A stretch of DNA of 64,000 nucleotides, taken from NCBI RefSeq assembly GCF_023223645.1, contig NZ_JALKBY010000002.1, positions 1 to 64,000 of the forward strand, read 5' to 3'. The notes beneath the pieces are model-generated. The model was not told the DNA's origin. It searched no databases and saw only the letters and a list, made by a program, of their open reading frames with translations. The stretch is from Natroniella sulfidigena (GTDB lineage Bacteria > Bacillota > Halanaerobiia > Halobacteroidales > Halobacteroidaceae). Numbering within the stretch: the stretch's first letter is position 1; the number at the start of each line of letters is the position of its first letter. Both the position numbers and the translations under genes were made by a program. Shown here piece by piece: positions 1-64,000 of this stretch.

Positions 1-210
1 CGGTTGACAGTGGATAGAAAAAATCTAAGAGCTGATTTTTTCATCACGAAGGGTTTAAAGAACCCGAAGGAAAACCTTAAAATCAAAACCACTCTAAACC
101 TGTAATTTTAAAACTTTTCATGGGTTTTAAGATTTTGATCTTAACTGTAAACTGTAAACCGTAAACTGTCAACTCTATATTGTGGCACTTTTGTGCCACA
201 ATATAGAAAG
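1..210. repeat. Composite hairpin repeat, ACTGTAA family
   Basis: A left stub (GTTGACAGTGG) is followed by a double-hairpin module: GAAAAAATC pairs with GATTTTTTC, then GGGTT pairs with AACCC. Next comes a core with CAAAACC and GGTTTTAAG, then a right arm of four heptamers of the type AACTGTA. The element ends in a long palindrome at about 178-206 whose halves contain TTGTGGCAC and GTGCCACAA. This fills the gene-free left edge of the window. It is read directly from the sequence; its function is unknown. Confidence 0.8.
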
Positions 211-284
211 AAGCACCCCTCAACCAGGCACTTCCCTATTTTAACCTATAATGATTTTACTCAAACTCAGACTTAGCCTTAAAC

Positions 285-1442
285 TTATTTCACAATCTGC
301 GAAACATAAACTAACTTGATCCCCTTTTCCTCTAAAACTGGAATCACTTCCTTAATCGCATTGGCTGTATTTGTCCGTACATGGCCAATCGTTACTAACT
401 TCCCTCTTTTTAAAGCAACATCAACTAACATCAGCAGCATCTCTTCAACAGCTTCTTGCTCATCAACATTATCAATAAACAGATAATTTTCAGCTGTTGG
501 AATTCCTGCTTCCCTAGCCTTGTTGACCCCTACTGATTGACTAGAGGTACTACTATCAATAAAGTATAACCCTTCTTCTTTTAAAACTTTCATTACTTCT
601 GTCATTACCCTAGGATCTTCAGTTCCTTTCGAACCCATATGATTATTAATCCCTGCTACTGGAGGTAAATGCTCCAAACTTCCTCGTAACTTTTCTCTAA
701 TCTGCTCAGAATCCATTGTAGTATCAATCATTCCTGGCTCAGGTTCAAGTTCAGAATTATGAGCTTCAAAAGGTTGATGCAACATAATCTCATAACCTAA
801 CTCTTTAGCCTCTTCAGCCTGCTTTACAGACTGAGACAAGTAAGGCAAAACAGCCATGGTCAGAGGACGATCAACACTAAAAATATCACTAGTTGATTGC
901 CGACTATAACCTAAATCATCGATAACAATTGCCATCTTAGCTTCTGGCCTCTCTTGAACAAATTGAACTGAGTGGGTTTCAATCAAGAGCTCACCAACCT
1001 CGAAACCAAAATCAACCTCCAAAATGCGCTTCTCGGCTTGCTCTTCCCAGTCAACTTCGACAACTGGAAATACAGCTTTAAAGTTGGTTATAATTTCATC
1101 TTTGATTTCAGGTAATAGCCTTCCTTCTGCTCCAAAGAGAGGCGTTTCTAACTTATAATAGTTGTGTTCCCAGACAAGAGAAGAATTATTCTTTTCTTCT
1201 TCCTGTTCTACTTGCTGTTGTTCTAAAATTAGTTTGTTCTTATCTAAATTCAATTCTGTCAAAATTTCTTTGAATTCTGCTTCAAACTCAACAACAGCCG
1301 CTTCGTAATCAACAGTAACTTCTTTTATTTCTTCTGGCTTATCCTCTTCTAATATCACTTCTGTATTTAAATTGAAGACAATAGTGATAACAAACATTAC
1401 CAAATAGAACAAACAGATAGCTAACTTCTTCTTCTCTTTCAT
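285..1442 (-). CDS. Divergent polysaccharide deacetylase family protein (YibQ-like)
   Basis: A 385-residue protein with one N-terminal membrane segment (about residues 8-24), an acidic Glu-rich linker to about residue 165, and a C-terminal NodB-like deacetylase domain beginning near MAIVIDDLGYS. The domain contains LHQPFEA and GINNHMGS, typical of the divergent (DUF610/YibQ) branch. It probably acts outside the cytoplasmic membrane on envelope polysaccharide, though this branch has no well-established substrate. The start is the ATG at 1442, behind AGAAGGGA; a TTG one codon earlier is less likely. It lies 91 bp downstream of the ctpA-like gene, a common pairing in Firmicutes, and is probably cotranscribed with it. 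Confidence 0.85.
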   Translation of the reverse strand: MKEKKKLAICLFYLVMFVITIVFNLNTEVILEEDKPEEIKEVTVDYEAAVVEFEAEFKEILTELNLDKNKLILEQQQVEQEEEKNNSSLVWEHNYYKLETPLFGAEGRLLPEIKDEIITNFKAVFPVVEVDWEEQAEKRILEVDFGFEVGELLIETHSVQFVQERPEAKMAIVIDDLGYSRQSTSDIFSVDRPLTMAVLPYLSQSVKQAEEAKELGYEIMLHQPFEAHNSELEPEPGMIDTTMDSEQIREKLRGSLEHLPPVAGINNHMGSKGTEDPRVMTEVMKVLKEEGLYFIDSSTSSQSVGVNKAREAGIPTAENYLFIDNVDEQEAVEEMLLMLVDVALKRGKLVTIGHVRTNTANAIKEVIPVLEEKGIKLVYVSQIVK

Positions 1443-1533
1443 CAAAAAATCCCTTCTATATAATCTGAAATTAATTTTTCACCTAACAATTTCAAGTTTA
1501 AAAGAGTTTAGATTGATTATATTGACCAAGTCA

Positions 1534-2706
1534 TTAATTCAATTTATTTAATAACTCCTCTATCGCTACTTCCAACTGTTCATCTGCTTCAGTTTCTAAA
1601 TCAAACTCAACTACAATATCAGGTTCAACACCAACTTGATCTATCTTATTTCCTGATGGTGTATAAAATCGTGCAGTAGTCATCTTAACAGCTGAACCAT
1701 CAGACAATGGGCTAACACTCTGGACAGAACCTTTACCAAAGGTCTGATTCCCAATGATCATTCCTCGCTCATTATCTTGAATCGCTCCTGCTACTATCTC
1801 AGAACCACTAGCACTTCCTTCATTAACTAATATTACTACTGGTTTATCTTCTACAGTCTCAATTGTCGGATCCAATAGTATCCCTTGCTTATCTCCTTCT
1901 CGTTCCTGAACATAAACAGCTGACCCTTGTTCAATAAAATTACTGGCTACCTTAGCAGCTTCAGGTAATAAACCACCTGGGTTACTCCTTAAATCAAGAA
2001 TAAATCCTTCCGCTCCTTCTGCTTTTAGCTCCTCTAACTCTACACTAAGGTCTTGACCAACATCCTCTCCAAATCTACTCATCCGCACATAGCCAATCTT
2101 ATCTTCTTTTAATTCAGAACTTAAATGTTCAACTTCAATTAACTCTCTTATTATTTCAACTTCAAGCTCTTCAACTTCCTCATCATCTTCCTTAGCTCGC
2201 TTAATCGATAAAGCTACTTCAGTATCCTCTTCTCCCCGCATCAGATCAACTGCTTCATCCATCGGCATCCCTTCAGTAGAAATACCATCTATCTCCATAA
2301 TTTGATCCTCAGCTCTCAAGCCAACCCGATCACCAGGCGTTCCCTCAATTGGAGAGATAATAGTTAACTGGTCATCACGCATCGTAATTATAATTCCAAC
2401 TCCACCATATTCACCCTCCATACTGGTTTTCATATCATCATACTCTCTAGGGGGCAAATATCCTGTATATGGATCATCTAGTGCCTCTAACATTCCATCA
2501 ATTGCTCCAGTAAGTAATGTATCTAGCTCTGGCTCTTCAACATAATTATTCCGCACAAGATCAAATATAACAAGTAATTTCTGGAATTGATTCATTTCTT
2601 CTTGTGAATTTGCTTCAGCTCCATGCAGGAAAAATCCTGTTATCCCTGCAGCAGATAACATAAGCAAGATTAATATAACGCCAATTGTCTTTTTTGATTT
2701 AAACAT
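1534..2706 (-). CDS. ctpA: S41 family carboxyl-terminal processing protease
   Basis: A 390-residue protease of the CtpA/CtpB family. The order is a signal or anchor segment (about 7-28), a helical N-terminal region, a PDZ domain (about 95-170, with GGVGI and DRVGLRAEDQI), then the S41 catalytic domain. The Ser-Lys dyad is visible as GSASGSE (Ser near 300) and FGKGSVQ (Lys 325), with LDLRSNPGG before it. Such proteases cleave extracytoplasmic proteins at their C-termini. The length is normal for the family. The ATG is preceded by AGGTAGG. The YibQ-like gene follows on the same strand, which suggests a shared role in envelope remodelling. Confidence 0.93.
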   Translation of the reverse strand: MFKSKKTIGVILILLMLSAAGITGFFLHGAEANSQEEMNQFQKLLVIFDLVRNNYVEEPELDTLLTGAIDGMLEALDDPYTGYLPPREYDDMKTSMEGEYGGVGIIITMRDDQLTIISPIEGTPGDRVGLRAEDQIMEIDGISTEGMPMDEAVDLMRGEEDTEVALSIKRAKEDDEEVEELEVEIIRELIEVEHLSSELKEDKIGYVRMSRFGEDVGQDLSVELEELKAEGAEGFILDLRSNPGGLLPEAAKVASNFIEQGSAVYVQEREGDKQGILLDPTIETVEDKPVVILVNEGSASGSEIVAGAIQDNERGMIIGNQTFGKGSVQSVSPLSDGSAVKMTTARFYTPSGNKIDQVGVEPDIVVEFDLETEADEQLEVAIEELLNKLN

Positions 2707-2804
2707 TATGACCTACCTTTCTGATTAGTGATTAACTTAATCTTAATTTTACCACTCATCTTATAGTTTCGCAAATTTAAAACTTGGTAAGTAACTTTAT
2801 ATCA

Positions 2805-2990
2805 GTTGACAGTGAACAGTTGACGGTTGACAGTTAAAACCATTTAAAGCTTAAAATCAAAAACAATCTAAACCTATAATTCTAAGGCCTTTCATAAGTT
2901 TCAAGATTTTAAGATTTTGATCTTAACTGTAAACTGTAAACCGTAAACTGTCAACTCAATATTGTGGCACAAAAGTGCCACAATATTGTA
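2805..2990. repeat. Composite hairpin repeat, ACTGTAA family
   Basis: The left arm carries ACAGTTGACGG-type heptamers, then a core with AAAATCAAAAAC, then a right arm of AACTGTA heptamers. It ends in a palindrome (about 2961-2988) with TTGTGGCAC and GTGCCACAA halves, one base from the stop codon of the metal permease gene. It is a near copy of the element at 1-210 but lacks the GAAAAAATC double-hairpin module, which shows that parts of the repeat are swappable. Confidence 0.8.
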
Positions 2991-2991
2991 A

Positions 2992-3831
2992 TTAATCCCT
3001 ACTAACCCATAGCCCTTCTTGAGGGGAAAATAATAACGCTAGTATGAAAAAGAAAGTAGCTACAACTACAATAGCAGCTCCTGAGGCTACATTTAGATGA
3101 AAAGAAAGGTAGAGTCCAACTAAAGCAGATAACACTCCAAAAACACCTGATAAGACCATCATCTCTGATAGGTTGTTCGTCAGTAAGTAAGCAGTGGCAC
3201 CGGGTGTAATCAACATCGAAACTACTAACACAATTCCTACAGTCTGCAAGGAAGCCACTACCGTAAAAGATAACATCAACATCAATAAATAATGAATCAT
3301 ATCTGTCGGAAGTCCTATAGAACGAGCCATTATAGGATCAAAGGAGGATAGTTTTAATTCCTTGAAAAATAGAATTGTTAAGACTATAACCAAGAGTCCT
3401 AAAATAGATATTAGCACTAAATCTGTTCTAGAAACCCCTAGGACATTACCAAATAAAATATGAAAAAGGTCTATATTAGTTGTAATCTTGCTAATAATCA
3501 AAATTCCTATCGCAAAGGCAGCACTGAACATAATCCCAATTGCTGAATCCTCTTTAATTTTACTGTTCTCTGCTATAAATCCAATCCCAAGAGCGGTAGT
3601 CACTCCTGTTACGGTTGCCCCTATAAAAAAGTTAATTCCTAACAAATAAGCAATTGCCACTCCAGGTAAGACAGCATGAGAAATTGCATCACCCATTAAA
3701 GCTAATTTACGTAAAATTAAAATACTTCCCAGGACTCCACAACCAACTCCAACTACAACTGCAGCTAAAAAAGCCCGCTGCATAAACTGATACTGTAACG
3801 GTGCTATTAATAAATCCCACAATAATTCCAT
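2992..3831 (-). CDS. Zn/Mn-type metal ABC transporter permease
   Basis: A 279-residue, very hydrophobic protein of the ABC-3 (ZnuB/MntB/TroC) family with about eight predicted membrane segments. Family motifs such as GDAISHAVLPGVAIAYLLG near residue 50 and STVGIVLVVSMLITPGA-like text in the C-terminal half are present. It forms the membrane channel for Zn or Mn uptake with the ATPase and binding protein encoded upstream. Its ATG overlaps the stop codon of the ATPase gene (TGATG), so translation is probably coupled. Zinc and manganese versions cannot be told apart from this subunit. Confidence 0.92.
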   Translation of the reverse strand: MELLWDLLIAPLQYQFMQRAFLAAVVVGVGCGVLGSILILRKLALMGDAISHAVLPGVAIAYLLGINFFIGATVTGVTTALGIGFIAENSKIKEDSAIGIMFSAAFAIGILIISKITTNIDLFHILFGNVLGVSRTDLVLISILGLLVIVLTILFFKELKLSSFDPIMARSIGLPTDMIHYLLMLMLSFTVVASLQTVGIVLVVSMLITPGATAYLLTNNLSEMMVLSGVFGVLSALVGLYLSFHLNVASGAAIVVVATFFFILALLFSPQEGLWVSRD

Positions 3832-4580
3832 CAGGTCATCACCACCAAATCATTTTGGGCTGTAGTAGATTGCTGAGAAAATGTCTTCTTTAAATAATTA
3901 GGAGTAAAGGTTGATTGAGTTGGCCCGTAAGCAATAATCTCCTTATTGACCAAAATTAAATTATCAAAGTATTCTTCTACCTTTTTTAAATCATGATGAA
4001 CAACTATCACCGTCTTCCCTTCTTGTGAAATCTGATCAAGCAAGTTATAGATTACCTCTTCTGTTGTTTGATCAACTCCTGCAAAAGGCTCATCTAATAA
4101 CATAACTTCTGCTCTTTGGGCCAACGCCCGGGCCAAAAAGACTCGCTGTCGTTGGCCCCCAGATAATTTACCAACTTGTCGGTTTTGATACTCTAACATC
4201 CCCACCTCTTTAAGAGCTTCAGTCACAATCTGATGATCCTGCTCTCTAGGTCGTTTAATCCATCCTAGATGGACATATCTACCCATCATTACCACATCAT
4301 AGACTGAAACTGGAAAATCCCAATCGATATCTTCTTTTTGTGGTACATAAGCCACAGATTTTCGATTTTGATCAATAGAACCTCCTAAGACCTCAACTCT
4401 TCCTTGATCTAAGGTTAATAATCCAACAATCGCCTTCATCAAAGTAGACTTACCTGCACCATTAGGGCCAATAATCCCCACCTTTGAACCCGGCTGGAGA
4501 ACAAAACTGACCTTCTCTATCACCGGTTCATCAGTGCCATAAGATACCGTTACATCCTCAAGCCTAACACTCTCTTCCAT
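3831..4580 (-). CDS. Zn/Mn-type metal ABC transporter ATP-binding protein
   Basis: An ABC ATPase of 249 residues. It has Walker A GPNGAGKST near residue 40, a Q-loop region, the signature LSGGQRQRV, Walker B VMLLDEPFAG and the switch histidine in VVHHD. It matches the ZnuC/MntA type and energises metal import at the inner face of the membrane. The start is the ATG at 4580, which overlaps the binding-protein stop codon, with GGGGGGAG upstream. The order of binding protein, ATPase and permease with two ATG/TGA overlaps marks one transcription unit. Confidence 0.93.
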   Translation of the reverse strand: MEESVRLEDVTVSYGTDEPVIEKVSFVLQPGSKVGIIGPNGAGKSTLMKAIVGLLTLDQGRVEVLGGSIDQNRKSVAYVPQKEDIDWDFPVSVYDVVMMGRYVHLGWIKRPREQDHQIVTEALKEVGMLEYQNRQVGKLSGGQRQRVFLARALAQRAEVMLLDEPFAGVDQTTEEVIYNLLDQISQEGKTVIVVHHDLKKVEEYFDNLILVNKEIIAYGPTQSTFTPNYLKKTFSQQSTTAQNDLVVMT

Positions 4581-5506
4581 CACTTACTCCCCCCTAACGC
4601 CTCAACGATAGTAGTAACATTATGCTCCATTATACTAAGATAATTATCATTTTCAGAACCTGGCTCATCTGTAGAATCAGAATACAAGACCCCACCAATT
4701 GGAACTCCAACCTCTTCCGCTACCCGTTCCATAGGACGATGCGAGACACTTGTTTCTACAAAGACCGCCTTTACTTTCTGATCTTTAATTGAATCAATCA
4801 AATCAGCAATCTGTTGTGGTGTTCCTTCTTCGTGAGAATTAATCTGCCAGATAAAACCTTCTTCAAAACCGTAAGCCTCAACAAAATAACGATAAGCACC
4901 TTCACTAGTAACTAAGACCCTATTCTCAGCTGGAATCTGCTCTACTTGCTCCTTAATCCACTGATCTAACTCACCTAACTGCTTTTGATATTCTTCCGCT
5001 CGTTGTTGGTAATACTCTTCCCCCTCTGGGTCAAGTTCAATTAAAGCATCAAGAATATTAGGGATATAGTAATCTCTTACTAATATCGGATCAAACCAAG
5101 CATGAGGATCAGGCTCACCTTGCAATCCACCTTCATAGAGATGGAAAGGTTCAACTCCCTCTATAACCTCTATTATAGTTTGATTAGAAGCAACATTTTG
5201 AATTATCCTCTCTAGCCAGCTTTCAATTCCTAAACCATTAGCAAATACTAAATCAGCCTCCGATACAGCTGTCATATCCTCAGGCAATGGTTCATACTCC
5301 TCAGGCTCCTCTCCAATTGGCACCATAGTATCCAACTCGACTCTATCACCAGCCACATTTTCGACTAAATCATGGACGATCGAATATGTAGTCACCACCT
5401 TCAACTGTTCATCTTGTCTCGTCTCTTGTACAAAAAGTAATCCTAACACAATTAAAATACAGACAATCACAACCACCATTCCAGTCTTAAAATGAAATCT
5501 CATCAT
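4580..5506 (-). CDS. Zn/Mn-type metal ABC transporter substrate-binding protein
   Basis: A 308-residue cluster A-I metal-binding protein with one N-terminal membrane segment (about 8-26) and no clear lipobox. The family ligand positions can be followed in part: DPHAW carries the second histidine, NSHEEGTP lies in the third-ligand region, and SDST supplies the C-terminal Asp. The first ligand, normally the His in a GxDPHEYEP motif, reads GEEPEEYEP here, so the His is replaced by Glu. Metal specificity is therefore uncertain. The gene leads the operon, behind a GGGAGGGAT ribosome site and a paired dyad that is a plausible metalloregulator target. Confidence 0.9.
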   Translation of the reverse strand: MMRFHFKTGMVVVIVCILIVLGLLFVQETRQDEQLKVVTTYSIVHDLVENVAGDRVELDTMVPIGEEPEEYEPLPEDMTAVSEADLVFANGLGIESWLERIIQNVASNQTIIEVIEGVEPFHLYEGGLQGEPDPHAWFDPILVRDYYIPNILDALIELDPEGEEYYQQRAEEYQKQLGELDQWIKEQVEQIPAENRVLVTSEGAYRYFVEAYGFEEGFIWQINSHEEGTPQQIADLIDSIKDQKVKAVFVETSVSHRPMERVAEEVGVPIGGVLYSDSTDEPGSENDNYLSIMEHNVTTIVEALGGSK

Positions 5507-5527
5507 ATCCCTCCCAAATAATTTTTA

Positions 5528-5562
5528 GTTAGCTTCAACTAACAAAGTTAGCCGCAGTTAAC
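5528..5562. promoter_or_regulatory. Tandem dyad operator, candidate DtxR/MntR-family site
   Basis: Two 16-bp dyads sit 19 bp apart, start to start: GTTAGCTTCAACTAAC and GTTAGCCGCAGTTAAC. They lie 22-56 bp upstream of the metal-binding protein start. The half-site resembles the GTTAG/CTAAC core of the known DtxR/IdeR consensus, and the divergent neighbour encodes a regulator of that family. Binding is inferred, not shown. Confidence 0.5.
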
Positions 5563-5735
5563 TTATTGACAAACTCAATAACATAATATTCTTTAGTCAA
5601 GTAATTGTGAGTTTTTTTCTTATTTTTTAAACAGTTATTACATAGGGATTGTAATGAGTTTAAAGCAAAGAGATTAAATAAAAATCTAAGAGTTTAGCTC
5701 TTGCTTACCTTTAGACTTGAACTTTATTGATATTT

Positions 5736-5884
5736 AGTGTCAGTGTGAGTTATGTGTGTGTGTAAAAGCAAAACCTTAGCCCTGATGGTTTTGACCTCAC
5801 TCACACTCACACACATAACTGACACATTATTGTAATTAAGCTTATTTTTTAACTGTAAACTGTTCACTGTACACTGTAAACTGT
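5736..5884. repeat. Hairpin repeat, GTGTGAG family with trailing ACTGTAA arm
   Basis: The left arm (GTGTCAGTGTGAG, TGTGTGTGTG) is matched by an inverted right arm (CACTCACACTCACACAC, ACTGACAC) around a core reading CAAAACCTTAGCCC and GGTTTTGACC. The arms could form a stem of more than 30 bp. From 5851 a right-hand arm of the ACTGTAA family follows without its partner, which makes a hybrid element. It ends 17 bases before the regulator start. Confidence 0.85.
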
Positions 5885-5901
5885 TTTTGAAAGGAGTTAT
5901 C

Positions 5902-6318
5902 ATGTTATCCCCTAGCTTAGAAGATTATTTAGAAGAGATTTATCGATTTTCCCAACAAAAAGGCTTCGTTCGTACAACAGATATAGCACTTAAGTTGGAT
6001 GTCTCCTTACCTTCAGTTACTAAGGCAGTCAAAAAATTGACCCAAAAAGGTTATTTAGATTATGAACGCTATCAAAATATCCAATTAACCTCTACTGGAA
6101 AGAAACTAGGCAAGTTTCTAGTAGACAGAAATCAGACCTTACGGGACTTTTTAGAAGTGATAGGCAGTGACTGTGATCTAGAGGAAGAGGCAGAGGCAAT
6201 GGAGCATTATCTATCAGAAGAGACGGTTGATTCAATCACTAACTTGGTCAAATTCTTTGCTGCAAATCCTGATTACCAACAGGAGTTACTGCAATTTCAA
6301 GAAGAAATTAAAGAATGA
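5902..6318 (+). CDS. DtxR/MntR-family metal-dependent transcriptional regulator
   Basis: A 138-residue regulator with an N-terminal winged helix (SLEDYLEEIYRF, TTDIALKLDVSLPSVTKAVKKL) and a helical dimerisation region with HYLSEETVDSI, typical of MntR-sized members that lack the SH3 domain. It probably senses Mn, Zn or Fe and represses the divergent metal transporter. The chosen start is the ATG at 5902, behind AAAGGAG; an in-frame TTG at 5887 would put the ribosome site inside the gene. It is one of only two intact plus-strand genes here, and faces the operon it likely controls. Confidence 0.85.
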   Translation: MLSPSLEDYLEEIYRFSQQKGFVRTTDIALKLDVSLPSVTKAVKKLTQKGYLDYERYQNIQLTSTGKKLGKFLVDRNQTLRDFLEVIGSDCDLEEEAEAMEHYLSEETVDSITNLVKFFAANPDYQQELLQFQEEIKE

Positions 6319-6362
6319 CGATCTAAGTCTGAGGCTGAGTTTAAGATTAAGTAAAAATAACT

Positions 6363-6397
6363 AAAAAAACCAGTTAGAGAAACCTCTAACCGGCTTA
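6363..6397 (-). terminator. Rho-independent terminator downstream of deoC
   Basis: On the minus strand, CCGGTTAGAG pairs with CTCTAACTGG around a short loop, followed by seven T residues. It lies 130 bp past the deoC stop. It could also weakly stop plus-strand transcription of the regulator, but the T-run favours the minus strand. Confidence 0.7.
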
Positions 6398-6482
6398 ATA
6401 GTTTCAAGTTATTTAATTATTATGTAAACGTAGCATCCTTTTGCCTTTAATCTTTTTTCTTTTAGTTTTTTTCTTTTGATCT

Positions 6483-6530
6483 TTAATTGTAAATTGTAAA
6501 TTGTCAATTATCAATTGTCAATTTGTTTTA
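6483..6530. repeat. Heptamer arm array, TAATTGT/TCAATTA family
   Basis: An array of about six degenerate 7-nt units (AATTGTA, AATTGTC, AATTATC). It abuts deoC, whose last three residues and stop (GTAAACAGTTAA) themselves read as one ACTGTAA-family unit on the opposite strand. Confidence 0.65.
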
Positions 6531-7181
6531 ACTGTTTACTATCTCTACTCCAAAGCTCGTCCCAATCCTTGTTGCTCCTGCTTCAATCATCTTCACTGCA
6601 TCAGCCTCAGTCTTGATTCCACCTGACGCTTTAATTCCTACTTCATCCCCTACTACCTCTTTGATTAGCTTGATATCCTCGACTTTGGCCCCTGCAGTCC
6701 CAAAACCAGTCGAAGTCTTTACAAAATCTGCTCCTACTTCCTTAATAATTTGACAAGCCTTTTTCATTTCTTCCTCAGTTAGATAACAGGTCTCAATAAT
6801 CACCTTAACAACTCTTTTTTCTCTAGCTTCTCTGACTACAATATTGATATCATCCTTGACTACATCCCATGCTTCTGATTTTAAAGCCCCTAAGTTGATC
6901 ACCATATCAATCTCTTGAGCACCATTTTTAATAGCATTTCTGGTCTCAAAAGCCTTACTCTCAGAAGTAGAATCCCCAAATGGAAATCCAACCACTGTAC
7001 AGACCTTAACCTCACTATCTGCTAATTCTTTACTAGCCAACCTGACAAAAGAAGGATTAACACATACTGAAGCAAATTTATGCTCCACAGCCTCCTGGCA
7101 CTTAGTTTTGATATCTTCACTGACAGCTTCTGATCTAAGAATAGTATGATCGATCATAGCTGCTAATTGATTACTATCCAT
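6528..7181 (-). CDS. deoC: Deoxyribose-phosphate aldolase
   Basis: DeoC cleaves 2-deoxyribose-5-phosphate to glyceraldehyde-3-phosphate and acetaldehyde in deoxynucleoside catabolism. The 217-residue class I aldolase shows MIDHTILR at the start, VINLGALKS, the Schiff-base lysine in DFVKTSTGFG, and GIKASGGIKT near the C-terminus. The length is normal. The ATG at 7181 is preferred because GGAGGG lies just upstream; the in-frame GTG at 7196 would bury that site. No other deo genes are adjacent. The last codons fall in an intergenic repeat unit. Confidence 0.93.
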   Translation of the reverse strand: MDSNQLAAMIDHTILRSEAVSEDIKTKCQEAVEHKFASVCVNPSFVRLASKELADSEVKVCTVVGFPFGDSTSESKAFETRNAIKNGAQEIDMVINLGALKSEAWDVVKDDINIVVREAREKRVVKVIIETCYLTEEEMKKACQIIKEVGADFVKTSTGFGTAGAKVEDIKLIKEVVGDEVGIKASGGIKTEADAVKMIEAGATRIGTSFGVEIVNS

Positions 7182-7214
7182 TTTTCTTCCCTCCACCCAT
7201 TAATTTATTAATCG

Positions 7215-7455
7215 CTATTTAGTGGCAAAATGCCACTAAATAGCAGTGTACAGTTTACAGTGAACAGTGTAGAGTAGATAGAAAAATCTAAGAACAGATT
7301 TTTCATCACTAAGGGTTCAAAGAACCCGAAGGAAAGACCTTAAAACCTTGAGAGCAAAATCACTCTAAAATCTAGGTCTTTTCAGATATTTTAAGCTTTT
7401 AAGTTTTTGATCTTCAACTGTCAACTGTAAATTGTACATTGTAAACTATATTTAG
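7215..7455. repeat. Composite hairpin repeat with GAAAAATC module, ACTGTAA family
   Basis: The order is a palindrome variant (TAGTGGCAAAATGCCACTA at about 7220), a left arm of ACAGTTT/ACAGTGA units, the double-hairpin module (GAAAAATC with GATTTTTC, GGGTT with AACCC), a core with CTTAAAACC and TTTGATC, and a right arm of AACTGTC/AACTGTA units. The arrangement is nearly the same as at 1-210, but with the terminal palindrome on the other side. Confidence 0.78.
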
Positions 7456-7468
7456 AGCTCCATTATCT

Positions 7469-8407
7469 TTATCTAGCAAGCACTTCTTTAACTGCTGTTA
7501 TAATCTCTTGGGCTGTCAACCCATATTCCTTTAATAATTTTTTAGGTTCTCCTGATTTACCAAATCTATCCTCAACCCCTACTCGCTTTAATCGGACAGG
7601 ATGCTCTTCACTTATAGCTTCTGCAATAGCACTGCCTAATCCTCCATAAATATTATGCTCTTCAGCAGTAACTGCTGCTCCTGTCTTCTTAACTGAATTA
7701 ATGACTCCTGCTATATCAAGTGGCTTAATAGTATGAACATTGACCACTTCAGCTTCAATTCCTTCTTTTAACAACTCTTCTCTAGCTGCTAAGGCTTGGG
7801 CCAACATAATTCCAGTAGCAAAGATTGTAATATCACTACCCTCTTCAACTACTTTGACTTGACCCCATTCGAATTGATAGTCATCTTCAGCAAAAACAGT
7901 TGGCGTTCCTACCCGACCAAATCTTAAATAGACTGGCCCTTGATGCTCAGCAGCTGCTTTAGTAGCAGCTTTAGCTTCTGCATAATCTGCTGGAACAATC
8001 ACTGTCAGATTAGGAATCCCGCGGACAATACTCAAATCTTCAATCGCTTGATGAGTAGCACCATCCGGGCCAACAGTAATTCCAGCATGAGTAACCGCAA
8101 TCTTCACATTCAACTCAGGATAAGCAATCGAGTTTCTCAACTGATCTGCTACTCTAGCACTACCAAAAACAGCAAAAGTACTAGCAAAAGGAATCTTACC
8201 ACAGGTAGCTAAACCAGCAGCTGTCCCCATCATATTCTGCTCTGCAATCCCCATCTGAAAGAATCTATCAGGAAATTCTTCTTCAAAGTAACCAGTCCTA
8301 GTAGAACCAGACAGATCTGCATCTAGGACGACTATATCCTCTCTCTTGTGACCTAATTCAACTAGTGCTTCTCCATAGGCATTTCTGGTTGGAATCTCCT
8401 CTGTCAT
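7469..8407 (-). CDS. Transketolase, C-terminal subunit
   Basis: A 312-residue split transketolase subunit with the pyrimidine-binding domain (ATRNAYGEAL-like start, GIAEQNMMGTAAGLA, HAGITVGPDGATHQAIED) and the C-terminal transketolase domain (KPLDIAGVINSVKKTGAAVTAEEHN). Together with the upstream subunit it makes a thiamine-diphosphate enzyme that transfers two-carbon units in the non-oxidative pentose phosphate pathway. Split transketolases are usual in Clostridia and archaea. Its ATG follows GGAGGGATAGT, 10 bp after the N-terminal subunit, which implies a two-gene operon. It could instead serve a related sugar pathway; the substrate cannot be fixed from sequence. Confidence 0.9.
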   Translation of the reverse strand: MTEEIPTRNAYGEALVELGHKREDIVVLDADLSGSTRTGYFEEEFPDRFFQMGIAEQNMMGTAAGLATCGKIPFASTFAVFGSARVADQLRNSIAYPELNVKIAVTHAGITVGPDGATHQAIEDLSIVRGIPNLTVIVPADYAEAKAATKAAAEHQGPVYLRFGRVGTPTVFAEDDYQFEWGQVKVVEEGSDITIFATGIMLAQALAAREELLKEGIEAEVVNVHTIKPLDIAGVINSVKKTGAAVTAEEHNIYGGLGSAIAEAISEEHPVRLKRVGVEDRFGKSGEPKKLLKEYGLTAQEIITAVKEVLAR

Positions 8408-8417
8408 ACTATCCCTC

Positions 8418-9230
8418 CTATTCTAATTCCACTAATGCTTCCTGATATTTTTCATCATCTGGAGCTTTACCATGCCAAGCAGCAGTATCCTCCATAAAGG
8501 AAACACCTTTACCTTTAATCGTATTGGCTACAATCATCACTGGTTGGCCCGTTATCTGATCTGCTTGACTGAAAGCATCTCTGATCTGTTCTAGATCATG
8601 ACCTTCAATCTCAATCACATGCCACCCAAATGCTGAAAACTTATCTGTAATCGGCTCTACTTCAATAATCTCTTCAGTTCTATCGACCAATTGGACTCGA
8701 TTATTATCAACAATTCCGATCAAATTATCCAGCTTATGATGGCTAGCTGCTAATGCACCTTCCCAGACTTGTCCTTCTTGTAATTCACCATCACCTAACA
8801 TTACAAAGACCCGATAATCTTTCTGATCTAGTTTCCCTGCTAAGGCCATTCCTAATGCAGCAGAAAAACCCTGTCCTAATGATCCAGTCGTCATATCGAC
8901 TCCTGGTGTCTTATTTAAATCAGGATGCCCTTGCAAATGTCCTTCTAAAGACCTTAACTTCAGTAAATCTTCCTTAGGAAAGAATCCCTTCTCCGCTAAA
9001 GCAGCATACAATACTGGTGCTGCATGCCCTTTAGATAATACGAAGCGATCTCTATCTTCCCATTCAGGATTATCTGAATCAACCTTGAGCTCTTCAAAAT
9101 ATAAGACTGCCAATATATCAGCAGCAGATAGAGAACCTCCAGGATGACCAGACCCAGCTTTAGTTAGCATCTTTAAAATATCTTCTCTAATCGTCCGTGC
9201 TTTAGTTTCTAACTCTGTTACCTTGCTCAT
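8418..9230 (-). CDS. Transketolase, N-terminal subunit
   Basis: A 270-residue thiamine-diphosphate-binding half of a split transketolase. Visible motifs are AGSGHPGGSLSAADI, SKGHAAP, GSLGQGFSAALGMA and the ThDP/metal motif GDGELQEGQVWEG followed by NNRVQ. It pairs with the downstream C-terminal subunit to form the complete enzyme. The ATG sits behind AGGAGG, and the gene follows the YitT-type gene by only 2 bp, so all three may share a transcript. Confidence 0.9.
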   Translation of the reverse strand: MSKVTELETKARTIREDILKMLTKAGSGHPGGSLSAADILAVLYFEELKVDSDNPEWEDRDRFVLSKGHAAPVLYAALAEKGFFPKEDLLKLRSLEGHLQGHPDLNKTPGVDMTTGSLGQGFSAALGMALAGKLDQKDYRVFVMLGDGELQEGQVWEGALAASHHKLDNLIGIVDNNRVQLVDRTEEIIEVEPITDKFSAFGWHVIEIEGHDLEQIRDAFSQADQITGQPVMIVANTIKGKGVSFMEDTAAWHGKAPDDEKYQEALVELE

Positions 9231-9232
9231 CC

Positions 9233-10084
9233 TTAAACCTCCTCGATAATATTTTCTTTAAATCCTTCTCCTAAAACTTCGTGTACTTCAGTAATAATCA
9301 CAAAGGCATCCTCATCAATAGTATGTACCACATTCTTAAGATCTGATACTTCAGATCGACTAATAATACAAAGTAATATATCTTTATTTTCTTCAGTAAA
9401 GCCACCTCGACCATTCAAGACGGTTACTCCACGATCCAATTCATTGATAATATCCGCTCTAATTGCCTCTGCAGCATCAGAAATAATAAATGCTCCCTTA
9501 GAGATAGTTAACCCCTCTTGAACTAAATCAATCGTCATACTGGTAATTGCTAGAGAAATCAAAGCATACAGAGCCAACTCAAGATTAAAGACAATTCCTG
9601 CTAATGAAATAACAAAAAAGTCAATAATTAATAATCCCTTTCCAGGACTCAAGCCAGTATATTTATTAATAATCTGAGCCACAAGATCGGTACCACCTGT
9701 CGTTCCTCTCGATTTAAAAACAATCCCTAAGCCTACTCCTGCTAACCCACCACCATAAATAGCAACCAATAACAGATCATCAGTTATAAAAGCTAAATGA
9801 GGGGTCAACAGATCTGTAGCCACAGATAAGACTATAATTCCATATAGTGTCTTAAAGCCAAACTTAGCTCCCAACTCTTTAACTCCCAAAAGAAAAAGAG
9901 GTACATTTAAAGCTAAGATCACCGTTCCTACTGGCCAATTAAATAGATGAAATAATACCGTAGCCAAGCCACTGACTCCACCAGCAGCAATCCGATTAGG
10001 TACTAAGAATATAACTAATGCTAATGAAATCAAAATTGAACCAACTGTAATTCCTAAATAGTCATACATATCTTGCCGTGTCAT
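9233..10084 (-). CDS. YitT family membrane protein (DUF161 + DUF2179)
   Basis: A 283-residue protein with five or six membrane helices in the first 200 residues (DUF161, with LGIVFKSRGTTGGTDLVAQII) and a soluble C-terminal DUF2179 domain (GRGGFTEENKDILLCIISRSE, DEDAFVIITEVHEVLGEGF). The transported or sensed molecule is unknown for this family. The start is the ATG at 10084 behind GGAAGGAG. The frame stays open about 90 bases further upstream, but that part translates intergenic repeat sequence and should not be annotated as protein. Confidence 0.88.
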   Translation of the reverse strand: MTRQDMYDYLGITVGSILISLALVIFLVPNRIAAGGVSGLATVLFHLFNWPVGTVILALNVPLFLLGVKELGAKFGFKTLYGIIVLSVATDLLTPHLAFITDDLLLVAIYGGGLAGVGLGIVFKSRGTTGGTDLVAQIINKYTGLSPGKGLLIIDFFVISLAGIVFNLELALYALISLAITSMTIDLVQEGLTISKGAFIISDAAEAIRADIINELDRGVTVLNGRGGFTEENKDILLCIISRSEVSDLKNVVHTIDEDAFVIITEVHEVLGEGFKENIIEEV

Positions 10085-10109
10085 TTCAACAATCTCCTTC
10101 CCGAACTTA

Positions 10110-10288
10110 AATTCAGTGTACAGTTTACGGTTTACAGTTGACAGTGGATAGAAAAAATCTAAATTCAAAACCACTCTAAGCTTGTAGATATAAGGCTTCT
10201 TAGGGTGCTTGGATACTTAGGTACTTAAGCACTTAAACTCTTAAGATCTTGATTTTATAACTGTAAACTGTACACTGTCAACTGTAAA
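10110..10288. repeat. Hairpin repeat, ACTGTAA family
   Basis: The left arm has GTGTACAGTTTACGG-type units, a truncated GAAAAAATC half-module, then a core in which the family motif CAAAACC is followed by a CTTAGGT/ACTTAAG array. The right arm (AACTGTAAACTGTAC) completes the element. The left arm lies immediately upstream of the YitT-like gene's ribosome site. Confidence 0.75.
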
Positions 10289-11020
10289 CTACTTATTTTT
10301 CAACCGTTGCCGCAATACCTTAAGCACAAATTCAGGTATCGCAACCATTCTTCCCGCCCGACTCGGTTCTTGTAACAACCGAAAGAACCACTCCAACCCA
10401 AATTTCTGCATTACTACAGGTGCCCGCTTCTTTTTACCAGCCAAAACATCAAAGACTCCTCCTACCCCAATTCCTACTGGTACTTGTAGAGAAGTTAAGT
10501 GTTTATTCAGCCACTTTTCCTGTAGTGGAACTCCCATTCCGACCAATAAAACATCTATTTGATTAGCCTCAATCTCTGCTATTACCTTCTCTTCTAATTT
10601 ACGATCTAAATAGCCATGATGAGTCTTGATCATTAACTGAGGATACTGCTGTTGAAGATTCTTCTTTGCTTGAGCTGCTATCCCTGGTTCGGCTCCCAAA
10701 AAATAAAACCTAAGCCCTCTTTGGCTTCCTAACTTCAATAACCTTTGCACCAACCCAACCCCCGTAATCCGCTCCTTTAATTCTGTCCCTAACATCTTAG
10801 CAGCTAATAAAAGACCTACTCCATCCGCTAAGGCCAACTCCGCTGAATTTAAGATCTCTTTTAGCTGCCGATCATAGTTGGCCCTGATAATCATTTCAGG
10901 ATTAGGAGTTACTATTAAATTGGCTTGATCAGACTCCAAAAAAGATTCAATCCGACTCAATGCCTCCTGAAAAGTCAAATTATTGATCTTGACTCCTAAA
11001 ATTTCAACATTATCTTCCAT
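10289..11020 (-). CDS. WecB/TagA/CpsF family glycosyltransferase
   Basis: A 243-residue GT26 enzyme with VTPNPEMIIRA, ADGVGLLLA, RITGVGLV, FLGAEPG, and GMGVPLQEKWL with GVGGVFDVLAGKKKRAP. Members add N-acetylmannosamine or related sugars to undecaprenyl-linked carriers during wall polymer synthesis. The ATG at 11020 overlaps the 3' end of csaB by 11 bp, so the two are cotranscribed. Pairing with CsaB suggests a role in making or pyruvylating the secondary cell-wall polymer that anchors surface-layer proteins, but the acceptor is not known here. Confidence 0.9.
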   Translation of the reverse strand: MEDNVEILGVKINNLTFQEALSRIESFLESDQANLIVTPNPEMIIRANYDRQLKEILNSAELALADGVGLLLAAKMLGTELKERITGVGLVQRLLKLGSQRGLRFYFLGAEPGIAAQAKKNLQQQYPQLMIKTHHGYLDRKLEEKVIAEIEANQIDVLLVGMGVPLQEKWLNKHLTSLQVPVGIGVGGVFDVLAGKKKRAPVVMQKFGLEWFFRLLQEPSRAGRMVAIPEFVLKVLRQRLKNK

Positions 11021-12107
11021 CCTGACCACCGAACAACATTAAAGCTAATTCTAGATTAGACCTAGCTAATCCTGCTAATTGATCAACTTTTTTATTTATT
11101 TTACTCTTAATTCGCCCTTTTTTGGCCCAATTTCCAATTATTTGTTGACTAAGCTGCTCTACTCCTAACTTATCTATCCACCCTACAGGGGATAGATCCA
11201 ACCTGGATAAAAAACTATCAATCTTAGGATCATAAGAGATCCCAACTAGCGGTACCTTATTCAAAGCAGCAAAGATTAAAGAATGTAACCGTACCCCAAG
11301 TAATAAATCAACCTGACCGACCAAACCCAATACCTCCTGTGGTGAATAATTACCAGTAATCATCCCAACCTCTCCTTCCATCAGACTCCTTAGTTTTTGA
11401 CTAACTTCTAAATCAGTAGGGTAATGCAGAGGAATTAATAACAATTGAACCTCAAACTCTTCTTTAAAACGATCTAAAGCCACAGCTAATTGCTTCAAGT
11501 AACTATTATCTCCCCAAGATCGAATCGAAATTCCAACCGTCTGTTGAGCTAAATCAATCCCTTCCTCAGCTAAAATAGCTTCAATTCTATCTTGATTTAC
11601 TGCCTCTAACATAAAGACTGGATCAGCAGTTACATCAATCGGATCTCTAACTCCTATTCGCCGCAATAACTCCTTCGAATTCTGATCACGAACAGTAATT
11701 AAATCAACCCGCTTCAGAACTGATTTGACCAATTTCTGATTGATAGTAGAGTTGATCGGGCCAACCCCTTGAGCACAAAAAAAGACCGGCACTTTTAACG
11801 ACTTAGCCAAAATCATGATCGATAAATAATAGGGAATTGTCTTCATGCTAGTCACATCCTGTAACAGACTACCCCCACCACTGATCAAAAGGTCAGCTTC
11901 TTTTAACTGTCTAGTTATCTCAACTAAGTTGGTTCGACTGATCGCTTCAACCCCATGAACCTCTTCAGTCCAGCTAGGATTAGCAGATAACACAATAATC
12001 TCTACTTGTCCCAAAACCTTTTTTAACCCGACGACCAAAGCTGCTAGGATTGCTTCATCCCCTGCATTGTTAAAACCATAATAACCGGATAGGATAATTT
12101 TTTCCAT
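11010..12107 (-). CDS. csaB: Polysaccharide pyruvyl transferase CsaB
   Basis: A 365-residue pyruvyl transferase of the CsaB family. It opens with LSGYYGFNNAGDEAIL, has ISGGGSLLQDVTS and FFCAQGVGPI in the N-terminal half, and GVRLHSLIFAAL and VGISYDPKI in the second half. In related bacteria CsaB adds ketal pyruvate to wall polysaccharide, which SLH-domain proteins then bind. The ATG follows GAGGTAAAACA. It overlaps the TagA-type gene downstream. The N-terminal DUF5693 gene lies upstream across a 592-bp gap, a frequent neighbour in this order. Confidence 0.92.
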   Translation of the reverse strand: MEKIILSGYYGFNNAGDEAILAALVVGLKKVLGQVEIIVLSANPSWTEEVHGVEAISRTNLVEITRQLKEADLLISGGGSLLQDVTSMKTIPYYLSIMILAKSLKVPVFFCAQGVGPINSTINQKLVKSVLKRVDLITVRDQNSKELLRRIGVRDPIDVTADPVFMLEAVNQDRIEAILAEEGIDLAQQTVGISIRSWGDNSYLKQLAVALDRFKEEFEVQLLLIPLHYPTDLEVSQKLRSLMEGEVGMITGNYSPQEVLGLVGQVDLLLGVRLHSLIFAALNKVPLVGISYDPKIDSFLSRLDLSPVGWIDKLGVEQLSQQIIGNWAKKGRIKSKINKKVDQLAGLARSNLELALMLFGGQDGR

Positions 12108-12235
12108 TGTTTTACCTCTTTCATTGACTATTGCTGAATTGATATAATGTGTAACTTTTAAAATTAAAAAATTACAATTTAAACCTTAACATCAAAACCA
12201 TTTTACGGAAAAGTTAAAAACCAAACTTTCTTCCG

Positions 12236-12312
12236 TGCTACCTTTTTTCACCCCAAGGGCATTTCCTCAGGGCTTATCAGCCCTTCAGGGCACTTGATAA
12301 AAAAGTAGCCAA
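12236..12312. repeat. Imperfect inverted repeat with GGGCTTATCAGCCC centre
   Basis: Outer arms GCTACCTTTTTT and AAAAAAGTAGC flank nested inner pairs (AAGGGCA with GGGCACTT, GGGCT with AGCCC around TTATC). A single 70-nt hairpin is possible on either strand. There is no coding frame and no similarity to the heptamer elements. Confidence 0.6.
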
Positions 12313-12460
12313 AAAAATCAATAAGAATTTGAATTTTTGCAATCACCAAAATCTAATCATTCTCATTTGAAGTATTAAAATTACTTATAAACTCCTCCAC
12401 TTCCACCGCAATCGCATAAATTCTTCGGGTAAATCAAAACATTACAATCTAAAAATTTAA

Positions 12461-12641
12461 CATGAGGGGTGTTTCGCAGTGACATCTAGATTTTTTCGTC
12501 TAGCTTCTTGATAAGTCGAGAAATAAATAAGAGTATGAATTAGCTAATTTTCCTACTTTTAAATTAGCTTGCTCTTATTTATTCGCAGACGAATCTTAGA
12601 AGCTCAGAAAAAATCTTCCCGAACGAGAAATGCCCCTCATG
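12461..12641. repeat. 181-bp near-symmetric long inverted repeat
   Basis: The left arm begins CATGAGGGGTGTTTC and the right arm ends GAAATGCCCCTCATG. Inner matching blocks include AGATTTTTTC against GAAAAAATCT, AAATAAATAAGAG against CTCTTATTTATT, and TTAGCTAATTT against AAATTAGCT. Arm length is about 85 bp with a small centre at about 12550. It could be a miniature inverted-repeat element or a large structured RNA. Confidence 0.7.
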
Positions 12642-12699
12642 GTTCAAAGCAAAAGTGCCACAATATTGTAATATAGATTTAATTCATCTAGATTTGTGG

Positions 12700-14517
12700 T
12701 TAATATTTTCTCTTAGCAAGAAAATACAACACCGCACAGCCAATTATCGCTCCCAAGACTACCCCTTGGCCAACCCTGATCAACGAAATCAGCAGCGGAG
12801 TATGCAAATGAGAAAAGGTATTTAAAATATTAATCTGACCAATCAAACCAATCAATAATAACCAACTATACTTCTTAGCTTGACCTGCCAAGCCAATCCC
12901 TAATACTAAAACAGGATGTCCAATTAAAAAAGATTTAAACCGTGGTCTAACAGTCAATATTCTCTCCAAATTCTCCCTGATCAATACTTCAGTAGCACTG
13001 ACTGGAATCGCTGGATTATTACCTGTCCGTCCTAGATAGATCAACCCACCTAAAGAGATCAAAAGTAATACTAATACCTCTTTCCATAAGACAGGCTGCT
13101 CTAAAAAATCTGTCATCTTTCTCTTAACCACATTTAAATCACCATAATTAGCAAATAATCCATAAGCAAAACTGATCACTAATGGTAACATAAAGGCTAG
13201 TTTAACCCCTCTAAACTGCCTAATCTGCAATAAATATCGCCTATCTGCTAATAAAGCACTGATGATCAATCCCCCAGCAATACTGGCTAAACTGACCTGC
13301 AGAAATAACTTAAGCACTTGGCTAAGCTGTAAAGGAACATTAACCTTATTAATCAAATAGACAAAGATATAACAAGGCAGACTGATAGCAACCACTAAAG
13401 CCAAAATCTCTAAGCTGAGATCAACTCCTACCACATGACCTACTGCTAATAAAAGAAATCCACTCCCTACAACATAAAGCCAACCAAGGCCTATCATTTT
13501 AAGTAATAAACTATTTAATAATACCAATAAAGCAACTAACCCTAACTTTAAATCTAACTGCTCTCCTAAATCAACAAACGGAGTTGCTTCTGCTGAATTA
13601 TAACCCTCCACTTCCAATCCTTCTACTAACCTTTCTATAAATTCTAATGTATCCTCTGGCTCATCAAAAGGTCTTAAATATAAAGTCCTGACATTTCTCT
13701 CTCTCACCGCTCGTAAATAACGAGCTACAGTCCGCTCAATCCCTAAAAAATCCAACTCTTCCTGCTCCATACTATGTGCTCGAACTGTCTCTAGATCAAG
13801 TAACCGGGCCAACGCTCCACTCCCATCCTGTCGAGCAATAAACGGTTCAATCATCCCCAGCTTAATCCCTCTTGCCCTTAACTGTTGAGCAGTCAGCTCA
13901 AGCTTGTCAGGATAACCTACTACCTCCTCTCCACTGAAGATAATCTGTTGACTATCCTCTACTGCAGCCAATAGACTATCTAACTGCTGTGGCTCAATCT
14001 CCGCTGGAACTCGAGGAATGATCTGCAATCCTAACTCAGAAAATAATTCTATCTTCTGCTCAGAAAAATAGAGTGGAAATTCTAGTAAATCTTCTTCATA
14101 GTCAGTAATCTTCAACCCTTTATCTCCAACTGGCTCTAAAGTCACCCGCTTAGCTAGAACTTCCTCTAATTGCTCTAACAATTGTTGGTTATCACTACTA
14201 AGATATAGCTCACCAGAGCTAAGTTCTGGCAACTCAGTTAGCTGTGCAGTCAAGCCACTGACCTGATGGCCCTGATAATAACTCAACTGACCATCAGTTG
14301 CCAACTGCTCTAAATTATCCATCTCTAACCCAACTGTAGTCAAGCCCAACTCTTTTAGCTGCGGTAATAATTGATCTTGTTCAAATTCACGCAACATACT
14401 ATAATCAATCACCAGCTCCACAGCTCGGTTCTGACTTTCAACCCGCTGGCGTCTAGCTACTAGGATTCCTGTCAAGACTAAGATTGCTATTAAGGTTATG
14501 GTTAGTAGTTTCTTCAT
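12700..14517 (-). CDS. DUF5693 family membrane protein
   Basis: A 605-residue protein. An N-terminal anchor (about 3-22) is followed by a soluble domain with a TIM-barrel-like pattern (VIDYSMLREFEQD, MEQEELDFLGIERTVARYLRAVRERNVRTLYLRP), then about eight membrane helices from about residue 325 to the end. This matches the DUF5693 family common in Firmicutes near csaB. No biochemical role is established. Its position upstream of csaB and the TagA-type gene suggests a part in assembling or exporting the surface polymer. The ATG has GGAGTTGACC upstream. Confidence 0.75.
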   Translation of the reverse strand: MKKLLTITLIAILVLTGILVARRQRVESQNRAVELVIDYSMLREFEQDQLLPQLKELGLTTVGLEMDNLEQLATDGQLSYYQGHQVSGLTAQLTELPELSSGELYLSSDNQQLLEQLEEVLAKRVTLEPVGDKGLKITDYEEDLLEFPLYFSEQKIELFSELGLQIIPRVPAEIEPQQLDSLLAAVEDSQQIIFSGEEVVGYPDKLELTAQQLRARGIKLGMIEPFIARQDGSGALARLLDLETVRAHSMEQEELDFLGIERTVARYLRAVRERNVRTLYLRPFDEPEDTLEFIERLVEGLEVEGYNSAEATPFVDLGEQLDLKLGLVALLVLLNSLLLKMIGLGWLYVVGSGFLLLAVGHVVGVDLSLEILALVVAISLPCYIFVYLINKVNVPLQLSQVLKLFLQVSLASIAGGLIISALLADRRYLLQIRQFRGVKLAFMLPLVISFAYGLFANYGDLNVVKRKMTDFLEQPVLWKEVLVLLLISLGGLIYLGRTGNNPAIPVSATEVLIRENLERILTVRPRFKSFLIGHPVLVLGIGLAGQAKKYSWLLLIGLIGQINILNTFSHLHTPLLISLIRVGQGVVLGAIIGCAVLYFLAKRKY

Positions 14518-14579
14518 AATTGGTCAACTCCATTGCGTTGCTTATAATTAATATATTGTGTAACTTTTCGTTCGTGCAA

Positions 14580-14805
14580 TAATGTGTTTGTGTAGGGGCG
14601 AATCTTGTAGATATGGTTTTTATGAATTTCACGAAGAGTCCGAGAGGACTCGTAGATTCGCCCTTGTTTTAGAGAAATGCTTACTTAGGGTGAACACGAG
14701 GTTCACCCCTACATTACATGGAAACCAATGTTCTTTGTAGGGGCGACTCTCCGTGGTCGCCCGTGATTTAACATGGGCAGGCACAGAGACCTGCCCCTAC
14801 AAATA
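14580..14805. repeat. Cluster of four TGTAGGGGCGA-type palindromes
   Basis: Successive inverted pairs are GTAGGGGCGAATCT with AGATTCGCCC, AGGGTGAAC with GTTCACCCCTACA, GTAGGGGCGACTCTCC with GGTCGCCC, and GGGCAGG with CCTGCCCCTACA. GC content here is clearly above the surroundings. Comparable GTAGGGGCG repeats are known to be scattered in many unrelated bacteria; origin and function are unresolved. Confidence 0.75.
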
Positions 14806-14825
14806 TCATTTCTACCCTCCAAATC

Positions 14826-14922
14826 AAAAGTGCCACATTATTGTAATTAATCTCTTGATCTTAACTGTAAACTGTAAACCGTAAACTGTCAACTATATTG
14901 TGGCACCAAAGTGCCACAATAT
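14826..14922. repeat. ACTGTAA right arm flanked by GTGCCACAAT palindromes
   Basis: The right-hand heptamer arm (AACTGTAAACTGTAAACCG) lies between a half palindrome at about 14826-14845 and a full palindrome at about 14894-14922. The left arm is missing, so this looks like a partly deleted copy of the element at 1-210. Confidence 0.7.
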
Positions 14923-14958
14923 AAAAAAGACCCCTCTCTTTATTTAAGATAGGGATCT
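14923..14958 (-). terminator. Rho-independent terminator after the DUF2993 gene
   Basis: The minus strand reads AAGATCCCTATCTT, a loop, then AGAGGGGTCTT followed by a T-run. It starts about 11 bp past the stop codon. Confidence 0.7.
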
Positions 14959-14968
14959 TGATGATTAA

Positions 14969-15676
14969 TTATTCTCTTGTGCCACCTAATAACTGCAAAC
15001 TGCCTTCCTCAATATTAACCTCAGTAATCTCTAAAGGTAGAGGAAAATCAGCCAAACTGATCTTAAAGCTTAATTTATCCTTCAACTGTTCAATTACATC
15101 AGTAGAAATCACAACCTGATCAACTGCTAACTTATCAGAATTAAAGATCAAAGTCTGGTGATCATAAACACTAAATTTTCCAGTTAACTGCAAACTTAAA
15201 TCAGTATTAAAGAACCTCAAATTACCTACCATTACCATCTGGTTAGATGTTAAATCAATCCGAAAAGTATCTAATATATCTAACTCTGGCCTAGTAGCTA
15301 GATAATGGTTCAAATCTTGATCAGTCAATTCAATTTCAAGATCAGTATTCTCACCTTGACTGACCTGCCACTCTTCCTCTTCATCCTTGACCAATCTCAA
15401 ATTACTATAACTAGCTTCAAACTGCTCTAAAGTAAGCCGGTCACTGACTAGATTATTAGCTTCAATCTCTAATTGATCGACCCGACCTGCCAGCAATTTA
15501 ATAGCTGGAAAAGAATTAATTGTTACATCTAATTGCTCATAATCATCCAATTCTTGACTTAAACTAGTTTCTAATCTACTAGAAAAGATTCGTGGTAAGA
15601 TTAATTGGCTACCTACTAGCAGTAATAACAACAAAATAACTGCTGGTTTAATTAACTTTTTTAACACCTTTTTCAC
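14969..15676 (-). CDS. DUF2993 (LmeA-like) envelope protein
   Basis: A 235-residue protein with an N-terminal membrane anchor (about 11-30) and an extracytoplasmic beta-rich region containing the family pattern of polar, alternating residues (VTINSFPAIKLLAGRVDQLEIEANN-like stretch at about 50-75, split here for brevity). This matches LmeA/DUF2993, a family linked to lipid or glycolipid binding in other bacteria. The function in this lineage is unknown. The GTG at 15676 has AGGAG upstream and follows the ZIP transporter by 12 bp, so the two are likely cotranscribed. Confidence 0.7.
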   Translation of the reverse strand: MKKVLKKLIKPAVILLLLLLVGSQLILPRIFSSRLETSLSQELDDYEQLDVTINSFPAIKLLAGRVDQLEIEANNLVSDRLTLEQFEASYSNLRLVKDEEEEWQVSQGENTDLEIELTDQDLNHYLATRPELDILDTFRIDLTSNQMVMVGNLRFFNTDLSLQLTGKFSVYDHQTLIFNSDKLAVDQVVISTDVIEQLKDKLSFKISLADFPLPLEITEVNIEEGSLQLLGGTRE

Positions 15677-15688
15677 TCCTAAACACTC

Positions 15689-16414
15689 CTAAAGTAAGAT
15701 TGTAATTAAAATTCCAGCTATTAAGCCTAAGATAAGACCAACAGTAGCTCGACCCTTAGTATGACGAAAATTATAAGCACTCGGTATTAATTCAAAAACA
15801 GTAATATATAACATCGCCCCTCCAGCAAAACCCAACGTAATTGCTAGTACAATCGGGGAGATATAACCAAGCAACGAACCGGTCAAAGCTCCTAATCCCA
15901 TTGGAATTCCAGGTAGCACAGTAGCTAGTAAAATCTTAGATGAACTCCAACCACCTGCCTTTAAGGCAGTAGCCATCGATAACCCTTCCGGGAAATTATG
16001 CAAAGCCATTATGACAGCCAGACCAAATCCTAACTCTGTAGTAACCAAATAACCAGCCCCAATGGCCAACCCTTCTGGAAAATTATGAAGACTGATCCCA
16101 ATTCCAAGTAAGATTCCTGTTTGAACATACCAATCTTCCATCTTTTCTAATTTGAAGTAATAAGCAGTCAAATCTAAAGCCAGCAATCCTAAAAAGACTC
16201 CTATCACAGCAGCTATAAAACTACCATGCTCAATCGATGCTGGAATTAAATCAACTAATACAATCGATAACATCATACCACCTGTCAATCCCAACAACAA
16301 ACTGACCGATTTATCATCAGGCTTCCGCCATAAAATAATACTGGCACCACCTAGCCCAGTACCTAACATCCCAGCTAATAGCCCAACTGCTGTCGTCATT
16401 AAGATCTGTTCCAT
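15689..16414 (-). CDS. ZIP family divalent metal transporter
   Basis: A 241-residue membrane protein with about eight helices and the two ZIP metal-site motifs HNFPEGLAIG (helix IV) and HNFPEGLSMA (helix V). ZIP proteins move Zn, Fe or Mn into the cytoplasm. The histidine-rich loop is absent, as in many bacterial members. The start is the ATG at 16414 behind GAGGTGACTTG; a TTG one codon earlier is less likely. It sits 45 bp downstream of prfB. No metalloregulator dyad of the 5.5-kb type was seen here. Confidence 0.9.
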   Translation of the reverse strand: MEQILMTTAVGLLAGMLGTGLGGASIILWRKPDDKSVSLLLGLTGGMMLSIVLVDLIPASIEHGSFIAAVIGVFLGLLALDLTAYYFKLEKMEDWYVQTGILLGIGISLHNFPEGLAIGAGYLVTTELGFGLAVIMALHNFPEGLSMATALKAGGWSSSKILLATVLPGIPMGLGALTGSLLGYISPIVLAITLGFAGGAMLYITVFELIPSAYNFRHTKGRATVGLILGLIAGILITILL

Positions 16415-16459
16415 CAAGTCACCTCACATATTAATCTATATATGTGAGGCATTGATAGG

Positions 16460-17555
16460 TTATTCTTCTTTCAGATAAGCTTCAATAAATAAATCCAAAT
16501 CACCATCAAGTACTTGCTCAGCTTTTCCTGTTTCTACATCAGTTCTGTGATCTTTGATCATCTGATAAGGGTGGAAGACATAAGATCTAATCTGACTACC
16601 CCATGCTATCTCTTTATGCTCACCTCGTAATTCATCTATCTTCTCTGCTTGTTTTTCCTGTAAATAATCGAATAATTTGGCCTTTAAGATCTTTAAAGCA
16701 CCTTCCCGATTCTTATGCTGAGAACGTTGATTTTGGCACTGCACTACAATCCCTGTTGGCTGATGAGTAATCCTGACAGCAGAATCGGTCGTATTAACAT
16801 GCTGACCACCAGCACCACTGGCCCGATAAGTCTCTATCTTCAGATCATTCTTATCAATATCAACCTCAATATCGTCATCAATCTCAGGCATTACATCAAC
16901 TGAAGCAAAGGATGTATGTCTTCGCCCTGAAGAATCAAACGGAGAAATTCTGACCAAGCGATGAACCCCCTTCTCAGACTTGAGATAGCCATAAGCATAA
17001 GGCCCACTAATCTGTAAGGTCACACTCTTAATCCCTGCTTCCTCCCCTGCCATAAACTCCAGGGTACTGACTTGATAACCATGCTGCTCAGCCCAGCGGG
17101 TATACATTCTCAACAACATCTTGGCCCAATCTTGTGACTCTGTCCCGCCGGCTCCAGGATTGATCGCTAATAAAGCATCACTATCATCATATTTACCAGA
17201 TAATAAAGTCTGTAACTCAAGCTGTTCTAAATCCTTAGCAAGCGGGCCAACTCTAGATTCAACCTCAGCAATCACCTCTTGGTTATCTTCCTCTACAGCT
17301 AACTCCAATAACAGACTGAGATCTTGATATTCCTCTTCTAACTGATCAAACCGCTTAATCTTACCTTTAAGATTACTCCCTTGCTTAGCAACCTTTTGAG
17401 CTGCCTCACTATCATCCCAAAAATCAGGCTGAGCCATCTGCTCATCAATCTCTTCCTTTTGGGTTAGTAGCTGATCATAGTCAAAGAGATTCCCTCAAAT
17501 CTGATAATCTATCATCAATTTCTGCTAACTTCGCTTTTAACTCTTGCTCCTGCAT
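16460..17555 (-). CDS. prfB: Peptide chain release factor 2, programmed +1 frameshift
   Basis: RF2 ends translation at UGA and UAA. The gene is split: a 24-codon frame starts at the ATG at 17555 and stops at an in-frame TGA at 17483-17481. The context AGGGAATCTCTTTGAC carries the classic CTT TGA C slippery stop, and a +1 shift to GAC at 17482 opens the remaining 340 codons. The product is 364 residues, normal for RF2. The second part carries the anticodon-like RISPFDSSG and the GAGGQHVN loop that acts at the peptidyl-transferase centre. The shift lets RF2 level control its own synthesis. The upstream SD-like AGGGA is weaker than the usual AGGGGG. Confidence 0.95.
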
Positions 17556-17574
17556 TCAATCGCCCCCAAAACTT

Positions 17575-17835
17575 GTTAGTTTACAGTTGATAGAAAAAAT
17601 CTAAAAACAGATTTTTTCATCACGAAGGGTTCGAAGAACCCGAAGGGAAACTATTAAACCCTCTTAAAATTATAATTTTAATCTTTAAACTATCAATTTT
17701 CAACTATCAATTATCAATTGGTTTTAACTCTCTAGCGCTTTTTACTAATTCTTTTTACTAATTCTTTTTACTAATTCTTTTTACTAATTACTAGTTACTA
17801 GTTACTAGTTACCAGTTACTAATCACTAATCACCA
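17575..17835. repeat. Mixed repeat block: GAAAAAATC module, TCAATTA and ACTAGTT arrays
   Basis: From left: an ACAGTTGATAG stub, the double-hairpin module (GAAAAAATC with GATTTTTTC, GGGTTCGAAGAACCC), a TATCAATTATCAATT array at about 17695-17720, four tandem copies of a 13-nt unit (TTTTTACTAATTC) at about 17737-17787, and an ACTAGTT array up to the secA stop. Several families are fused in one gap. Confidence 0.8.
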
Positions 17836-17839
17836 GTCT

Positions 17840-20419
17840 CTATTTATCAATACAGCACTTCTTATACTTCTTGCCACTACCACACGGACAAGGGTCATTA
17901 CGACCTGGTTCTTCTTCCTTAACAATCGGTTGGCGTTTAACCTCTTGTTTTTCTCCACCAGCTTGAGCTTGTTGTCCTTGCTGAGGTTGTTTAGCAGTAT
18001 CATAAGCTGTCATCATCGGTCTCTGCTCATAATTTAAATGCTGTGGCTTTTCTTCTTCAGAATCCTCCTTGACAACCTCAATCTTAAAGATATATTTGAT
18101 AATATCCTCTCTGATCCAAGAGTTCATCTGCTTAAACATCTCAAAACTTTCAAATTTATATTCTACTAATGGATCACGCTGTCCATAAGCTCTCAGTCCA
18201 ATTCCTTGACGCAATTCATCCATTGCTTTTAAGTGATCCATCCATTTTTGGTCAATCACCTTTAACATTACTAATTTAACTAACTTATTCATCTTCTCAG
18301 CAGTCAACTCTTCCCGCTTCGCTTGGTAAGAGTCCTTAAATTGATCAACTAACTGCTCTTTAATCTCTTCAGTTCTTAATCCTGCTAAATCTTCCTCTGT
18401 CAAATCAACCTTTAATGATAAGCTCTCTAGCTGATTGATCAATCCAGCTAAGTCCCAATCACTAGGGGCCAACTCCTCATCAGCATAGATCTCCACTATC
18501 TCATCTAACCACTGATCGGCCATCCCAAATAATATCTCCTCAAAATCTTCACCGGTCAAGACCTTACGACGCTGTTCATAAATAACCTTCCGTTGACCAT
18601 TTAAAACATCATCATACTCCAAGATATTCTTCCTGATTTCAAAGTTACGATCCTCCACCTTCTGTTGGGCATTGGCTAATGACTTTGTAATCAATTTATG
18701 CTCAATCGGTTGATCATCATCCAATCCTAGAGTATTCATTACCCCTGAGATCTTATCTGAACCAAACAGACGCATCAAATCATCTTCTAATGAAACATAA
18801 AAACGGGAAGAACCAGGATCTCCCTGTCGACCTGAACGACCACGTAGTTGATTATCGATTCTTCGACTCTCATGGCGTTCAGTACCGATTACATGTAGAC
18901 CACCTAGATCTGTAACCCCTTCTCCTAAAACAATATCAGTTCCTCGACCGGCCATATTAGTAGCAATCGTAACTGCTCCTTTTTGACCAGCCCGTTTAAT
19001 GATCTCTGCCTCTCGTTCATGGTGCTTAGCATTTAAAACCTCATGCGGCACATGAGCTTGTTTTAACTTTCTACTCAACTTTTCTGAGTTTTCAATTGAA
19101 ACTGTACCGACCAAGGTAGGTTGGCCCTTCTTATATCTCTCCTTAATATCTTTAACTACAGCATTGAACTTTGCTTCCTCAGTCTTATAGATCACATCAG
19201 GTAAATCTTCTCTAATTACAGGTTCATTAGTCGGAACTACAACTACATCAAGATCATAAATCTCATCAAACTCACTCTCTTCTGTCTCCGCAGTACCGGT
19301 CATCCCTGCTAATTTATTATACATTCTAAAGAAGTTCTGGAAGGTAATACTGGCCAACGTCTGAGTCTCACGCTGAATCTCAACCCCTTCCTTAGCTTCA
19401 ATAGCTTGATGCAATCCATCACTGAATCTACGTCCACTCATCAAACGTCCCGTAAATTGATCAACGATATGCACTTCACCATTCTTAACTAAATAATCTT
19501 GATCCCGCTTCATCAACGCATGGGCTTTTAAAGCTTGATTTAGATGGTGTAAGTGATCTAAATATTGATTATCATATAAATTATCGATCCCTAGCATCTT
19601 CTCAACTTTATCTATTCCCGATTCATTCAAGCTGATTGATTTTGCCTTCTCATCAACTTCATAATCTTTATCCTCACCTTCTTCTAATCTAGGAGCAATC
19701 TTAGCAAATTTATAGTATAATTTAGGTGATTGTTGTGATGGCCCCGAGATAATTAATGGGGTTCGTGCCTCATCAATTAAGATACTATCAACCTCATCTA
19801 AGATAGCATAATTGAGCTCTCGTTGCACCAACTGATCTTCATTAGTTGCCATATTCCCCCTTAAATAATCAAACCCAAATTGATTATTCGTTCCATAGGT
19901 GATATCAGCTTGATAGGCTTCTCTTCGCTCTTCATAATCCATATCTTGTAAGATAACTCCTACTTCTAACCCTAAAAATTCATAGATTTGGCCCATCCAC
20001 TCTTGGTCACGCTCAGCCAAATAATCATTAACTGTAACAATATGAACTCCCTTACCGGTCAAACCGTGCAAATAAGCTGGTAAAGTAGCAGCTAAAGTCT
20101 TACCTTCTCCAGTCTTCATTTCAGCAATCTTACCTTGAAATAAGACAATTCCTCCAATCAATTGAACATCATAATGTCTCATTCCTACCGTTCGCTTCGC
20201 AGCTTCTCTAACGACAGCAAAAGCTTCAGGTAATAGATCTTCCAAACTTTCCCCAGCTTCTAATCTAGACTTGAACTCATCAGTTTTGGCCCGTAATTCT
20301 TCGTCCGTTAACTCAACAATTTCATCTTCCCAACTATTAATCTCGTCAACCAATGGCTCTAACTTCTCAAGTTTCTTCTCATTAGGATCAACAAATAACT
20401 TCTTTAAAAAACCAAGCAT
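17840..20419 (-). CDS. secA: Preprotein translocase ATPase SecA
   Basis: An 859-residue motor that drives Sec-dependent export at the SecYEG channel. Visible parts are Walker A in [17 protein letters not shown], the DEAD-like [15 protein letters not shown], the preprotein cross-linking domain, motif [23 protein letters not shown], the helical scaffold, a linker rich in Gln, and the C-terminal zinc motif [16 protein letters not shown] that binds SecB or phospholipid. The length is usual. The ATG lies behind GAGAGGGG. prfB follows downstream, the normal Firmicute secA-prfB order. The hpf gene is upstream, also as usual. Confidence 0.97.
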
Positions 20420-20451
20420 TTTTTACCCCTCTCAATTTATTATTAACATAA

Positions 20452-20560
20452 CTTAAGTTTAAGGCTTAGGTTAAGGCTAAGTAAATCATCAAAAACATAA
20501 GAACTTAGACCTTACTTAAACTTAGACTCAAACTTAAACTTAGTTATAATATCTCTTAGT
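20452..20560. repeat. Hairpin repeat, hexamer AAGTCT/AGACTT family
   Basis: The left arm has AAGTTTAAGGCTTAGG-type 6-nt units, the middle AAAACATAAG, and the right arm ACTTAGACTCAAACTTAAAC. The two arms are reverse complements in pattern. It lies between hpf and secA. Confidence 0.7.
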
Positions 20561-20642
20561 TTAACTCACATAACAACGATATAATCTACCCATCTTAATT
20601 TCAAAGTCCATTATACATTATAACACTTAACTATTCAATAGG

Positions 20643-20686
20643 CAAACAAAGAAGCTAGCTGCCTAGGCAGCTAGCTTCTTTGTTTG
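20643..20686 (-). terminator. 44-nt perfect palindrome, terminator of hpf
   Basis: Twenty-two bases on each side match exactly (arm beginning CAAACAAAGAAGCTAGCTGC). It is located 20 bp past the hpf stop. The arm contains only short T-runs, so it may act in both directions or protect the mRNA 3' end. Confidence 0.65.
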
Positions 20687-20705
20687 ATTCAGCTTCACTT
20701 TTTAC

Positions 20706-21254
20706 TTATAATGTCGGTTCAATCAAACCATAATTCCCATCATTTCTTCTGTAAACAACATTTACCTCTTCAGTATTGGCATTAGAAAAGACAAAGAAAT
20801 CATGATCTAACAAATCCATCTGCATTACTGCTTCTTCAACCGGCATCGGCTTAATCGCAAAACTTTTAGTCTTAACAATCTTAGCAGCTAAATCTTCATC
20901 TTCCTCATCTCGCACTGATCTTTTTCCTAACTGCTCTTTAAATTCTAATTTCTCTCGTCTTAATTTATTGCTAATTCTAGTTTTATACTTACGAACTTGT
21001 CGTTCTAGCTTTTCAATTACACCATCAATTGAAGCATACATATCTCCAGTCTCTTCTTCACCACGCAAGATCAAGCCATCTGCAAAAATAGTTACCTCAA
21101 CTATATGTCGCTCCTTGTCCACTTCAAAAGAAATTTGGCACTCAATTACAACATCTTCATCAAAGTACTTCTTGAGCTTTCCAATTTTCTCTCGACCATA
21201 ATTCCTTAAAGCATCAGTAATTTCGATATTTTTACCTCTAACCATGAATTTCAT
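20706..21254 (-). CDS. hpf: Ribosome hibernation-promoting factor, long form
   Basis: A 182-residue long HPF. The N-terminal HPF/YfiA domain (about 1-100; VEVTIFADGLILRGEEET, MYASIDGVIEKLERQVRKY) binds the 30S decoding region. The C-terminal dimerisation domain (about 125-180; KSFAIKPMPVEEAVMQMDLLDHDFF with VVYRRNDGNYGLIEP) joins two ribosomes into inactive 100S particles. The ATG follows AGGAGTTGATCC. It is encoded immediately before secA, as in many Firmicutes. Confidence 0.96.
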   Translation of the reverse strand: MKFMVRGKNIEITDALRNYGREKIGKLKKYFDEDVVIECQISFEVDKERHIVEVTIFADGLILRGEEETGDMYASIDGVIEKLERQVRKYKTRISNKLRREKLEFKEQLGKRSVRDEEDEDLAAKIVKTKSFAIKPMPVEEAVMQMDLLDHDFFVFSNANTEEVNVVYRRNDGNYGLIEPTL

Positions 21255-21407
21255 TTAGGATCAACTCCTTTTTTTTAGAGAAAATAAGTGTATATTATGT
21301 TCTTCTTCATCAATTTCCATTCTCCTGCTTAAAATCACTTTTTTCTGCTAAATATAAATAAAATTCAGAATATTGGCAATATCCTGTGAAGCATAGCCTT
21401 TAATATT

Positions 21408-21440
21408 AAAAAAAGACCCTGGACTCATCCAGGGTCTTTC
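21408..21440 (-). terminator. Rho-independent terminator of the cold-shock genes
   Basis: The minus strand reads AAGACCCTGGA, loop TGAG, TCCAGGGTCTT, then a T-run. It sits about 25 bp after the first cold-shock stop codon. Confidence 0.8.
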
Positions 21441-21463
21441 ATTTATGTCAAGAACAAACTTAC

Positions 21464-21667
21464 TTACAGTTTAGTTACTTTATCAGCTTGTGGTCCTCTG
21501 TCGCCTTCAACGATTTCAAACTCTACTTCTTGACCTTCGTCTAAAGCTTTGAATCCTTCTTCTTCAATTGCTGAGAAGTGTACGAATACGTCGTCTCCTT
21601 CTTCTCTTTCAATAAATCCATACCCTTTTTCGTTGTCAAACCATTTTACGCTACCTGTTAATTTCAT
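21464..21667 (-). CDS. Cold-shock protein, copy A
   Basis: A 67-residue OB-fold single-strand nucleic-acid chaperone. The RNP1-like motif KGYGFIER and RNP2-like motif VFVHFSAI hold the aromatic residues that bind RNA. It is strongly acidic, as expected in a halophile. The ATG sits behind AGGAGG. The protein is identical in every residue to the neighbour at 21776-21979, while the DNA differs at about ten synonymous positions. Confidence 0.95.
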
Positions 21668-21775
21668 CAGTTAATTCCTCCTAATTTTTGTTACTGTAAA
21701 GCTAAACTCATCATCCTACAACTTAAATCCAATTACTAATTTATAATTATTTTTCAGTTATAGTCAATAATAAAC

Positions 21776-21979
21776 TTACAGCTTAGTTACTTTGTCAGCT
21801 TGTGGTCCTCTGTCGCCTTCAACAATTTCAAACTCTACTTCTTGACCTTCATCTAGAGCTTTGAATCCTTCTTCTTCAATTGCTGAAAAATGTACAAATA
21901 CGTCGTCTCCTTCTTCTCTTTCAATAAATCCATACCCTTTTTCATTGTCAAACCATTTTACACTACCTGTTAATTTCAT
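21776..21979 (-). CDS. Cold-shock protein, copy B
   Basis: A second 67-residue cold-shock protein, identical in sequence to copy A and 108 bp upstream of it on the same strand, with its own AGGAGG ribosome site. It has the same RNP1 and RNP2 motifs. Silent differences with no protein change point to an older duplication under strong purifying selection, or to partial gene conversion. The AT-rich 108-bp spacer could hold a separate promoter or a thermo-responsive leader; no clear element was identified. Confidence 0.95.
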
Positions 21980-22107
21980 TAATTCATTCCTCCTATTATT
22001 TCTTACCTTTAAAATTTTAGCAGTCTTTCAACTCACTGTCTTAAATATAACATATATTTTAAAACTTGTCAACAAAATTATAAAAAATAATTTTTCTTTC
22101 TAGCCGA

Positions 22108-22836
22108 TTATAAAATCTTAGCTAGAAACTTTTGCGTCCGCTCCTGCTGGGGATCTCCAAATATTTGCTCTGGCGGGCCAACTTCCACAATCAGCCCCTC
22201 ATCCATAAATAAGACTCGATCTCCAACCTCCCGAGCAAAGCCCATCTCATGGGTTACAACTACCATCGTCATTCCTTCTTCCGCCAAATCCTTCATTACC
22301 TCTAATACATCTCCAACCATCTCAGGGTCCAAAGCAGACGTTGGCTCATCAAATAACATTACTTTAGGTTGCATCGCTAATGCCCTAGCAATCGCAATCC
22401 TCTGCTTTTGCCCACCTGATAACTGTTTGGGATAAGTAGTTGCCTTATCTCGCAACCCAACCTTATCCAACAAATCATAAGCTATCTTTTCTGCTTCTTT
22501 TCTATCAACTCCCTTAACCTTAACAGGAGCCAAAATTATATTTTCTAATACATTTTTATGAGGAAAGAGGTTGAAGTGTTGAAAGACCATCCCTGTTTCC
22601 TGCCTTATTTTATTTATATCCACTTGCGGAGAATTTATTTGTTCTCCTTCTATCCAAACTTTACCTGCAGTGATCTCTTCTAACCGATTCAAACAACGTA
22701 AAAAAGTACTCTTACCTGAGCCACTTGGCCCGATCACTACTACAACTTCACCTTGGTTGATCTCTTCATCAATCCCAGACAAAACCTCTAAATCTCCAAA
22801 ACTCTTATGCAGGTTCTCTACTTTAATCACCGACAT
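22108..22836 (-). CDS. Polar amino-acid ABC transporter ATP-binding protein
   Basis: A 242-residue GlnQ/HisP-type ATPase with Walker [10 protein letters not shown], the family Q-loop [20 protein letters not shown], signature LSGGQKQRI, Walker [21 protein letters not shown] and H-loop VVTHEMGFA. It powers amino-acid uptake with the adjacent permease and binding protein. Its start lies inside the 3' end of the permease gene (14-bp overlap), showing tight coupling. The ATG follows AAAGGAGGTTGA. Confidence 0.94.
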
Positions 22837-23482
22837 TCAACCTCCTTTCTGCATAGTTGACCAATCTAGTCATAATAAAGGTCATAATAAAGTATAAAAA
22901 TGCTACAGCAGTAAAGATCAAAAATGACTCATAAGTTCGACTGATAATCAACCGTCCCTGTCTCGTTAAATCTCTGACCGCAATTACCGATACTAAAGAT
23001 GAATCCTTCAATAAAGCAATAAACTCATTACCCAATGGTGGAACTACCTGCTTGATCGCTTGAGGTAAGATTACAAACTTCATTGCTTGTGGATAAGACA
23101 TCCCCAATGAACGAGCAGCTTCCATCTGTCCTGTATCGATCGCATTAATCCCCGAACGGACTATCTCTCCTACATAAGCACCACTATTTAATCCTAACCC
23201 CAAAATTGCAGCTACATGAGATTGAATATCTATCCCCAAATTTGGTAAACCATAATAGAGCAAAAAGAGTTGAATCAATAATGGAGTACCCCGAAAGAAT
23301 TCAATATAAGCTTTAGCCAATCCTTTAAAAAGTTTATTCCGTGATACTCTAGCCAAGCCTAAAATCGTTCCAATCACAATCCCAATCATTACAGCAAAAA
23401 ACGTCAACCTAATCGTCATTCCAGCACCTTGTAATAAATACGGCAGAGCCTGCCTTAAAACGGCTATTTTGTCAGCTATCAT
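22823..23482 (-). CDS. Polar amino-acid ABC transporter permease
   Basis: A 219-residue membrane protein of the HisM/GlnP type with about five helices and the EAA-loop text [18 protein letters not shown] followed by [19 protein letters not shown] single permease gene implies a homodimer. The ATG at 23482 is chosen because AAAGGA lies nine bases upstream; a TTG nine bases earlier would leave no spacing. It lies between the binding-protein gene (across a repeat-filled gap) and the overlapping ATPase gene. Confidence 0.92.
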
Positions 23483-23798
23483 CAATCCCAATCCTTTCTT
23501 ATTAGATTAAATTCAACTTTTAATGAAATTCATCTACATTTTGAATCAAACAAATGTAAGTTTTATTAACCACAATAATTATACAAGATTATTATTATTT
23601 ATTCAAGAAGAATTAAGTCTAAGTCCAAGGCAGATATCAAGCTTAAGTTCAAGGCTAAGATTAAGTTTAAGTCAACCACTAGAAACATAAGGGCTTAGCT
23701 CTTACTTAGACTTAGACTCAAACTTAAACTTAAACTGAATTGTAATTAACTTAAATTCAAACTAAAAAAGCAGCAGGGTCTCCCCTACTGCTTTTTTC
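23483..23798. repeat. 316-bp gap with hexamer hairpin repeat, AAGTCT family
   Basis: At 23612-23755 a left arm of at least eight AAGNNN units (AAGTCTAAGTCCAAGG, AAGTTCAAGGCTAAG) pairs with a right arm of CTTAGACTTAGACTC type. The centre reads ACCACTAGAAACATAAGGG. The remaining bases are AT-rich with no frame. The element separates binding-protein and permease genes of one transporter. Confidence 0.75.
23764..23797 (-). terminator. Rho-independent terminator after the binding-protein gene
   Basis: AAAAAAGCAG and CTGCTTTTTT flank AGGG/CCCC around a 3-nt loop. The stem is symmetric with A and T runs, so it can work on both strands. It begins 2 bp past the binding-protein stop and may lower permease and ATPase expression relative to the binding protein. 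Confidence 0.8.
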
Positions 23799-24554
23799 TT
23801 ACTCAAACCACTTGCTAAAGATCTCATCATAAGTACCGTCTTCTTTAATCTCTGCCAATGCTTGATTGATATTCTCAACTAACTCTTCCTCACCTTGACG
23901 CATTGCCATCCCATAAAACTCCTCAGTAAATGGCTCGCCGACAATCTCAACGCCACCTCGTTCTTGGATATAATCAGCAGTTACAGGTAAGTCATTAACA
24001 ACTGCATCAATTCGACCATTATTTAGATCCTCAAAAGCCTCAGGAATTACATCATAACGATTAACTTCCACATCATCCATCTCACTAACTACTATATCTC
24101 CTGTCGTTCCTAACTGTACTCCAGCCGTTTTTCCTTCTAAATCATCTAAGTCTTGAATCTCGTCATTATCTTCTAAAACTGCAATTACCTGCCCAGCATT
24201 GAAGTATGGATCAGAAAAGTCAACTGCTTGCTCTCTTTCTTCTGTAATTGTCATCGCAGAAATAATCAAATCATACTCATTTGCTTGTAAGCCAGGAATA
24301 ATTCCATCAAAAGCCGTATCTTGAAGTTCAACTTCAACCCCTAGTCGATCTCCAACCTCATTGATTAGATCAACATCAAAACCAACGATCTCATTATCTT
24401 CATCGCGAAATTCAAACGGACGATACGCAGCATCCATTCCCACTGTCAAAGTCTCTTCCTCTTCAATTCGATCCCAAGTTGTTCTTTCATCTTGTGAACA
24501 ACCTACTACTGCTAATAATCCTACCAATAATAAAATTAATAACGTCTTTTTCAT
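23799..24554 (-). CDS. Amino-acid ABC transporter substrate-binding lipoprotein
   Basis: A 251-residue family-3 solute-binding protein. It has a signal peptide with lipobox LAVVGC (Cys near residue 19), which predicts lipid anchoring, then LTVGMDAAYRPFEFRDEDN, VGFDVDLINEVGDRLG, and DLIISAMTITEEREQAVDFSDPYF, the usual amino-acid pocket motifs. The mature protein is rich in Asp and Glu. The ATG follows AGGGAGGAAG. It lies upstream of the permease and ATPase genes on the same strand, with a terminator and a repeat between. The exact amino acid cannot be predicted. Confidence 0.93.
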   Translation of the reverse strand: MKKTLLILLLVGLLAVVGCSQDERTTWDRIEEEETLTVGMDAAYRPFEFRDEDNEIVGFDVDLINEVGDRLGVEVELQDTAFDGIIPGLQANEYDLIISAMTITEEREQAVDFSDPYFNAGQVIAVLEDNDEIQDLDDLEGKTAGVQLGTTGDIVVSEMDDVEVNRYDVIPEAFEDLNNGRIDAVVNDLPVTADYIQERGGVEIVGEPFTEEFYGMAMRQGEEELVENINQALAEIKEDGTYDEIFSKWFE

Positions 24555-24639
24555 TATTTATCTTCCTCCCTAATTTTTTAACTCACGTCAGTAATTATAC
24601 ACAATTACGCATAAAGATTCAAGAGGAAATTAAAGGTTA

Positions 24640-24837
24640 AGGCTTAGGCTTAGTCTAAGTTTAAGTAACCCCTTAAATTCTTTAAAATAAAAGTTATCTA
24701 CAACCTTTAAAAATAATAATTCCTTAAACAATAAAAAAATTGCCCTTCGGCAATTGAAATTGATTCTAACTATGAACTTAAGCTTTATCTAACTTTTGAT
24801 TTTACTTAGCCTTAAACTTAGCCTTAGACTTAAATTA
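24640..24837. repeat. Hexamer hairpin repeat, AAGGCT family
   Basis: The left arm AAGGCTTAGGCTTAGTCTAAG and the right arm CTTAGCCTTAAACTTAGCC are mirror-related, with a terminator hairpin (24733-24755) between them. It fills the gap between the binding-protein gene and the RNA gene at 24838. Confidence 0.65.
24733..24755 (-). terminator. Rho-independent terminator, likely ends the RNA at 24838-25062
   Basis: The minus strand reads AATTGCCGAAGGGCAATT followed by seven T residues. It lies about 85 bp past the closing helix of the RNA gene on the same strand. Confidence 0.75.
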
Positions 24838-25062
24838 CGCACCCACCTAGCTGACCTGGTTTTTGCCCCCACACCCGCCTACTGGAGAATTCGCAAGATT
24901 TTCCCACTACTATCCCTCTCTAGATAAATTAATACTTATGTACAATTTTCCAGGTAGGACTCACTTCTAAGCCGCACCATGCTCAGTAGCTTCTACTACC
25001 TTACGTGGATCGTTTTGCCTGCGACTGGCATCGACTTTCAACCACAGACCTAGGTGAGTACG
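24838..25062 (-). ncRNA. Structured non-coding RNA of about 225 nt, family unassigned
   Basis: There is no coding frame, but the sequence is richer in GC than its surroundings. Its ends form a continuous 13-bp helix (CGTACTCACCTAG with CTAGGTGGGTGCG, counting GU pairs). The 5' end lies six bases after a TATAAT box. Internal helices can be drawn: GUGG with CCAC enclosing UGCC with GGCA, AGUAG with CUACU, and CCUACCUGG with CCAGUAGG. A terminator follows on the same strand. The closed-end architecture and size recall 6S RNA or the raiA-motif class; neither could be confirmed by eye. It lacks RNase P, tmRNA and SRP hallmarks. Confidence 0.7.
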
Positions 25063-25068
25063 AATCTC

Positions 25069-25097
25069 ATTATATCCTGCTAAAGAAAAAAAATCAA
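25069..25097 (-). promoter_or_regulatory. Sigma-A promoter of the structured RNA
   Basis: The minus strand has TTGATT at 25097-25092 and TATAAT at 25074-25069 with a 17-bp spacer. The first base of the 13-bp closing helix is at the expected start site. Confidence 0.8.
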
Positions 25098-25106
25098 GGG
25101 GATATT

Positions 25107-25150
25107 AGTGGCTAGTGATTTGTAATTAGTGATTAGTCACTAGTTCGTAA
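25107..25150. repeat. ACTAGTT-family heptamer arm
   Basis: An array of GTGGCTAGTGATTTG, TAATTAGTGATTAGTC, ACTAGTTC units upstream of the RNA promoter. Only one arm was found here. Confidence 0.65.
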
Positions 25151-25202
25151 AATCTAAAATTATTAAAAACATCCCTTTAGAATTGACTAGGTTTAGATTA
25201 AA

Positions 25203-25604
25203 TTATTCGTTATCTTTTTTAACACTATTAATGAAACCATTTAATAATTTACCTACAATATTGGCATCTTTTTTTAAATTACTATATAAGTCTTCTTCTA
25301 TATATCCTAAATCCCTAGACAGTATCAATAAATACTTGATTTCCTCCAATGAACCACGGGCAACATATAAAAACCGTAATAATTCTTTACTAGTATTTCT
25401 ACCTGTCCCCTCTGCAATATTATTCGGAATAGATGTAACAGCTCTCTTTATTTGATCTATTAAACCAAACCTCTCACTTTTGGGAAATGAATCTATCGTC
25501 TCATATACCTCTAAGACCAACTCATGTGATTTCTGCCACACTTTTAATTTCTCAAAGTAATCTCTAGTGACTTGTGATTTTTTATCTGTAATTGATGAAT
25601 TCAT
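25203..25604 (-). CDS. Four-helix-bundle (S23/IVS-type) protein, copy 1
   Basis: A 133-residue protein predicted all-helical, with the family pattern FEKLKVWQKSHELVLEVYE, FPKSERFGLIDQIKRAVTSIPNNIAEG, SLEEIKYLLILSRDLGYI. It belongs to the four-helix-bundle family first seen as ORFs within 23S rRNA intervening sequences and now found widely between genes. Function is unknown. The ATG has GGGGAG upstream. It lies at the border of the accessory zone. A second, divergent member sits at 39955 inside the flagellar cluster. Confidence 0.85.
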   Translation of the reverse strand: MNSSITDKKSQVTRDYFEKLKVWQKSHELVLEVYETIDSFPKSERFGLIDQIKRAVTSIPNNIAEGTGRNTSKELLRFLYVARGSLEEIKYLLILSRDLGYIEEDLYSNLKKDANIVGKLLNGFINSVKKDNE

Positions 25605-25694
25605 CTGTATTTTCTCCCCTATAAATTGATGCTATTATTATTCCATATCAAGAATTTAATATTCACTATTCTATATTTTTCTAACAGCCAGTTA

Positions 25695-26006
25695 CTAATC
25701 ACTAGTCACTAACTCTTGATTTTCTTTCTCCAAGTCATACAACTTCTGCAACGTCGGCTTTAACTGCTTCAGCTTCTCATCATCACTTTGAGCCATCAAC
25801 TTCAACTTATCCCCTTGGCTGAGATTGAATTTGAGATCAATTCCTGCAATCTCATCTCTGATCTCTCGTTGTTCATCTTTCAGCTCTACTGTCTGTTGGC
25901 CCTGCTTTAATAACTCCTGTTCTTCCTCTACTAACTCAACCAATTCTTGATAAAGATCAACCTGCTTCTTCAACTGTTCTATCTTTTCCTCTTCTGATTT
26001 TAACAT
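25695..26006 (-). CDS. Small acidic coiled-coil protein of unknown function
   Basis: A 103-residue, nearly all-helical protein with heptad-like charged repeats (LKKQVDLYQELVELVEEEQELLKQG). It loosely resembles FlgN/FliT-type helical chaperones, but no diagnostic motif supports that name. The ATG at 26006 follows GGGAG; the frame extends upstream to 26096, but that stretch overlaps the promoter at 26076-26103. The last residues (ELVTSD) and stop are encoded by an ACTAGTT-family repeat, so the C-terminus may have been altered by the repeat. Confidence 0.55.
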   Translation of the reverse strand: MLKSEEEKIEQLKKQVDLYQELVELVEEEQELLKQGQQTVELKDEQREIRDEIAGIDLKFNLSQGDKLKLMAQSDDEKLKQLKPTLQKLYDLEKENQELVTSD

Positions 26007-26075
26007 TTTTAAATCTCCCTTTCCTTGGCTAATTTTCTTATCCGTCTTCTGAAAGCCACTTACCTCTACTACTAC

Positions 26076-26103
26076 ATTATACCTCATCTTACTCAAAATT
26101 CAA
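26076..26103 (-). promoter_or_regulatory. Cassette promoter, copy 1
   Basis: TTGAAT, a 16-bp spacer and TATAAT on the minus strand, within a block of about 35 bp that recurs nearly unchanged at 27336 and 30138. It drives the coiled-coil gene. Confidence 0.7.
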
Positions 26104-26131
26104 ACAACTTAACAATTCAACAACCTTAGTC

Positions 26132-26224
26132 TTTTCTCCATTTTAAGCAAAAAAGCCAGCAAGATTTCTCTTACTGACTCATTATCCTGTTATTATTCTT
26201 TTCGAAGATGGCGACATTGCTGGC
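26132..26224. repeat. 93-bp exact repeat, copy 1, with terminator potential
   Basis: By eye identical to 27401-27493. GCCAGCAA near the left end pairs with TTGCTGGC at the right end; on the minus strand the stem is followed by six T residues, so it can terminate the rpn gene whose stop is at 26343. Confidence 0.85.
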
Positions 26225-26342
26225 AATTTAGCAGATATTACCACGATAGTCGCTGATCTCGGAATACTAATTTGAATAAACTTCTAATTCTTTACTATAT
26301 ATAATTAAATTGAACTTAGCTCTTTAATTTAGATATTATTCT

Positions 26343-27302
26343 TCAATTCAAATATTTATCTATATCATCTAATTTCTCTATATTAAATACCTCATCTATA
26401 ACTATTTCTAATTCTTCTTTATCAAGTTCTTTTAGACTTTCTTTATATTCTTTAGGCAACCTCCCTATTTTTCTAGTTAATAATTTAAATGCTGTTTCCT
26501 GTAATTGTTCCATTTTACCCTCTATTTTACCTTCTTCTTTACCTTCTTCTTTCAATTTTTCTGCAATACTCATCACTTCTCCCCCTTTCTCTTTAGATAC
26601 TTGCTCTGATATTCTTTTCACATCTTCCAAACCCGCATCGACAGCATCAGTCTCCATTATATACCTGACTATTATCTTAAAATATCCAATTGCTTTATTT
26701 TGCTTTTCTAATTCATCCAAGACCTTCAACGCTTCTAGGAGTTTCTCTTCAAAATCACCTTGAAAGATAGCACTCAAGACCTCTACAAAAACTCTCATCT
26801 GACAGATCTCTTTAATCTCTCCTTTATCATAAGCAGAAAGATCAAAGAGAATATATTCAAAATCAGGTAGATAGACTTCTGCCTCAATTGGTACTTCCTC
26901 TACAATATCACTTAGTTTAAGTCCTATATCCCATTCATATTTTCCATGATAGATTAGCATTGGTACTATTAGTGGAAGCTTATCAGCTCCTTGCTCTTTC
27001 TTTAAACTCCATACATTAATCATATATCTCAGAAGTTGTAGGGTAATGTTAGAGTATTTGTAACTCTTATGCTCAAAGATGAAGCATAAATAGCTCTCTT
27101 TTTCAGCTAAGTTAGCTTTATAAACTATATCAGAAAAGTGCTCAGCTAATTCATCATCAACGAAACTATCTTTTTCTATTTCTAAACTCGTCATATCTAT
27201 CTTGGTTAGTAATCCAGATGGTAAATAGTGTTCTAAGAAGTCTTTAGCTGTTTCTTTTTGCTCCAGACTTCTTTTGAAGAATTTATCATGTGGCGTTTTC
27301 AT
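26343..27302 (-). CDS. Rpn family (PD-(D/E)XK) recombination-promoting nuclease, YhgA-like
   Basis: A 319-residue protein matching the Rpn/transposase_31 type: PHDKFFKRSLEQKETAKDFLEHYLP at the N-terminus, the nuclease core with DIVYKANL and CFIFEHKSYKY, YMINVW and VPMLIYHGK, then a charged C-terminal tail with EGKEEGKIEGKMEQL repeats. Known Rpn proteins are DNA nucleases that promote RecA-independent recombination, and some act in phage defence. It is driven by a cassette promoter 34 bp upstream and ended by the 93-bp terminator repeat. A broken relative lies upstream. Confidence 0.85.
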   Translation of the reverse strand: MKTPHDKFFKRSLEQKETAKDFLEHYLPSGLLTKIDMTSLEIEKDSFVDDELAEHFSDIVYKANLAEKESYLCFIFEHKSYKYSNITLQLLRYMINVWSLKKEQGADKLPLIVPMLIYHGKYEWDIGLKLSDIVEEVPIEAEVYLPDFEYILFDLSAYDKGEIKEICQMRVFVEVLSAIFQGDFEEKLLEALKVLDELEKQNKAIGYFKIIVRYIMETDAVDAGLEDVKRISEQVSKEKGGEVMSIAEKLKEEGKEEGKIEGKMEQLQETAFKLLTRKIGRLPKEYKESLKELDKEELEIVIDEVFNIEKLDDIDKYLN

Positions 27303-27335
27303 TATTTTTACCTCACTTTTTTAGGTTCTATTATT

Positions 27336-27363
27336 ATTATACCTTATCTTACTCAAAATTTAA
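27336..27363 (-). promoter_or_regulatory. Cassette promoter, copy 2
   Basis: TTAAAT, a 16-bp spacer and TATAAT, with the same surrounding sequence as copies 1 and 3. The start site would lie about 28 bp before the rpn ATG. Confidence 0.7.
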
Positions 27364-27400
27364 ATAACTTAGCTCCTAAAACGATCCAACTACCTTAGCC

Positions 27401-27493
27401 TTTTCTCCATTTTAAGCAAAAAAGCCAGCAAGATTTCTCTTACTGACTCATTATCCTGTTATTATTCTTTTCGAAGATGGCGACATTGCTGGC
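27401..27493. repeat. 93-bp exact repeat, copy 2
   Basis: Identical to 26132-26224. It lies between the broken rpn gene and the promoter of the intact rpn gene, the same place relative to a cassette as copy 1. Confidence 0.85.
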
Positions 27494-28251
27494 TATTTAG
27501 AAGATATTACCACGGTAGCTGCTACTTTTACTTAATCAAGATACTCCTCCAACTCTTCAATTTCTTCCATTTCAAATATCTTTGTACCTATTATCTTTAA
27601 TTTATCATCACTCTGCTCTTTTAGCTTCTTAATATATTCTTTAGGTATTGACTTGAATTTATTAGTTAATTGTATTTCTATTAAGGCTGCCATTCCTAAC
27701 CCTTGACCTATTTCTATCCCTTCTTCTCTGCCCTCTTCTCTACCTTTCTCCTTGGCTTCTCTTCGAGCCTCTTCTAAATTACTGACTTGATCATGGATCG
27801 CTTTCTGTCTGGCTTCGTACAATTCCCTAGCTTCTTCATCCTGGCTTAATACTTCCAAAGTCTCAGCAGCTTCCTTCAATTCCTTTATTCTCTCTTCAAT
27901 CATCTTTACCACCTCACTTTTGGGTTTTTAAGAAATAAGAGCCATGGGATCAAATCACTGTCTATCTCATCCTCATCTTGATACTTACCTGCATCAAACT
28001 TAGGTAGTTCTATGAAATGTATCTCTTCTAAGTCCGTCAACACTTGATTAGTCTCTTTTTCTTTTAACAAGAAGCAATTATGATACTTATCCATCTCTTT
28101 TAGATAGCTGAAGTTCAAAATGTTAATTGCTACTGTCTTATTTAGTGTTCTGTATTTTTGACCTTTTTTCAGTTGTGATGAATATAGTTTCGACCAGTAA
28201 TATAAGCTTCTCCTCTTCATATTGTATTGATTTTTTAGCTGAATCTCTACA

Positions 28252-28256
28252 TTTAT
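28252..28256 (+). other. TTTAT target (TAM-like) site of the tnpB element
   Basis: TTTAT lies directly left of the inferred element start at 28257. IS200/IS605 elements insert 3' of a short target that TnpB later recognises as its TAM. The assignment comes from reconstructing the uninterrupted rpn frame. Confidence 0.7.
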
Positions 28257-28259
28257 AGG

Positions 28260-28309
28260 AAAGGCTCAAAAAACCCCTTATGCTCGTCTTAGGGAATGAA
28301 TGAGCCTTT
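28260..28309 (+). repeat. Left-end hairpin of the tnpB element
   Basis: A nine-bp outer stem with an inner CCTTA and TTAGG stem around TGCTCGTC. A second small hairpin (AATTTTAAGG with CCTTGAAATT) follows at about 28310-28340. Confidence 0.75.
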
Positions 28310-28401
28310 TAATTTTAAGGTTCAATACCTTGAAATTAAATATCCTTTCTGTATATAGCACATACTAATAGGTTATAATATATATATAAGGAGGTGAAAC
28401 T

Positions 28402-29658
28402 ATGAGATTAACATTTAAATTCAAACCTAATTTTAGCCATAAACAATTGGAGATAGTTAAAGAGTTAAGTTGGCATACAAGTAAATTGTACAATATAGTC
28501 AACTATCAAATTAAGAATAATGAAGAAATAAAACCAGTATATACTAGATTAGAGAAACAATTTAAATCTAATTGGCATACTAATTATTTGCATAGCCATA
28601 ATAGACAACAATTATTTAAACAATTATCTCGAGATTGGAAAAGTTACTTTAACTCTATTAAAGATTACAATAACAATCCAAGCAAATATCAAGGACAACC
28701 AAGACCACCTAAATTTAAATATTTAAATAGTAATCCAAGCGAAATCATATTTACTAATTTAGCTACTAGGATTAAAAGTGGAAACTTGTTGCTATCCCTA
28801 TCTAAAGAAGTTAAATCTAAATATGGAGTAAAAAGTCTTAAATTTCAGTTGCCTTTAGCAATTGAAAGCTACATAAATTTAGATAACCTTCAACAAGTAA
28901 GGATAAAGCAAGATAACCTTTCTAATGAATGGTATTTGTTAGTAATATATAAAGTTGAGCCTAAAGACAAACCACAAGGTAATAATATAATGGCTATTGA
29001 TTTGGGTTTGAATAATTTAGCTACCTTAACCTTTAAAGACAATACAGATAACTATATTATCAATGGAAAACCTATTAAAAGTAAAAATAGTTACTTTAAT
29101 AAGGAAATTGCTAGACTTCAAAAAATTAGAATGAAGCAAGTAGGTAGTAAGCAATTTAAAGATACTAACAAGATTAAACAATTAAGACTAAAACGAAAGA
29201 ATTATATTGCAAATTTTCTACATCAAGCTAGTAGAAAAATAATTAATCTAGCTAAAAAACACCAAGTATCTAAAATAATAATTGGTGATTTAAAGCAGAT
29301 TAAACAGAATATGAACTATAATAAATCATTTGTTCAAGTACCAATTCAGCGTTTAAAAAAATTAATTGAGTATAAAGCTAAATTAGCAGGAATAAAGGTA
29401 TATATCATTAATGAAGCATATACTTCTGGTTGTTCTGCACTAGATTTAGAAAGACTAAATAGAGATAATTATAATAAATCTCGTAGAGTTGAACGAGGAC
29501 TTTTTAAATCTAATACAGGTTTAACTATAAATGCTGATATAAATGGTAGCTTAAATATAATGCGTAAATTTTTAGATGAAAAATGTATTCCCAAACTTAT
29601 TAATCAAGCTAGGGATAATGGAGCTGTGAATCCTCCAGAACGAATAAGAGTTGCATGA
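28402..29658 (+). CDS. tnpB: TnpB RNA-guided nuclease (IS200/IS605 OrfB)
   Basis: A 418-residue TnpB. The RuvC-like catalytic acids can be placed at Asp200 in MAIDLGLNN, Asp296 in IIIGDLKQI and Asp379 in INADINGSLNI. The usual CxxC zinc finger is missing; the region reads TSGCSALDLE then RRVERGLFK, as in one recognised TnpB subgroup. The N-terminal helix-turn-helix and wedge regions are intact, and length is normal. Known TnpBs cut DNA guided by an RNA from the element's right end. The ATG lies behind AAGGAGGTG. Codons are rich in A and T, like the host. Confidence 0.92.
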   Translation: MRLTFKFKPNFSHKQLEIVKELSWHTSKLYNIVNYQIKNNEEIKPVYTRLEKQFKSNWHTNYLHSHNRQQLFKQLSRDWKSYFNSIKDYNNNPSKYQGQPRPPKFKYLNSNPSEIIFTNLATRIKSGNLLLSLSKEVKSKYGVKSLKFQLPLAIESYINLDNLQQVRIKQDNLSNEWYLLVIYKVEPKDKPQGNNIMAIDLGLNNLATLTFKDNTDNYIINGKPIKSKNSYFNKEIARLQKIRMKQVGSKQFKDTNKIKQLRLKRKNYIANFLHQASRKIINLAKKHQVSKIIIGDLKQIKQNMNYNKSFVQVPIQRLKKLIEYKAKLAGIKVYIINEAYTSGCSALDLERLNRDNYNKSRRVERGLFKSNTGLTINADINGSLNIMRKFLDEKCIPKLINQARDNGAVNPPERIRVA

Positions 29659-29659
29659 T

Positions 29660-29775
29660 AATAGGTGCAAAAACTTAATTACTAAACTTCGTTCAAACTC
29701 ACCTAGTAGCAAATTGCTTTCTTAGAATTTGTGAAGTGTGAGAAGCCTCCGTTGCTCGTCTCGGAGGTGATTCAC
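29660..29775 (+). ncRNA. Predicted guide-RNA (omega RNA) scaffold at the tnpB right end
   Basis: Omega RNAs of TnpB elements overlap the gene's 3' end and finish at the element boundary. Here the terminal structure is the GTGAA/TTCAC and CCTCCG/CGGAGG hairpin ending at 29775. The 5' boundary cannot be fixed and probably lies inside tnpB. Inferred from the family only. Confidence 0.5.
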
Positions 29776-29950
29776 CTTTGTATTATTATTAGCAGTGGCT
29801 TTGACATCTAAACGAGATAACTTATCTTCATCCCAGTCCTTATTAATTTCAGCATTATCTATCTTTACCTCTACTATTTCTTCTTCCGTACCCTTAGTTC
29901 CAAATACAGCATTTAGAAATGCAATCAATATATTTGATCTTTTCTCCCTC

Positions 29951-30010
29951 CAAGTCCTTTTAGGACTTTCCGTGATGGCTAAATCAATCAATAATGATTT
30001 AGCCTATCTG
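29951..30010. repeat. About 60-bp double-hairpin insertion in the rpn pseudogene
   Basis: On the minus strand GGCTAAATCA pairs with TGATTTAGCC, followed by AAGTCC with GGACTT. It interrupts the conserved text between FGSD and KRSNILIAF. The exact ends are uncertain by a few bases. No second copy was found in this window. Confidence 0.65.
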
Positions 30011-30137
30011 AGCCAAATATCTTCTTAAAGACAAAGTCTACTTTAGGATCTAATAGTTCTTCTTTCATATTATCTTATCTTCCTTTCTAGTATTTGATTT
30101 TTTCAGCTATTAACTCTAATTACTACCTTGTAACTAT

Positions 30138-30165
30138 ATTATACCTTATCTTACTCAAAATTCAA
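30138..30165 (-). promoter_or_regulatory. Cassette promoter, copy 3
   Basis: TTGAAT, a 16-bp spacer and TATAAT, ahead of the rpn pseudogene start at 30068. The flanking bases match copies 1 and 2. Confidence 0.7.
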
Positions 30166-30179
30166 ATAACTTAAGCTAC

Positions 30180-31046
30180 TTAAAGCAACTCTACAGCCTT
30201 AGCTTTTTCCTCCTTTGAGGTACTGAGGTAATACCTGTGAGTTGTTTCAATTGAAGAATGACCTGCTAATTCACTTACCGTTGCTATATCAACCCCTTTC
30301 CTGATTAGGATTGTAAAGCAGGTATGTCTGAATTTGTGAGGATAGACCTTCAAATCTACTTCATCCCCTATCTTATTTAAGAGGTTATTGATTGTATCAC
30401 GGTGAGCTTTAGGACTTCTTTGGGTTAAGATTAGGTAATCACTTTCCTTATACTTACTATTATTCCTCTCCTCTTGCAGATAGCTTCTAATTGACTTTCT
30501 TACCTTTTGATTGAGTGGTATCTCCCGATATTTACTGCCTTTACCAACAACCTTTAGCTCACCAACTAATAGGTCTAAATGCTTTAATCTAATCTCTACT
30601 AATTCTCCTACTCTAATTCCTGTATATAATAGAAGGTGAACTATCATTCTATCTCTTTGGCTTATTTCTTCTCTGTCTAAGTAACTTAATATTCTTTCAA
30701 CCTCATCTGCTGAGAAGATTTCAATATTGCTATTACTCCCCTTAGCTATCTTGATTCTATCTTTCTCTGGATAGACTAGCTTCTTACTGATTATCTCTTC
30801 TTCTAATAGATAATCATTGAATGACCTTAGAGAGTTGACCTTCTTATTGATAGTACTAACTGCGAATGCTCTTTCTCTTAAGTGATGAAAGTAGTTTCTA
30901 AAGTCTGCTCTTCTTAACTGCTCTAAGTCAACCTTGCTTCCTATCCATTCAAGGAAGCCTTTTACATCAGTCCTGTAATTCTCAATAGTCTTATCTGTCT
31001 TGGCATCTTCTTTGAGCCAGTTTTGATATTCTCTTAATATCTCCAT
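30180..31046 (-). CDS. Tyrosine recombinase/integrase, XerC/XerD type
   Basis: A 288-residue site-specific recombinase. The N-terminal SAM-like core-binding domain (about 1-90, WLKEDAKTDKTIENYRTDVKGFLEWIG) precedes the catalytic domain with Arg in TGIRVGELVEI, Lys in VGKGSKYREIP, HKFRHTCFT (His-x-x-Arg), AGHSSIETTHRYY with the nucleophilic Tyr. All catalytic residues are present. It is probably the integrase of a decayed mobile region rather than the housekeeping dif recombinase, because it lies amid rpn cassettes and repeat motifs. The ATG follows AAGGAGGATACAG. Confidence 0.88.
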   Translation of the reverse strand: MEILREYQNWLKEDAKTDKTIENYRTDVKGFLEWIGSKVDLEQLRRADFRNYFHHLRERAFAVSTINKKVNSLRSFNDYLLEEEIISKKLVYPEKDRIKIAKGSNSNIEIFSADEVERILSYLDREEISQRDRMIVHLLLYTGIRVGELVEIRLKHLDLLVGELKVVGKGSKYREIPLNQKVRKSIRSYLQEERNNSKYKESDYLILTQRSPKAHRDTINNLLNKIGDEVDLKVYPHKFRHTCFTILIRKGVDIATVSELAGHSSIETTHRYYLSTSKEEKAKAVELL

Positions 31047-31076
31047 CTGTATCCTCCTTCTTTTTTCTTCCTACAG

Positions 31077-31137
31077 TGGCGGCAGAGGCAGCAGTGCTGG
31101 CTACTTAGCCGACATAGCCACGGTAGCCGCCAATTTC
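31077..31137. repeat. Third copy of the cassette-end motif
   Basis: It resembles positions 26215-26262 and 27478-27525 (GCTGGC, TTAGC, GATAT-like, CCACG, GTAGC blocks) but is more GC-rich and flanked by GGCGGC and GCCGCC. It lacks the 93-bp exact segment. It lies upstream of the recombinase. Confidence 0.6.
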
Positions 31138-31208
31138 TGAAGAAGATATTTGGCTATCTATCCACTGACTGCATTACTAAAATAATGCGGTGAGTTAGGT
31201 GAAATGAA

Positions 31209-31246
31209 AAAGTCCCTCTTCCCATGTGTTGTATGGAAAGAGGGAT
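31209..31246 (-). terminator. Hairpin terminator
   Basis: The minus strand has ATCCCTCTTTCCATAC and GGGAAGAGGGAC followed by five T residues. It lies between the motility gene and the recombinase and probably insulates the two. Confidence 0.65.
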
Positions 31247-31370
31247 AATCAAGCTTTGTTAGTCTTTTAATGCAGTGAATTTGGACAGTTTAATGCCGTC
31301 AGTTTAAGATTAGGCTAGCCTATTTTTATTATAATATATACTTGTAATTTCTGATGGTACGGTCTAAAGT

Positions 31371-31408
31371 AAAAAAGACTAACAGGTTTGTTGACCTACT
31401 AGTCTCAA
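31371..31408 (-). terminator. Terminator after the YjfB-like gene
   Basis: The minus strand has GACTAGTAGGTCAAC and ACCTGTTAGTC followed by six T residues, 24 bp past the stop codon. It marks the 3' limit of the flagellar cluster. Confidence 0.75.
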
Positions 31409-31431
31409 CTTAGGATATTATCTTTCTATTG

Positions 31432-31626
31432 TTAAGCTCGCACATCTATCACAGTCCCCTTATGACCTTGGCTGATAGCCTGAATAATCTCTGTCTGTTC
31501 TTTCATTCCTTCTATTAAGCCCCCAACTGTTCCTTCATCTCGATTCATTGCAGTATTTAGGTTAGCCATTGATAAAGCCTGTCTGATACTGGCTAAGTTT
31601 TGACCTCCCATTGCTGACATTCTCAC
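31432..31626 (-). CDS. YjfB family putative motility protein
   Basis: A 64-residue protein matching the YjfB_motility family: short and polar, with ALSMANLNTAMNRD in the middle and a charged end. The family is associated with flagellar or swarming genes in Firmicutes and has no known biochemical role. The GTG start at 31626 follows AGGAGGTGTG at good spacing. It is the last gene of the flagellar cluster here. Confidence 0.8.
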   Translation of the reverse strand: MRMSAMGGQNLASIRQALSMANLNTAMNRDEGTVGGLIEGMKEQTEIIQAISQGHKGTVIDVRA

Positions 31627-31639
31627 CTTTACACACCTC

Positions 31640-31742
31640 CTATTTTAGGAGTCTGGAATCGGGAATCTGGAGTCTGGAGTCAGTAAATTCAAAAGAACTT
31701 AGCCTCTTGAATTTGATTTTCACTGATTCTTTATTCCTTGTT
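31640..31742. repeat. GGAATCT-family hairpin repeat
   Basis: The left arm has GGAGTCTGGAATCGGGAATC units, the centre AAATTCAAAAG and TTGAATTTG, and the right arm CTGATTCTTTATTCC. The first of several copies confined to the flagellar cluster. Confidence 0.8.
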
Positions 31743-31934
31743 CCTGATGTCCAGCTTCAACCTATCAAACTCCTGCTTAACCTCTACCTTTTCCTCGACA
31801 GTAAGCTCTTCATCTCTGATATAGACCGCTAGTCTTCTCATTGAGCGTAGCTTCATCTCCAATTCGGCTAAGCGTTTCTTTCTGTGCTTAACCTTGAGTA
31901 ACTGCTCTTTTAGCTGCTTTATTAATTTAATCAT
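31731..31934 (-). CDS. Small basic helical protein, unknown function
   Basis: A 67-residue protein rich in Lys, Arg, Leu and Glu (LKEQLLKVKHRKKRLAELEMKL), predicted to form one or two long helices. The ATG has AAGGAG nine bases upstream, which supports expression. It lies between the flaG terminator and the YjfB-type gene and may belong to motility, but nothing in its sequence proves it. The last codons run into the GGAATC repeat. Confidence 0.5.
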   Translation of the reverse strand: MIKLIKQLKEQLLKVKHRKKRLAELEMKLRSMRRLAVYIRDEELTVEEKVEVKQEFDRLKLDIRNKE

Positions 31935-31961
31935 TGAGCTACGCTCCTTCCCTTATTAAAG

Positions 31962-31985
31962 AAAAAAGTTGCCCTAGGGCAACTT
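31962..31985 (-). terminator. Terminator after flaG
   Basis: AAGTTGCCCTAGGGCAACTT is a perfect palindrome followed on the minus strand by six T residues, 4 bp past the flaG stop. Confidence 0.85.
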
Positions 31986-31988
31986 GAA

Positions 31989-32366
31989 TTAAATCGTCTC
32001 ATCAATAATTAAGCCAACCATCTCTCTGATCTTACCTAACATCTCCAAGACCTCTTCTGGTGGCAATTCTTTTAGTACTTCATCTTCTATTACATCTACT
32101 ACTTGAACTTGCATTCTGTCACTCTCTTCATGTATTTGAAACTTTAAGCCTTTCTGTAGGTTTTCTACTGATTCATTTAATGTTTCTATTCCTTCTTCTA
32201 GTTTTTCCTCAGTTAATTCTTCCAACTTCTCATTATTACTTCCCCTATGATCTTTTGCTCCTACTAACTTATTTACTTGATTTTGTTTTTGACCTTTTGC
32301 CTCCTCTGAATTCACAGATCCGGGAGACGGAGCAGGGTTGACATTACTAACTCCTGAGATATCCAT
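31989..32366 (-). CDS. flaG: FlaG family flagellar protein
   Basis: A 125-residue FlaG-type protein. The polar, proline-containing N-terminus (ISGVSNVNPAPSPGS) is followed by the FlaG core with LQKGLKFQIHEESDRMQVQVVD and IREMVGLIIDETI at the end. FlaG proteins influence filament length or motility; the mechanism is not settled. The ATG at 32366 has GGAGGGAG upstream; the frame extends about 100 bp further but through repeat sequence without a ribosome site. In Bacillus subtilis this gene lies between hag and fliD; here it follows fliS. Confidence 0.85.
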   Translation of the reverse strand: MDISGVSNVNPAPSPGSVNSEEAKGQKQNQVNKLVGAKDHRGSNNEKLEELTEEKLEEGIETLNESVENLQKGLKFQIHEESDRMQVQVVDVIEDEVLKELPPEEVLEMLGKIREMVGLIIDETI

Positions 32367-32394
32367 CCTTACTCCCTCCTTTCTTTTTTTATAA

Positions 32395-32530
32395 GTTATG
32401 AGTGTGTGTGAGTGAATGTTTTTATTACGAAGAGTCTTGATTTTTAAGACTCGTAGGTGAGCCAAAACTTAAAAAGATAAGTTCAAATTCAAGAATAGGT
32501 ATCACAACCACTACACACTTACACTAATTT
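32395..32530. repeat. GTGTGAG-family hairpin repeat, variant core
   Basis: The left arm GAGTGTGTGTGAGTG and the right arm CACTACACACTTACAC enclose a smaller hairpin (CGAAGAGTCTTG with AAGACTCG) and a GAGCCAAAACTT core. It lies upstream of flaG. Confidence 0.65.
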
Positions 32531-32553
32531 TAAAGTCCTTACCTGCTTTCCTA

Positions 32554-33141
32554 CTAGTTCTCTTGCTTAGATAAGCTATTGTTTACCTCAATAAATTGCT
32601 CTACAAAGTCTATCGTCTCTTCTTGGATAATTCCAACAACATTATTCAAATCTCCATGTTGGTAAGCTATTGCTGATCTATTGATTGATTTAGTAAAATC
32701 ATTGAGTAAATTCTCAATTTCTTCTACCTCTTCTTGTTGATTACTTACAGATATGATATTAAAGATTGCTTGAGTGTACCACTCCAAACCTTCTAGACAT
32801 AAGCCGTACTTCTGATGTGCTTGATTGAGTTTACCTTGCTTGAATAAATTTACTGTATCATTAAGTCCTTGCCTTAATTTAGGTAAATAATCTTGAGCAG
32901 TCTCTAAAGTTTCCTTCGTCAGCTCTTCTATATCCTTAGTGATAAATTGAATCTTACTGCTGATTCCTTGAATCTTGATACCACTCTCTTTAAACTCTGC
33001 CAAGCTAAACTCTTGCTTACCCAAATATACCTTCTCAATTATCTTGCCCTCAATCTGCTCCTCTATCTTAGCAACTAAGTCTTCTCTGTCTAAGTTGTTA
33101 AACTCTTGCTCCAATTTAGTATCATCAAGATAAACCTTCAT
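32554..33141 (-). CDS. Flagellar-cluster hypothetical protein, helical
   Basis: A 195-residue cytoplasmic protein with no family recognised. The first 60 residues mix strands and helices (MKVYLDDTKLEQEF, LGKQEFSLAEFKESGI); the rest is helical (LTKETLETAQDYLPKLRQGL, YGLCLEGLEWYTQAIFNII). The helix pattern is reminiscent of flagellar chaperones, but this is only inference. The ATG has GGAGG seven bases upstream. Its position between fliS (18 bp) and flaG on the same strand argues for a motility role. Confidence 0.6.
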   Translation of the reverse strand: MKVYLDDTKLEQEFNNLDREDLVAKIEEQIEGKIIEKVYLGKQEFSLAEFKESGIKIQGISSKIQFITKDIEELTKETLETAQDYLPKLRQGLNDTVNLFKQGKLNQAHQKYGLCLEGLEWYTQAIFNIISVSNQQEEVEEIENLLNDFTKSINRSAIAYQHGDLNNVVGIIQEETIDFVEQFIEVNNSLSKQEN

Positions 33142-33159
33142 TAAAATACCTCCACTAAT

Positions 33160-33588
33160 TTATTCGCTTGTTATATCTAGTTTAGCAGCATTGTTCTGTT
33201 TGAATACTTTATTGCCAACCTTCTTATTTGCTTCTTGCCATGCTTCTAATAACTCTTTCAGATATTCTTTGACTTGGTGAATAGGTTCTAAGTCTTTATC
33301 CTTATTTGCTTGGACTAATAGATGATACATATACTCATATAAAGCATCTAAGTTCTCCGCAAATTCTCCTCCGACCTCTTTATCTAAGGTACAACGAAGT
33401 TCTGTGATAATATCTTGGACTCGAATTAGGTGATTGTTGACCTGTTCATAATCTTCTTTTTCCATAAAAACTTCTGTTCGATTTAGAAACTTGATTGCTC
33501 CTTGATAAAGCATAATCAACAGCTTCCCTGGACTTGCTGTTTGAACATTATTCTTCTTATACTGCTGTTGAGCATTTGAATAGTTCAA
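33160..33588 (-). CDS. fliS: Flagellar export chaperone FliS
   Basis: A 142-residue FliS. YSNAQQQYKKNNVQTASPGKLLIMLYQGAIKFL is the family N-terminus, followed by VQDIITELRCTLD and LYEYMYHLLVQANKDKD. FliS binds the flagellin C-terminus and prevents early polymerisation. The TTG start at 33588 follows AAGGAGG at eight bases. It lies downstream of fliD and the FliT-like gene, as in Bacillus. Confidence 0.93.
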   Translation of the reverse strand: MNYSNAQQQYKKNNVQTASPGKLLIMLYQGAIKFLNRTEVFMEKEDYEQVNNHLIRVQDIITELRCTLDKEVGGEFAENLDALYEYMYHLLVQANKDKDLEPIHQVKEYLKELLEAWQEANKKVGNKVFKQNNAAKLDITSE

Positions 33589-33602
33589 TATAAAAACCTC
33601 CT

Positions 33603-33728
33603 TTTTTTAGGAATCAGGAGTCGGGAATCAGGAATCAGTGAGTTCAAAACCTTTACTTCAAAACCATAAAAGCTCTTGACTTTGACCTACGCTTTTACTG
33701 ATTCCTTGTTCCTGATTCCCTGTTCCTG
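33603..33728. repeat. GGAATCT-family hairpin repeat
   Basis: Left arm GGAATCAGGAGTCGGGAATC; core GAGTTCAAAACC with GACTTTGACC; right arm GATTCCTTGTTCCTGATTCC. A clean example of the full architecture. Confidence 0.85.
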
Positions 33729-33732
33729 TTAT

Positions 33733-34101
33733 CTACCTCTTCCGATCGATTATTCTACCGCCGCTTGATTGAGACCCATAACCAGAGTAGCTTTTCTGGT
33801 TCTTCTTACCCTTTCTAATTCTAGCTAACTCCTTGCGGATTGAGATCTTTTTTTCTTCCATGGTTTTGATATTCTTCTCTTCTAAGACATTAATCTTTTT
33901 TAGTAACTCCTCCACAGTAACGAGGAGCTTTTCATCTTTTATCTCTTCGGCTAGATTAAAGCCATCTAGCTCTTCGATTAGTTCTTGCTTCTTGACAAGT
34001 AATTCGATTACTGTTTCAATATTGTCTTCCGCCAACTGTTGCTCTATCTCTTTATTCTTATGATAAAGTTCTTGGTAGAGTTCTAATTTTTCTGCTATCA
34101 T
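33733..34101 (-). CDS. fliT: FliT-like flagellar protein
   Basis: A 122-residue, helical protein (KLELYQELYHKNKEIEQQL, LVKKQELIEELDGF) with a basic tail (KGKKNQKSYSGYGSQ). Size, fold and place between fliD and fliS fit FliT, the chaperone of the FliD cap protein. Sequence identity within this family is low, so the name rests mainly on context. The ATG follows AGGTAGG. It lies 26 bp after fliD. Confidence 0.65.
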   Translation of the reverse strand: MIAEKLELYQELYHKNKEIEQQLAEDNIETVIELLVKKQELIEELDGFNLAEEIKDEKLLVTVEELLKKINVLEEKNIKTMEEKKISIRKELARIRKGKKNQKSYSGYGSQSSGGRIIDRKR

Positions 34102-34127
34102 CTTTACCTACCTTCTTAGCTCTATTA

Positions 34128-35828
34128 TTAACCACCACTTAGACCTTCTATCTGACCATTGAGCCAGCTTTGCTGAGCCTGCATATCATTCATAGCTGTC
34201 TCCATTCTAGTAAACTGTCTTCTCATACTTTGTTCTCTTCTTTCCATTCTTCTCTCTTGGCTTTCAATTCGTCTGTCAATCCGATCCATTCTACTATCTA
34301 AGGAAGAGTCTCTTCTAGTCAGCACTCCATCACCACTACGGATATACTCCTGAACTCTGTCTCTGACTCGGCGAGCTATACCATCAATCCCATCATCATC
34401 TTCTCGTGCCCTAAACATCTTCTGGACAACCTCTGGCTCTTCATCCAATACTTCATCAAAAGTAGCTTCATTAAACTCCATATTTCCTTCATCATCTACC
34501 TCAATTCCTAGCTGGGCTATACTATCATAATCCTCATGAACAGGGATAGCATTAGTAATTTCCCGGCGAAGATTGGTCGATAGACGTCGGGCTGTAGTAT
34601 CACCTTGTAACATCCCATCTTCTCCACTCAACTGATGGAGATAGGTCTGGACTGAATTATATTCATTGACAAACTCAGAGATTGCTTCTTTAGTCTGTTT
34701 GTTATCATTGTTTACTTCAAGATTAAATACTTCACCTTTACTAGCACCATTTAGATCAAGGCTGACATTGTCGATCACATCATCAATCCCTGTGTTATTG
34801 CCCCTCTCTACCTCAAGTCCATCGACTTCAAAGAGAGCATTTTGAGCCTCGACAAGTTCATTAGTGAATCCTGAGCCTCCAGTAATAGAATCATCTACCG
34901 AAAGGTTTTGAAAAACAGTATCTACATCTTCAGACATTTCTGTAATGGATACTGTAGCATCTGCCCCTTCATTTAGAGAACTGAGAGTAAGCTCTTCTTG
35001 GACGTCATCCCAAGAAGCAATATTTTCTCCAGTTTGAGTATTAATAAAACCTGCTAAATCCTCTCCAGTATCAAAATCTTGACCTTCAAAATCCATTTCA
35101 ACAGTTTGAAGAGTTCCTTCTGCATCAGTATACTCAATAGTTAACTCGTCATCAATAGAATTAAGTGTATCTAAATCTCCTAAGCCAGTAGTTAATTGAG
35201 CAGGAGTAGCACCAGCACCATCAAGCATCCCCAAATCTTTTAAAGCTGTGCCGTCTGTATCTGCTAGAGAAATTGTATTCTCCTCACCCGTTTCTGAGGA
35301 AGTTAGAATTAAGCGGTCATCCATGATACTAGCTTGAACACCAGCATCAGCAACATTGATACTATCTCTAACATCTTGCAAGCTATCTTCTGTATTTATT
35401 TCGATCTCTGTTCCATTAACCTCAAACTTGCCATCTAAATCTAATTCAGTAGTAACATCCGCATCTTCACCTGCTATATCAGTTAGCCTAGCACCACCGA
35501 CTCGATGGGCTGTCGCCAACTGCTTAACCTGCATTTGATAATTTGCTTCATCAGCACCTCGTTGAGCAGTAGCAGTCATTAGACTCTCATTAGCTGAGTT
35601 TACCTCTCGACTTTCAAAGGTACTCCGGTCTCTTAAGGTATCAATACTACTGTCAAAGCCTTGTAGCCTTTGGTTAATATCCTGCCAGAGCTCTTGTTCA
35701 ACTTCAGCTTCTTCCTTTTGTGCTTCAAGACGACGAACGGAAACCCTTTCTATCTCCATCAACTGCTCAATCATCTGATCCGTTTCTAATCCTGAAGCCA
35801 TACCATCAAAAGATATTCCTTGTACCAT
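34128..35828 (-). CDS. fliD: Flagellar filament cap protein FliD
   Basis: A 566-residue hook-associated protein 2. The FliD N-domain (ISFDGMASGLETDQMIEQLMEIER) and the C-domain (NEYNSVQTYLHQLSGEDGML, coiled coil RMDRIDRRIESQERRMERRE) are clear, with an acidic middle region of about 250 residues. It forms the cap that folds flagellin at the filament tip. The ATG at 35828 follows GAGGGGGTG. The open frame reaches back to 35978, but that part (LNLHVPDSIFPSCFLNLQ) is translated repeat sequence. Confidence 0.93.
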   Translation of the reverse strand: MVQGISFDGMASGLETDQMIEQLMEIERVSVRRLEAQKEEAEVEQELWQDINQRLQGFDSSIDTLRDRSTFESREVNSANESLMTATAQRGADEANYQMQVKQLATAHRVGGARLTDIAGEDADVTTELDLDGKFEVNGTEIEINTEDSLQDVRDSINVADAGVQASIMDDRLILTSSETGEENTISLADTDGTALKDLGMLDGAGATPAQLTTGLGDLDTLNSIDDELTIEYTDAEGTLQTVEMDFEGQDFDTGEDLAGFINTQTGENIASWDDVQEELTLSSLNEGADATVSITEMSEDVDTVFQNLSVDDSITGGSGFTNELVEAQNALFEVDGLEVERGNNTGIDDVIDNVSLDLNGASKGEVFNLEVNNDNKQTKEAISEFVNEYNSVQTYLHQLSGEDGMLQGDTTARRLSTNLRREITNAIPVHEDYDSIAQLGIEVDDEGNMEFNEATFDEVLDEEPEVVQKMFRAREDDDGIDGIARRVRDRVQEYIRSGDGVLTRRDSSLDSRMDRIDRRIESQERRMERREQSMRRQFTRMETAMNDMQAQQSWLNGQIEGLSGG

Positions 35829-35845
35829 TTTAAACACCCCCTCTT

Positions 35846-36098
35846 TAGGAATCAGGAGTCCGGAATATGGAATCTGTAAGTTCAAAAAACAACTTGGGAA
35901 TATGGAATCTGGAACATGTAAATTCAAAAACCTTAACTTCAAAACCATAAAGCTCTTGACCTTGACTTTGATCTTCACAGATTCCCGATTCCCTGTTCCT
36001 TATTCTTGTTTTTTACTTATTCCTTGTTCCTGTAATCCACAGATTCCTGATTCCCTGTTCCTTATTCCTATTTTTCTACTGATTCCTTGTTCCTATAT
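35846..36098. repeat. GGAATCT-family repeat, expanded right arm
   Basis: Two left-arm blocks (GGAATCAGGAGTCCGGAATA, GGGAATATGGAATCTGGAAC) and one very long right array (GATTCCCGATTCCCTGTTCC and later blocks interrupted by TTTTTCTACT). At about 250 bp it is the longest copy of this family here and forms most of the 347-bp gap between fliD and the flagellin gene. Confidence 0.85.
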
Positions 36099-36101
36099 TA
36101 C

Positions 36102-36137
36102 AAAAACCGACCGACTATTGAAAAGCCGGTCGGCTTA
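36102..36137 (-). terminator. Terminator after the flagellin gene
   Basis: The minus strand has GCCGACCGGCTTTT and AGTCGGTCGG followed by five T residues, about 38 bp past the flagellin stop. Confidence 0.8.
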
Positions 36138-36175
36138 TTTAATCTCTATCTAATTTAATTATACTCCCGAACTTA

Positions 36176-38401
36176 TTATCCTAGTAACTGTAATACTCCC
36201 TGTGATCCTTGGTTAGCTTGTGCTAACATAGAAGTACCAGCTTGCTCTAAGATCTGTTGTTTAGAGAATTCCATCATCTCTTCTGCCATATCAACGTCTC
36301 TGATTCGAGATTCTGCAGCAGTCAAGTTCTCAGCAGAAACCTCTAAGTTAGAGATTGTATGCTCTAATCTATTCTGAACCGCACCAAGCTCAGAACGTTG
36401 GCTAGAGATATCTTCAATTGCACTATCAATAGCAGTTATAGCTTCACCAGCTGCATCTGCACTTGAAACATCGATACCTGATACATCTCGCTCAAAGTTA
36501 TCAGCAGAAAAATGATCTGTAACTTCAGCATCAGACATTTCATTTAATACTTCAGAATCCATCTCTTCTAATTCAAATCTTATTCCTTCATCAAAGGACA
36601 CTTCAGTTGCTTCAGCACTTACCCCTGTTTCTTCTTCAACAGTAGCACCATCAGCATCTACAAGAGTGAAGTCAACACTTGAATCTCCACCTGTTATTGC
36701 ATCATCTCCAGTCTGTTCTCCACCGAATAATTTAGTGCCACCCTCCTCTGTAATATCACTATTTACTTCAATAATTGCATCTTCACCTTCAGCACCTGAG
36801 TTAAGATTTAATGTACCAGCTTCATTATCAACTTCTGCAACATCAGTATTATCAAATTCACCAGCCGCATCAGCAGCATTATTGATCATCTCAGCCATCT
36901 GGTCAAGGCTGTAAGTTCCTTCATCAAAATCAACCTCAATATCTTGGTTTACACCATCTTCATCGGTAACTGTAAGTTCTAGTTCTTGGTCACTATTAAA
37001 CTCCACGCTATTATCATAAACTTCAATATCTTGATTTAATTCAATATTATCAGCATCATTTATATCTAAATCAAACTCAATACCATGATTATCATAATTA
37101 AAACTATCTGGCTCATCTAAACTATAAGTATCTGATGATAATACATTACTACTATCATCAAGAATCTCAACTGTAATTTCAGCATCACCAGATTGTAAAT
37201 CATCTCCATCAATGTTTATTTCTGCTGCACCTTCTAACCATTGATCATCAGCCGGATCGATTTTTATACCATCGTCAATTTCAGCATATCCCTCGGTCAA
37301 TGGATTAGTTCCATCGGTCATGGTATCCCATGTATCAGCAGTCGAAATACCATCAGTAAAGTCAGCATTGTCGGCTTCATCTATCTCGGCTAAATTAACA
37401 TTAATAGCATTATCATCTAAATCTTCAAAATCAGACTCTGATAAACTAAAATCCAGACCATGGCTATCATAATGGAAGTTTCCATCTTCATCAGCAGAAA
37501 TTGTATCATCCACCTGTGTTCGATTTCCATCATCATCTATAACATCAATCTCTATTTTAAGATCATCTCCATCTGTTGAAATATCAATTTCATTATCAGC
37601 ATCAGTACTATTTGTATTAATACTATCCCAGTCGATATCACCATCAGTATTGACTCCAATTTCATTTTCTCCATCAAAAGTTACATCACCATCATTACTA
37701 ATTCCTACTGCATAATGAACATCTATATCTTCAGCATGGCCATCTGTATCAATTCCATCAGTATCTGCTTCTAATTCAGCAGCTACTGCTCCACCTGCTT
37801 TAGCTTCTAGAGCATAATCTTCAATAGGAACACCCAAATCTGCATCAATACCTTGAACACCATCGCCAGCATCCATATCGATAGTATCAGAAACAACTTC
37901 AAGTGCCTCAGCACTCATATCGTCAATACTAACATCAATATTTTGACCTTCATTAGCACCAATCTGGAAGATTTCTTCTTCTAGACCTCCATCTAATAGA
38001 GTTCTATTGTTAAATTCAGTAGTATCAGAAATTCTATCCAATTCTTCTGCTAACTGATTAATCTCCTCTTGGATCTCATCTCTATCACTATCAGTATAAG
38101 TATCATTTGATGCTTGAACAGAAAGTTCTCTCATTCTCTGTAAGATCTCATGTGACTCATTTAAAGCACCCTCTGCAGTCTGAATCATAGAGATACCATC
38201 TTGAGCATTACGAGTAGCTTGATTAAGACCACTGATCTGTCCTCTCATCTTCTCACTGATTGCTAGACCTGCAGCATCATCAGCAGCTCTGTTAATTCTA
38301 AATCCAGAAGATAACTTCTCCATGGACTTTGATTGTGCATTATTTGTTTGACCTAAGTTTCTGTACGAATTAAGTGCATTAACATTAGTTTGAATTCTCA
38401 T
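36176..38401 (-). CDS. hag: Flagellin with greatly enlarged central domain
   Basis: A 741-residue flagellin. The conserved D0/D1 N-terminal part (MRIQTNVNALNSYRNL to about residue 170) and C-terminal part (about residue 655 on; VSAENLTAAESRIRDVDMAEEMM, end QANQGSQGVLQLLG) are standard. Between them lie almost 490 residues rich in Asp, Asn and Glu with repeated strand-like blocks (DGDDLKIEIDVIDDDGN, NIDGDDLQSGDAEITVEI). Typical Firmicute flagellins are 270-400 residues. Surface acidity suits high salt. The ATG at 38401 is behind AAGGAGG; the frame extends 14 codons upstream without need. A sigma-D promoter lies about 310 bp upstream. Confidence 0.95.
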   Translation of the reverse strand: MRIQTNVNALNSYRNLGQTNNAQSKSMEKLSSGFRINRAADDAAGLAISEKMRGQISGLNQATRNAQDGISMIQTAEGALNESHEILQRMRELSVQASNDTYTDSDRDEIQEEINQLAEELDRISDTTEFNNRTLLDGGLEEEIFQIGANEGQNIDVSIDDMSAEALEVVSDTIDMDAGDGVQGIDADLGVPIEDYALEAKAGGAVAAELEADTDGIDTDGHAEDIDVHYAVGISNDGDVTFDGENEIGVNTDGDIDWDSINTNSTDADNEIDISTDGDDLKIEIDVIDDDGNRTQVDDTISADEDGNFHYDSHGLDFSLSESDFEDLDDNAINVNLAEIDEADNADFTDGISTADTWDTMTDGTNPLTEGYAEIDDGIKIDPADDQWLEGAAEINIDGDDLQSGDAEITVEILDDSSNVLSSDTYSLDEPDSFNYDNHGIEFDLDINDADNIELNQDIEVYDNSVEFNSDQELELTVTDEDGVNQDIEVDFDEGTYSLDQMAEMINNAADAAGEFDNTDVAEVDNEAGTLNLNSGAEGEDAIIEVNSDITEEGGTKLFGGEQTGDDAITGGDSSVDFTLVDADGATVEEETGVSAEATEVSFDEGIRFELEEMDSEVLNEMSDAEVTDHFSADNFERDVSGIDVSSADAAGEAITAIDSAIEDISSQRSELGAVQNRLEHTISNLEVSAENLTAAESRIRDVDMAEEMMEFSKQQILEQAGTSMLAQANQGSQGVLQLLG

Positions 38402-38455
38402 TATTATTTCATCCTCCTTGAGTTTTTGTTGTTTTTTCAGCATCCGTGCTGAAAA

Positions 38456-38595
38456 TAAGTGTGTGTGGGTGTTGTGTGTGTGAGTAAGTTCAAAACCTTT
38501 AAACCAAAATCATCAGAACAAAACCTTCAAATTACGGCTTTGAATTTGACCTTGGTTTTCCTCACACTCACACTAGTCACTCACACTAATAGTTA
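38456..38595. repeat. GTGTGAG-family hairpin repeat inside the flagellin leader
   Basis: Left arm AAGTGTGTGTGGGTG; core TTCAAAACC, AAAACC, TTTGACC; right arm CTCACACTCACACTAGTC. It would be transcribed as part of the flagellin 5' leader. Confidence 0.75.
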
Positions 38596-38715
38596 CCCCA
38601 GTAGCCACAGACAGATCCTAGGTATCTGTTGTTAGCCACAGGTTTCAGTAACCTTTACAACTTTGCTCTTTAGCAAAGCTTTAAAAGCTACTGAATCTTT
38701 GTCGTTCTGTTCTAA

Positions 38716-38742
38716 TTATCGAGTTTAGATTAATTTTCCTTA
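38716..38742 (-). promoter_or_regulatory. Sigma-D (sigma-28) promoter of the flagellin gene
   Basis: The minus strand has TAAG, exactly 15 bases, then CTCGATAA, against the known consensus TAAA-N15-GCCGATAA. Transcription would start near 38708 and give a leader of about 300 nt. Confidence 0.7.
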
Positions 38743-38829
38743 ACCACATATCAAGCGATTAATCATCTTTAAAGCTGATTAAATTCTTTTAAGTCCATTT
38801 AACTATCTAATTTGACCTTTTTGCTGTTT

Positions 38830-38990
38830 ATTTAGTGTGTGTGGGTGTTATGTGTGTGAGTAAAATCAAAACCTTCAGTTCTTTCTCACACTCATCACTC
38901 ACACTTTTTAGGTTTTCTCTCACACTCACTATTCGCATCTTTTTAGCTTTTATTCTTTAAGGTCTTTCTCACACTCGCCACTCACACTGC
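38830..38990. repeat. GTGTGAG-family repeat overlapping the csrA 3' end
   Basis: Left arm GTGTGTGTGGGTGTTATG; core AAAATCAAAACC; then three right-arm blocks (CTCACACTCATCACTCACAC and two relatives). The last block lies inside the csrA frame. Confidence 0.8.
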
Positions 38991-39207
38991 TCTTTATCCC
39001 CTTCAAAAATTCTAAATCCACCTTCTGCTTAGCTGCTTCTTGATTCTCAGCTTTGATCTCTTCATAAACTTCTTGGCGGTGGATCTCTATATCAGCAGGT
39101 GCTTCGATACCTAGCTTGACCCTACCGCCTTCGACTGCTAAGACTTTAACTTCTATTTTATCATCAAGAATAATACTTTCTTCTTTTTTTCTAGTTAGAA
39201 TTAGCAT
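38950..39207 (-). CDS. csrA: Carbon storage regulator CsrA with repeat-derived tail
   Basis: An 85-residue RNA-binding translational repressor. The core MLILTRKKEESIILDDKIEVKVL is split here as MLILTRKKEESI and the following strand residues, with VKLGIEAPADIEIHRQEVYEEI completing the CsrA fold by about residue 55. In Bacillus it represses flagellin translation and is held inactive by FliW. The last 13 residues (SSVSGECEKDLKE) and stop are encoded by a GTGTGAG-family repeat. The usual length is 60-75 residues. The ATG follows TTGGAGG. Its neighbours fliW and flagellin form the known three-part switch. Confidence 0.95.
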   Translation of the reverse strand: MLILTRKKEESIILDDKIEVKVLAVEGGRVKLGIEAPADIEIHRQEVYEEIKAENQEAAKQKVDLEFLKGIKSSVSGECEKDLKE

Positions 39208-39232
39208 TGAAAAACCTCCAAATAAAATTACA

Positions 39233-39325
39233 TTAGGAATCTAGAATCTGGAACAAGGAATCGGTAAGTTCAAAGCCATTTTAGGATCTTGATTTACGCT
39301 CTTACTGATTCCTGATTCTCGACTC
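39233..39325. repeat. GGAATCT-family hairpin repeat
   Basis: Left arm GGAATCTAGAATCTGGAAC; core GTTCAAAGCC; right arm CTGATTCCTGATTC. It lies between fliW and csrA. Confidence 0.75.
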
Positions 39326-39329
39326 CTTC

Positions 39330-39773
39330 TTATCCACTACTTACACTTTTTTGTTCTTTAAACAATGGATATTTGACCGAATAGTCTTCATTTTCAAGGA
39401 TAATCTGTCGTCCCAGATTCTTCTTTTGATTGATTACGATTGGTGCTTTTAGATTCATCGTCATCTTCGTATGGTCTTCCGGTACTACCACAAGATTAAT
39501 GACCATTACTTCTGATTTATCTTCTATTTCTAGTTCTTGTTGAGCTTTTTTAGATAGCTCAAATTCATACCCTTGATAAAAATTACCCGGTTCAGCTACT
39601 ATAAAGCATAATTCAGGGTTATTCACTGCATGAAGCCAAAAAAAAGGGCTATCCTCTTCATCTAAGATGACAAATTGAGTCTCATCTTCAAAACCATATA
39701 ACCCTTGCTTAAAGGTTAAGATCTCAGCACCTTCTATCTCTATAGTACCAAATCTAGCACTTTCTAATTCCAT
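39330..39773 (-). CDS. fliW: Flagellar assembly factor FliW
   Basis: A 147-residue FliW: RFGTIEIEGAEILTFKQGLYGFEDETQFVIL divided into FGTIEIEGAEILTF and GLYGFEDE blocks, then SPFFWLHAVNNPELCFIV and a VPEDHTKMTMNLKAPIVIN end. FliW binds flagellin and, when free, CsrA, so flagellin level feeds back on its own translation. The ATG at 39773 follows GGAGGTGTC. It lies directly upstream of csrA. Confidence 0.94.
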   Translation of the reverse strand: MELESARFGTIEIEGAEILTFKQGLYGFEDETQFVILDEEDSPFFWLHAVNNPELCFIVAEPGNFYQGYEFELSKKAQQELEIEDKSEVMVINLVVVPEDHTKMTMNLKAPIVINQKKNLGRQIILENEDYSVKYPLFKEQKSVSSG

Positions 39774-39789
39774 CTTGACACCTCCCTGG

Positions 39790-39955
39790 CATAGGAACAT
39801 GGAATTTGGAATATGGAATATGTGAGTTCAAAAAAACTTGGGAACATGGAGTCTGGAATATGGAATCCGTAAATTCAAAACTATTTTAGGAGCTTGATTT
39901 ACGCTCTTACTGATTCCTGATTCTTTGTTCCTTATTCCTGTAATCTTCCGCTTCC
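39790..39955. repeat. GGAATCT-family hairpin repeat
   Basis: Left-arm units include GGAACATGGAATTTGGAAT and GGAGTCTGGAATATGGAATC; core AATTCAAAAC; right arm GATTCCTGATTCTTTGTTCC. It lies between the four-helix-bundle gene and fliW. Confidence 0.8.
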
Positions 39956-40314
39956 TAATCCCTGTCCTTAATCGATTTTAACATTCCAGTTAACATTTTG
40001 CTTATTATTTCTATTTTACTTTTGAAATATAAATAGTCATCACCATTTATATATCCTAAATCCTTTGCTAATAATAAATGATATTTCAGTTCTCCAACCG
40101 ATCCTCTAGCTATCCCTATAAAACGTTTATAATCTGGATTAGTTCTTCTATGACTACCTTCCATTAAATTAGAATTAATCGAAGAACTAGCTCTTCTAAT
40201 CTGTGACACAAGACCGTATTTTTCTTCACTAGGAAAATTAGAAGTCATTTTATATAGTGCAATTGTTAAATCATGAGCTTTCTTGAAAACATTCAAATCT
40301 TCAACGCATTTCAT
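39955..40314 (-). CDS. Four-helix-bundle (S23/IVS-type) protein, copy 2
   Basis: A 119-residue all-helical protein with LNVFKKAHDLTIALYKMTSNFP, EEKYGLVSQIRRASSSINSNLMEG and VGELKYHLLLAKDLGYI. It is the same family as the gene at 25203 but clearly divergent. In Bacillus subtilis nothing lies between yviE and fliW, so this is an insertion into the flagellar operon on the coding strand, flanked on both sides by GGAATCT repeats. The ATG at 40314 is preferred over a GTG three codons earlier. Function is unknown. Confidence 0.82.
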   Translation of the reverse strand: MKCVEDLNVFKKAHDLTIALYKMTSNFPSEEKYGLVSQIRRASSSINSNLMEGSHRRTNPDYKRFIGIARGSVGELKYHLLLAKDLGYINGDDYLYFKSKIEIISKMLTGMLKSIKDRD

Positions 40315-40382
40315 TATACCCACCCTCTCAATAAATATAATTTATGTATTATTATGCCATTGAGTGGCAGGGTGTATACTAT

Positions 40383-40597
40383 TGTGGAATCTGGAACTTG
40401 GAATATGGAATCTGTGAGTTCAAAAAAACTCTTGGGAAAATGGAATCTGGAACTTGGAATCCGTAAATTCAAAAGCATTATCTTCAAAAAAATTTAAGGT
40501 CTTGACTTTGACTTTTACTGATTCCTGATTCTTTGTTCCTTATTCCTGTAATCTACTGATTCCTGATTCCTGATTCCTGTAATCTCCTGACTCCTTT
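40383..40597. repeat. GGAATCT-family hairpin repeat, two copies fused
   Basis: Left arm GGAATCTGGAACTTGGAATA twice; core GAGTTCAAAA and CTTGACTTTGAC; right arm with four or more GATTCCT units. It sits between the DUF6470 gene and the four-helix-bundle gene. Confidence 0.85.
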
Positions 40598-41146
40598 TTA
40601 TACCCGAAGATCAACCACCCTAATATTTAATTCCGGCTGCTGAGCCAAATAGATATCAACCCTAGGATAAGTGGCATCTATCCTGGGCCAATTGGGTCGC
40701 GTTTTAAGATTGAATTGAGCAGGTTGCACATTTATCTCTTGGCTATCCGGTCTGACATTGATATCTATTGGTCGTTTAGGACTTAAGACTACTTCTTTTT
40801 CATCATTGATACCAGAGTTTTCAACTGCCTGTCTGACTAAAGCATCTCCGCCATCTTCTATTTGGGCCAACTCATAGCCCTGACGGGCATATTTAGCTGT
40901 ACCTTCCATGCCAGCATTCAAACCCTCTTGGGCTATTTTTTCTCCAAAAGCTCGGGGAGAGTAGATATCCATGTCTTCCTGAGGAGCAGTATAATCAATA
41001 TCAATCTCGACAGGCTCACTATTGATTTCTATTTGACTAGAACTCTGTTCTATTTCAAAATCAGCCTTCGGCTGCTCAATCTCAAGCTGAGCTGGCCTCT
41101 GTTCTAAGGCCAACTGACCAAAGGTTTGATCTATCTCAAGTCGCAT
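40598..41146 (-). CDS. DUF6470 family (YviE-like) flagellar-cluster protein
   Basis: A 182-residue protein with short alternating polar and hydrophobic blocks (LEIEQPKADFEIEQSSSQIEI, PIDINVRPDSQEINVQPAQF) typical of DUF6470, the family of Bacillus YviE. Repeated E-I-E/N-V-x-P strands suggest a beta-rich fold. Its function is unknown. It stands between flgL and fliW, as yviE does in Bacillus. The ATG at 41146 follows AGGGAGTTG. Confidence 0.8.
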   Translation of the reverse strand: MRLEIDQTFGQLALEQRPAQLEIEQPKADFEIEQSSSQIEINSEPVEIDIDYTAPQEDMDIYSPRAFGEKIAQEGLNAGMEGTAKYARQGYELAQIEDGGDALVRQAVENSGINDEKEVVLSPKRPIDINVRPDSQEINVQPAQFNLKTRPNWPRIDATYPRVDIYLAQQPELNIRVVDLRV

Positions 41147-41166
41147 TAGTATCAACTCCCTTTGTT

Positions 41167-41322
41167 TTAGGAATCTAGAACATGGAGTCTGGAATCTGTG
41201 GGTTCAAAAAATAACTTGGGAACATGGAACTTGGAATATGGAATCTGTAAATTCAAAAACATTATCTTCAAAAAACATTTACGGTCTTGACTTTTCCTGG
41301 TTCCTGGTTCCTGGTTCCTGAT
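41167..41322. repeat. GGAATCT-family hairpin repeat
   Basis: Left arm GGAATCTAGAACATGGAGTC; core GGTTCAAAAAA and GGTCTTGAC; right arm GGTTCCTGGTTCCTGGTTCC. It ends at the flgL stop codon. Confidence 0.85.
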
Positions 41323-43235
41323 TAACGTAAGAAATCAACTAAAGTCGGTTGAATAATCCTCGCTCCTGTAGATAAGGAAGCTCGATAGACATTTTCACTC
41401 ATCTGTAAATTCATAATTGCTTCGGCAATATCGGTATCCTGATTCTCTGATAGCAATTGCTTGAATTTGATCTCATCGTCCTTCAACCGCTCTTTAGTCA
41501 AATCCAAGCGATTTTGCTTAGCTCCAGTCTCTGATCTGATCCGTAATAGATTATCAATCTGCTGATCTAAATTTCTGATTCGATCATTAGAGATCTTATG
41601 TAATTCACCCTCGCGTAAATTTCCTACTAATTCATCCAATTCATCAATGGTATCCTTTAAGAAACTACCATCCTGACTGATTCCTACCTCAACTCCTGCT
41701 GCAATCTCTCGGTTAATCTCATTTTGATCCCCTTGGTAAACCAATTCAAGCTGATCTCCATCTTGATTACTATCTAAGATTCCAGTAGTTACTGGCTCTT
41801 CAAATTCATATATTCCATCAGTTAAATCCTCATCTTCTAAAACTATATATTCATGACCATCTTTTGATAATGCTACTAACTCTCCACTTTCATCTTCCAA
41901 ACCGTAAGAACGACCGCTAACTTGCTCTAAGGTGATCCCATCTTGATCACCTGTAACTTTTACTCTACCATCAGTTAAAAACTGACCGAACTCAAATTCC
42001 TCACTATCATCAAAATAATCTTCATCAGTTATATCATTCATTTCATTTATATTATCATCATCTATATTAATCAATTTATCATTAATAATAGAATAATCTA
42101 TGCCATTTTTACTCTGCCCCACAACATCTTCATCTTCATTAGTTAAAACATAATTTCCATCATCAAGTTTGTTAACATCTAATTTTTCTCTATCCTCAGT
42201 TTCAAGCTGATCAAAAGAAGAATCTTCAACATCCGCAAAATAATCAGGATCTTCATCAGTTATATCATCTATTTCAGTTATATTATCATCAGCTATATTA
42301 ATCAATTCATCATTATCCATATCATTAATAATAGAATAATCTATGCCATTTTCGCTGTACCCCACAATATATCCATCTTGATCAGTTAGCACATAATTTT
42401 CATCATCTAGTTTGTTAACATCTAGTTTTTCTCCATCCTCAGTTTCAAGCTGATCAAAAGAAAAATCTTTAACATCCGCAAAATAATCAGGATCTTCATC
42501 AGTTATATCATCTATTGCAGTTATATCATCATCAGTTATATTAATCAGTTTATTCTTAATGATAGAGTATTCTATGCCATTTTCACTATGCCCCACAATA
42601 TCTCCATCTTCATTAGTGAGTACATACTGATCATCATCAAGTTTATTAACATCTAGTTCCTCTCCATTCTCAATTTCAAACTCACCTATATTCAAATTAG
42701 CACTATCAATCAAATTATTAAATTGAACCACTTCAAATTGACTATCACCAACCAAGTAATTATCAGTTTGATTTTCCGTACTAGTAACCTTCTCTTCAGG
42801 AAATGGTTTAGTCAAAGTCTGCTGACCTGCAAAGAGATAACGACCATTGTGATTAGTATTCGCAATCTCAATCAACCCTTCTCGCAACTGTTCCACTTCA
42901 TCAGCTACGGCATTGCGATCAGTATCACTCAAAGAACCATTTGCACCATAAAGAGCCTGTTCACGAACTCGATTGATGATCCCATTAGCACTATCTAATG
43001 CTTCATCAGTCGTCTCCACCCAGTTAATTGCTTGATCAATATTTCTAACATACTGCTCATTTCTCTTAATTGCACTCTTAAGATCCATACTTCTAACTAC
43101 ACCGACTGGATCATCTCCAGGTAAGCTAAACTTCTTACCCGTTGATAATTGATTATTATACTTATCCATTTGACGCATATTATTATTTAAGTTATTCAAT
43201 AAATTTTTAGACATCATCTGATTGGTAACTCGCAT
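41322..43235 (-). CDS. flgL: Flagellar hook-filament junction protein FlgL, repeat-expanded
   Basis: A 637-residue FlgL, about twice the usual 300. The N-domain (MRVTNQMMSKNLLNNLNNNM, STGKKFSLPGDDPVGVVRS, to about residue 180) and C-domain (about 520 to the end, ISNDRIRNLDQQIDNLLRIRSETGA) are normal. Between them are three tandem copies of a 75-81-residue unit (positions about 186-262, 263-343, 344-418; each with LDVNKLDD, YVLTNEDG, VGxSENGIDYSII and DDITDEDPDYF) and a diverged fourth. The unit is over 35 percent Asp plus Glu. FlgL joins the hook to the filament. The ATG follows GGAGGTCG. Confidence 0.93.
   Translation of the reverse strand: MRVTNQMMSKNLLNNLNNNMRQMDKYNNQLSTGKKFSLPGDDPVGVVRSMDLKSAIKRNEQYVRNIDQAINWVETTDEALDSANGIINRVREQALYGANGSLSDTDRNAVADEVEQLREGLIEIANTNHNGRYLFAGQQTLTKPFPEEKVTSTENQTDNYLVGDSQFEVVQFNNLIDSANLNIGEFEIENGEELDVNKLDDDQYVLTNEDGDIVGHSENGIEYSIIKNKLINITDDDITAIDDITDEDPDYFADVKDFSFDQLETEDGEKLDVNKLDDENYVLTDQDGYIVGYSENGIDYSIINDMDNDELINIADDNITEIDDITDEDPDYFADVEDSSFDQLETEDREKLDVNKLDDGNYVLTNEDEDVVGQSKNGIDYSIINDKLINIDDDNINEMNDITDEDYFDDSEEFEFGQFLTDGRVKVTGDQDGITLEQVSGRSYGLEDESGELVALSKDGHEYIVLEDEDLTDGIYEFEEPVTTGILDSNQDGDQLELVYQGDQNEINREIAAGVEVGISQDGSFLKDTIDELDELVGNLREGELHKISNDRIRNLDQQIDNLLRIRSETGAKQNRLDLTKERLKDDEIKFKQLLSENQDTDIAEAIMNLQMSENVYRASLSTGARIIQPTLVDFLR
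41982..42680 (-). repeat. In-frame tandem repeat of about 240 bp in flgL
   Basis: Three tandem copies at high nucleotide similarity (shared blocks such as GTTAACATCTAGTTTTTCTC on the plus strand). The copies stay in frame and differ by small insertions, which points to expansion by recombination or slippage. Confidence 0.85.
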
Positions 43236-43252
43236 CTAATCGACCTCCTCGC

Positions 43253-44653
43253 TTATCTGATCAGCCCATTAACTAAGACTTCCAACATTTCATTCATTGT
43301 AGAAACAACTTTGGCTGCTGAATTATAGCCATGTTGGAATTTAATCATCTCACTCATCTCTTCATCTAGAGAAACCCCTGAAATCTTCGTCCGTTGCTGT
43401 TCTAATTGGCTCATTACTTGATCTTGATTTTCAATCATTCGCTCTGCTCGTTGACTATCAACACCTACTTCAGAGACTATCGATTTATAAAAATCATTAA
43501 AATCAGCATTACCATCATCATAGATCTGTTCTGAAGCAATCTTAGACATCTCTAAAGCATTATTTCCATCACCAACAGCTCCATCAGCACTAGCAGCAAT
43601 CTTATTCAAACCATCTTCTGCCTGAATCTCTTCACTGACCTGAATATCACCAGCAGTATTACCACTAAAAAAATCAACCCCTGTACTTCCATCTAACCCA
43701 TAGCCATCACCATGAATTTGATTCATCTCTTTTACTAATCCACTCGCTAGTTTATCTAATTCACCTTGATATTTGACCATCTCTTCATCACGTACTTCTA
43801 ATAGACCTTGTATTTCACCAGTTTGAAATTGAGCAGGATTTCCTGTATTCTTCCATCTAATCTCACTCTGGGTGACATCATCATCATCAACTTCAAATTC
43901 CATCTCATTTGCTTGATCACCCCAAACTAACTTACTCCCTCCAATACTGACCATCACATTATTTTCAGCATCCTCTTTAGTATGTACATTTGTAATCTTA
44001 GATAACCCTTCAATTAAATGATCCCGTTCATCACGTAAATCATTAGCTTTTTGACCACTGGATTCAATACTTCGAATCTCCTGATTCAAATCAGCAATCC
44101 GTTCTCCATAAGAGTTGATCTCATCAACCTTATTTCCAATTCGTGAATTAACTGAACGTTGATACTCATCAAGCTGTTGATCATAATGATTGAAGGTGTC
44201 AGTCAAGACCATCGATTTTTGTCTAACTGTAGCCCGAACTGCTTTACTCTCCGGCTCACCACTCAACTCTTGTAATGAATTCCAAAATTCATCTGCTGCC
44301 TCTTGTAATCCTTGCTCAGATGGTTCACTAAGGATCATCTCCACCTCTTCTAATCCTTCCTGCTTCATTTCCCAATATCCACTACTACCTGACTCTTGTC
44401 TAATTCTCTCATCAATAAATTGATCTCTAGCTCGTTCAATACTAGCGATCTCAACACCTGTTCCTTGTTGGCCAACACTCCCCCCCGAATCCATACCTGG
44501 TATTGTATGAGGACGAGTAGCCTTCTGAACAGCATTTTGCCGACTATATGCTTCATTATTGGCATTAGCTATATTATGACCGGTTACTTCCAATGACTTT
44601 TGATTCGTCTGTAGTGCTCTTTTTCCTAGCTCAATCCCACCAAATGTAGACAT
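43253..44653 (-). CDS. flgK: Flagellar hook-associated protein FlgK
   Basis: A 466-residue FlgK. The N-terminus STFGGIELGKRALQTNQKSLEVTGHNIANANNEAYSRQ is the flagellar rod/hook signature (shown as two blocks: ALQTNQKSLEVTGHNIAN and NEAYSRQ); the C-terminus GVSLDEEMSEMIKFQHGYNSAAKV with TMNEMLEVLVNGL is the FlgK family end. It forms the first junction zone between hook and filament. The ATG follows GAGGGAGG. It lies 17 bp before flgL, so the two are cotranscribed. Confidence 0.95.
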   Translation of the reverse strand: MSTFGGIELGKRALQTNQKSLEVTGHNIANANNEAYSRQNAVQKATRPHTIPGMDSGGSVGQQGTGVEIASIERARDQFIDERIRQESGSSGYWEMKQEGLEEVEMILSEPSEQGLQEAADEFWNSLQELSGEPESKAVRATVRQKSMVLTDTFNHYDQQLDEYQRSVNSRIGNKVDEINSYGERIADLNQEIRSIESSGQKANDLRDERDHLIEGLSKITNVHTKEDAENNVMVSIGGSKLVWGDQANEMEFEVDDDDVTQSEIRWKNTGNPAQFQTGEIQGLLEVRDEEMVKYQGELDKLASGLVKEMNQIHGDGYGLDGSTGVDFFSGNTAGDIQVSEEIQAEDGLNKIAASADGAVGDGNNALEMSKIASEQIYDDGNADFNDFYKSIVSEVGVDSQRAERMIENQDQVMSQLEQQRTKISGVSLDEEMSEMIKFQHGYNSAAKVVSTMNEMLEVLVNGLIR

Positions 44654-44689
44654 TCCATTACCTCCCTCTATAGAATTAACAATTTATAT

Positions 44690-44876
44690 AGTGTGAGTGT
44701 GAGTGATGTGTGTGAGCAAAAGAAAAACCCTAGCCCTTAAGGTTTTGACCTCACTCACACTCACACACATAACTGACACAATTAATCTTTTAACTATTCA
44801 CTATTAATTGCTCTTCTTATACTCTTGACTTAGTGTTTTTAACTGTCAACTATCAATTATCAACTATCAACTGCTT
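44690..44876. repeat. GTGTGAG-family hairpin repeat with trailing TCAATTA arm
   Basis: Left arm GTGTGAGTGTGAGTGATG; core AAAACCCTAGCCCTT and GGTTTTGACC; right arm CACTCACACTCACACAC; then AACTATCAATTATC units up to flgN. A hybrid of two families, as at 5736. Confidence 0.85.
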
Positions 44877-44878
44877 TG

Positions 44879-45349
44879 TCAGGCTTTCTGATTAATCACT
44901 GTTGTTTGGCCCTGCTGACGATCAGCATCAGCCCCACGCTTATTATAGGTGCCTTTCCCTTGATTATTAGTCAAAATATTGAGATTAATATTCGTTAAAT
45001 ATAATGCGTCCTTGAGCAGTTGCTCATTAGTCTTATTTAAGTAAGCCAACTCCTCAATCACTCCAAACATTCTCTTCCTCAGCTTGCTCAGTTGCTCTCG
45101 ATACGGCTGCCCTACTTCTGCAATCAAATCTGTCATCTTTTTATTCTGAACTAGGTTGGCTCGAGCTCCTTCTAATTTTTCCAAATCAGCCAGATAACCT
45201 TCCTCTTCCCTAACAATCTCTTCTAATACTTCAACCTCTTCATTAATAATCGCACCCTGCTTCTTCTCACCTAATTCCAGTAAATTCTGATTCAGTTGAT
45301 ATTCAGCTTGTAAGATTTTAACTAATTTCTGTAATTGGGCTTCTGTCAC
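44879..45349 (-). CDS. flgN: Flagellar export chaperone FlgN
   Basis: A 156-residue helical protein of the FlgN family (YQLNQNLLELGEKKQGAIINE, LVKILQAE). FlgN binds FlgK and FlgL and delivers them to the export gate. The GTG at 45349 is chosen because AAAGGAG lies eight bases before; a GTG three codons upstream overlaps that site. It is encoded directly before flgK, the usual position. Confidence 0.85.
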   Translation of the reverse strand: MTEAQLQKLVKILQAEYQLNQNLLELGEKKQGAIINEEVEVLEEIVREEEGYLADLEKLEGARANLVQNKKMTDLIAEVGQPYREQLSKLRKRMFGVIEELAYLNKTNEQLLKDALYLTNINLNILTNNQGKGTYNKRGADADRQQGQTTVINQKA

Positions 45350-45693
45350 TAAGGTCACTCCTTTATATAAATTTACTAATGTACAATAACCAATTTACAA
45401 TTAAAAAATACTCTTTTTCATAATCATCTAACTTTAAAGCTTTATTAAGTCTTGCTGCTATTCCCAAATCCCGCTACAGGTTAAAACTTGTAGCTCTATC
45501 TTTTAAATGGTTGATTTAAACTTAAACTCAACCTTAACCTCAGACTTTATAGCTGTTTTTATTAGTGCTAATTCGTGTGATTCGTGGTTACCGCCTTTGA
45601 GCTTTTGATCTTTAACTATTATCTATTATTTATTCACTGCTTTTTAGATTTTGATCTCCCAATTGTACATTGTTCATTGTCAATTGTTCATTG
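45350..45693. other. 344-bp gap between flgM and flgN
   Basis: It contains a palindrome CTACAGGTTAAAACTTGTAG (45474-45493), AACTTAAACTCAACCTTAACC hexamer units, a CGTGTGATTCGTGG stretch and a right arm of AATTGTACATTG units ending at flgM. No open frame with a ribosome site. Confidence 0.6.
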
Positions 45694-45712
45694 TCAATTG
45701 TTCATTATACCG
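45655..45712. repeat. TCAATTG-family heptamer array at the flgM 3' end
   Basis: Units TTGTACATTG, TTCATTG, TCAATTG. On the minus strand the array supplies the final Asn codons and the TGA stop of flgM. Confidence 0.7.
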
Positions 45713-45987
45713 TCTAGCATCTTCTCCGCTATAGCTTCGCCATCAACATTATAAGTCCCTGCCTGAACTTCTGCTTTTATCCTGTCAATTTTCTCCTGCC
45801 GTTCTGGAGAATCAACCTCTTCAGTCAACTCTTGCTCTACCTTCTGTAACTGCAAAGCCTCCTTGGATAAAGAAACCCGATCCTTCTTCTGTTTTACCCC
45901 TGCATCCTTATCCCGCTTGTCCTGTTGCTTATTATACTTGTTAAAAACCCGGGCCAACTTCGCTTGTTGGTTCTGATCAATTTTCAT
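45694..45987 (-). CDS. flgM: Anti-sigma factor FlgM
   Basis: A 97-residue FlgM. The disordered N-terminus (KIDQNQQAKLARVFNKYNKQQ) leads to the sigma-binding C-terminal half (DRVSLSKEALQLQKVEQEL, ERQEKIDRIKAEVQAGTYNVDGEAIAEKMLD). FlgM holds sigma-D inactive until it is exported through a finished hook. The final residues and stop lie in a repeat array. A weak sigma-D promoter lies about 130 bp upstream. It stands between yvyF and flgN as in Bacillus. Confidence 0.92.
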   Translation of the reverse strand: MKIDQNQQAKLARVFNKYNKQQDKRDKDAGVKQKKDRVSLSKEALQLQKVEQELTEEVDSPERQEKIDRIKAEVQAGTYNVDGEAIAEKMLDGIMNN

Positions 45988-46007
45988 CCTACCACCACCT
46001 TTGATTA

Positions 46008-46115
46008 GTAACTAGTAATTTGTAACTAGTTATTAGTAAAATCAAAACCACTGTTAAATAACTCTAGTATTTTGGTTTCTTTTTTCTAATCACCAATCAC
46101 CAATCACTAGTCACT
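46008..46115. repeat. ACTAGTT-family hairpin repeat
   Basis: Left arm AGTAACTAGTAATTTG, TAACTAGTTATTAG; core AAAATCAAAACC and TTTTGGTTTC; right arm TAATCACCAATCACC, ACTAGTCACTAAC. A full copy upstream of flgM. Confidence 0.85.
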
Positions 46116-46119
46116 AACT

Positions 46120-46146
46120 TTATCGTTATTTCCCTAACTTTAATTA
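46120..46146 (-). promoter_or_regulatory. Possible sigma-D promoter ahead of flgM
   Basis: The minus strand has TAAT, 15 bases, AACGATAA, a fair match to TAAA-N15-GCCGATAA. It lies just downstream of the yvyF terminator, where a new start would be needed. Confidence 0.4.
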
Positions 46147-46164
46147 ATCTCTATCTCAAACAAT

Positions 46165-46220
46165 AAAAAAGGCTTAAGGAAGATTAACTAACTGATAAAC
46201 AGTTATCCTACCTTAAACCC
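46165..46220 (-). terminator. Terminator after yvyF
   Basis: The minus strand has GGTTTAAGGTAGGATAACTG and CAGTTAGTTAATCTTCCTTA with short mismatches, then GCC and six T residues. Confidence 0.8.
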
Positions 46221-46235
46221 CTCTCACAAAGGCTA

Positions 46236-46646
46236 TTATTTTTTCCCACGTCGATTCCTAGTAAACATCGCACTACCTTTCTTCTTTTCTTTCTTCTTTT
46301 TCTTCGGCTTACTCTTAGCTTTGGAAAAGCCATCCTTTAAAGCATCTCGACAACTCTTACAAAATCGCCCACTTGAGATTGGTGCTCCACAGCGATCACA
46401 ATCAATAGATAGCTCTAACTCTCCTATCTGATCAAAGCGACCTTGCTTCACAAACTCACGAATCAACTCTTTTTCGACATCAGTATCTTGATGAACTTGC
46501 TCTATTGTCGCTCCAGGATTATCCCATAAGTAATCCCTGACAAGCTTAAACTTCTCTTCTTCTTTTCTTCGACAATCAGGACACCTCTTCTCCTTCCGCA
46601 CAGGAGCAAAGATCTGCTTACAGTCCTTACACTTCTGGATTCCCAT
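46236..46646 (-). CDS. yvyF: YvyF-type flagellar operon protein
   Basis: A 136-residue protein with two zinc-binding Cys sets (CKDCKQIF with CPDCRRK, and CDRCGAPI with CKSCRDAL) flanking a small winged-helix-like segment (VRDYLWDNPGATIEQVHQDTDV). The tail is Lys-rich. It matches TIGR03826 (YvyF), of unknown detailed role, encoded between comFC and flgM in Bacillus as here. The ATG follows GGGGGTGCTGAA. Confidence 0.9.
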   Translation of the reverse strand: MGIQKCKDCKQIFAPVRKEKRCPDCRRKEEEKFKLVRDYLWDNPGATIEQVHQDTDVEKELIREFVKQGRFDQIGELELSIDCDRCGAPISSGRFCKSCRDALKDGFSKAKSKPKKKKKEKKKGSAMFTRNRRGKK

Positions 46647-46659
46647 TTCAGCACCCCCA

Positions 46660-46835
46660 AATTCAATTGATAATTAAGAATTGATAATTGATAGTTAAAT
46701 TCAAAAAAACTAAAACCTTTCAGCTTTCAATATCTCTTTCTAATTGAGAGCAATAGTAATTAGCAACTATTAATTTATGATTAGTTAAATGCTCTAAAAC
46801 CTAATTACTAATTACCAGTAACTAGTTACTAATAT
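46660..46835. repeat. TCAATTA arm plus ACTAGTT arm repeats
   Basis: AATTGATAATTAAGAATTG and TGATAGTTAAATTCAAAA form a left arm, AAAACCTTTCAGC the core; AATTACTAATTACCAGTAAC the right end. Two families meet in one gap. Confidence 0.75.
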
Positions 46836-46863
46836 TATTCTTCATTACCAAGAAAATTCCTTG

Positions 46864-47586
46864 TTATCTGACAAAATCTTTTCCAGTGGCCAGTGTAATT
46901 ACCTTAACATCTTCCGCTCCTGCTTCCAGTAATAGTTTACTGGCTTCATTGACCGTTGCTCCCGTAGTGAAGATATCATCAACCAGTAATATCCTCTGCC
47001 CTCTGATCAACTGCTGATTCTCCACTCTGAACTTACCCGCTAGATTCTGCAATCGCTCCTGCCGGGCCAACTCACTCTGCCGAGCAGTATCTGCCACTCT
47101 AGCCAGCAGTGACTTAATCGGCAATCTAAGCTCACTATTTAATTGCTTAGCCAACAGATAAGCCTGATTAAACCCCCGCTCCTCCAATCGTTGCTTGTGA
47201 ATAGGAATATATGTTACCAGATCTAACTGATTAAGCTGATAATAATACTCAGCATATTTTGCTAATAAACTTCCAAGTGGCTGAGCTAACTGCTGTTGCT
47301 TATCATACTTGAACTGTTTGATATATTCCTTCAATCCCTTATTATAGAGCCCAATCGCCCGGGCCTGACTGAAAAAACGCTCCTGCTCCCTACAATCAAG
47401 GCATATTTTATTTTTAGTTAACTTCCCACACTTGACACAGTAATCAGCACCGATAAATTCAATCTCATCGATACATTCTGAACAAAGACCGATCTCACTA
47501 CTGCTAAACTCCCGCCCACAAGCTGGACAACTTGGCCAGGCGGGGTATAGAATATCTAGGATGAAATTGTAGATTCTCGATAGCAT
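46864..47586 (-). CDS. comFC: ComF family protein (ComFC type)
   Basis: A 240-residue competence-related phosphoribosyltransferase-like protein. Two zinc pairs (CPACGREF with CSECIDEI, and CVKCGKLT with CLDCREQ) precede the PRTase motif LLVDDIFTTGATVNEA. It is required for DNA uptake in transformable Firmicutes; its biochemical role is not settled. The ATG at 47586 has GAGGTGATA upstream. It lies downstream of comFA and upstream of yvyF, as in Bacillus but without comFB. Confidence 0.93.
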   Translation of the reverse strand: MLSRIYNFILDILYPAWPSCPACGREFSSSEIGLCSECIDEIEFIGADYCVKCGKLTKNKICLDCREQERFFSQARAIGLYNKGLKEYIKQFKYDKQQQLAQPLGSLLAKYAEYYYQLNQLDLVTYIPIHKQRLEERGFNQAYLLAKQLNSELRLPIKSLLARVADTARQSELARQERLQNLAGKFRVENQQLIRGQRILLVDDIFTTGATVNEASKLLLEAGAEDVKVITLATGKDFVR

Positions 47587-47599
47587 CTTATCACCTCGC

Positions 47600-47850
47600 A
47601 TCAATAGTGTACAGTGTACAATTTACAGTTTACAGTTAAAAACCTGAATTGATAGTAGATATGGTTTCTATGGGTTTCACAAACAGTCTGTTTTTTAGAC
47701 TGAAAAGTTCAAAATCTAATCCTTTTAATACCTTTTCTTATTCCCTATTTTTTATTAGTGCTCATTTGGGTTCATTCGTGGTTCACCGAATTTGATTTTA
47801 AGGTTTTGATCTTTAACTGTCAACTGTTCACTGTCAACCGTCAACTGAAT
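47600..47850. repeat. ACTGTAA-family hairpin repeat
   Basis: Left arm GTGTACAGTGTACAATTTAC; a small inner hairpin (CAGTCTG with CAGACTG-like text); core AAAAACC and GGTTTTGATC; right arm AACTGTCAACTGTTCACTG. The last right-arm units fall within the comFA stop region. Confidence 0.8.
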
Positions 47851-49678
47851 TTAAGTATCCTTTCCCCCTCGCATCCTGATTCAACTCACAGATCATATCC
47901 CTCGCTAGCTCCATCTCATCACTGATCTTATTCCCGATAAACCAGACCCTCCCTTCAGGATAAGTAAGCGACCTCCCTGACCTACCAGCCATCTGAATCA
48001 GAGTCTGATGATTAAAGATATAGTCCCAATCAGCAAATAAAACCAGAACATTGGCCTTCTCCACCGTTACACCCCGCTCCATAATCGTCGTTGACACCAA
48101 AATTGGATAATCCCCTGCCAAAAATCCTTCCCGCTTCTCTTCCCGAGATTGATCCTGAGAATGGCTACCTTGTACCCAACTGACCCCATTGACCTCTGGG
48201 AACTGATCTCGTAAATACTGAACAACAAGCTCCACTAAATCCCTACTTGGAACGAAGAGAAAGACCTGAGCTCCATCTCCCTCAACCGATAACCACAACT
48301 TGTCCAAGACAAGCTGGGCCAACTCTACAGTCCCCTGATCCTGATCATACTCCAGCTCTGCCCTCAACAATTCAGGCTCTGGAAGTGGATACCCATGATA
48401 CCTAGCCGATAGCTTGATCAACTTCGATTTTCCCTCTTCTAATTCTGCAAACTCCTCTGGCCCAGGAGTAGCAGTCATATAGATAACTTGCCCTTCATCC
48501 TTTCTCGCTTCTTGGAGTACCCGCTTTAAGATCTCACTTCCTTGATAAGGAAAGGCATCCATCTCATCTAAGATGATCAGATCAAAAGCTTGATAATACC
48601 GCAAGACCTGATGGGTCGTGGCAATTACTAATTCTGCCTGCTGATAGCGTTCATCACTCCCGCCATAGAGTGCCTTAATGCTGACTTCAGGGAATGCCTC
48701 CCGTAATCTTTCTGCCAACTCAACGACCACATCCCGGCGAGGAATTGCAAATAGAACCTGTCTGCCTTGATTCAATAATTCGGCAATAACAGCAAAGGTC
48801 ACCTCTGTCTTACCGGCTCCACAGACTGCCCAAACTAATGCTTGCTGATAATCCTGATATGTAAATTGAACCAACTGATCAGAGACATCTTGCTGTAGTG
48901 CTGTCAACTCAAATTCCAGCTCAGGCTCAATAAACTTTAAAATCGATTCATTCTTAACCGCTGGGATTAGATACAACGACCGACACAGTCTAGCCTCCCC
49001 CATCATCAGACAATCCTGACAATGATAATCTACACCTTCACAATAGCCACACTCGATCTCTACCACTTCCGTGCTTCCACAGCGTTGGCAAGTGATCGAA
49101 CTAGCTCGATACTTAATTGCTGGTACAATCTCCAACCGACCTATCAATTTTAGATATAATAAAACCTTACTTAAATTGCTAACTACTAACTTATTACCTC
49201 TTATCAATTGTCTAATCTCACTATAATATAACTTCTGCCCCGCCACCAGCTGATAGACCTGTTCAAACTCCACTGCCCGAGGAAAAGAGGTAGCCAAGAT
49301 CTCTTGGTGAGCTACCTCCTCTTTAGTAACTTTAGTTACCAGTTTGAACTTCCTTAACACCTCTACTATCTCTGCTCTTTTATCTTCAACTACCTTAGCC
49401 AACGGGTCAAAATCTAGGAAGAAATTAAACAATCCTCCCGCTACCAACCTACCATCAAAGTTGGCCCCGCTTCGTTCCTGACTGGTAGTTATCTTCTGAT
49501 ATAGATACTCTGCTACTCCCCAATCCAACTCCTCTGTCAACAGAAATAACTTACAGTCCTGATCTATAACCCCCTGCTGTAGATAATACTTAGCATCCAA
49601 CTCAGGTAAGGTAGATAGACCAAGTAGATATTTAGTCTGATCTGCTAAGAGATAAATTATTGGGCGTTGTTGCTCCAT
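47834..49678 (-). CDS. comFA: DNA uptake helicase ComFA
   Basis: A 614-residue superfamily 2 helicase. A zinc finger (CQRCGSTEV with CGYCEGVDYHC) precedes the motor with Walker A AVCGAGKTE, Walker B LDEMDAF, YMTATPGPEEF, and motifs V/VI VSTTIMERGVTVEKANV and QMAGRSGRS. ComFA pulls transforming DNA inside in natural competence. The N-terminal 200 residues are an acidic extension of moderate conservation. The ATG follows GAGGTGGTGGG. It leads the com-flagellar cluster. Confidence 0.93.
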   Translation of the reverse strand: MEQQRPIIYLLADQTKYLLGLSTLPELDAKYYLQQGVIDQDCKLFLLTEELDWGVAEYLYQKITTSQERSGANFDGRLVAGGLFNFFLDFDPLAKVVEDKRAEIVEVLRKFKLVTKVTKEEVAHQEILATSFPRAVEFEQVYQLVAGQKLYYSEIRQLIRGNKLVVSNLSKVLLYLKLIGRLEIVPAIKYRASSITCQRCGSTEVVEIECGYCEGVDYHCQDCLMMGEARLCRSLYLIPAVKNESILKFIEPELEFELTALQQDVSDQLVQFTYQDYQQALVWAVCGAGKTEVTFAVIAELLNQGRQVLFAIPRRDVVVELAERLREAFPEVSIKALYGGSDERYQQAELVIATTHQVLRYYQAFDLIILDEMDAFPYQGSEILKRVLQEARKDEGQVIYMTATPGPEEFAELEEGKSKLIKLSARYHGYPLPEPELLRAELEYDQDQGTVELAQLVLDKLWLSVEGDGAQVFLFVPSRDLVELVVQYLRDQFPEVNGVSWVQGSHSQDQSREEKREGFLAGDYPILVSTTIMERGVTVEKANVLVLFADWDYIFNHQTLIQMAGRSGRSLTYPEGRVWFIGNKISDEMELARDMICELNQDARGKGYLNSVDG

Positions 49679-50015
49679 CCCACCACCTCATTTACATTTA
49701 TTTACAGTTATCTATATTTTACTATTTTGTTTCTGAGATGTCAATGGTTGCTAGTGATTAGTGACTAGTGATTGGTGCTTAGTGATTGGGAAAGAGCAAA
49801 GATTAAGTTTGTTGATATAAAGTGTAACTTCAATTGATAATTGATAGTTTAAAATTGATAGTTAAAAACCTTCAAAACCTTTGAATTTATGAGCTTGATC
49901 TTCAACTCTCAATTATCAATTATCAACTATCAATTGTTACCTTCCAAATGCAAAAAGAGCACGATATATCGTGCCCCTTTTATAGGATCCCCCTAGCAAT
50001 TTAATTCTATAAAGC
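49679..50015. repeat. 337-bp gap with ACTAGTT arm and TCAATTG hairpin repeats
   Basis: 49738-49795 holds GTTGCTAGTGATTAGTG, ACTAGTGATTGGTG units. 49830-49940 holds a full TTGATAATTGATAG hairpin with core AAAAACC, CAAAACC and a CTCAATTATCAATTATC right arm. The aspA terminator follows at 49951. Confidence 0.8.
49951..49984 (-). terminator. Terminator after aspA
   Basis: The minus strand has AAAGGGGCACGATATATCGTGCTC followed by five T residues; stem GGCACGAT/ATCGTGCT. It begins about 32 bp past the stop. Confidence 0.85.
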
Positions 50016-51431
50016 CTATGCTTCCTTAGGCAACAACTTCTTACCTGCAATTCCTGGCTCAGTCATCTCGATTGGATTTAATACCTCTGCTAACTTCTCT
50101 TCATCCATAATATTTTCATCAAGAATAATCTCCTTCACAGATCTATCCTCTCTTAGTGATTTCTTAGCAACTTCACATGCTTTCGCATAACCGATGTGAG
50201 GGTTGAGTGCCGTGACAATCCCTACACTATGTTCAACAAATCCACTACATCTTTCTTTATTAACAGTAATATTCTTAATACACTTTTCAGCAAAGATCTG
50301 ATTGGCATTGGTTAACACTTTAATTGACTGTAATAGATTAAAGACTATCACTGGCATCATGACATTCAACTCTAATTGACCTGCTTCCGAAGCTAGAGTA
50401 ATCGTCTGGTCATTACCTAAGACCTGGAAAGAAGCCTGATTTACCATTTCAGGAATTACTGGATTGACCTTACCAGGCATGATCGATGAGCCAGGTTGTA
50501 CTGCTGGTAGATTGATCTCATTCAACCCTGCCGTTGGCCCGGAATCTAATAGCCTAAGGTCATTAGCAATCTTAGATAAACTACTAGCAAAAGTCTTTAA
50601 CCGTCCTGATACCTCAACGAAAATATCGGTGTTTTGCGTACCATCAACTAAATTATCAATCGACTTCAAGTTTAGGCCTGTACTCTTTCTTAAATCATTA
50701 AGGGCCAACTCAATATATTTAGGATCAGCATTTAAGCCGGTTCCTATCGCAGTCGCCCCTAAATTGATCTCTGTTAGATCACTTCTAATCCCTGCAATTC
50801 GCTTCAAAAACCGATCAACTGCCTTTTGATAAGCCCCAAACTCCTGTCCTAATCTAATAGGTACAGCATCCTGTAGTTGAGTCCTTCCCATCTTCAAGAT
50901 ATCATCAAACTCTTCTTTCTTCTCTGCTAATCTCTCACTGACCATTGTAGCAGCTTCAACTAATCCATCAACCTTTCTTAAAGTAGCTATTCTGACTGCA
51001 GTAGGTATGACATCATTGGTCGACTGGGCCATATTGACATCAGTATTTGGGTGTACCCGCTCATAATCACCCTTCTTATAGCCTAAAATCTCTAATGCCC
51101 TATTAGCAATTATCTCATTAACATTCATATTAATCGAGGTGCCTGCCCCACCCTGAATCGGATCGAGTATAACCTCATCATCAAACTCTCCTGCTGCTAC
51201 TTCCTCAGCAGCCTTGATAATAGCCTGTCCTTTATCCTTATTAAGATAACCTAAACTCATATTTGCTTTAGTTGCTGCTTGCTTGACCATTCCCAAAGCA
51301 TGAATCAACTCACCTGGAATAGAAGCTCCAGTCACCATAAAGTTTTGAGCCGCTCTTTTACTCTGCACTCCATAATAAGCCCCATCTTCAATCTCCATCT
51401 CTCCTAAGAAATCCTTTTCAATTCTTGCCAT
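50016..51431 (-). CDS. aspA: Aspartate ammonia-lyase
   Basis: A 471-residue fumarase/aspartase superfamily enzyme. It has QSTNDVIPTAVRIA, MGRTQLQDAVPI, the GATAIGTGLN loop, and the signature GSSIMPGKVNPVIPE with the catalytic serine. It converts aspartate to fumarate and ammonia. The pattern fits aspartase better than class II fumarase (length and the QDAVPIRLGQ region), but the two are close. The ATG follows AGGAGGG. It is monocistronic between its own terminator and that of sigH. Confidence 0.9.
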   Translation of the reverse strand: MARIEKDFLGEMEIEDGAYYGVQSKRAAQNFMVTGASIPGELIHALGMVKQAATKANMSLGYLNKDKGQAIIKAAEEVAAGEFDDEVILDPIQGGAGTSINMNVNEIIANRALEILGYKKGDYERVHPNTDVNMAQSTNDVIPTAVRIATLRKVDGLVEAATMVSERLAEKKEEFDDILKMGRTQLQDAVPIRLGQEFGAYQKAVDRFLKRIAGIRSDLTEINLGATAIGTGLNADPKYIELALNDLRKSTGLNLKSIDNLVDGTQNTDIFVEVSGRLKTFASSLSKIANDLRLLDSGPTAGLNEINLPAVQPGSSIMPGKVNPVIPEMVNQASFQVLGNDQTITLASEAGQLELNVMMPVIVFNLLQSIKVLTNANQIFAEKCIKNITVNKERCSGFVEHSVGIVTALNPHIGYAKACEVAKKSLREDRSVKEIILDENIMDEEKLAEVLNPIEMTEPGIAGKKLLPKEA

Positions 51432-51570
51432 TGGTATCCCTCCTAGAATTTATTGATATATAGACGTTAAGTTCAATTTGCAATATATAAAATTTACAAT
51501 TGAAAATCATGAAGCCATTTTGCAATAAAGATTTATATTCATTACTTTAACTGATTAATGTATAAAAACT

Positions 51571-51596
51571 AAAAAGCTGCCCTTAACGGACAACTT
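51571..51596 (-). terminator. Terminator after sigH
   Basis: The minus strand has AAGTTGTCC, loop GTTAA, GGGCAGCTT then TTTTT, nine pairs counting GU. It lies 13 bp past the stop. Confidence 0.8.
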
Positions 51597-51608
51597 CTGT
51601 TAGTTGTT

Positions 51609-52280
51609 TTAATATTCTTTTATTTCTTCAGTCAGTTTATCCTTCAACTCATCAATCTTACGACGAGCTCGTTGTAGGGCATTATCGACAGTCTTGACAT
51701 TACACTCAATATCTAAAGCTATCTCTTTATAAGATTTACCTTGAATATACTGATCAAATACATCCCATTCTAGCTCGGTCAGCATCTCGCGTAATTGATA
51801 GGTCACTTCTGTTACTAATTCACGGTTGACATAATTTCTTTCGGGATCATTATTTTGGTCAGGCAAGATATCCAATAAAGTACGACCCCTTCCTCCATCA
51901 TCCTTAGAATACTTCAATTTCTTATCGATAGAAGTGGAATTATTCAACGGCATGTGTTTTTGGCGGTTAGCTGTTTTAATTGCTGATATAAGTTGCCTGT
52001 TGACGCACAAATGAGCAAAACCGCGAAATGATGCTTCCCTCTTTACTTTATAATCTCTAATTGCTTTGTGCAATCCTACTAGCCCTTCTTGAATTACATC
52101 ATCATTATCCAGCCCTTTAATATAAAATAATTTGGACTTGGCATAAACGATATCAATGTTGCTGTCGATTAGATATTCTTCAGCCAGCTTGTCCCCCTTT
52201 TGAGCTAATCCAATCACCTCATGTTCAGACATTCCTTCATATCTACTTTCTAAATCTAATTTTTTACTGGCTTCACTCAT
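51609..52280 (-). CDS. sigH: RNA polymerase sigma factor SigH (sporulation/transition type)
   Basis: A 223-residue sigma-70 family factor. Region 2 (YAKSKLFYIKGLDNDDVIQEGLVGLHKAI, with FAHLCVNRQLISAIKTANRQKH) and region 4 (LTELEWDVFDQYIQGKSYKEIALDIECNVKTVDNALQRARRKI) are intact; both are given here as long anchors only by their first residues and ends. It resembles SigH, which starts sporulation and competence programmes. Presence suggests the organism belongs to a spore-forming lineage. The ATG follows AAGGTGGGG. Confidence 0.9.
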   Translation of the reverse strand: MSEASKKLDLESRYEGMSEHEVIGLAQKGDKLAEEYLIDSNIDIVYAKSKLFYIKGLDNDDVIQEGLVGLHKAIRDYKVKREASFRGFAHLCVNRQLISAIKTANRQKHMPLNNSTSIDKKLKYSKDDGGRGRTLLDILPDQNNDPERNYVNRELVTEVTYQLREMLTELEWDVFDQYIQGKSYKEIALDIECNVKTVDNALQRARRKIDELKDKLTEEIKEY

Positions 52281-52370
52281 TATATCCCCACCTTGTGCGT
52301 TTTTTTTAGATTTCTACTTCTAATAATAAACACAATTAATTATATCACATCACTAATACCTAGTCAAAAA

Positions 52371-53522
52371 TCAACTCAAAAACTCTTTAATTGACCTCAT
52401 TAGTCTGACTAGCTGATGCTCTCTAACAGTTATTGCCTCTTGAGGGCATAACTCTTGACAACAAAGACATTTAATACAATCTTTCTCTTCGATCTCTAAC
52501 CCCTCTCGATCAACAATCACATCTTGTGGACAACTTTCAACACAGCGTTGACATTCAATACACTCCTGCTGGTTAATCACAGGCTGTGATAATAAAGAGC
52601 CAAACAGAGGTTCTAATAACCAATTAGGCAATAAGCTCAATAAAGCATTAGAAGGCAAACGATACTCTCGTTGACTAGGTTGAAAGTTCCCTACTATCTT
52701 TATCTGTTGTAAATTATTACTCCCTAAACCTCGCTCTGCAGCTATCCGAGTAATTGGTACCTGATTTTCGGTATAACCCAAATAAGAAGCAGCAACTGTA
52801 TCTAAAGCAACCAAATCTTGAGCTGCTAAAATAACCCCTACCTGACAGGTGTCTCCTGTAGCCCCTGGCCCATTTCCTTCCAAACCGACTATCCCATCCA
52901 TCACTGCTAAATCAGGCTTGACTAATTCAAAAATATCAACAATCAACTCTGAAAAGTCAACCGGATGTGGACAACTACGATGATACTCCACCTTCTTCAT
53001 TCCCGGAATACAACCATATAGATTCTTGATTGCTCCAGTAAATAAGGTCAAACTATGGGTCTTTAATTTAGGAAGAGACACCACCAAATCTGCTTCTAAT
53101 AATATCTGAGGTAATGGAAAGTCATATTCATCACTACTGACTATCTCAGTAGAAATTCGATCAAAATTAATTACTTCAACACCTAGCTTCTGACAGACAG
53201 CCAATACTCCAGTCTTTTGAAATGCTTGTTCAGTCAGAGATTGATTAACCATCATCCCTCCTGAGCTCTCCCCTACTTTGACCTCTGCTCCTAATTCTTG
53301 AAAATATCTAATTACAGCTTCAACTACAACAGGATGAGTAGTAATTCCTGCTTGAGGAGGGTGAGGGCTCAATAAGTTTGGTTTTAATAATACCGTATCG
53401 CCTCTAGTTACTAATTGCTCAACTTGTAACTTAGTTAAAGCCTCTCTAACCTTCTCTATTGCTAATTTTGGTTCATAGTCTTGACAACCAGCTGCTACAA
53501 CTTCCACCTTACCATCTCCCAA
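52371..53522 (-). CDS. DUF362 protein with C-terminal 2x[4Fe-4S] ferredoxin domain
   Basis: A 383-residue protein. The DUF362 domain (VLLKPNLLSPHPPQAGITTHP, KLKTHSLTLFTGAIKNLYG, MDGIVGLEGNGP) occupies about residues 35-290. Two 4Fe-4S motifs follow: CIECQRCVESCP and CIKCLCCQELCP. It probably transfers electrons, but the partner is unknown. The start is uncertain: a TTG at 53522 or a GTG at residue 6 behind GGGAGATGG. It begins two bases after a 41-codon membrane-peptide gene, with which it is likely cotranscribed. Confidence 0.85.
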   Translation of the reverse strand: MGDGKVEVVAAGCQDYEPKLAIEKVREALTKLQVEQLVTRGDTVLLKPNLLSPHPPQAGITTHPVVVEAVIRYFQELGAEVKVGESSGGMMVNQSLTEQAFQKTGVLAVCQKLGVEVINFDRISTEIVSSDEYDFPLPQILLEADLVVSLPKLKTHSLTLFTGAIKNLYGCIPGMKKVEYHRSCPHPVDFSELIVDIFELVKPDLAVMDGIVGLEGNGPGATGDTCQVGVILAAQDLVALDTVAASYLGYTENQVPITRIAAERGLGSNNLQQIKIVGNFQPSQREYRLPSNALLSLLPNWLLEPLFGSLLSQPVINQQECIECQRCVESCPQDVIVDREGLEIEEKDCIKCLCCQELCPQEAITVREHQLVRLMRSIKEFLS

Positions 53523-53524
53523 CT

Positions 53525-53650
53525 TCAGGAAAGTATAACAATTAAATCCTGTATTTCTCCTCCTAATATAATATAGATTACAAACAGTAAAATTATAACT
53601 AAAATAACTAAAATTCCATATTCTAATAATTCAAATTCATCTTGCTTCAT
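53525..53650 (-). CDS. Small single-pass membrane protein, 41 residues
   Basis: The ATG at 53650 lies seven bases after GGGGG and opens a frame of 41 codons: an acidic start (KQDEFELLEYG), one hydrophobic helix (about residues 12-30, ILVILVIILLFVIYIIL), then GGEIQDLIVILS. The stop is two bases before the DUF362 gene. The size, single helix and close spacing support a real small gene. No family is recognised; it could anchor the ferredoxin protein at the membrane. Confidence 0.65.
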   Translation of the reverse strand: MKQDEFELLEYGILVILVIILLFVIYIILGGEIQDLIVILS

Positions 53651-53691
53651 GTTAAACCCCCAAAAATAAAATCAATTTACAATTGATATTA

Positions 53692-53855
53692 AGTGTCAGT
53701 GTGAGTAGTTTGTGTGAGTAAAAGCAAAACCTTAGCCCTTATGGTTCTGATCTCACTCACACACACACACATAACTGACACATTATTGTAATTAATCTCT
53801 AGATTTTAACTATTAAATATTCATTATTAACTATTCACTGTTTTCCTGATGTTAT
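53692..53855. repeat. GTGTGAG-family hairpin repeat
   Basis: Left arm GTGTCAGTGTGAGTAG; core CAAAACCTTAGCCCTTATGG; right arm CTCACTCACACACACACAC and ACTGACACATTATTG; then TTAACTATTAAATATTC units. It is almost the same as the copy at 54240. Confidence 0.85.
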
Positions 53856-53893
53856 TATATCAAAAAAATTATCGAAACAAAAATCATTTCCAT

Positions 53894-53936
53894 AAAAAAA
53901 AGAGCTCTTTAACCCTATTTTAGGATTAAAGAGCTA
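53894..53936 (-). terminator. Rho-independent terminator of the small RNA transcript
   Basis: The minus strand has AGCTCTTTAATCCTA, loop, TAGGGTTAAAGAGCT followed by eight T residues. It has no upstream protein gene on this strand, which is the main reason to infer an RNA gene. Confidence 0.85.
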
Positions 53937-54178
53937 ACACTATTTATTTTGAAACTTACAAAAGGAGGCTTTACATTATAAAAAATAACTTAGAGTAGTA
54001 ATCATTAGCACTTATCAAACCATCAGCTTATCCCAAAAATTACTACTCCAAGAACTCTAATACCTGAGTTACTTTTTTCACAATCATACTTATACTAAAA
54101 GGTTGTTCACAAAATTAACGATAATTATTTAAGTATCATAATCCAAAGACTTATAAACTTATGTTACTCATCTTCGTT
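53894..54178 (-). ncRNA. Candidate small RNA, 200-285 nt, with anti-Shine-Dalgarno motif
   Basis: A strong promoter is followed by structured sequence: ATTAACGA pairs with TCGTTAAT near the 5' end, and GAGTAGTAAT pairs with ATTACTACTC, after which a T-run at 53986-53981 could stop transcription. Between that and the second terminator lies CCTCCTTTT (53968-53960 on the minus strand), which matches the anti-Shine-Dalgarno sequence and resembles C-rich regulatory RNAs in Firmicutes. No open frame longer than 14 codons. It might instead be a long leader of the DUF362 operon. No family was recognised. Confidence 0.55.
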
Positions 54179-54184
54179 AATCAT

Positions 54185-54212
54185 ATTATACCACAATAAA
54201 TCAATTTGTCAA
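54185..54212 (-). promoter_or_regulatory. Sigma-A promoter of the candidate small RNA
   Basis: TTGACA, 16-bp spacer, TATAAT on the minus strand; -35 at 54212-54207, -10 at 54190-54185. A full consensus at both boxes. Confidence 0.8.
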
Positions 54213-54239
54213 GTTTTTCACAAAGTTTTTTATTTAATT

Positions 54240-54390
54240 TAAGTGTCAGTGTGAGTAGTGTGTGTGAGTAAAAGCAAAACTTTAGACCTTATGATTTTGA
54301 CCTCACCCACACTCACACACATAACTGACACATTATTGTAATTAATCTCTAGATTTTTAACTGTAAACTGTAAACCGTAAACTGTCAACT
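54240..54390. repeat. GTGTGAG-family hairpin repeat with trailing ACTGTAA arm
   Basis: Left arm GTGTCAGTGTGAGTAGTG; core CAAAACTTTAGACC with ATTTTGACC; right arm CACCCACACTCACACAC; then AACTGTAAACTGTAAACCG. The same hybrid plan as at 5736. Confidence 0.85.
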
Positions 54391-54432
54391 AAAAAAGGGC
54401 CAACCCCCTAAATTCAAGGAAGTTGGCCCTTC
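54391..54432 (-). terminator. Terminator after the formate dehydrogenase gene
   Basis: The minus strand has AAGGGCCAACTTCC and GGGGGTTGGCCC followed by six T residues. Confidence 0.85.
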
Positions 54433-54470
54433 TTATTTCTAATCTCTAATCACTAATCACCAGTCACTAG

Positions 54471-57173
54471 TTACACTTTCTCCACCTTAACAGCTGATAC
54501 CTTATACTCAGGAATCTTAGCTATTGGATCCAGCTCAGCATTGGTCAATCTATTAGCTGGACTTTCAGCATAGTGGAATGGCATAAAGACCTCACCAGGT
54601 TTTACTATACTACCTATCCGAGCATAAGTCTCTACTTCACCCCGACGAGAAGCAACCTTGACTCGATCGCCATCTTCAATTCCTAACTCTTTTGCATCCT
54701 CTACATTGATCTCAACATAAGCATCTGGCTCATGCTGATCAACAGCTGCTGAACGTCTAGTCATACTTCCACCGTGGAAGTGATATAACATTCTTCCAGT
54801 CATCATAATATAACTATACTCATCATCTGCTGCTTCAACAGGTGCAATATGCTCTACTGGATGGAAGATTCCCTTACCATGAGCAAATTCACCCTGATGC
54901 AAGAACTTAGTACCAGGATCATCTTGATCGGTACATGGCCATTGTAACTCCTCATCTTCTAGCCTATCATAAGAAATTCCACCATAGATTGGAGTTACTT
55001 CTGCTATTTCAGCCATAATCTCTGCTGCAGATGAATAATCCATCTCATAACCCATCCGCTTAGCTAACTCACAGAAGATCTGCCAGTCAGTCATAGCTTC
55101 TCCAGGAGCATCGACAGCTTTATTTACAAATTGAACCCGTCGCTCACTATTTGTAAATGTTCCATCCTTCTCTGCAAAACAAGCTGCAGGTAATACAACA
55201 TCAGCAAATTCAGCAGTTTCAGTCAAGAAGATATCTTGAACTACTAAAAACTCTACCGCTTCTAAAGCCTCTTCTACATGTTGCTGATCTGGATCTGATA
55301 AGACTGGATTCTCACCCATCACATATAATCCTCTCAGCTCACCATCAGCTGCTTTGTTGATCATCTCTACTACTGTCAAGCCAGCTTCAGCAGATAATTC
55401 ATCTACTCCCCAAGCATTCTCAAATTTCTCTTTAAGCTCTGGCTCTTCAACGCTTTGATAACCAGGATAGACATTAGGTAATCCTCCTAAGTCACAAGCT
55501 CCCTGTACATTGTTTTGACCTCTTAGTGGATTAACTCCTGTACCTTCTTTTCCTACATTACCGGTCAACATCGCTAAGTTTGCAATCGCAAATACATTAG
55601 CAGTACCTGATTTATGCTGAGTAATTCCCATTGCATAATAGATAGCTGCTCTATCTACAGAAGCATATGTCCGAGCCATCTCAATAACATCTTCAGCAGC
55701 AACCCCTGTAATCTCTTCTACCTTTTCGGGAGTATACTCCTTAACTGCCTCTTTTAAATCCGCGAAGTTTTCAGTTCTCTCTTCAACATACTCCTCAGCA
55801 TACAACTCTTCTTTAATAATGACATGCATTAAACCATTTAATAAAGCAATATCTGTTCCTGGTTTCTGAGTAACAGCAATATCTGCTGCTTCAGTCAAAC
55901 CAATATTTCTTGGATCAGCTACAATCAAGTTAGTTCCATTCTTAACAGCTTTCTTCATCTTACTAGCAATTACTGGATGTGCTTCAGTCGTATTTGATCC
56001 AGTTACAAAGATTGTATCTGCTTTTTCAACCTCACCAATAGAGTTTGTCATTGCTCCACTACCAAAACTTGCGGCTAGACCAGCCACTGTAGCAGAGTGT
56101 CATAACCGGGCACAGTGATCTATACTATTTGTGCCCACAACTCCTCGCATGAATTTTTGTAACAGATAATTTTCCTCATTAGTACATCTAGCTGACGTCA
56201 AAGCAGCAACTGCTTCGCCACCATCTTCTTCTGTAATTGTAGTTAACTTATCAGCTACATAATCTAATGCTTCATCCCAGCTTGCTTCTTCAAACTCTCC
56301 ATCCTTTTTAATCAATGGCTTAGTCAATCGCTCAGGATGATCGACAAAATCATAAGCAAATCGTCCCTTAACACAAGTTTCTCCGATTGGGTTAGGGCTG
56401 TCTTCTTGATAGACAGAACCTACCTTGACGATCTTATTATCTTTAACCTTTAATTCAATCTGGCAGCCAACTCCACAATAAGGACAAGTAGTTTGAACAG
56501 ATTCTAGCTCATACTCTCGACCTAGACCTTTAGCAGGCTTATAAGTCAAAGCCCCTGTTGGACACATCTCTACACATTGTCCACAAAAGACACAACTAGA
56601 ATGATCAGCTCCTAAATCCTGATCGAAAGGAACTCCTACCTTTGATTGAAAACCACGCTCTGTAAAGTCGATCGCCCCAGAACATTGAACTTCGTTATCG
56701 ACTCTAACACACTTACCACATAAGATACATTTATTTTGATCAAACTCGATAAATGGATTTTCATTCTTAACTTCAAACTTTTGCTCTTCCATTAAACCAA
56801 AGCTTGGCTCAGTAACACCATACTCATAAACTAACTCCTGTAGCTCACAAGCTCCATCCGCTTCACAAGTCATACAGTCATTAGGATGATCAGATAGTAA
56901 TAACTCAAGGTTCATCTTACGTGCTGTAATAACCTTATCACTAGCAGTCTTAATCTTCATCCCATCAGTTACAGGTGTAGCACAAGAAGCCAATAAATTT
57001 CCACTTTCTGCATCTTCCACAACACAAATTCGACAAGAACCATGTAAGGTCAAGTCTGGATGATAGCAGAGAGTTGGTATCTCTATATCCAATTTATTAG
57101 CTGCATCTAATAAAGTAGCCTGTTGGTCAACTTCAACCTGTTGACCATCTATCGTTACAGTAATAGTATCCAT
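54471..57173 (-). CDS. fdhF: Selenocysteine-containing NAD-linked formate dehydrogenase, alpha subunit
   Basis: A single 900-residue frame with an internal UGA at 56102-56100 (residue 358) in the catalytic text HCARL-U-HSATVAGLA. An SECIS-like hairpin follows (GGCT with AGCC around GGTCT). The N-terminal part is NuoG-like: plant-type 2Fe-2S (CYHPDLTLHGSCRICVV), His-Cys 4Fe-4S (HPNDCMTCEADGACEL), and two 4Fe-4S motifs (CILCGKCV, CVFCGQCVEMCP). Next come CPYCGVGC and the molybdopterin domains (GENPVLSDPDQ, TGRMLYHFHGG). It oxidises formate or reduces CO2 with the NuoE/NuoF subunits encoded upstream. The ATG follows AAAAGGAGTG. Confidence 0.95.
56052..56102 (-). promoter_or_regulatory. Selenocysteine UGA and downstream SECIS-like hairpin
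   Basis: UGA is followed by a hairpin whose tip is GGCUGGUCUAGCC: stem GGCU/AGCC and loop GGUCU, the loop seen in the known E. coli fdhF SECIS. A lower stem of CUAC with GUAG extends it. Distance from UGA to the tip is about 17 nt. Confidence 0.8.
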
Positions 57174-57271
57174 TTTATCACTCCTTTTAATAATTTTAGT
57201 GCTCTCAGTTAAATTAAATCCTGTTATTGCAATGCTTCACAGATAATTAAATTTCTCTGCAGATCCGTCTA

Positions 57272-57310
57272 ATTGAAAATTGACAGTTGACAATTGACAG
57301 TTAAATTCAA
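57272..57310. repeat. TTGACAG/TCAATTG heptamer arm
   Basis: AATTGAAAATTGACAGTTG and ACAATTGACAGTTAAATTC, with core TTCAAAACC following. The right arm is not evident. It lies in the 241-bp gap inside the formate dehydrogenase operon. Confidence 0.65.
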
Positions 57311-57414
57311 AACCATACAATCAAAACACTAAAACCATCAATATCTGCAAGATATTATACAATTAAACATTCTCATTTACAATATTTGTTTTTAACTGAG
57401 AATAATCAATTTAT

Positions 57415-59214
57415 TTATTGGGTAATTGCATCGACTGGACATTTCTCTACACAAGCTCCACAAGCAATACATGCATCCTCATCAATTTGATGCTCTTCTT
57501 TAGCCTCACCAGAGATTGCATCAACTGGACAAGCATCTGTACAAGCAGTACAGCCTACACAAGCTTCTCCATCAATTACATAAGCCCCTAGTAACTCTTC
57601 ACAAGCACCAGCTGGGCAATTTTGCTCATAAATATGAGCTTCATACTCATCACGGAAGTATCTTAAGGTACTTAAGACAGGGTTAGGTGCTGTCTGACCT
57701 AAACCACATAAAGAAGTACTCTTAATATTTTCAGCTAACTCTTCTAATAGCTCAATATCCCCTTCTTGTCCTTCTCCAGTAGTAATTCGCTCTAAGATAT
57801 CTAGCATCTGCTTAGTCCCTACTCGACAAGGGGTACACTTTCCACAAGATTCACTCTGCGTAAAATCCAAGAAGAATCTAGAAACATCGACCATACATGT
57901 ATCTTCATCCATTACAACAAGTCCACCAGAACCCATCATCGCTCCAACCTCAAGCAATGAATCATAATCAATCGTTAAGTCTAATTTATCCTCTGGTAAA
58001 CATCCACCAGATGGCCCACCAATTTGAACCGCTTTAAATTCTTTACCATCATTAATTCCACCACCGATGTCATAAATAATCTCTCGCATAGTAATTCCCA
58101 TCGGTACTTCTGCTAAACCAGTATTATTGATCTTACCAGTTAAAGCAAATACTTTAGTTCCAGTACTACCTTCAGTACCAACCTGCTTATAAGTTTCAGC
58201 ACCATCTTGAATAACATCAGGTACATTAGCATAAGTCTCAACATTATTAATATTTGAAGGCTTACCCCATAATCCTTTTTGAGCTGGGAAAGGAGGTCGT
58301 GGTCGTGGCATACCTCGTTTACCTTCAATCGATGCCATTAAAGCAGTCTCTTCTCCACAAACAAAAGCTCCTGCTCCCTCTTTAATATGCAGATCAAAAT
58401 TAAAATCTGTTCCAAATAAGTTATCACCTAATAGTCCATACTCCTCAGCCTCTTCAATAGCTATTCTTAATCTTTTAATCGCCAATGGATACTCTGCTCG
58501 TACATAAACATAGCCTTCATCAGCTCCAATTGCATAGGCAGCAATAACCATGCCCTCAATGATTCGGTGCGGATCTCCCTCTAAGAGACTCCGATCCATA
58601 AATGCACCTGGATCTCCCTCGTCTGCATTACAGATTACATACTTCTTATCACCTTCTGCTTCACTAGCAAATTGCCATTTAAGACCTGCTGGGAAACCTC
58701 CACCCCCACGGCCTCTTAAACCAGAATCTTTAACTTCATCGATTACTTCTTGAGGCGTCATCTCAGTCAAAGCTTTTCCTATCGCCTGATAACCTCCAGT
58801 AGCAATATACTCTTCAATCTCTTCGGGATCAATATGTCCACAATTTGCTAAAGCATTTCTCTCTTGCTTTTTATAAAAATCAATATCTTTATAAGATCGA
58901 ACACTTTCATTAGTTACTGGTTCTTGATATAAAAACTCTTCTACTATTTTTCCTTTTAAGATATGCTCTTCAACCAACTTCTCCATATTCTCTGGTTTTA
59001 ATTCACAATAAAATACACTTTCTGGATAAACAATAATCAGTGGCCCTTTTTCACAAAAACCATGGCAGCCAGTTTCTAAAACCTTAATCTCATCTTCTAA
59101 ATCATGTCGAGCTAATTCATCTTCTAAAGAACTACGAACTTCTTTGCATCCTGAAGAAACACATCCCGTTCCTCCACAGATCAAAATATGAGATCTATAA
59201 ATTGATTGCTCCAT
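57415..59214 (-). CDS. NuoF-like NAD-binding flavoprotein subunit with C-terminal ferredoxin domain
   Basis: A 599-residue NuoF/HndC/HydB-type protein. A thioredoxin-like 2Fe-2S domain (CGGTGCVSSGC with CHGFCEKGP) leads, followed by the NAD and FMN domain (GLRGRGGGGFPAGLKW, NADEGDPGAFMDRSLLEGDPH), an iron-sulfur motif (SCGKCTPCRVGTKQM), and two 4Fe-4S motifs (CVGCTACTDACP, CIACGACVEKCP). It passes electrons between NADH and the iron-sulfur chain, and in bifurcating complexes contains the flavin that splits them. The ATG at 59214 lies behind GGAGGG. It sits between the small ferredoxin gene and fdhF. Confidence 0.93.
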   Translation of the reverse strand: MEQSIYRSHILICGGTGCVSSGCKEVRSSLEDELARHDLEDEIKVLETGCHGFCEKGPLIIVYPESVFYCELKPENMEKLVEEHILKGKIVEEFLYQEPVTNESVRSYKDIDFYKKQERNALANCGHIDPEEIEEYIATGGYQAIGKALTEMTPQEVIDEVKDSGLRGRGGGGFPAGLKWQFASEAEGDKKYVICNADEGDPGAFMDRSLLEGDPHRIIEGMVIAAYAIGADEGYVYVRAEYPLAIKRLRIAIEEAEEYGLLGDNLFGTDFNFDLHIKEGAGAFVCGEETALMASIEGKRGMPRPRPPFPAQKGLWGKPSNINNVETYANVPDVIQDGAETYKQVGTEGSTGTKVFALTGKINNTGLAEVPMGITMREIIYDIGGGINDGKEFKAVQIGGPSGGCLPEDKLDLTIDYDSLLEVGAMMGSGGLVVMDEDTCMVDVSRFFLDFTQSESCGKCTPCRVGTKQMLDILERITTGEGQEGDIELLEELAENIKSTSLCGLGQTAPNPVLSTLRYFRDEYEAHIYEQNCPAGACEELLGAYVIDGEACVGCTACTDACPVDAISGEAKEEHQIDEDACIACGACVEKCPVDAITQ

Positions 59215-59243
59215 CTCTTCTTCCCTCCTCAATAAAATTATAA

Positions 59244-59600
59244 TTACTGATCCAGTTTTAAATCTTCTAGAATATTACCATTAACAATATGCTCTTCAAT
59301 AATCTGTTCTAGCTTCTCAGCAGTCACATTGCCATAAGTAACTTTAGATTCCTCTGGCAATTGAACAGTTACCACTGGTTCCTGATCACATTGACCACTA
59401 CATTCTGTTTGAGTAACTATCACATCTAAATCCCGCTGATTAACTTCAGCTAAGAATTTCTTTAAAATCTCCCTTGCTCCAGCATCAATTCCACAATCAT
59501 CCATACCAACAATAATTTGAGGTTTACCAGAGCTCTTTCTGACTCGTAGCTTCTTTTCAGCCTGCTCTTTTAACTCTGTTAATTCTGCTAATGATTTCAT
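59244..59600 (-). CDS. Thioredoxin-like 2Fe-2S ferredoxin (HndB-like)
   Basis: A 118-residue protein. The N-terminal helix (LAELTELKEQAEKKLRVRK) is followed by a thioredoxin-like fold with Cys in VGMDDCGIDAGA and TQTECSGQCDQEP. This matches the small HndB-type subunit of NADP or NAD-linked Fe-hydrogenase-like complexes. It probably carries one 2Fe-2S cluster in electron transfer. The ATG follows GGAGGTG. It lies 29 bp before the NuoF gene and 32 bp after the NuoE gene. Confidence 0.85.
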   Translation of the reverse strand: MKSLAELTELKEQAEKKLRVRKSSGKPQIIVGMDDCGIDAGAREILKKFLAEVNQRDLDVIVTQTECSGQCDQEPVVTVQLPEESKVTYGNVTAEKLEQIIEEHIVNGNILEDLKLDQ

Positions 59601-59632
59601 TCTTAATCACCTCCACTTATTTCTGCTAATCC

Positions 59633-60127
59633 TTAGTCTCGATATTGATCTAAGACTTCAGGTACCTTTTCTGGCGTCAATAAACCATGAGTATTATCAT
59701 TAACCATAATTACTGGGGCCAACCCACAAGCTCCAATACAAGCAACTGACTCTAAAGTAAACTTAAGATCCTCAGTCGTCTCTCCATCATCTACACCTAA
59801 CTCTTCTTTCATCTTATCTAATACCTTATCTCCACCTCGTACATGGCACGCAGTTCCCATACAGATTCTAATTATATTTTCACCACGTGGCTCTAGATGG
59901 AACTGAGAGTAAAAAGTCACTACTCCATAAACTTGACTAAACGGTACTCCTAAACCCTTTGCTATCTCCTGTAATACATCTTGAGGAAGATAACCATACT
60001 CCTCTTGTGCATCCTGTAAAACAGGAATCAAATCTTTTTCCTTGCACTCATAACCAGCCAATACATCATACAATGGGGCCAAATATTGCTCTTGATTTTC
60101 CTCAGCATTTCCACATGAACATGCCAT
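59633..60127 (-). CDS. NuoE-like 2Fe-2S subunit
   Basis: A 164-residue NuoE/HndA-type subunit. LIPVLQDAQEEYGYLPQDVLQEIAKGLGV leads to YGVVTFYSQFHLEPRG, then the four cluster cysteines in CMGTACHVRGG and CIGACGLAPV. It binds a 2Fe-2S cluster next to the NuoF flavin. It is the first gene of the formate dehydrogenase operon, with a promoter about 120 bp upstream. The ATG lies after AAAGGAGGG. Confidence 0.93.
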   Translation of the reverse strand: MACSCGNAEENQEQYLAPLYDVLAGYECKEKDLIPVLQDAQEEYGYLPQDVLQEIAKGLGVPFSQVYGVVTFYSQFHLEPRGENIIRICMGTACHVRGGDKVLDKMKEELGVDDGETTEDLKFTLESVACIGACGLAPVIMVNDNTHGLLTPEKVPEVLDQYRD

Positions 60128-60507
60128 ATTTAAAATTCCCTCCTTTAGCTTGATAAATTTAATTTATGTGATGGATCTTACATCCAAAAGCAAAAATTTT
60201 CAGATAAATCTCATTATAACTAATCTAAGTACTGAGTAACACTTTTAATTATACATTAAAATCCCGACTTAATTCAACTAAATTTATTATTTTCTGAAAT
60301 TTATAAAGAAAATAGATTTCACCTAAAAACTGTACAAAAAGATTAAGTCTAAGGTTAAGTACAACCAATAAACCATTTAAGCTTAACCCATAGGCAACCA
60401 CAGGTTAAAACCTGTGGCTGAAATTAATCTTTTATCCTTAAATTGTAATTTATCAATTATCCATTGCTTTTACTAATCACTAGTTACTAATTACTAATCA
60501 CTAATTT
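60128..60507. other. 380-bp gap with operon promoter and short repeats
   Basis: It holds the promoter at 60248-60277, an AAGTCTAAGGTTAAG stub near 60333, the palindrome CCACAGGTTAAAACCTGTGG (60398-60417), a TTATCAATTATCC unit and an ACTAGTT array at 60475-60505. The rest is AT-rich and featureless. Confidence 0.65.
60248..60277 (-). promoter_or_regulatory. Sigma-A promoter of the formate dehydrogenase operon
   Basis: TTGAAT at 60277-60272, 18-bp spacer, TATAAT at 60253-60248 on the minus strand. The start would lie near 60241 and give a leader of about 115 nt. Confidence 0.6.
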
Positions 60508-61059
60508 TTACAGATAATTTCTCAAGCCAAATGTCAAACCATCTCTAGAATTAGATCTACCAGCAACCCTTCTAAACCCTGCCTCAAAGTACCAATCTCT
60601 AGTCAACATATAGTCAAAACCAACACTATAACCCAAAGAATCATCACTATCTAGCAAAACATTAACCCCTGCGTTTAGAGTAATATATTGGGATTGGTCT
60701 TGAGAAAGTAACATTCCTACTTGCTTATTACCATCATCATCAAAATTAACTTGATAGCCTAGCAACCCAGTCAAATTAAAGTCACGATCATCAACAATTT
60801 TTACCTTCAGATTCAGATCAAGTAGATCATCTCCATCATCACCAAAGTGAAAATATCTAGTATCCAACCCTAATGTTGGAGTCAATCCCAGATCCCCTTC
60901 AAAGATCATTGCTTTAATCTCACCATCTAACCTCTGAACACTATAACCGATTGAGTTTCTATTTTGTCTAATTTCAGCTTGTGGCAACCCCCAGGCTACT
61001 CCTGCTTGGGCCAACAATAATAACACCACCATTCCTAAAACTAAATGTACTCTCTTCAT
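60508..61059 (-). CDS. Predicted outer-membrane beta-barrel protein
   Basis: A 183-residue protein with a clear signal peptide (about 1-24, ends AWG) and a mature part of alternating aromatic and hydrophobic strands with acidic turns (NLTGLLGYQVNFDDDGN, QYITLNAGVNVLLDSDDSLG, WYFEAGFRRVAGRSNSRDG), ending in FGLRNYL. Eight strands fit the length. This is what a small outer-membrane barrel looks like, and Halanaerobiales are diderm. No family is recognised. The ATG at 61059 is eight bases after GGAGG. Confidence 0.65.
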   Translation of the reverse strand: MKRVHLVLGMVVLLLLAQAGVAWGLPQAEIRQNRNSIGYSVQRLDGEIKAMIFEGDLGLTPTLGLDTRYFHFGDDGDDLLDLNLKVKIVDDRDFNLTGLLGYQVNFDDDGNKQVGMLLSQDQSQYITLNAGVNVLLDSDDSLGYSVGFDYMLTRDWYFEAGFRRVAGRSNSRDGLTFGLRNYL

Positions 61060-61075
61060 CTTCATCTCCTCCTGT

Positions 61076-62140
61076 TTAGAATTCTAGTACTTCCTCAATC
61101 TCAACATCTTGATTATGTATTAAATCTATCTCTTTAACCTCTTTTACTTTTTCACCTGCTTGATCCCTAATAATTCTTACAATCGGCTCACTTAAATTCT
61201 CCTTATTAACATCTACTACTAAGCCTATCTCTTGAGTATTTAAAGCCACAACTGTTCCAACAGGATAAGTAGCAATATGCTTATGCAATACATCAACAAA
61301 TTTAGGATTTAATTTAGTCCCCCGTAATTCTTGAATTATCTTTAATGCTTCATCAGGTCTTAACTTTCTTTTGTAGATTCTATCACTGGTTAAGGCATCA
61401 TAAATATCAGCCACCGTAACTATTTGAGCAAACTCATTAATCTCATCTCCAGTTAGCCCTCGTGGATAACCACTACCATCATAATGCTCATGGTGTTGAT
61501 AAGCAACATGGGCTGATAAGATACTAACTCCATCTAATTCTCTAAGTAATTCATAGCCATAATCAGGATGTTTTTTGACCTCTTTATATTCTTCATCTGT
61601 CAACTCTTTAGACTTTTTTATAATCTCTGGTTCAACCATTATCTTCCCTAGATCATGCAAAAAAGCACCAGTAGCAATCTTTTTTAACTGCTTTATATTA
61701 TAATCAAAGTTTAGAGCAATCAATACAGCTAAAATGGTTACGCTAACTGAATGATGAAAGGTATAATTATCATAACTTCTAATATCACTTAAATGAATAA
61801 TCACATGATTTTGTAACAAAATCTCATTTAAAATATCATCAACAGCTTCTTTTATCTCTTTAGAATCAATACTATGTCCTACCTTAATCTGTTTCATCGT
61901 TTCTTTAATTACATTAATCGCCTTCAGCCTTGTCTTATCTGATAAAGGCTCCGGAATTGAAAACTCAGGTAACTCTTCATTGATAATATAAATCTCCATT
62001 ATCCCCAAGTCCTTTAAACGTTCTATATAAGACTCCTTCAATCTCATACCAGAATTGAGCAATATATTCCCATCCGCTGTATAAACCGTCTTAGCTACTT
62101 TCATTCCAGCCTCTAAACTACCAACAGGAACTCGCTTCAT
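61076..62140 (-). CDS. HD-GYP domain cyclic-di-GMP phosphodiesterase-like protein
   Basis: A 354-residue protein. An N-terminal domain (VPVGSLEAGMKVAKTVY, LLNSGMRLKESYIERL) typical of this group precedes the HD-GYP domain: HHSVSVTILAVLIALNF, GAFLHDLGKIMV, HPDYGYELLREL, HHEHYDGSGYPRGLTGDEI, VTVADIYDALTSDR. Catalytic residues are present, so it probably hydrolyses cyclic di-GMP. The ATG follows AATGGTGGG. It lies 16 bp before the beta-barrel gene on the same strand. Confidence 0.92.
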   Translation of the reverse strand: MKRVPVGSLEAGMKVAKTVYTADGNILLNSGMRLKESYIERLKDLGIMEIYIINEELPEFSIPEPLSDKTRLKAINVIKETMKQIKVGHSIDSKEIKEAVDDILNEILLQNHVIIHLSDIRSYDNYTFHHSVSVTILAVLIALNFDYNIKQLKKIATGAFLHDLGKIMVEPEIIKKSKELTDEEYKEVKKHPDYGYELLRELDGVSILSAHVAYQHHEHYDGSGYPRGLTGDEINEFAQIVTVADIYDALTSDRIYKRKLRPDEALKIIQELRGTKLNPKFVDVLHKHIATYPVGTVVALNTQEIGLVVDVNKENLSEPIVRIIRDQAGEKVKEVKEIDLIHNQDVEIEEVLEF

Positions 62141-62239
62141 TATTTATCCCACCATTTCTGAATCGAAATTACTCTTTTAATACCTTCTCATCTCCTATGC
62201 TACTCTAACTCTCCAAGATAACCTTTTTAATTTTATCAT

Positions 62240-62509
62240 TCAAGCTTTTGTTTCAAAATCATCAGTAATAACTTCCTCAATTTTAGCCAATGCCTCCTCA
62301 GCATCCTTACCCTTAGCCTGTAATTTAATCTTCTCACCACAGCCAACTGCTAAACTCATTATACTAATAATACTCTTCAAATTAGCTTCTTGATTACCTC
62401 GAATAATAATAATCTCTGCTTCAAATTGATTAGCAATCTCAACTAAAACAGAAACTGGTCTAGCATGAAGGCCAAGTTGATTAGTAATTGTCACCTCTTT
62501 AGTCAGCAT
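62240..62509 (-). CDS. ptsH: HPr-family phosphocarrier protein
   Basis: An 89-residue HPr. His15 lies in GLHARPVS, the EI-dependent phosphorylation site, and Ser46 in NLKSIISIMSL, the HPr kinase site, so numbering is canonical. It carries phosphate in the sugar phosphotransferase system and signals in catabolite control. The ATG at 62509 follows AGGTG; the GTG three codons before is less likely. No other pts gene is adjacent. Confidence 0.93.
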   Translation of the reverse strand: MLTKEVTITNQLGLHARPVSVLVEIANQFEAEIIIIRGNQEANLKSIISIMSLAVGCGEKIKLQAKGKDAEEALAKIEEVITDDFETKA

Positions 62510-62921
62510 AAATGTCACCTACTCTATATTGTTCAAGATAAATTAGTAAAAACCTTCTTAGAATAGTTAAAACTATCCTGCTACAGTTAATTTTTCATCT
62601 TCAAAAGAACAAGTTTTTTGATTCATAATTTAATTGCTCTTTATCCCTTGCTTCCTAACTGCACATTACTCCTCATCTCTCTTTTTTATGCTTCTTATTT
62701 CTTATGATTTTGAACTCCACTATTCACTATTAATTGCTCTTTATCTCTCCGGGTTCTTTGAACCCTTCGTGTTAGAAAAAATCCACTCTTAGATTTTTTT
62801 ATCATCCTCTGTCCCTTGACTCTTAACTGTACACTGTAAACTGTAAACTGTAAACTATAAACTGATTTCCTACTTCTCCCTCCGAGTTCTTCGAACCCTT
62901 CGTGTTAGAAAAAATCCGCTC
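62510..62921. repeat. 412-bp gap with inverted double-hairpin modules and ACTGTAA arm
   Basis: Two copies of the GGGTTCTTTGAACCC plus GAAAAAATC hairpin module lie at about 62745-62810 and 62878-62935 in the opposite orientation to those at 20, 7280 and 17590, with an AACTGTACACTGTAAACTG right arm between. The second copy supplies the end of rlmD. Confidence 0.75.
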
Positions 62922-64000
62922 TTAGATTTTTTCTAGCACTACCACGGTCTCAACATGGAATGTCTGCGGGAACATATCAACCGGTTGAATCTCTTCCACC
63001 TGATAACCTACCTCAGTTAAGTACTTTAAGTCCCTAGCCAAACTCGCTGGATCACAAGAGACATAAACAATCCGCTCTGGCTCTAATTCAGCAAAGGTAG
63101 CTAAAACCTCTTGATGGCAACCCTTCCGTGGTGGATCAACAACAATAACCTCTGGTTTCAACTCTTCTTTTAATCTCGGTAGAACATTTCTCACCTTGCC
63201 TACTTTAAATTTACAGTTATCTATTCCATTCAATTCAGCATTCTCCTTAGCTGCTTTAATTGCTTCTTCTACGACTTCAATCCCCCACACTTCTTTAGCA
63301 AACCGAGCCAAATAAAGGGCAATTGAACCGACACCACAATAAGCATCAAGTACTCGCTCTGACCCTGAAAGTTGGGCATACTCAACAACTTGATCGTATA
63401 ATACTTTAGCTTGTAAGGTATTGACCTGAAAGAAAGCTAAGGGGGATATCTTATACTTAATTGGCCCGATATAATCTATAATATGGTCTTGTCCTACTAA
63501 CTGCTTAGTCCTTCTTCCTAATACAACATTTGTCTCTTCAGGATTGATATTTTGATTAATACTGACTAATTCAGGTATTCGCTCTAGTAATTCAGTAGCT
63601 ATCTCCACTCCTGCTGGAAATTCTTCATCCTTAGTCACAAAGATCAACATCGCTTGATTGGTACAGACTCCAACTCTGACTACTAAATGGCGTAGTAATC
63701 CTTGGTGTTGCTGCTCATCATAGATTGAAACTTCATATTCTTCAATCAGCTCAATTGCCTCTCTGATCACTCGATTAATCAGAGGGTGCTGAATCCGACA
63801 ATCATCCAATTCAATCAACTGATGGGTTCCTAAGGCATAAAAACCTGTAATCACCTCTTCTTCTTGCATAGCCACTGGAAATTGAGCCTTATTCCGATAA
63901 AAGAAAGGATTATCCATTCCTTTGACCGGGTTAACTTCAACTTCTGTCAATTTAGCAATCCGTTCTATAGTATCTCTAACAATCTTTCTTTTATATTTTA
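62922..64000 (-). CDS. rlmD: 23S rRNA (uracil-C5)-methyltransferase, RlmD/RumA type, 5' end missing
   Basis: The frame is open to the right edge, so the gene is partial; about 359 codons are present of some 450. Visible are the catalytic-domain motifs DAYCGVGSIALYLA (SAM site), VDPPRKGCHQEVL and YVSCDPASLARDL with the nucleophilic Cys. The missing 5' part would hold the TRAM domain and the 4Fe-4S cysteines. It methylates a uridine of 23S rRNA. The final EKI and stop codon (GAAAAAATCTAA) lie in the GAAAAAATC hairpin module. Confidence 0.92.
   Translation of the reverse strand, partial: KYKRKIVRDTIERIAKLTEVEVNPVKGMDNPFFYRNKAQFPVAMQEEEVITGFYALGTHQLIELDDCRIQHPLINRVIREAIELIEEYEVSIYDEQQHQGLLRHLVVRVGVCTNQAMLIFVTKDEEFPAGVEIATELLERIPELVSINQNINPEETNVVLGRRTKQLVGQDHIIDYIGPIKYKISPLAFFQVNTLQAKVLYDQVVEYAQLSGSERVLDAYCGVGSIALYLARFAKEVWGIEVVEEAIKAAKENAELNGIDNCKFKVGKVRNVLPRLKEELKPEVIVVDPPRKGCHQEVLATFAELEPERIVYVSCDPASLARDLKYLTEVGYQVEEIQPVDMFPQTFHVETVVVLEKI

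Follow-up and report, generated by a model that had tools for sequence, protein, structure and literature searches.

A raiA-motif (ModT) RNA gene from a Natroniella-like bacterium and its short, interrupted and missing counterparts in relatives

Judged from its sequence, the 225-nt structured RNA gene of Natroniella sulfidigena was a full-length, apparently intact and ordinary copy of the known raiA (ModT) class, whose members rank among the most abundant and most conserved RNAs of bacteria that have no known biochemical activity. The class, its phenotypes and its cryo-EM structures have already been published; the copy described here is a further member, found at a conserved locus of a Natroniella-like bacterium. 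When the whole window (the 64,000-nucleotide stretch of DNA that was analyzed) was scanned against 4227 Rfam families, RF03072 (raiA) matched at 25058-24842 on the minus strand with 182.6 bits (E = 1.7e-46; gathering cut-off, 101.3 bits), covering model positions 1-209 of 209 without truncation. Because a match of this significance spans the whole length of the model, a chance origin is out of the question. No second Rfam family reached its gathering threshold in the 64-kb window, leaving raiA as the sole match, and no tRNA was found there; weak matches to AaHKsRNA82 and JA03 in the flanks were below cut-off in A+T-rich sequence and were taken as chance. The window's genome carried one raiA copy. 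The original prediction had offered 6S RNA, a raiA-motif RNA or an undescribed class, and the Rfam search it proposed selected the second, the full-length RF03072 match taking the place of a new class. A 6S RNA of this lineage, to which the gene is superficially similar in its size, in the long helix that joins its ends and in the strength of its promoter, can be dismissed with near certainty, as no 6S family matched anywhere in the window and the raiA match was full length.

All elements of the gene lay on the minus strand, a point left unstated by the original prediction. Including an extended P1, the RNA occupied 24838-25062, exactly the 225 nt of noncoding sequence foreseen, and contained no substantial ORF. 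The sigma-A promoter was recovered as described, as TTGATT-N17-TATAAT, with the -35 hexamer at 25092-25097, a 17-bp spacer, the -10 hexamer at 25069-25074 and the start of P1 six bases past TATAAT. The two hexamers together matched the consensus at 10 of 12 positions. TATAAT was kept in all aligned loci but the mis-registered one of G010, and 13 of the 14 loci had TTG at -35. P1 joined a 5' arm (25050-25062) to a 3' arm (24838-24850), both recovered by folding and by covariation, through 13 continuous pairs; two of these were G-U, so that "perfect" had been a slightly generous description of the helix. P3 was a hairpin, GCC-AGUCGCA-GGC (25017-25029), whose 7-nt loop formed the 5' half of pk-1 and whose numbering fits the loop start at A33 in the cryo-EM structure (PMC11751092). 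The 3' half of pk-1, UGCGGCU (24970-24976), made seven pairs with this loop, with standard pairs at 100% in 14 sequences. A conserved AACCA strand (24857-24861) paired with UGGUU (25040-25044) and adjoined a near-invariant ACCAGGUCAGCU block, which also occurred in a half-size form of the RNA, here called mini-raiA. The strand CCAC (25005-25008), invariant in full-length relatives, has GUGG at 24869-24872 as its likely partner; the matching stem covaries in mini-raiA, and we infer that it corresponds to P4 of the cryo-EM structures. Folding of the 225-nt RNA gave -75.8 kcal/mol, compared to -61.3 +/- 4.4 in 200 dinucleotide shuffles, none of which folded as well (z = -3.27). The terminator expected after the helix was present, as AATTGCCGAAGGGCAATT with a T-run (24738-24755), though 82 nt past P1 and beyond the interval that the prediction had covered. 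Termination at this site would give a longer raiA isoform than the 3'-extended forms of about 240 nt in C. perfringens and P. sordellii. The terminator region was flanked by a 20-nt inverted repeat (85%) of the GGCTTAGTCTAAG type (24646-24665 and 24811-24830), and TAGTGATTAGTGATTAGTCACTAG-like short repeats (25105-25150 and 25203-25604) were situated directly upstream of the raiA promoter, just downstream of a gene for a 23S-rRNA-intervening-sequence protein (IVP).

We evaluated the structure in an alignment of 14 homologues with their upstream sequence, for which P3 and four further P1 pairs were added to the Rfam structure. The helices were kept with strong covariation, the check that had been proposed for conserved pairing: 90.6% of 840 cells were paired, two-sided changes occurred at 21 pairs (shuffles, 11.1; slid controls, 8-13), with a covariation score of 0.251 versus 0.174. 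The 7-bp pk-1 (AGUCGCA/UGCGGCU) that is characteristic of raiA was pairable in all 14 sequences, with a single compensated pair, in G059. Nucleotides relevant to a putative pk-2 (two pairs) and to the putative noncanonical tertiary contacts were conserved in the alignment. The window RNA agreed with raiA/ModT in the whole model, P1, P3, the 7-bp pk-1, the core, the sigma-A promoter and nearness to hpf, and there was no difference in kind. It also shared with C. acetobutylicum raiA, the structure of which has been solved by cryo-EM (PDB 9CXF / 9ELY), a pk-1 loop starting at position 33, a pk-1 of 7 bp and equivalent conserved segments.

Downstream of the RNA and on the same strand were genes for a family-3 solute-binding protein (SBP_bac_3; 23799-24554, minus strand), which is the first gene of an ABC transporter, its permease and ATPase, two cold-shock proteins (csp) and the ribosome hibernation factor Hpf/RaiA (hpf; 20706-21254, minus strand), followed by a long ORF taken to be secA from its position next to hpf. 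The distance to hpf was 3.6 kb, and nearness to this gene, and often to comFC, is a feature of raiA/ModT, although in the window the ABC transporter and two csp genes separate the two. Upstream were the gene for the IVP, a four-helix bundle protein, and a FlgN-like gene; the RNA was placed between flagellar genes and the ABC-csp-hpf block. Several relatives showed the order FlgN-like, RNA, ABC, csp, hpf; in G010 the RNA adjoined csp, in G005 and G007 it occurred without the ABC/hpf block within the examined stretch, and in G059 it had the opposite orientation. The window's hpf product was 95% identical to its counterpart in Natroniella acetigena, and the raiA match of G001, a genome of the same genus, equalled that of the N. 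acetigena genome, which points to a Natroniella-like source. The tandem cold-shock genes (21462-21694 and 21774-22006) encoded identical proteins within a 233-nt repeat (93% identical, 312-bp spacing), apparently the result of a recent duplication.

Variants of the RNA in other genomes (mini-raiA, a copy split by an IStron and a loss in G004) make the question of its function more testable and may matter more than the window copy. Mini-raiA, which occupies the raiA locus at about half the length, points to the part that would bear the function. The first lead to it was a 44.8-bit RF03072 match in Tepidanaerobacter sp. EBM-38, and it was present in 13 of the 17 genomes of that bacterium's class (G065 and G070-G081; loci L122 6278-6403 on the minus strand, L124 5985-6109 on the plus strand, and L125-L135), the others carrying full-length raiA (2 genomes) or no raiA (2 genomes). 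Measured between the two ends of P1, it was 119-127 nt long, and its RF03072 match was limited to P1, P3 and the 3' core, with 39-59 bits, below the cut-off. P1, P3, P4, P5 and a possible pk-1 were kept. The mini-raiA of the Thermosediminibacterales had in common with the window RNA two identical blocks of 28 and 17 nt, the locus (upstream of the same ABC transporter as full raiA, where the locus was visible) and the promoter type, with a conserved CTTGC...TATAA; unlike the window RNA, it was without P6-P8 and half or most of the pk-loop. A zinc-finger CDS (PF13451) started 31-37 nt past its end. The P1/P1c/P3a/P3b/P4 structure was 98.9% paired, with two-sided changes at two pairs of P4, and for P5, whose strands were chosen by hand, pairing with the own partner reached 4.92 of 5 versus 3.42 with those of others. 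No covariation was found for pk-1 in mini-raiA, its own pairing being no better than cross-pairing, though GCCG/CGGC was present in 13 of 13.

A covariance model of mini-raiA recovered the mini forms of the class and otherwise, in a 299-genome sample, only ordinary or intermediate raiA; it gave no match in those relatives of the window that were tested and carry no raiA. Intermediate forms measured 167 nt in G259 (L144), 183 nt in G059 (L012) and 165 nt in G365 (L149), and in the alignment of the G059 copy the P7/P8 hairpin region was missing. The literature searched, which did not include Soares 2024, held no mention of a half-size raiA form. We propose that raiA forms a natural size series (about 200-280, 165-183 and 119-127 nt), with mini-raiA probably a functional orthologue reduced to P1-P3-P4-P5 and a possible pk-1; its locus and sequence suggest that it would have the same function as raiA. 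If this is true, it is the conserved P1/P3 core, rather than the P6-P8 domain, that would carry the raiA activity.

In its Natroniella-like host, which has sporulation genes, the window gene is the only raiA-motif (ModT) gene, and it very probably acts as its orthologues do. raiA/ModT is highly abundant, acts in trans as judged by complementation, and has sporulation and c-di-GMP phenotypes (PMC11706538); cryo-EM revealed a monomeric fold with two pseudoknots (PMC11751092, PMC12286853). By analogy with the orthologues of C. acetobutylicum and C. difficile, the window raiA would be strongly transcribed during growth from its SigA promoter. As in its orthologues, the RNA would fold as a compact monomer and, acting in trans, would help the cell stop growing, enter stationary phase in a timely manner and sporulate; part of the effect may be to keep c-di-GMP low, as published for C. 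difficile. The literature also places raiA in bacteria that form no spores, which means that sporulation cannot be the basic role of the RNA. P1/P1c, the sharp bend that follows and P3 (GGUCUGUGGUUGAAAGUCGAUGCC ... ACCAGGUCAGCUA) are proposed to constitute a conserved core that binds a protein or ligand, because this core survives in the half-size relatives, from which P6-P8 are absent. We lean toward such a putative binding site over a site for catalysis on other RNAs or some further role.

That raiA might instead be a trans-acting ribozyme processing tRNAs, rRNAs or other RNAs is consistent with its compact tertiary fold and near-invariant unpaired nucleotides, and with the raised tRNA and 5S levels of a modT deletion, whose authors speculated on a ribozyme (PMC11706538). 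Cleavage activity is, however, not reported in the literature examined, and an active site would have to survive the loss of P6-P8 and half of the pk-loop in mini-raiA, so we regard this explanation as unlikely. Considerably more doubtful is a cis-acting leader or riboswitch controlling the downstream ABC transporter or the hpf operon, even though Rfam types RF03072 as "Cis-reg; riboswitch", the SBP gene follows the RNA on the same strand after about 284 nt in an order that recurs in relatives, and the mini form of the Thermosediminibacterales ends only 31-37 nt ahead of the zinc-finger start codon. Rather than an expression platform coupled to the adjacent gene, the window RNA has its own intrinsic terminator between it and the SBP gene, and its relatives vary in their neighbors (G005, G007 and G010) and orientation (reversed in G059). 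This variation in neighbors and orientation speaks against a fixed cis role, in line with the published trans complementation, which rules out an obligate one (PMC11706538).

raiA was carried by 13 of 61 genomes (the window's genome and 60 relatives), comprising all members of the two families of the window's order except G004, together with one distant genome; the copy in G006 was interrupted. As a marker of sporulation, Spo0A was uninformative, occurring in 60 of the 61 genomes, and SpoIVA was present in 29. raiA was found in 13 of the 29 SpoIVA-bearing genomes compared to 0 of the 32 without SpoIVA, with a hypergeometric chance of about 1e-5 that is confounded by kinship, as the carriers are essentially one clade; an association of raiA with SpoIVA in the window's class is thus suggestive. 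A further set of 27 genomes included two without SpoIVA, namely G365, which has raiA, and G075, which has the mini form. G004 belongs to the same family and bears SpoIVA; 140 bp separated its SBP gene from its FlgN-like gene, with no RNA in this gap (L114 6412-6552), and searches by pattern, DNA, the mini model and synteny found no hidden or degenerate raiA. This sequence evidence marks G004 as a clean loss of raiA in an otherwise conserved locus, amounting to a natural knock-out. Since G004 bears sporulation genes and is without the RNA, raiA is not essential in it. A plasmid or phage location of raiA was considered and rejected, as there was no phage match and the two "plasmid" matches were chromosome-sized records. 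NZ_CP154629.1 (L112), listed in PLSDB as an Acetoanaerobium noterae "plasmid" of 2.63 Mb, contained a full raiA RNA and is evidently a chromosome.

In G006, identified as Orenia metallireducens by identical matches, the raiA gene (L099 8803-10848) was split just 3' of pk-1 by a 1,817-bp insert. Within the insert were a TnpB ORF of 379 aa (PF07282/PF01385/PF12323), a group I intron scoring 74.3 bits over a cut-off of 50, and a RAGATH-18 RNA (65.5 bits), which belongs to the guide-RNA family of IS607 TnpB. Joining ...TTAGAGG to TGAGACC... dropped the 1,817 bp and left a sequence that was colinear with the intact sister genes, the exons rejoining exactly at GG. Group B IStrons are characterized by a GG target and by splicing after G (PMC4227781), and the insert is a group B-like IStron whose predicted self-splicing from the middle of the core would restore raiA. 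Two sub-threshold matches in G006, considered as degenerate paralogues, were rejected as such, being the two exons of this one interrupted gene.
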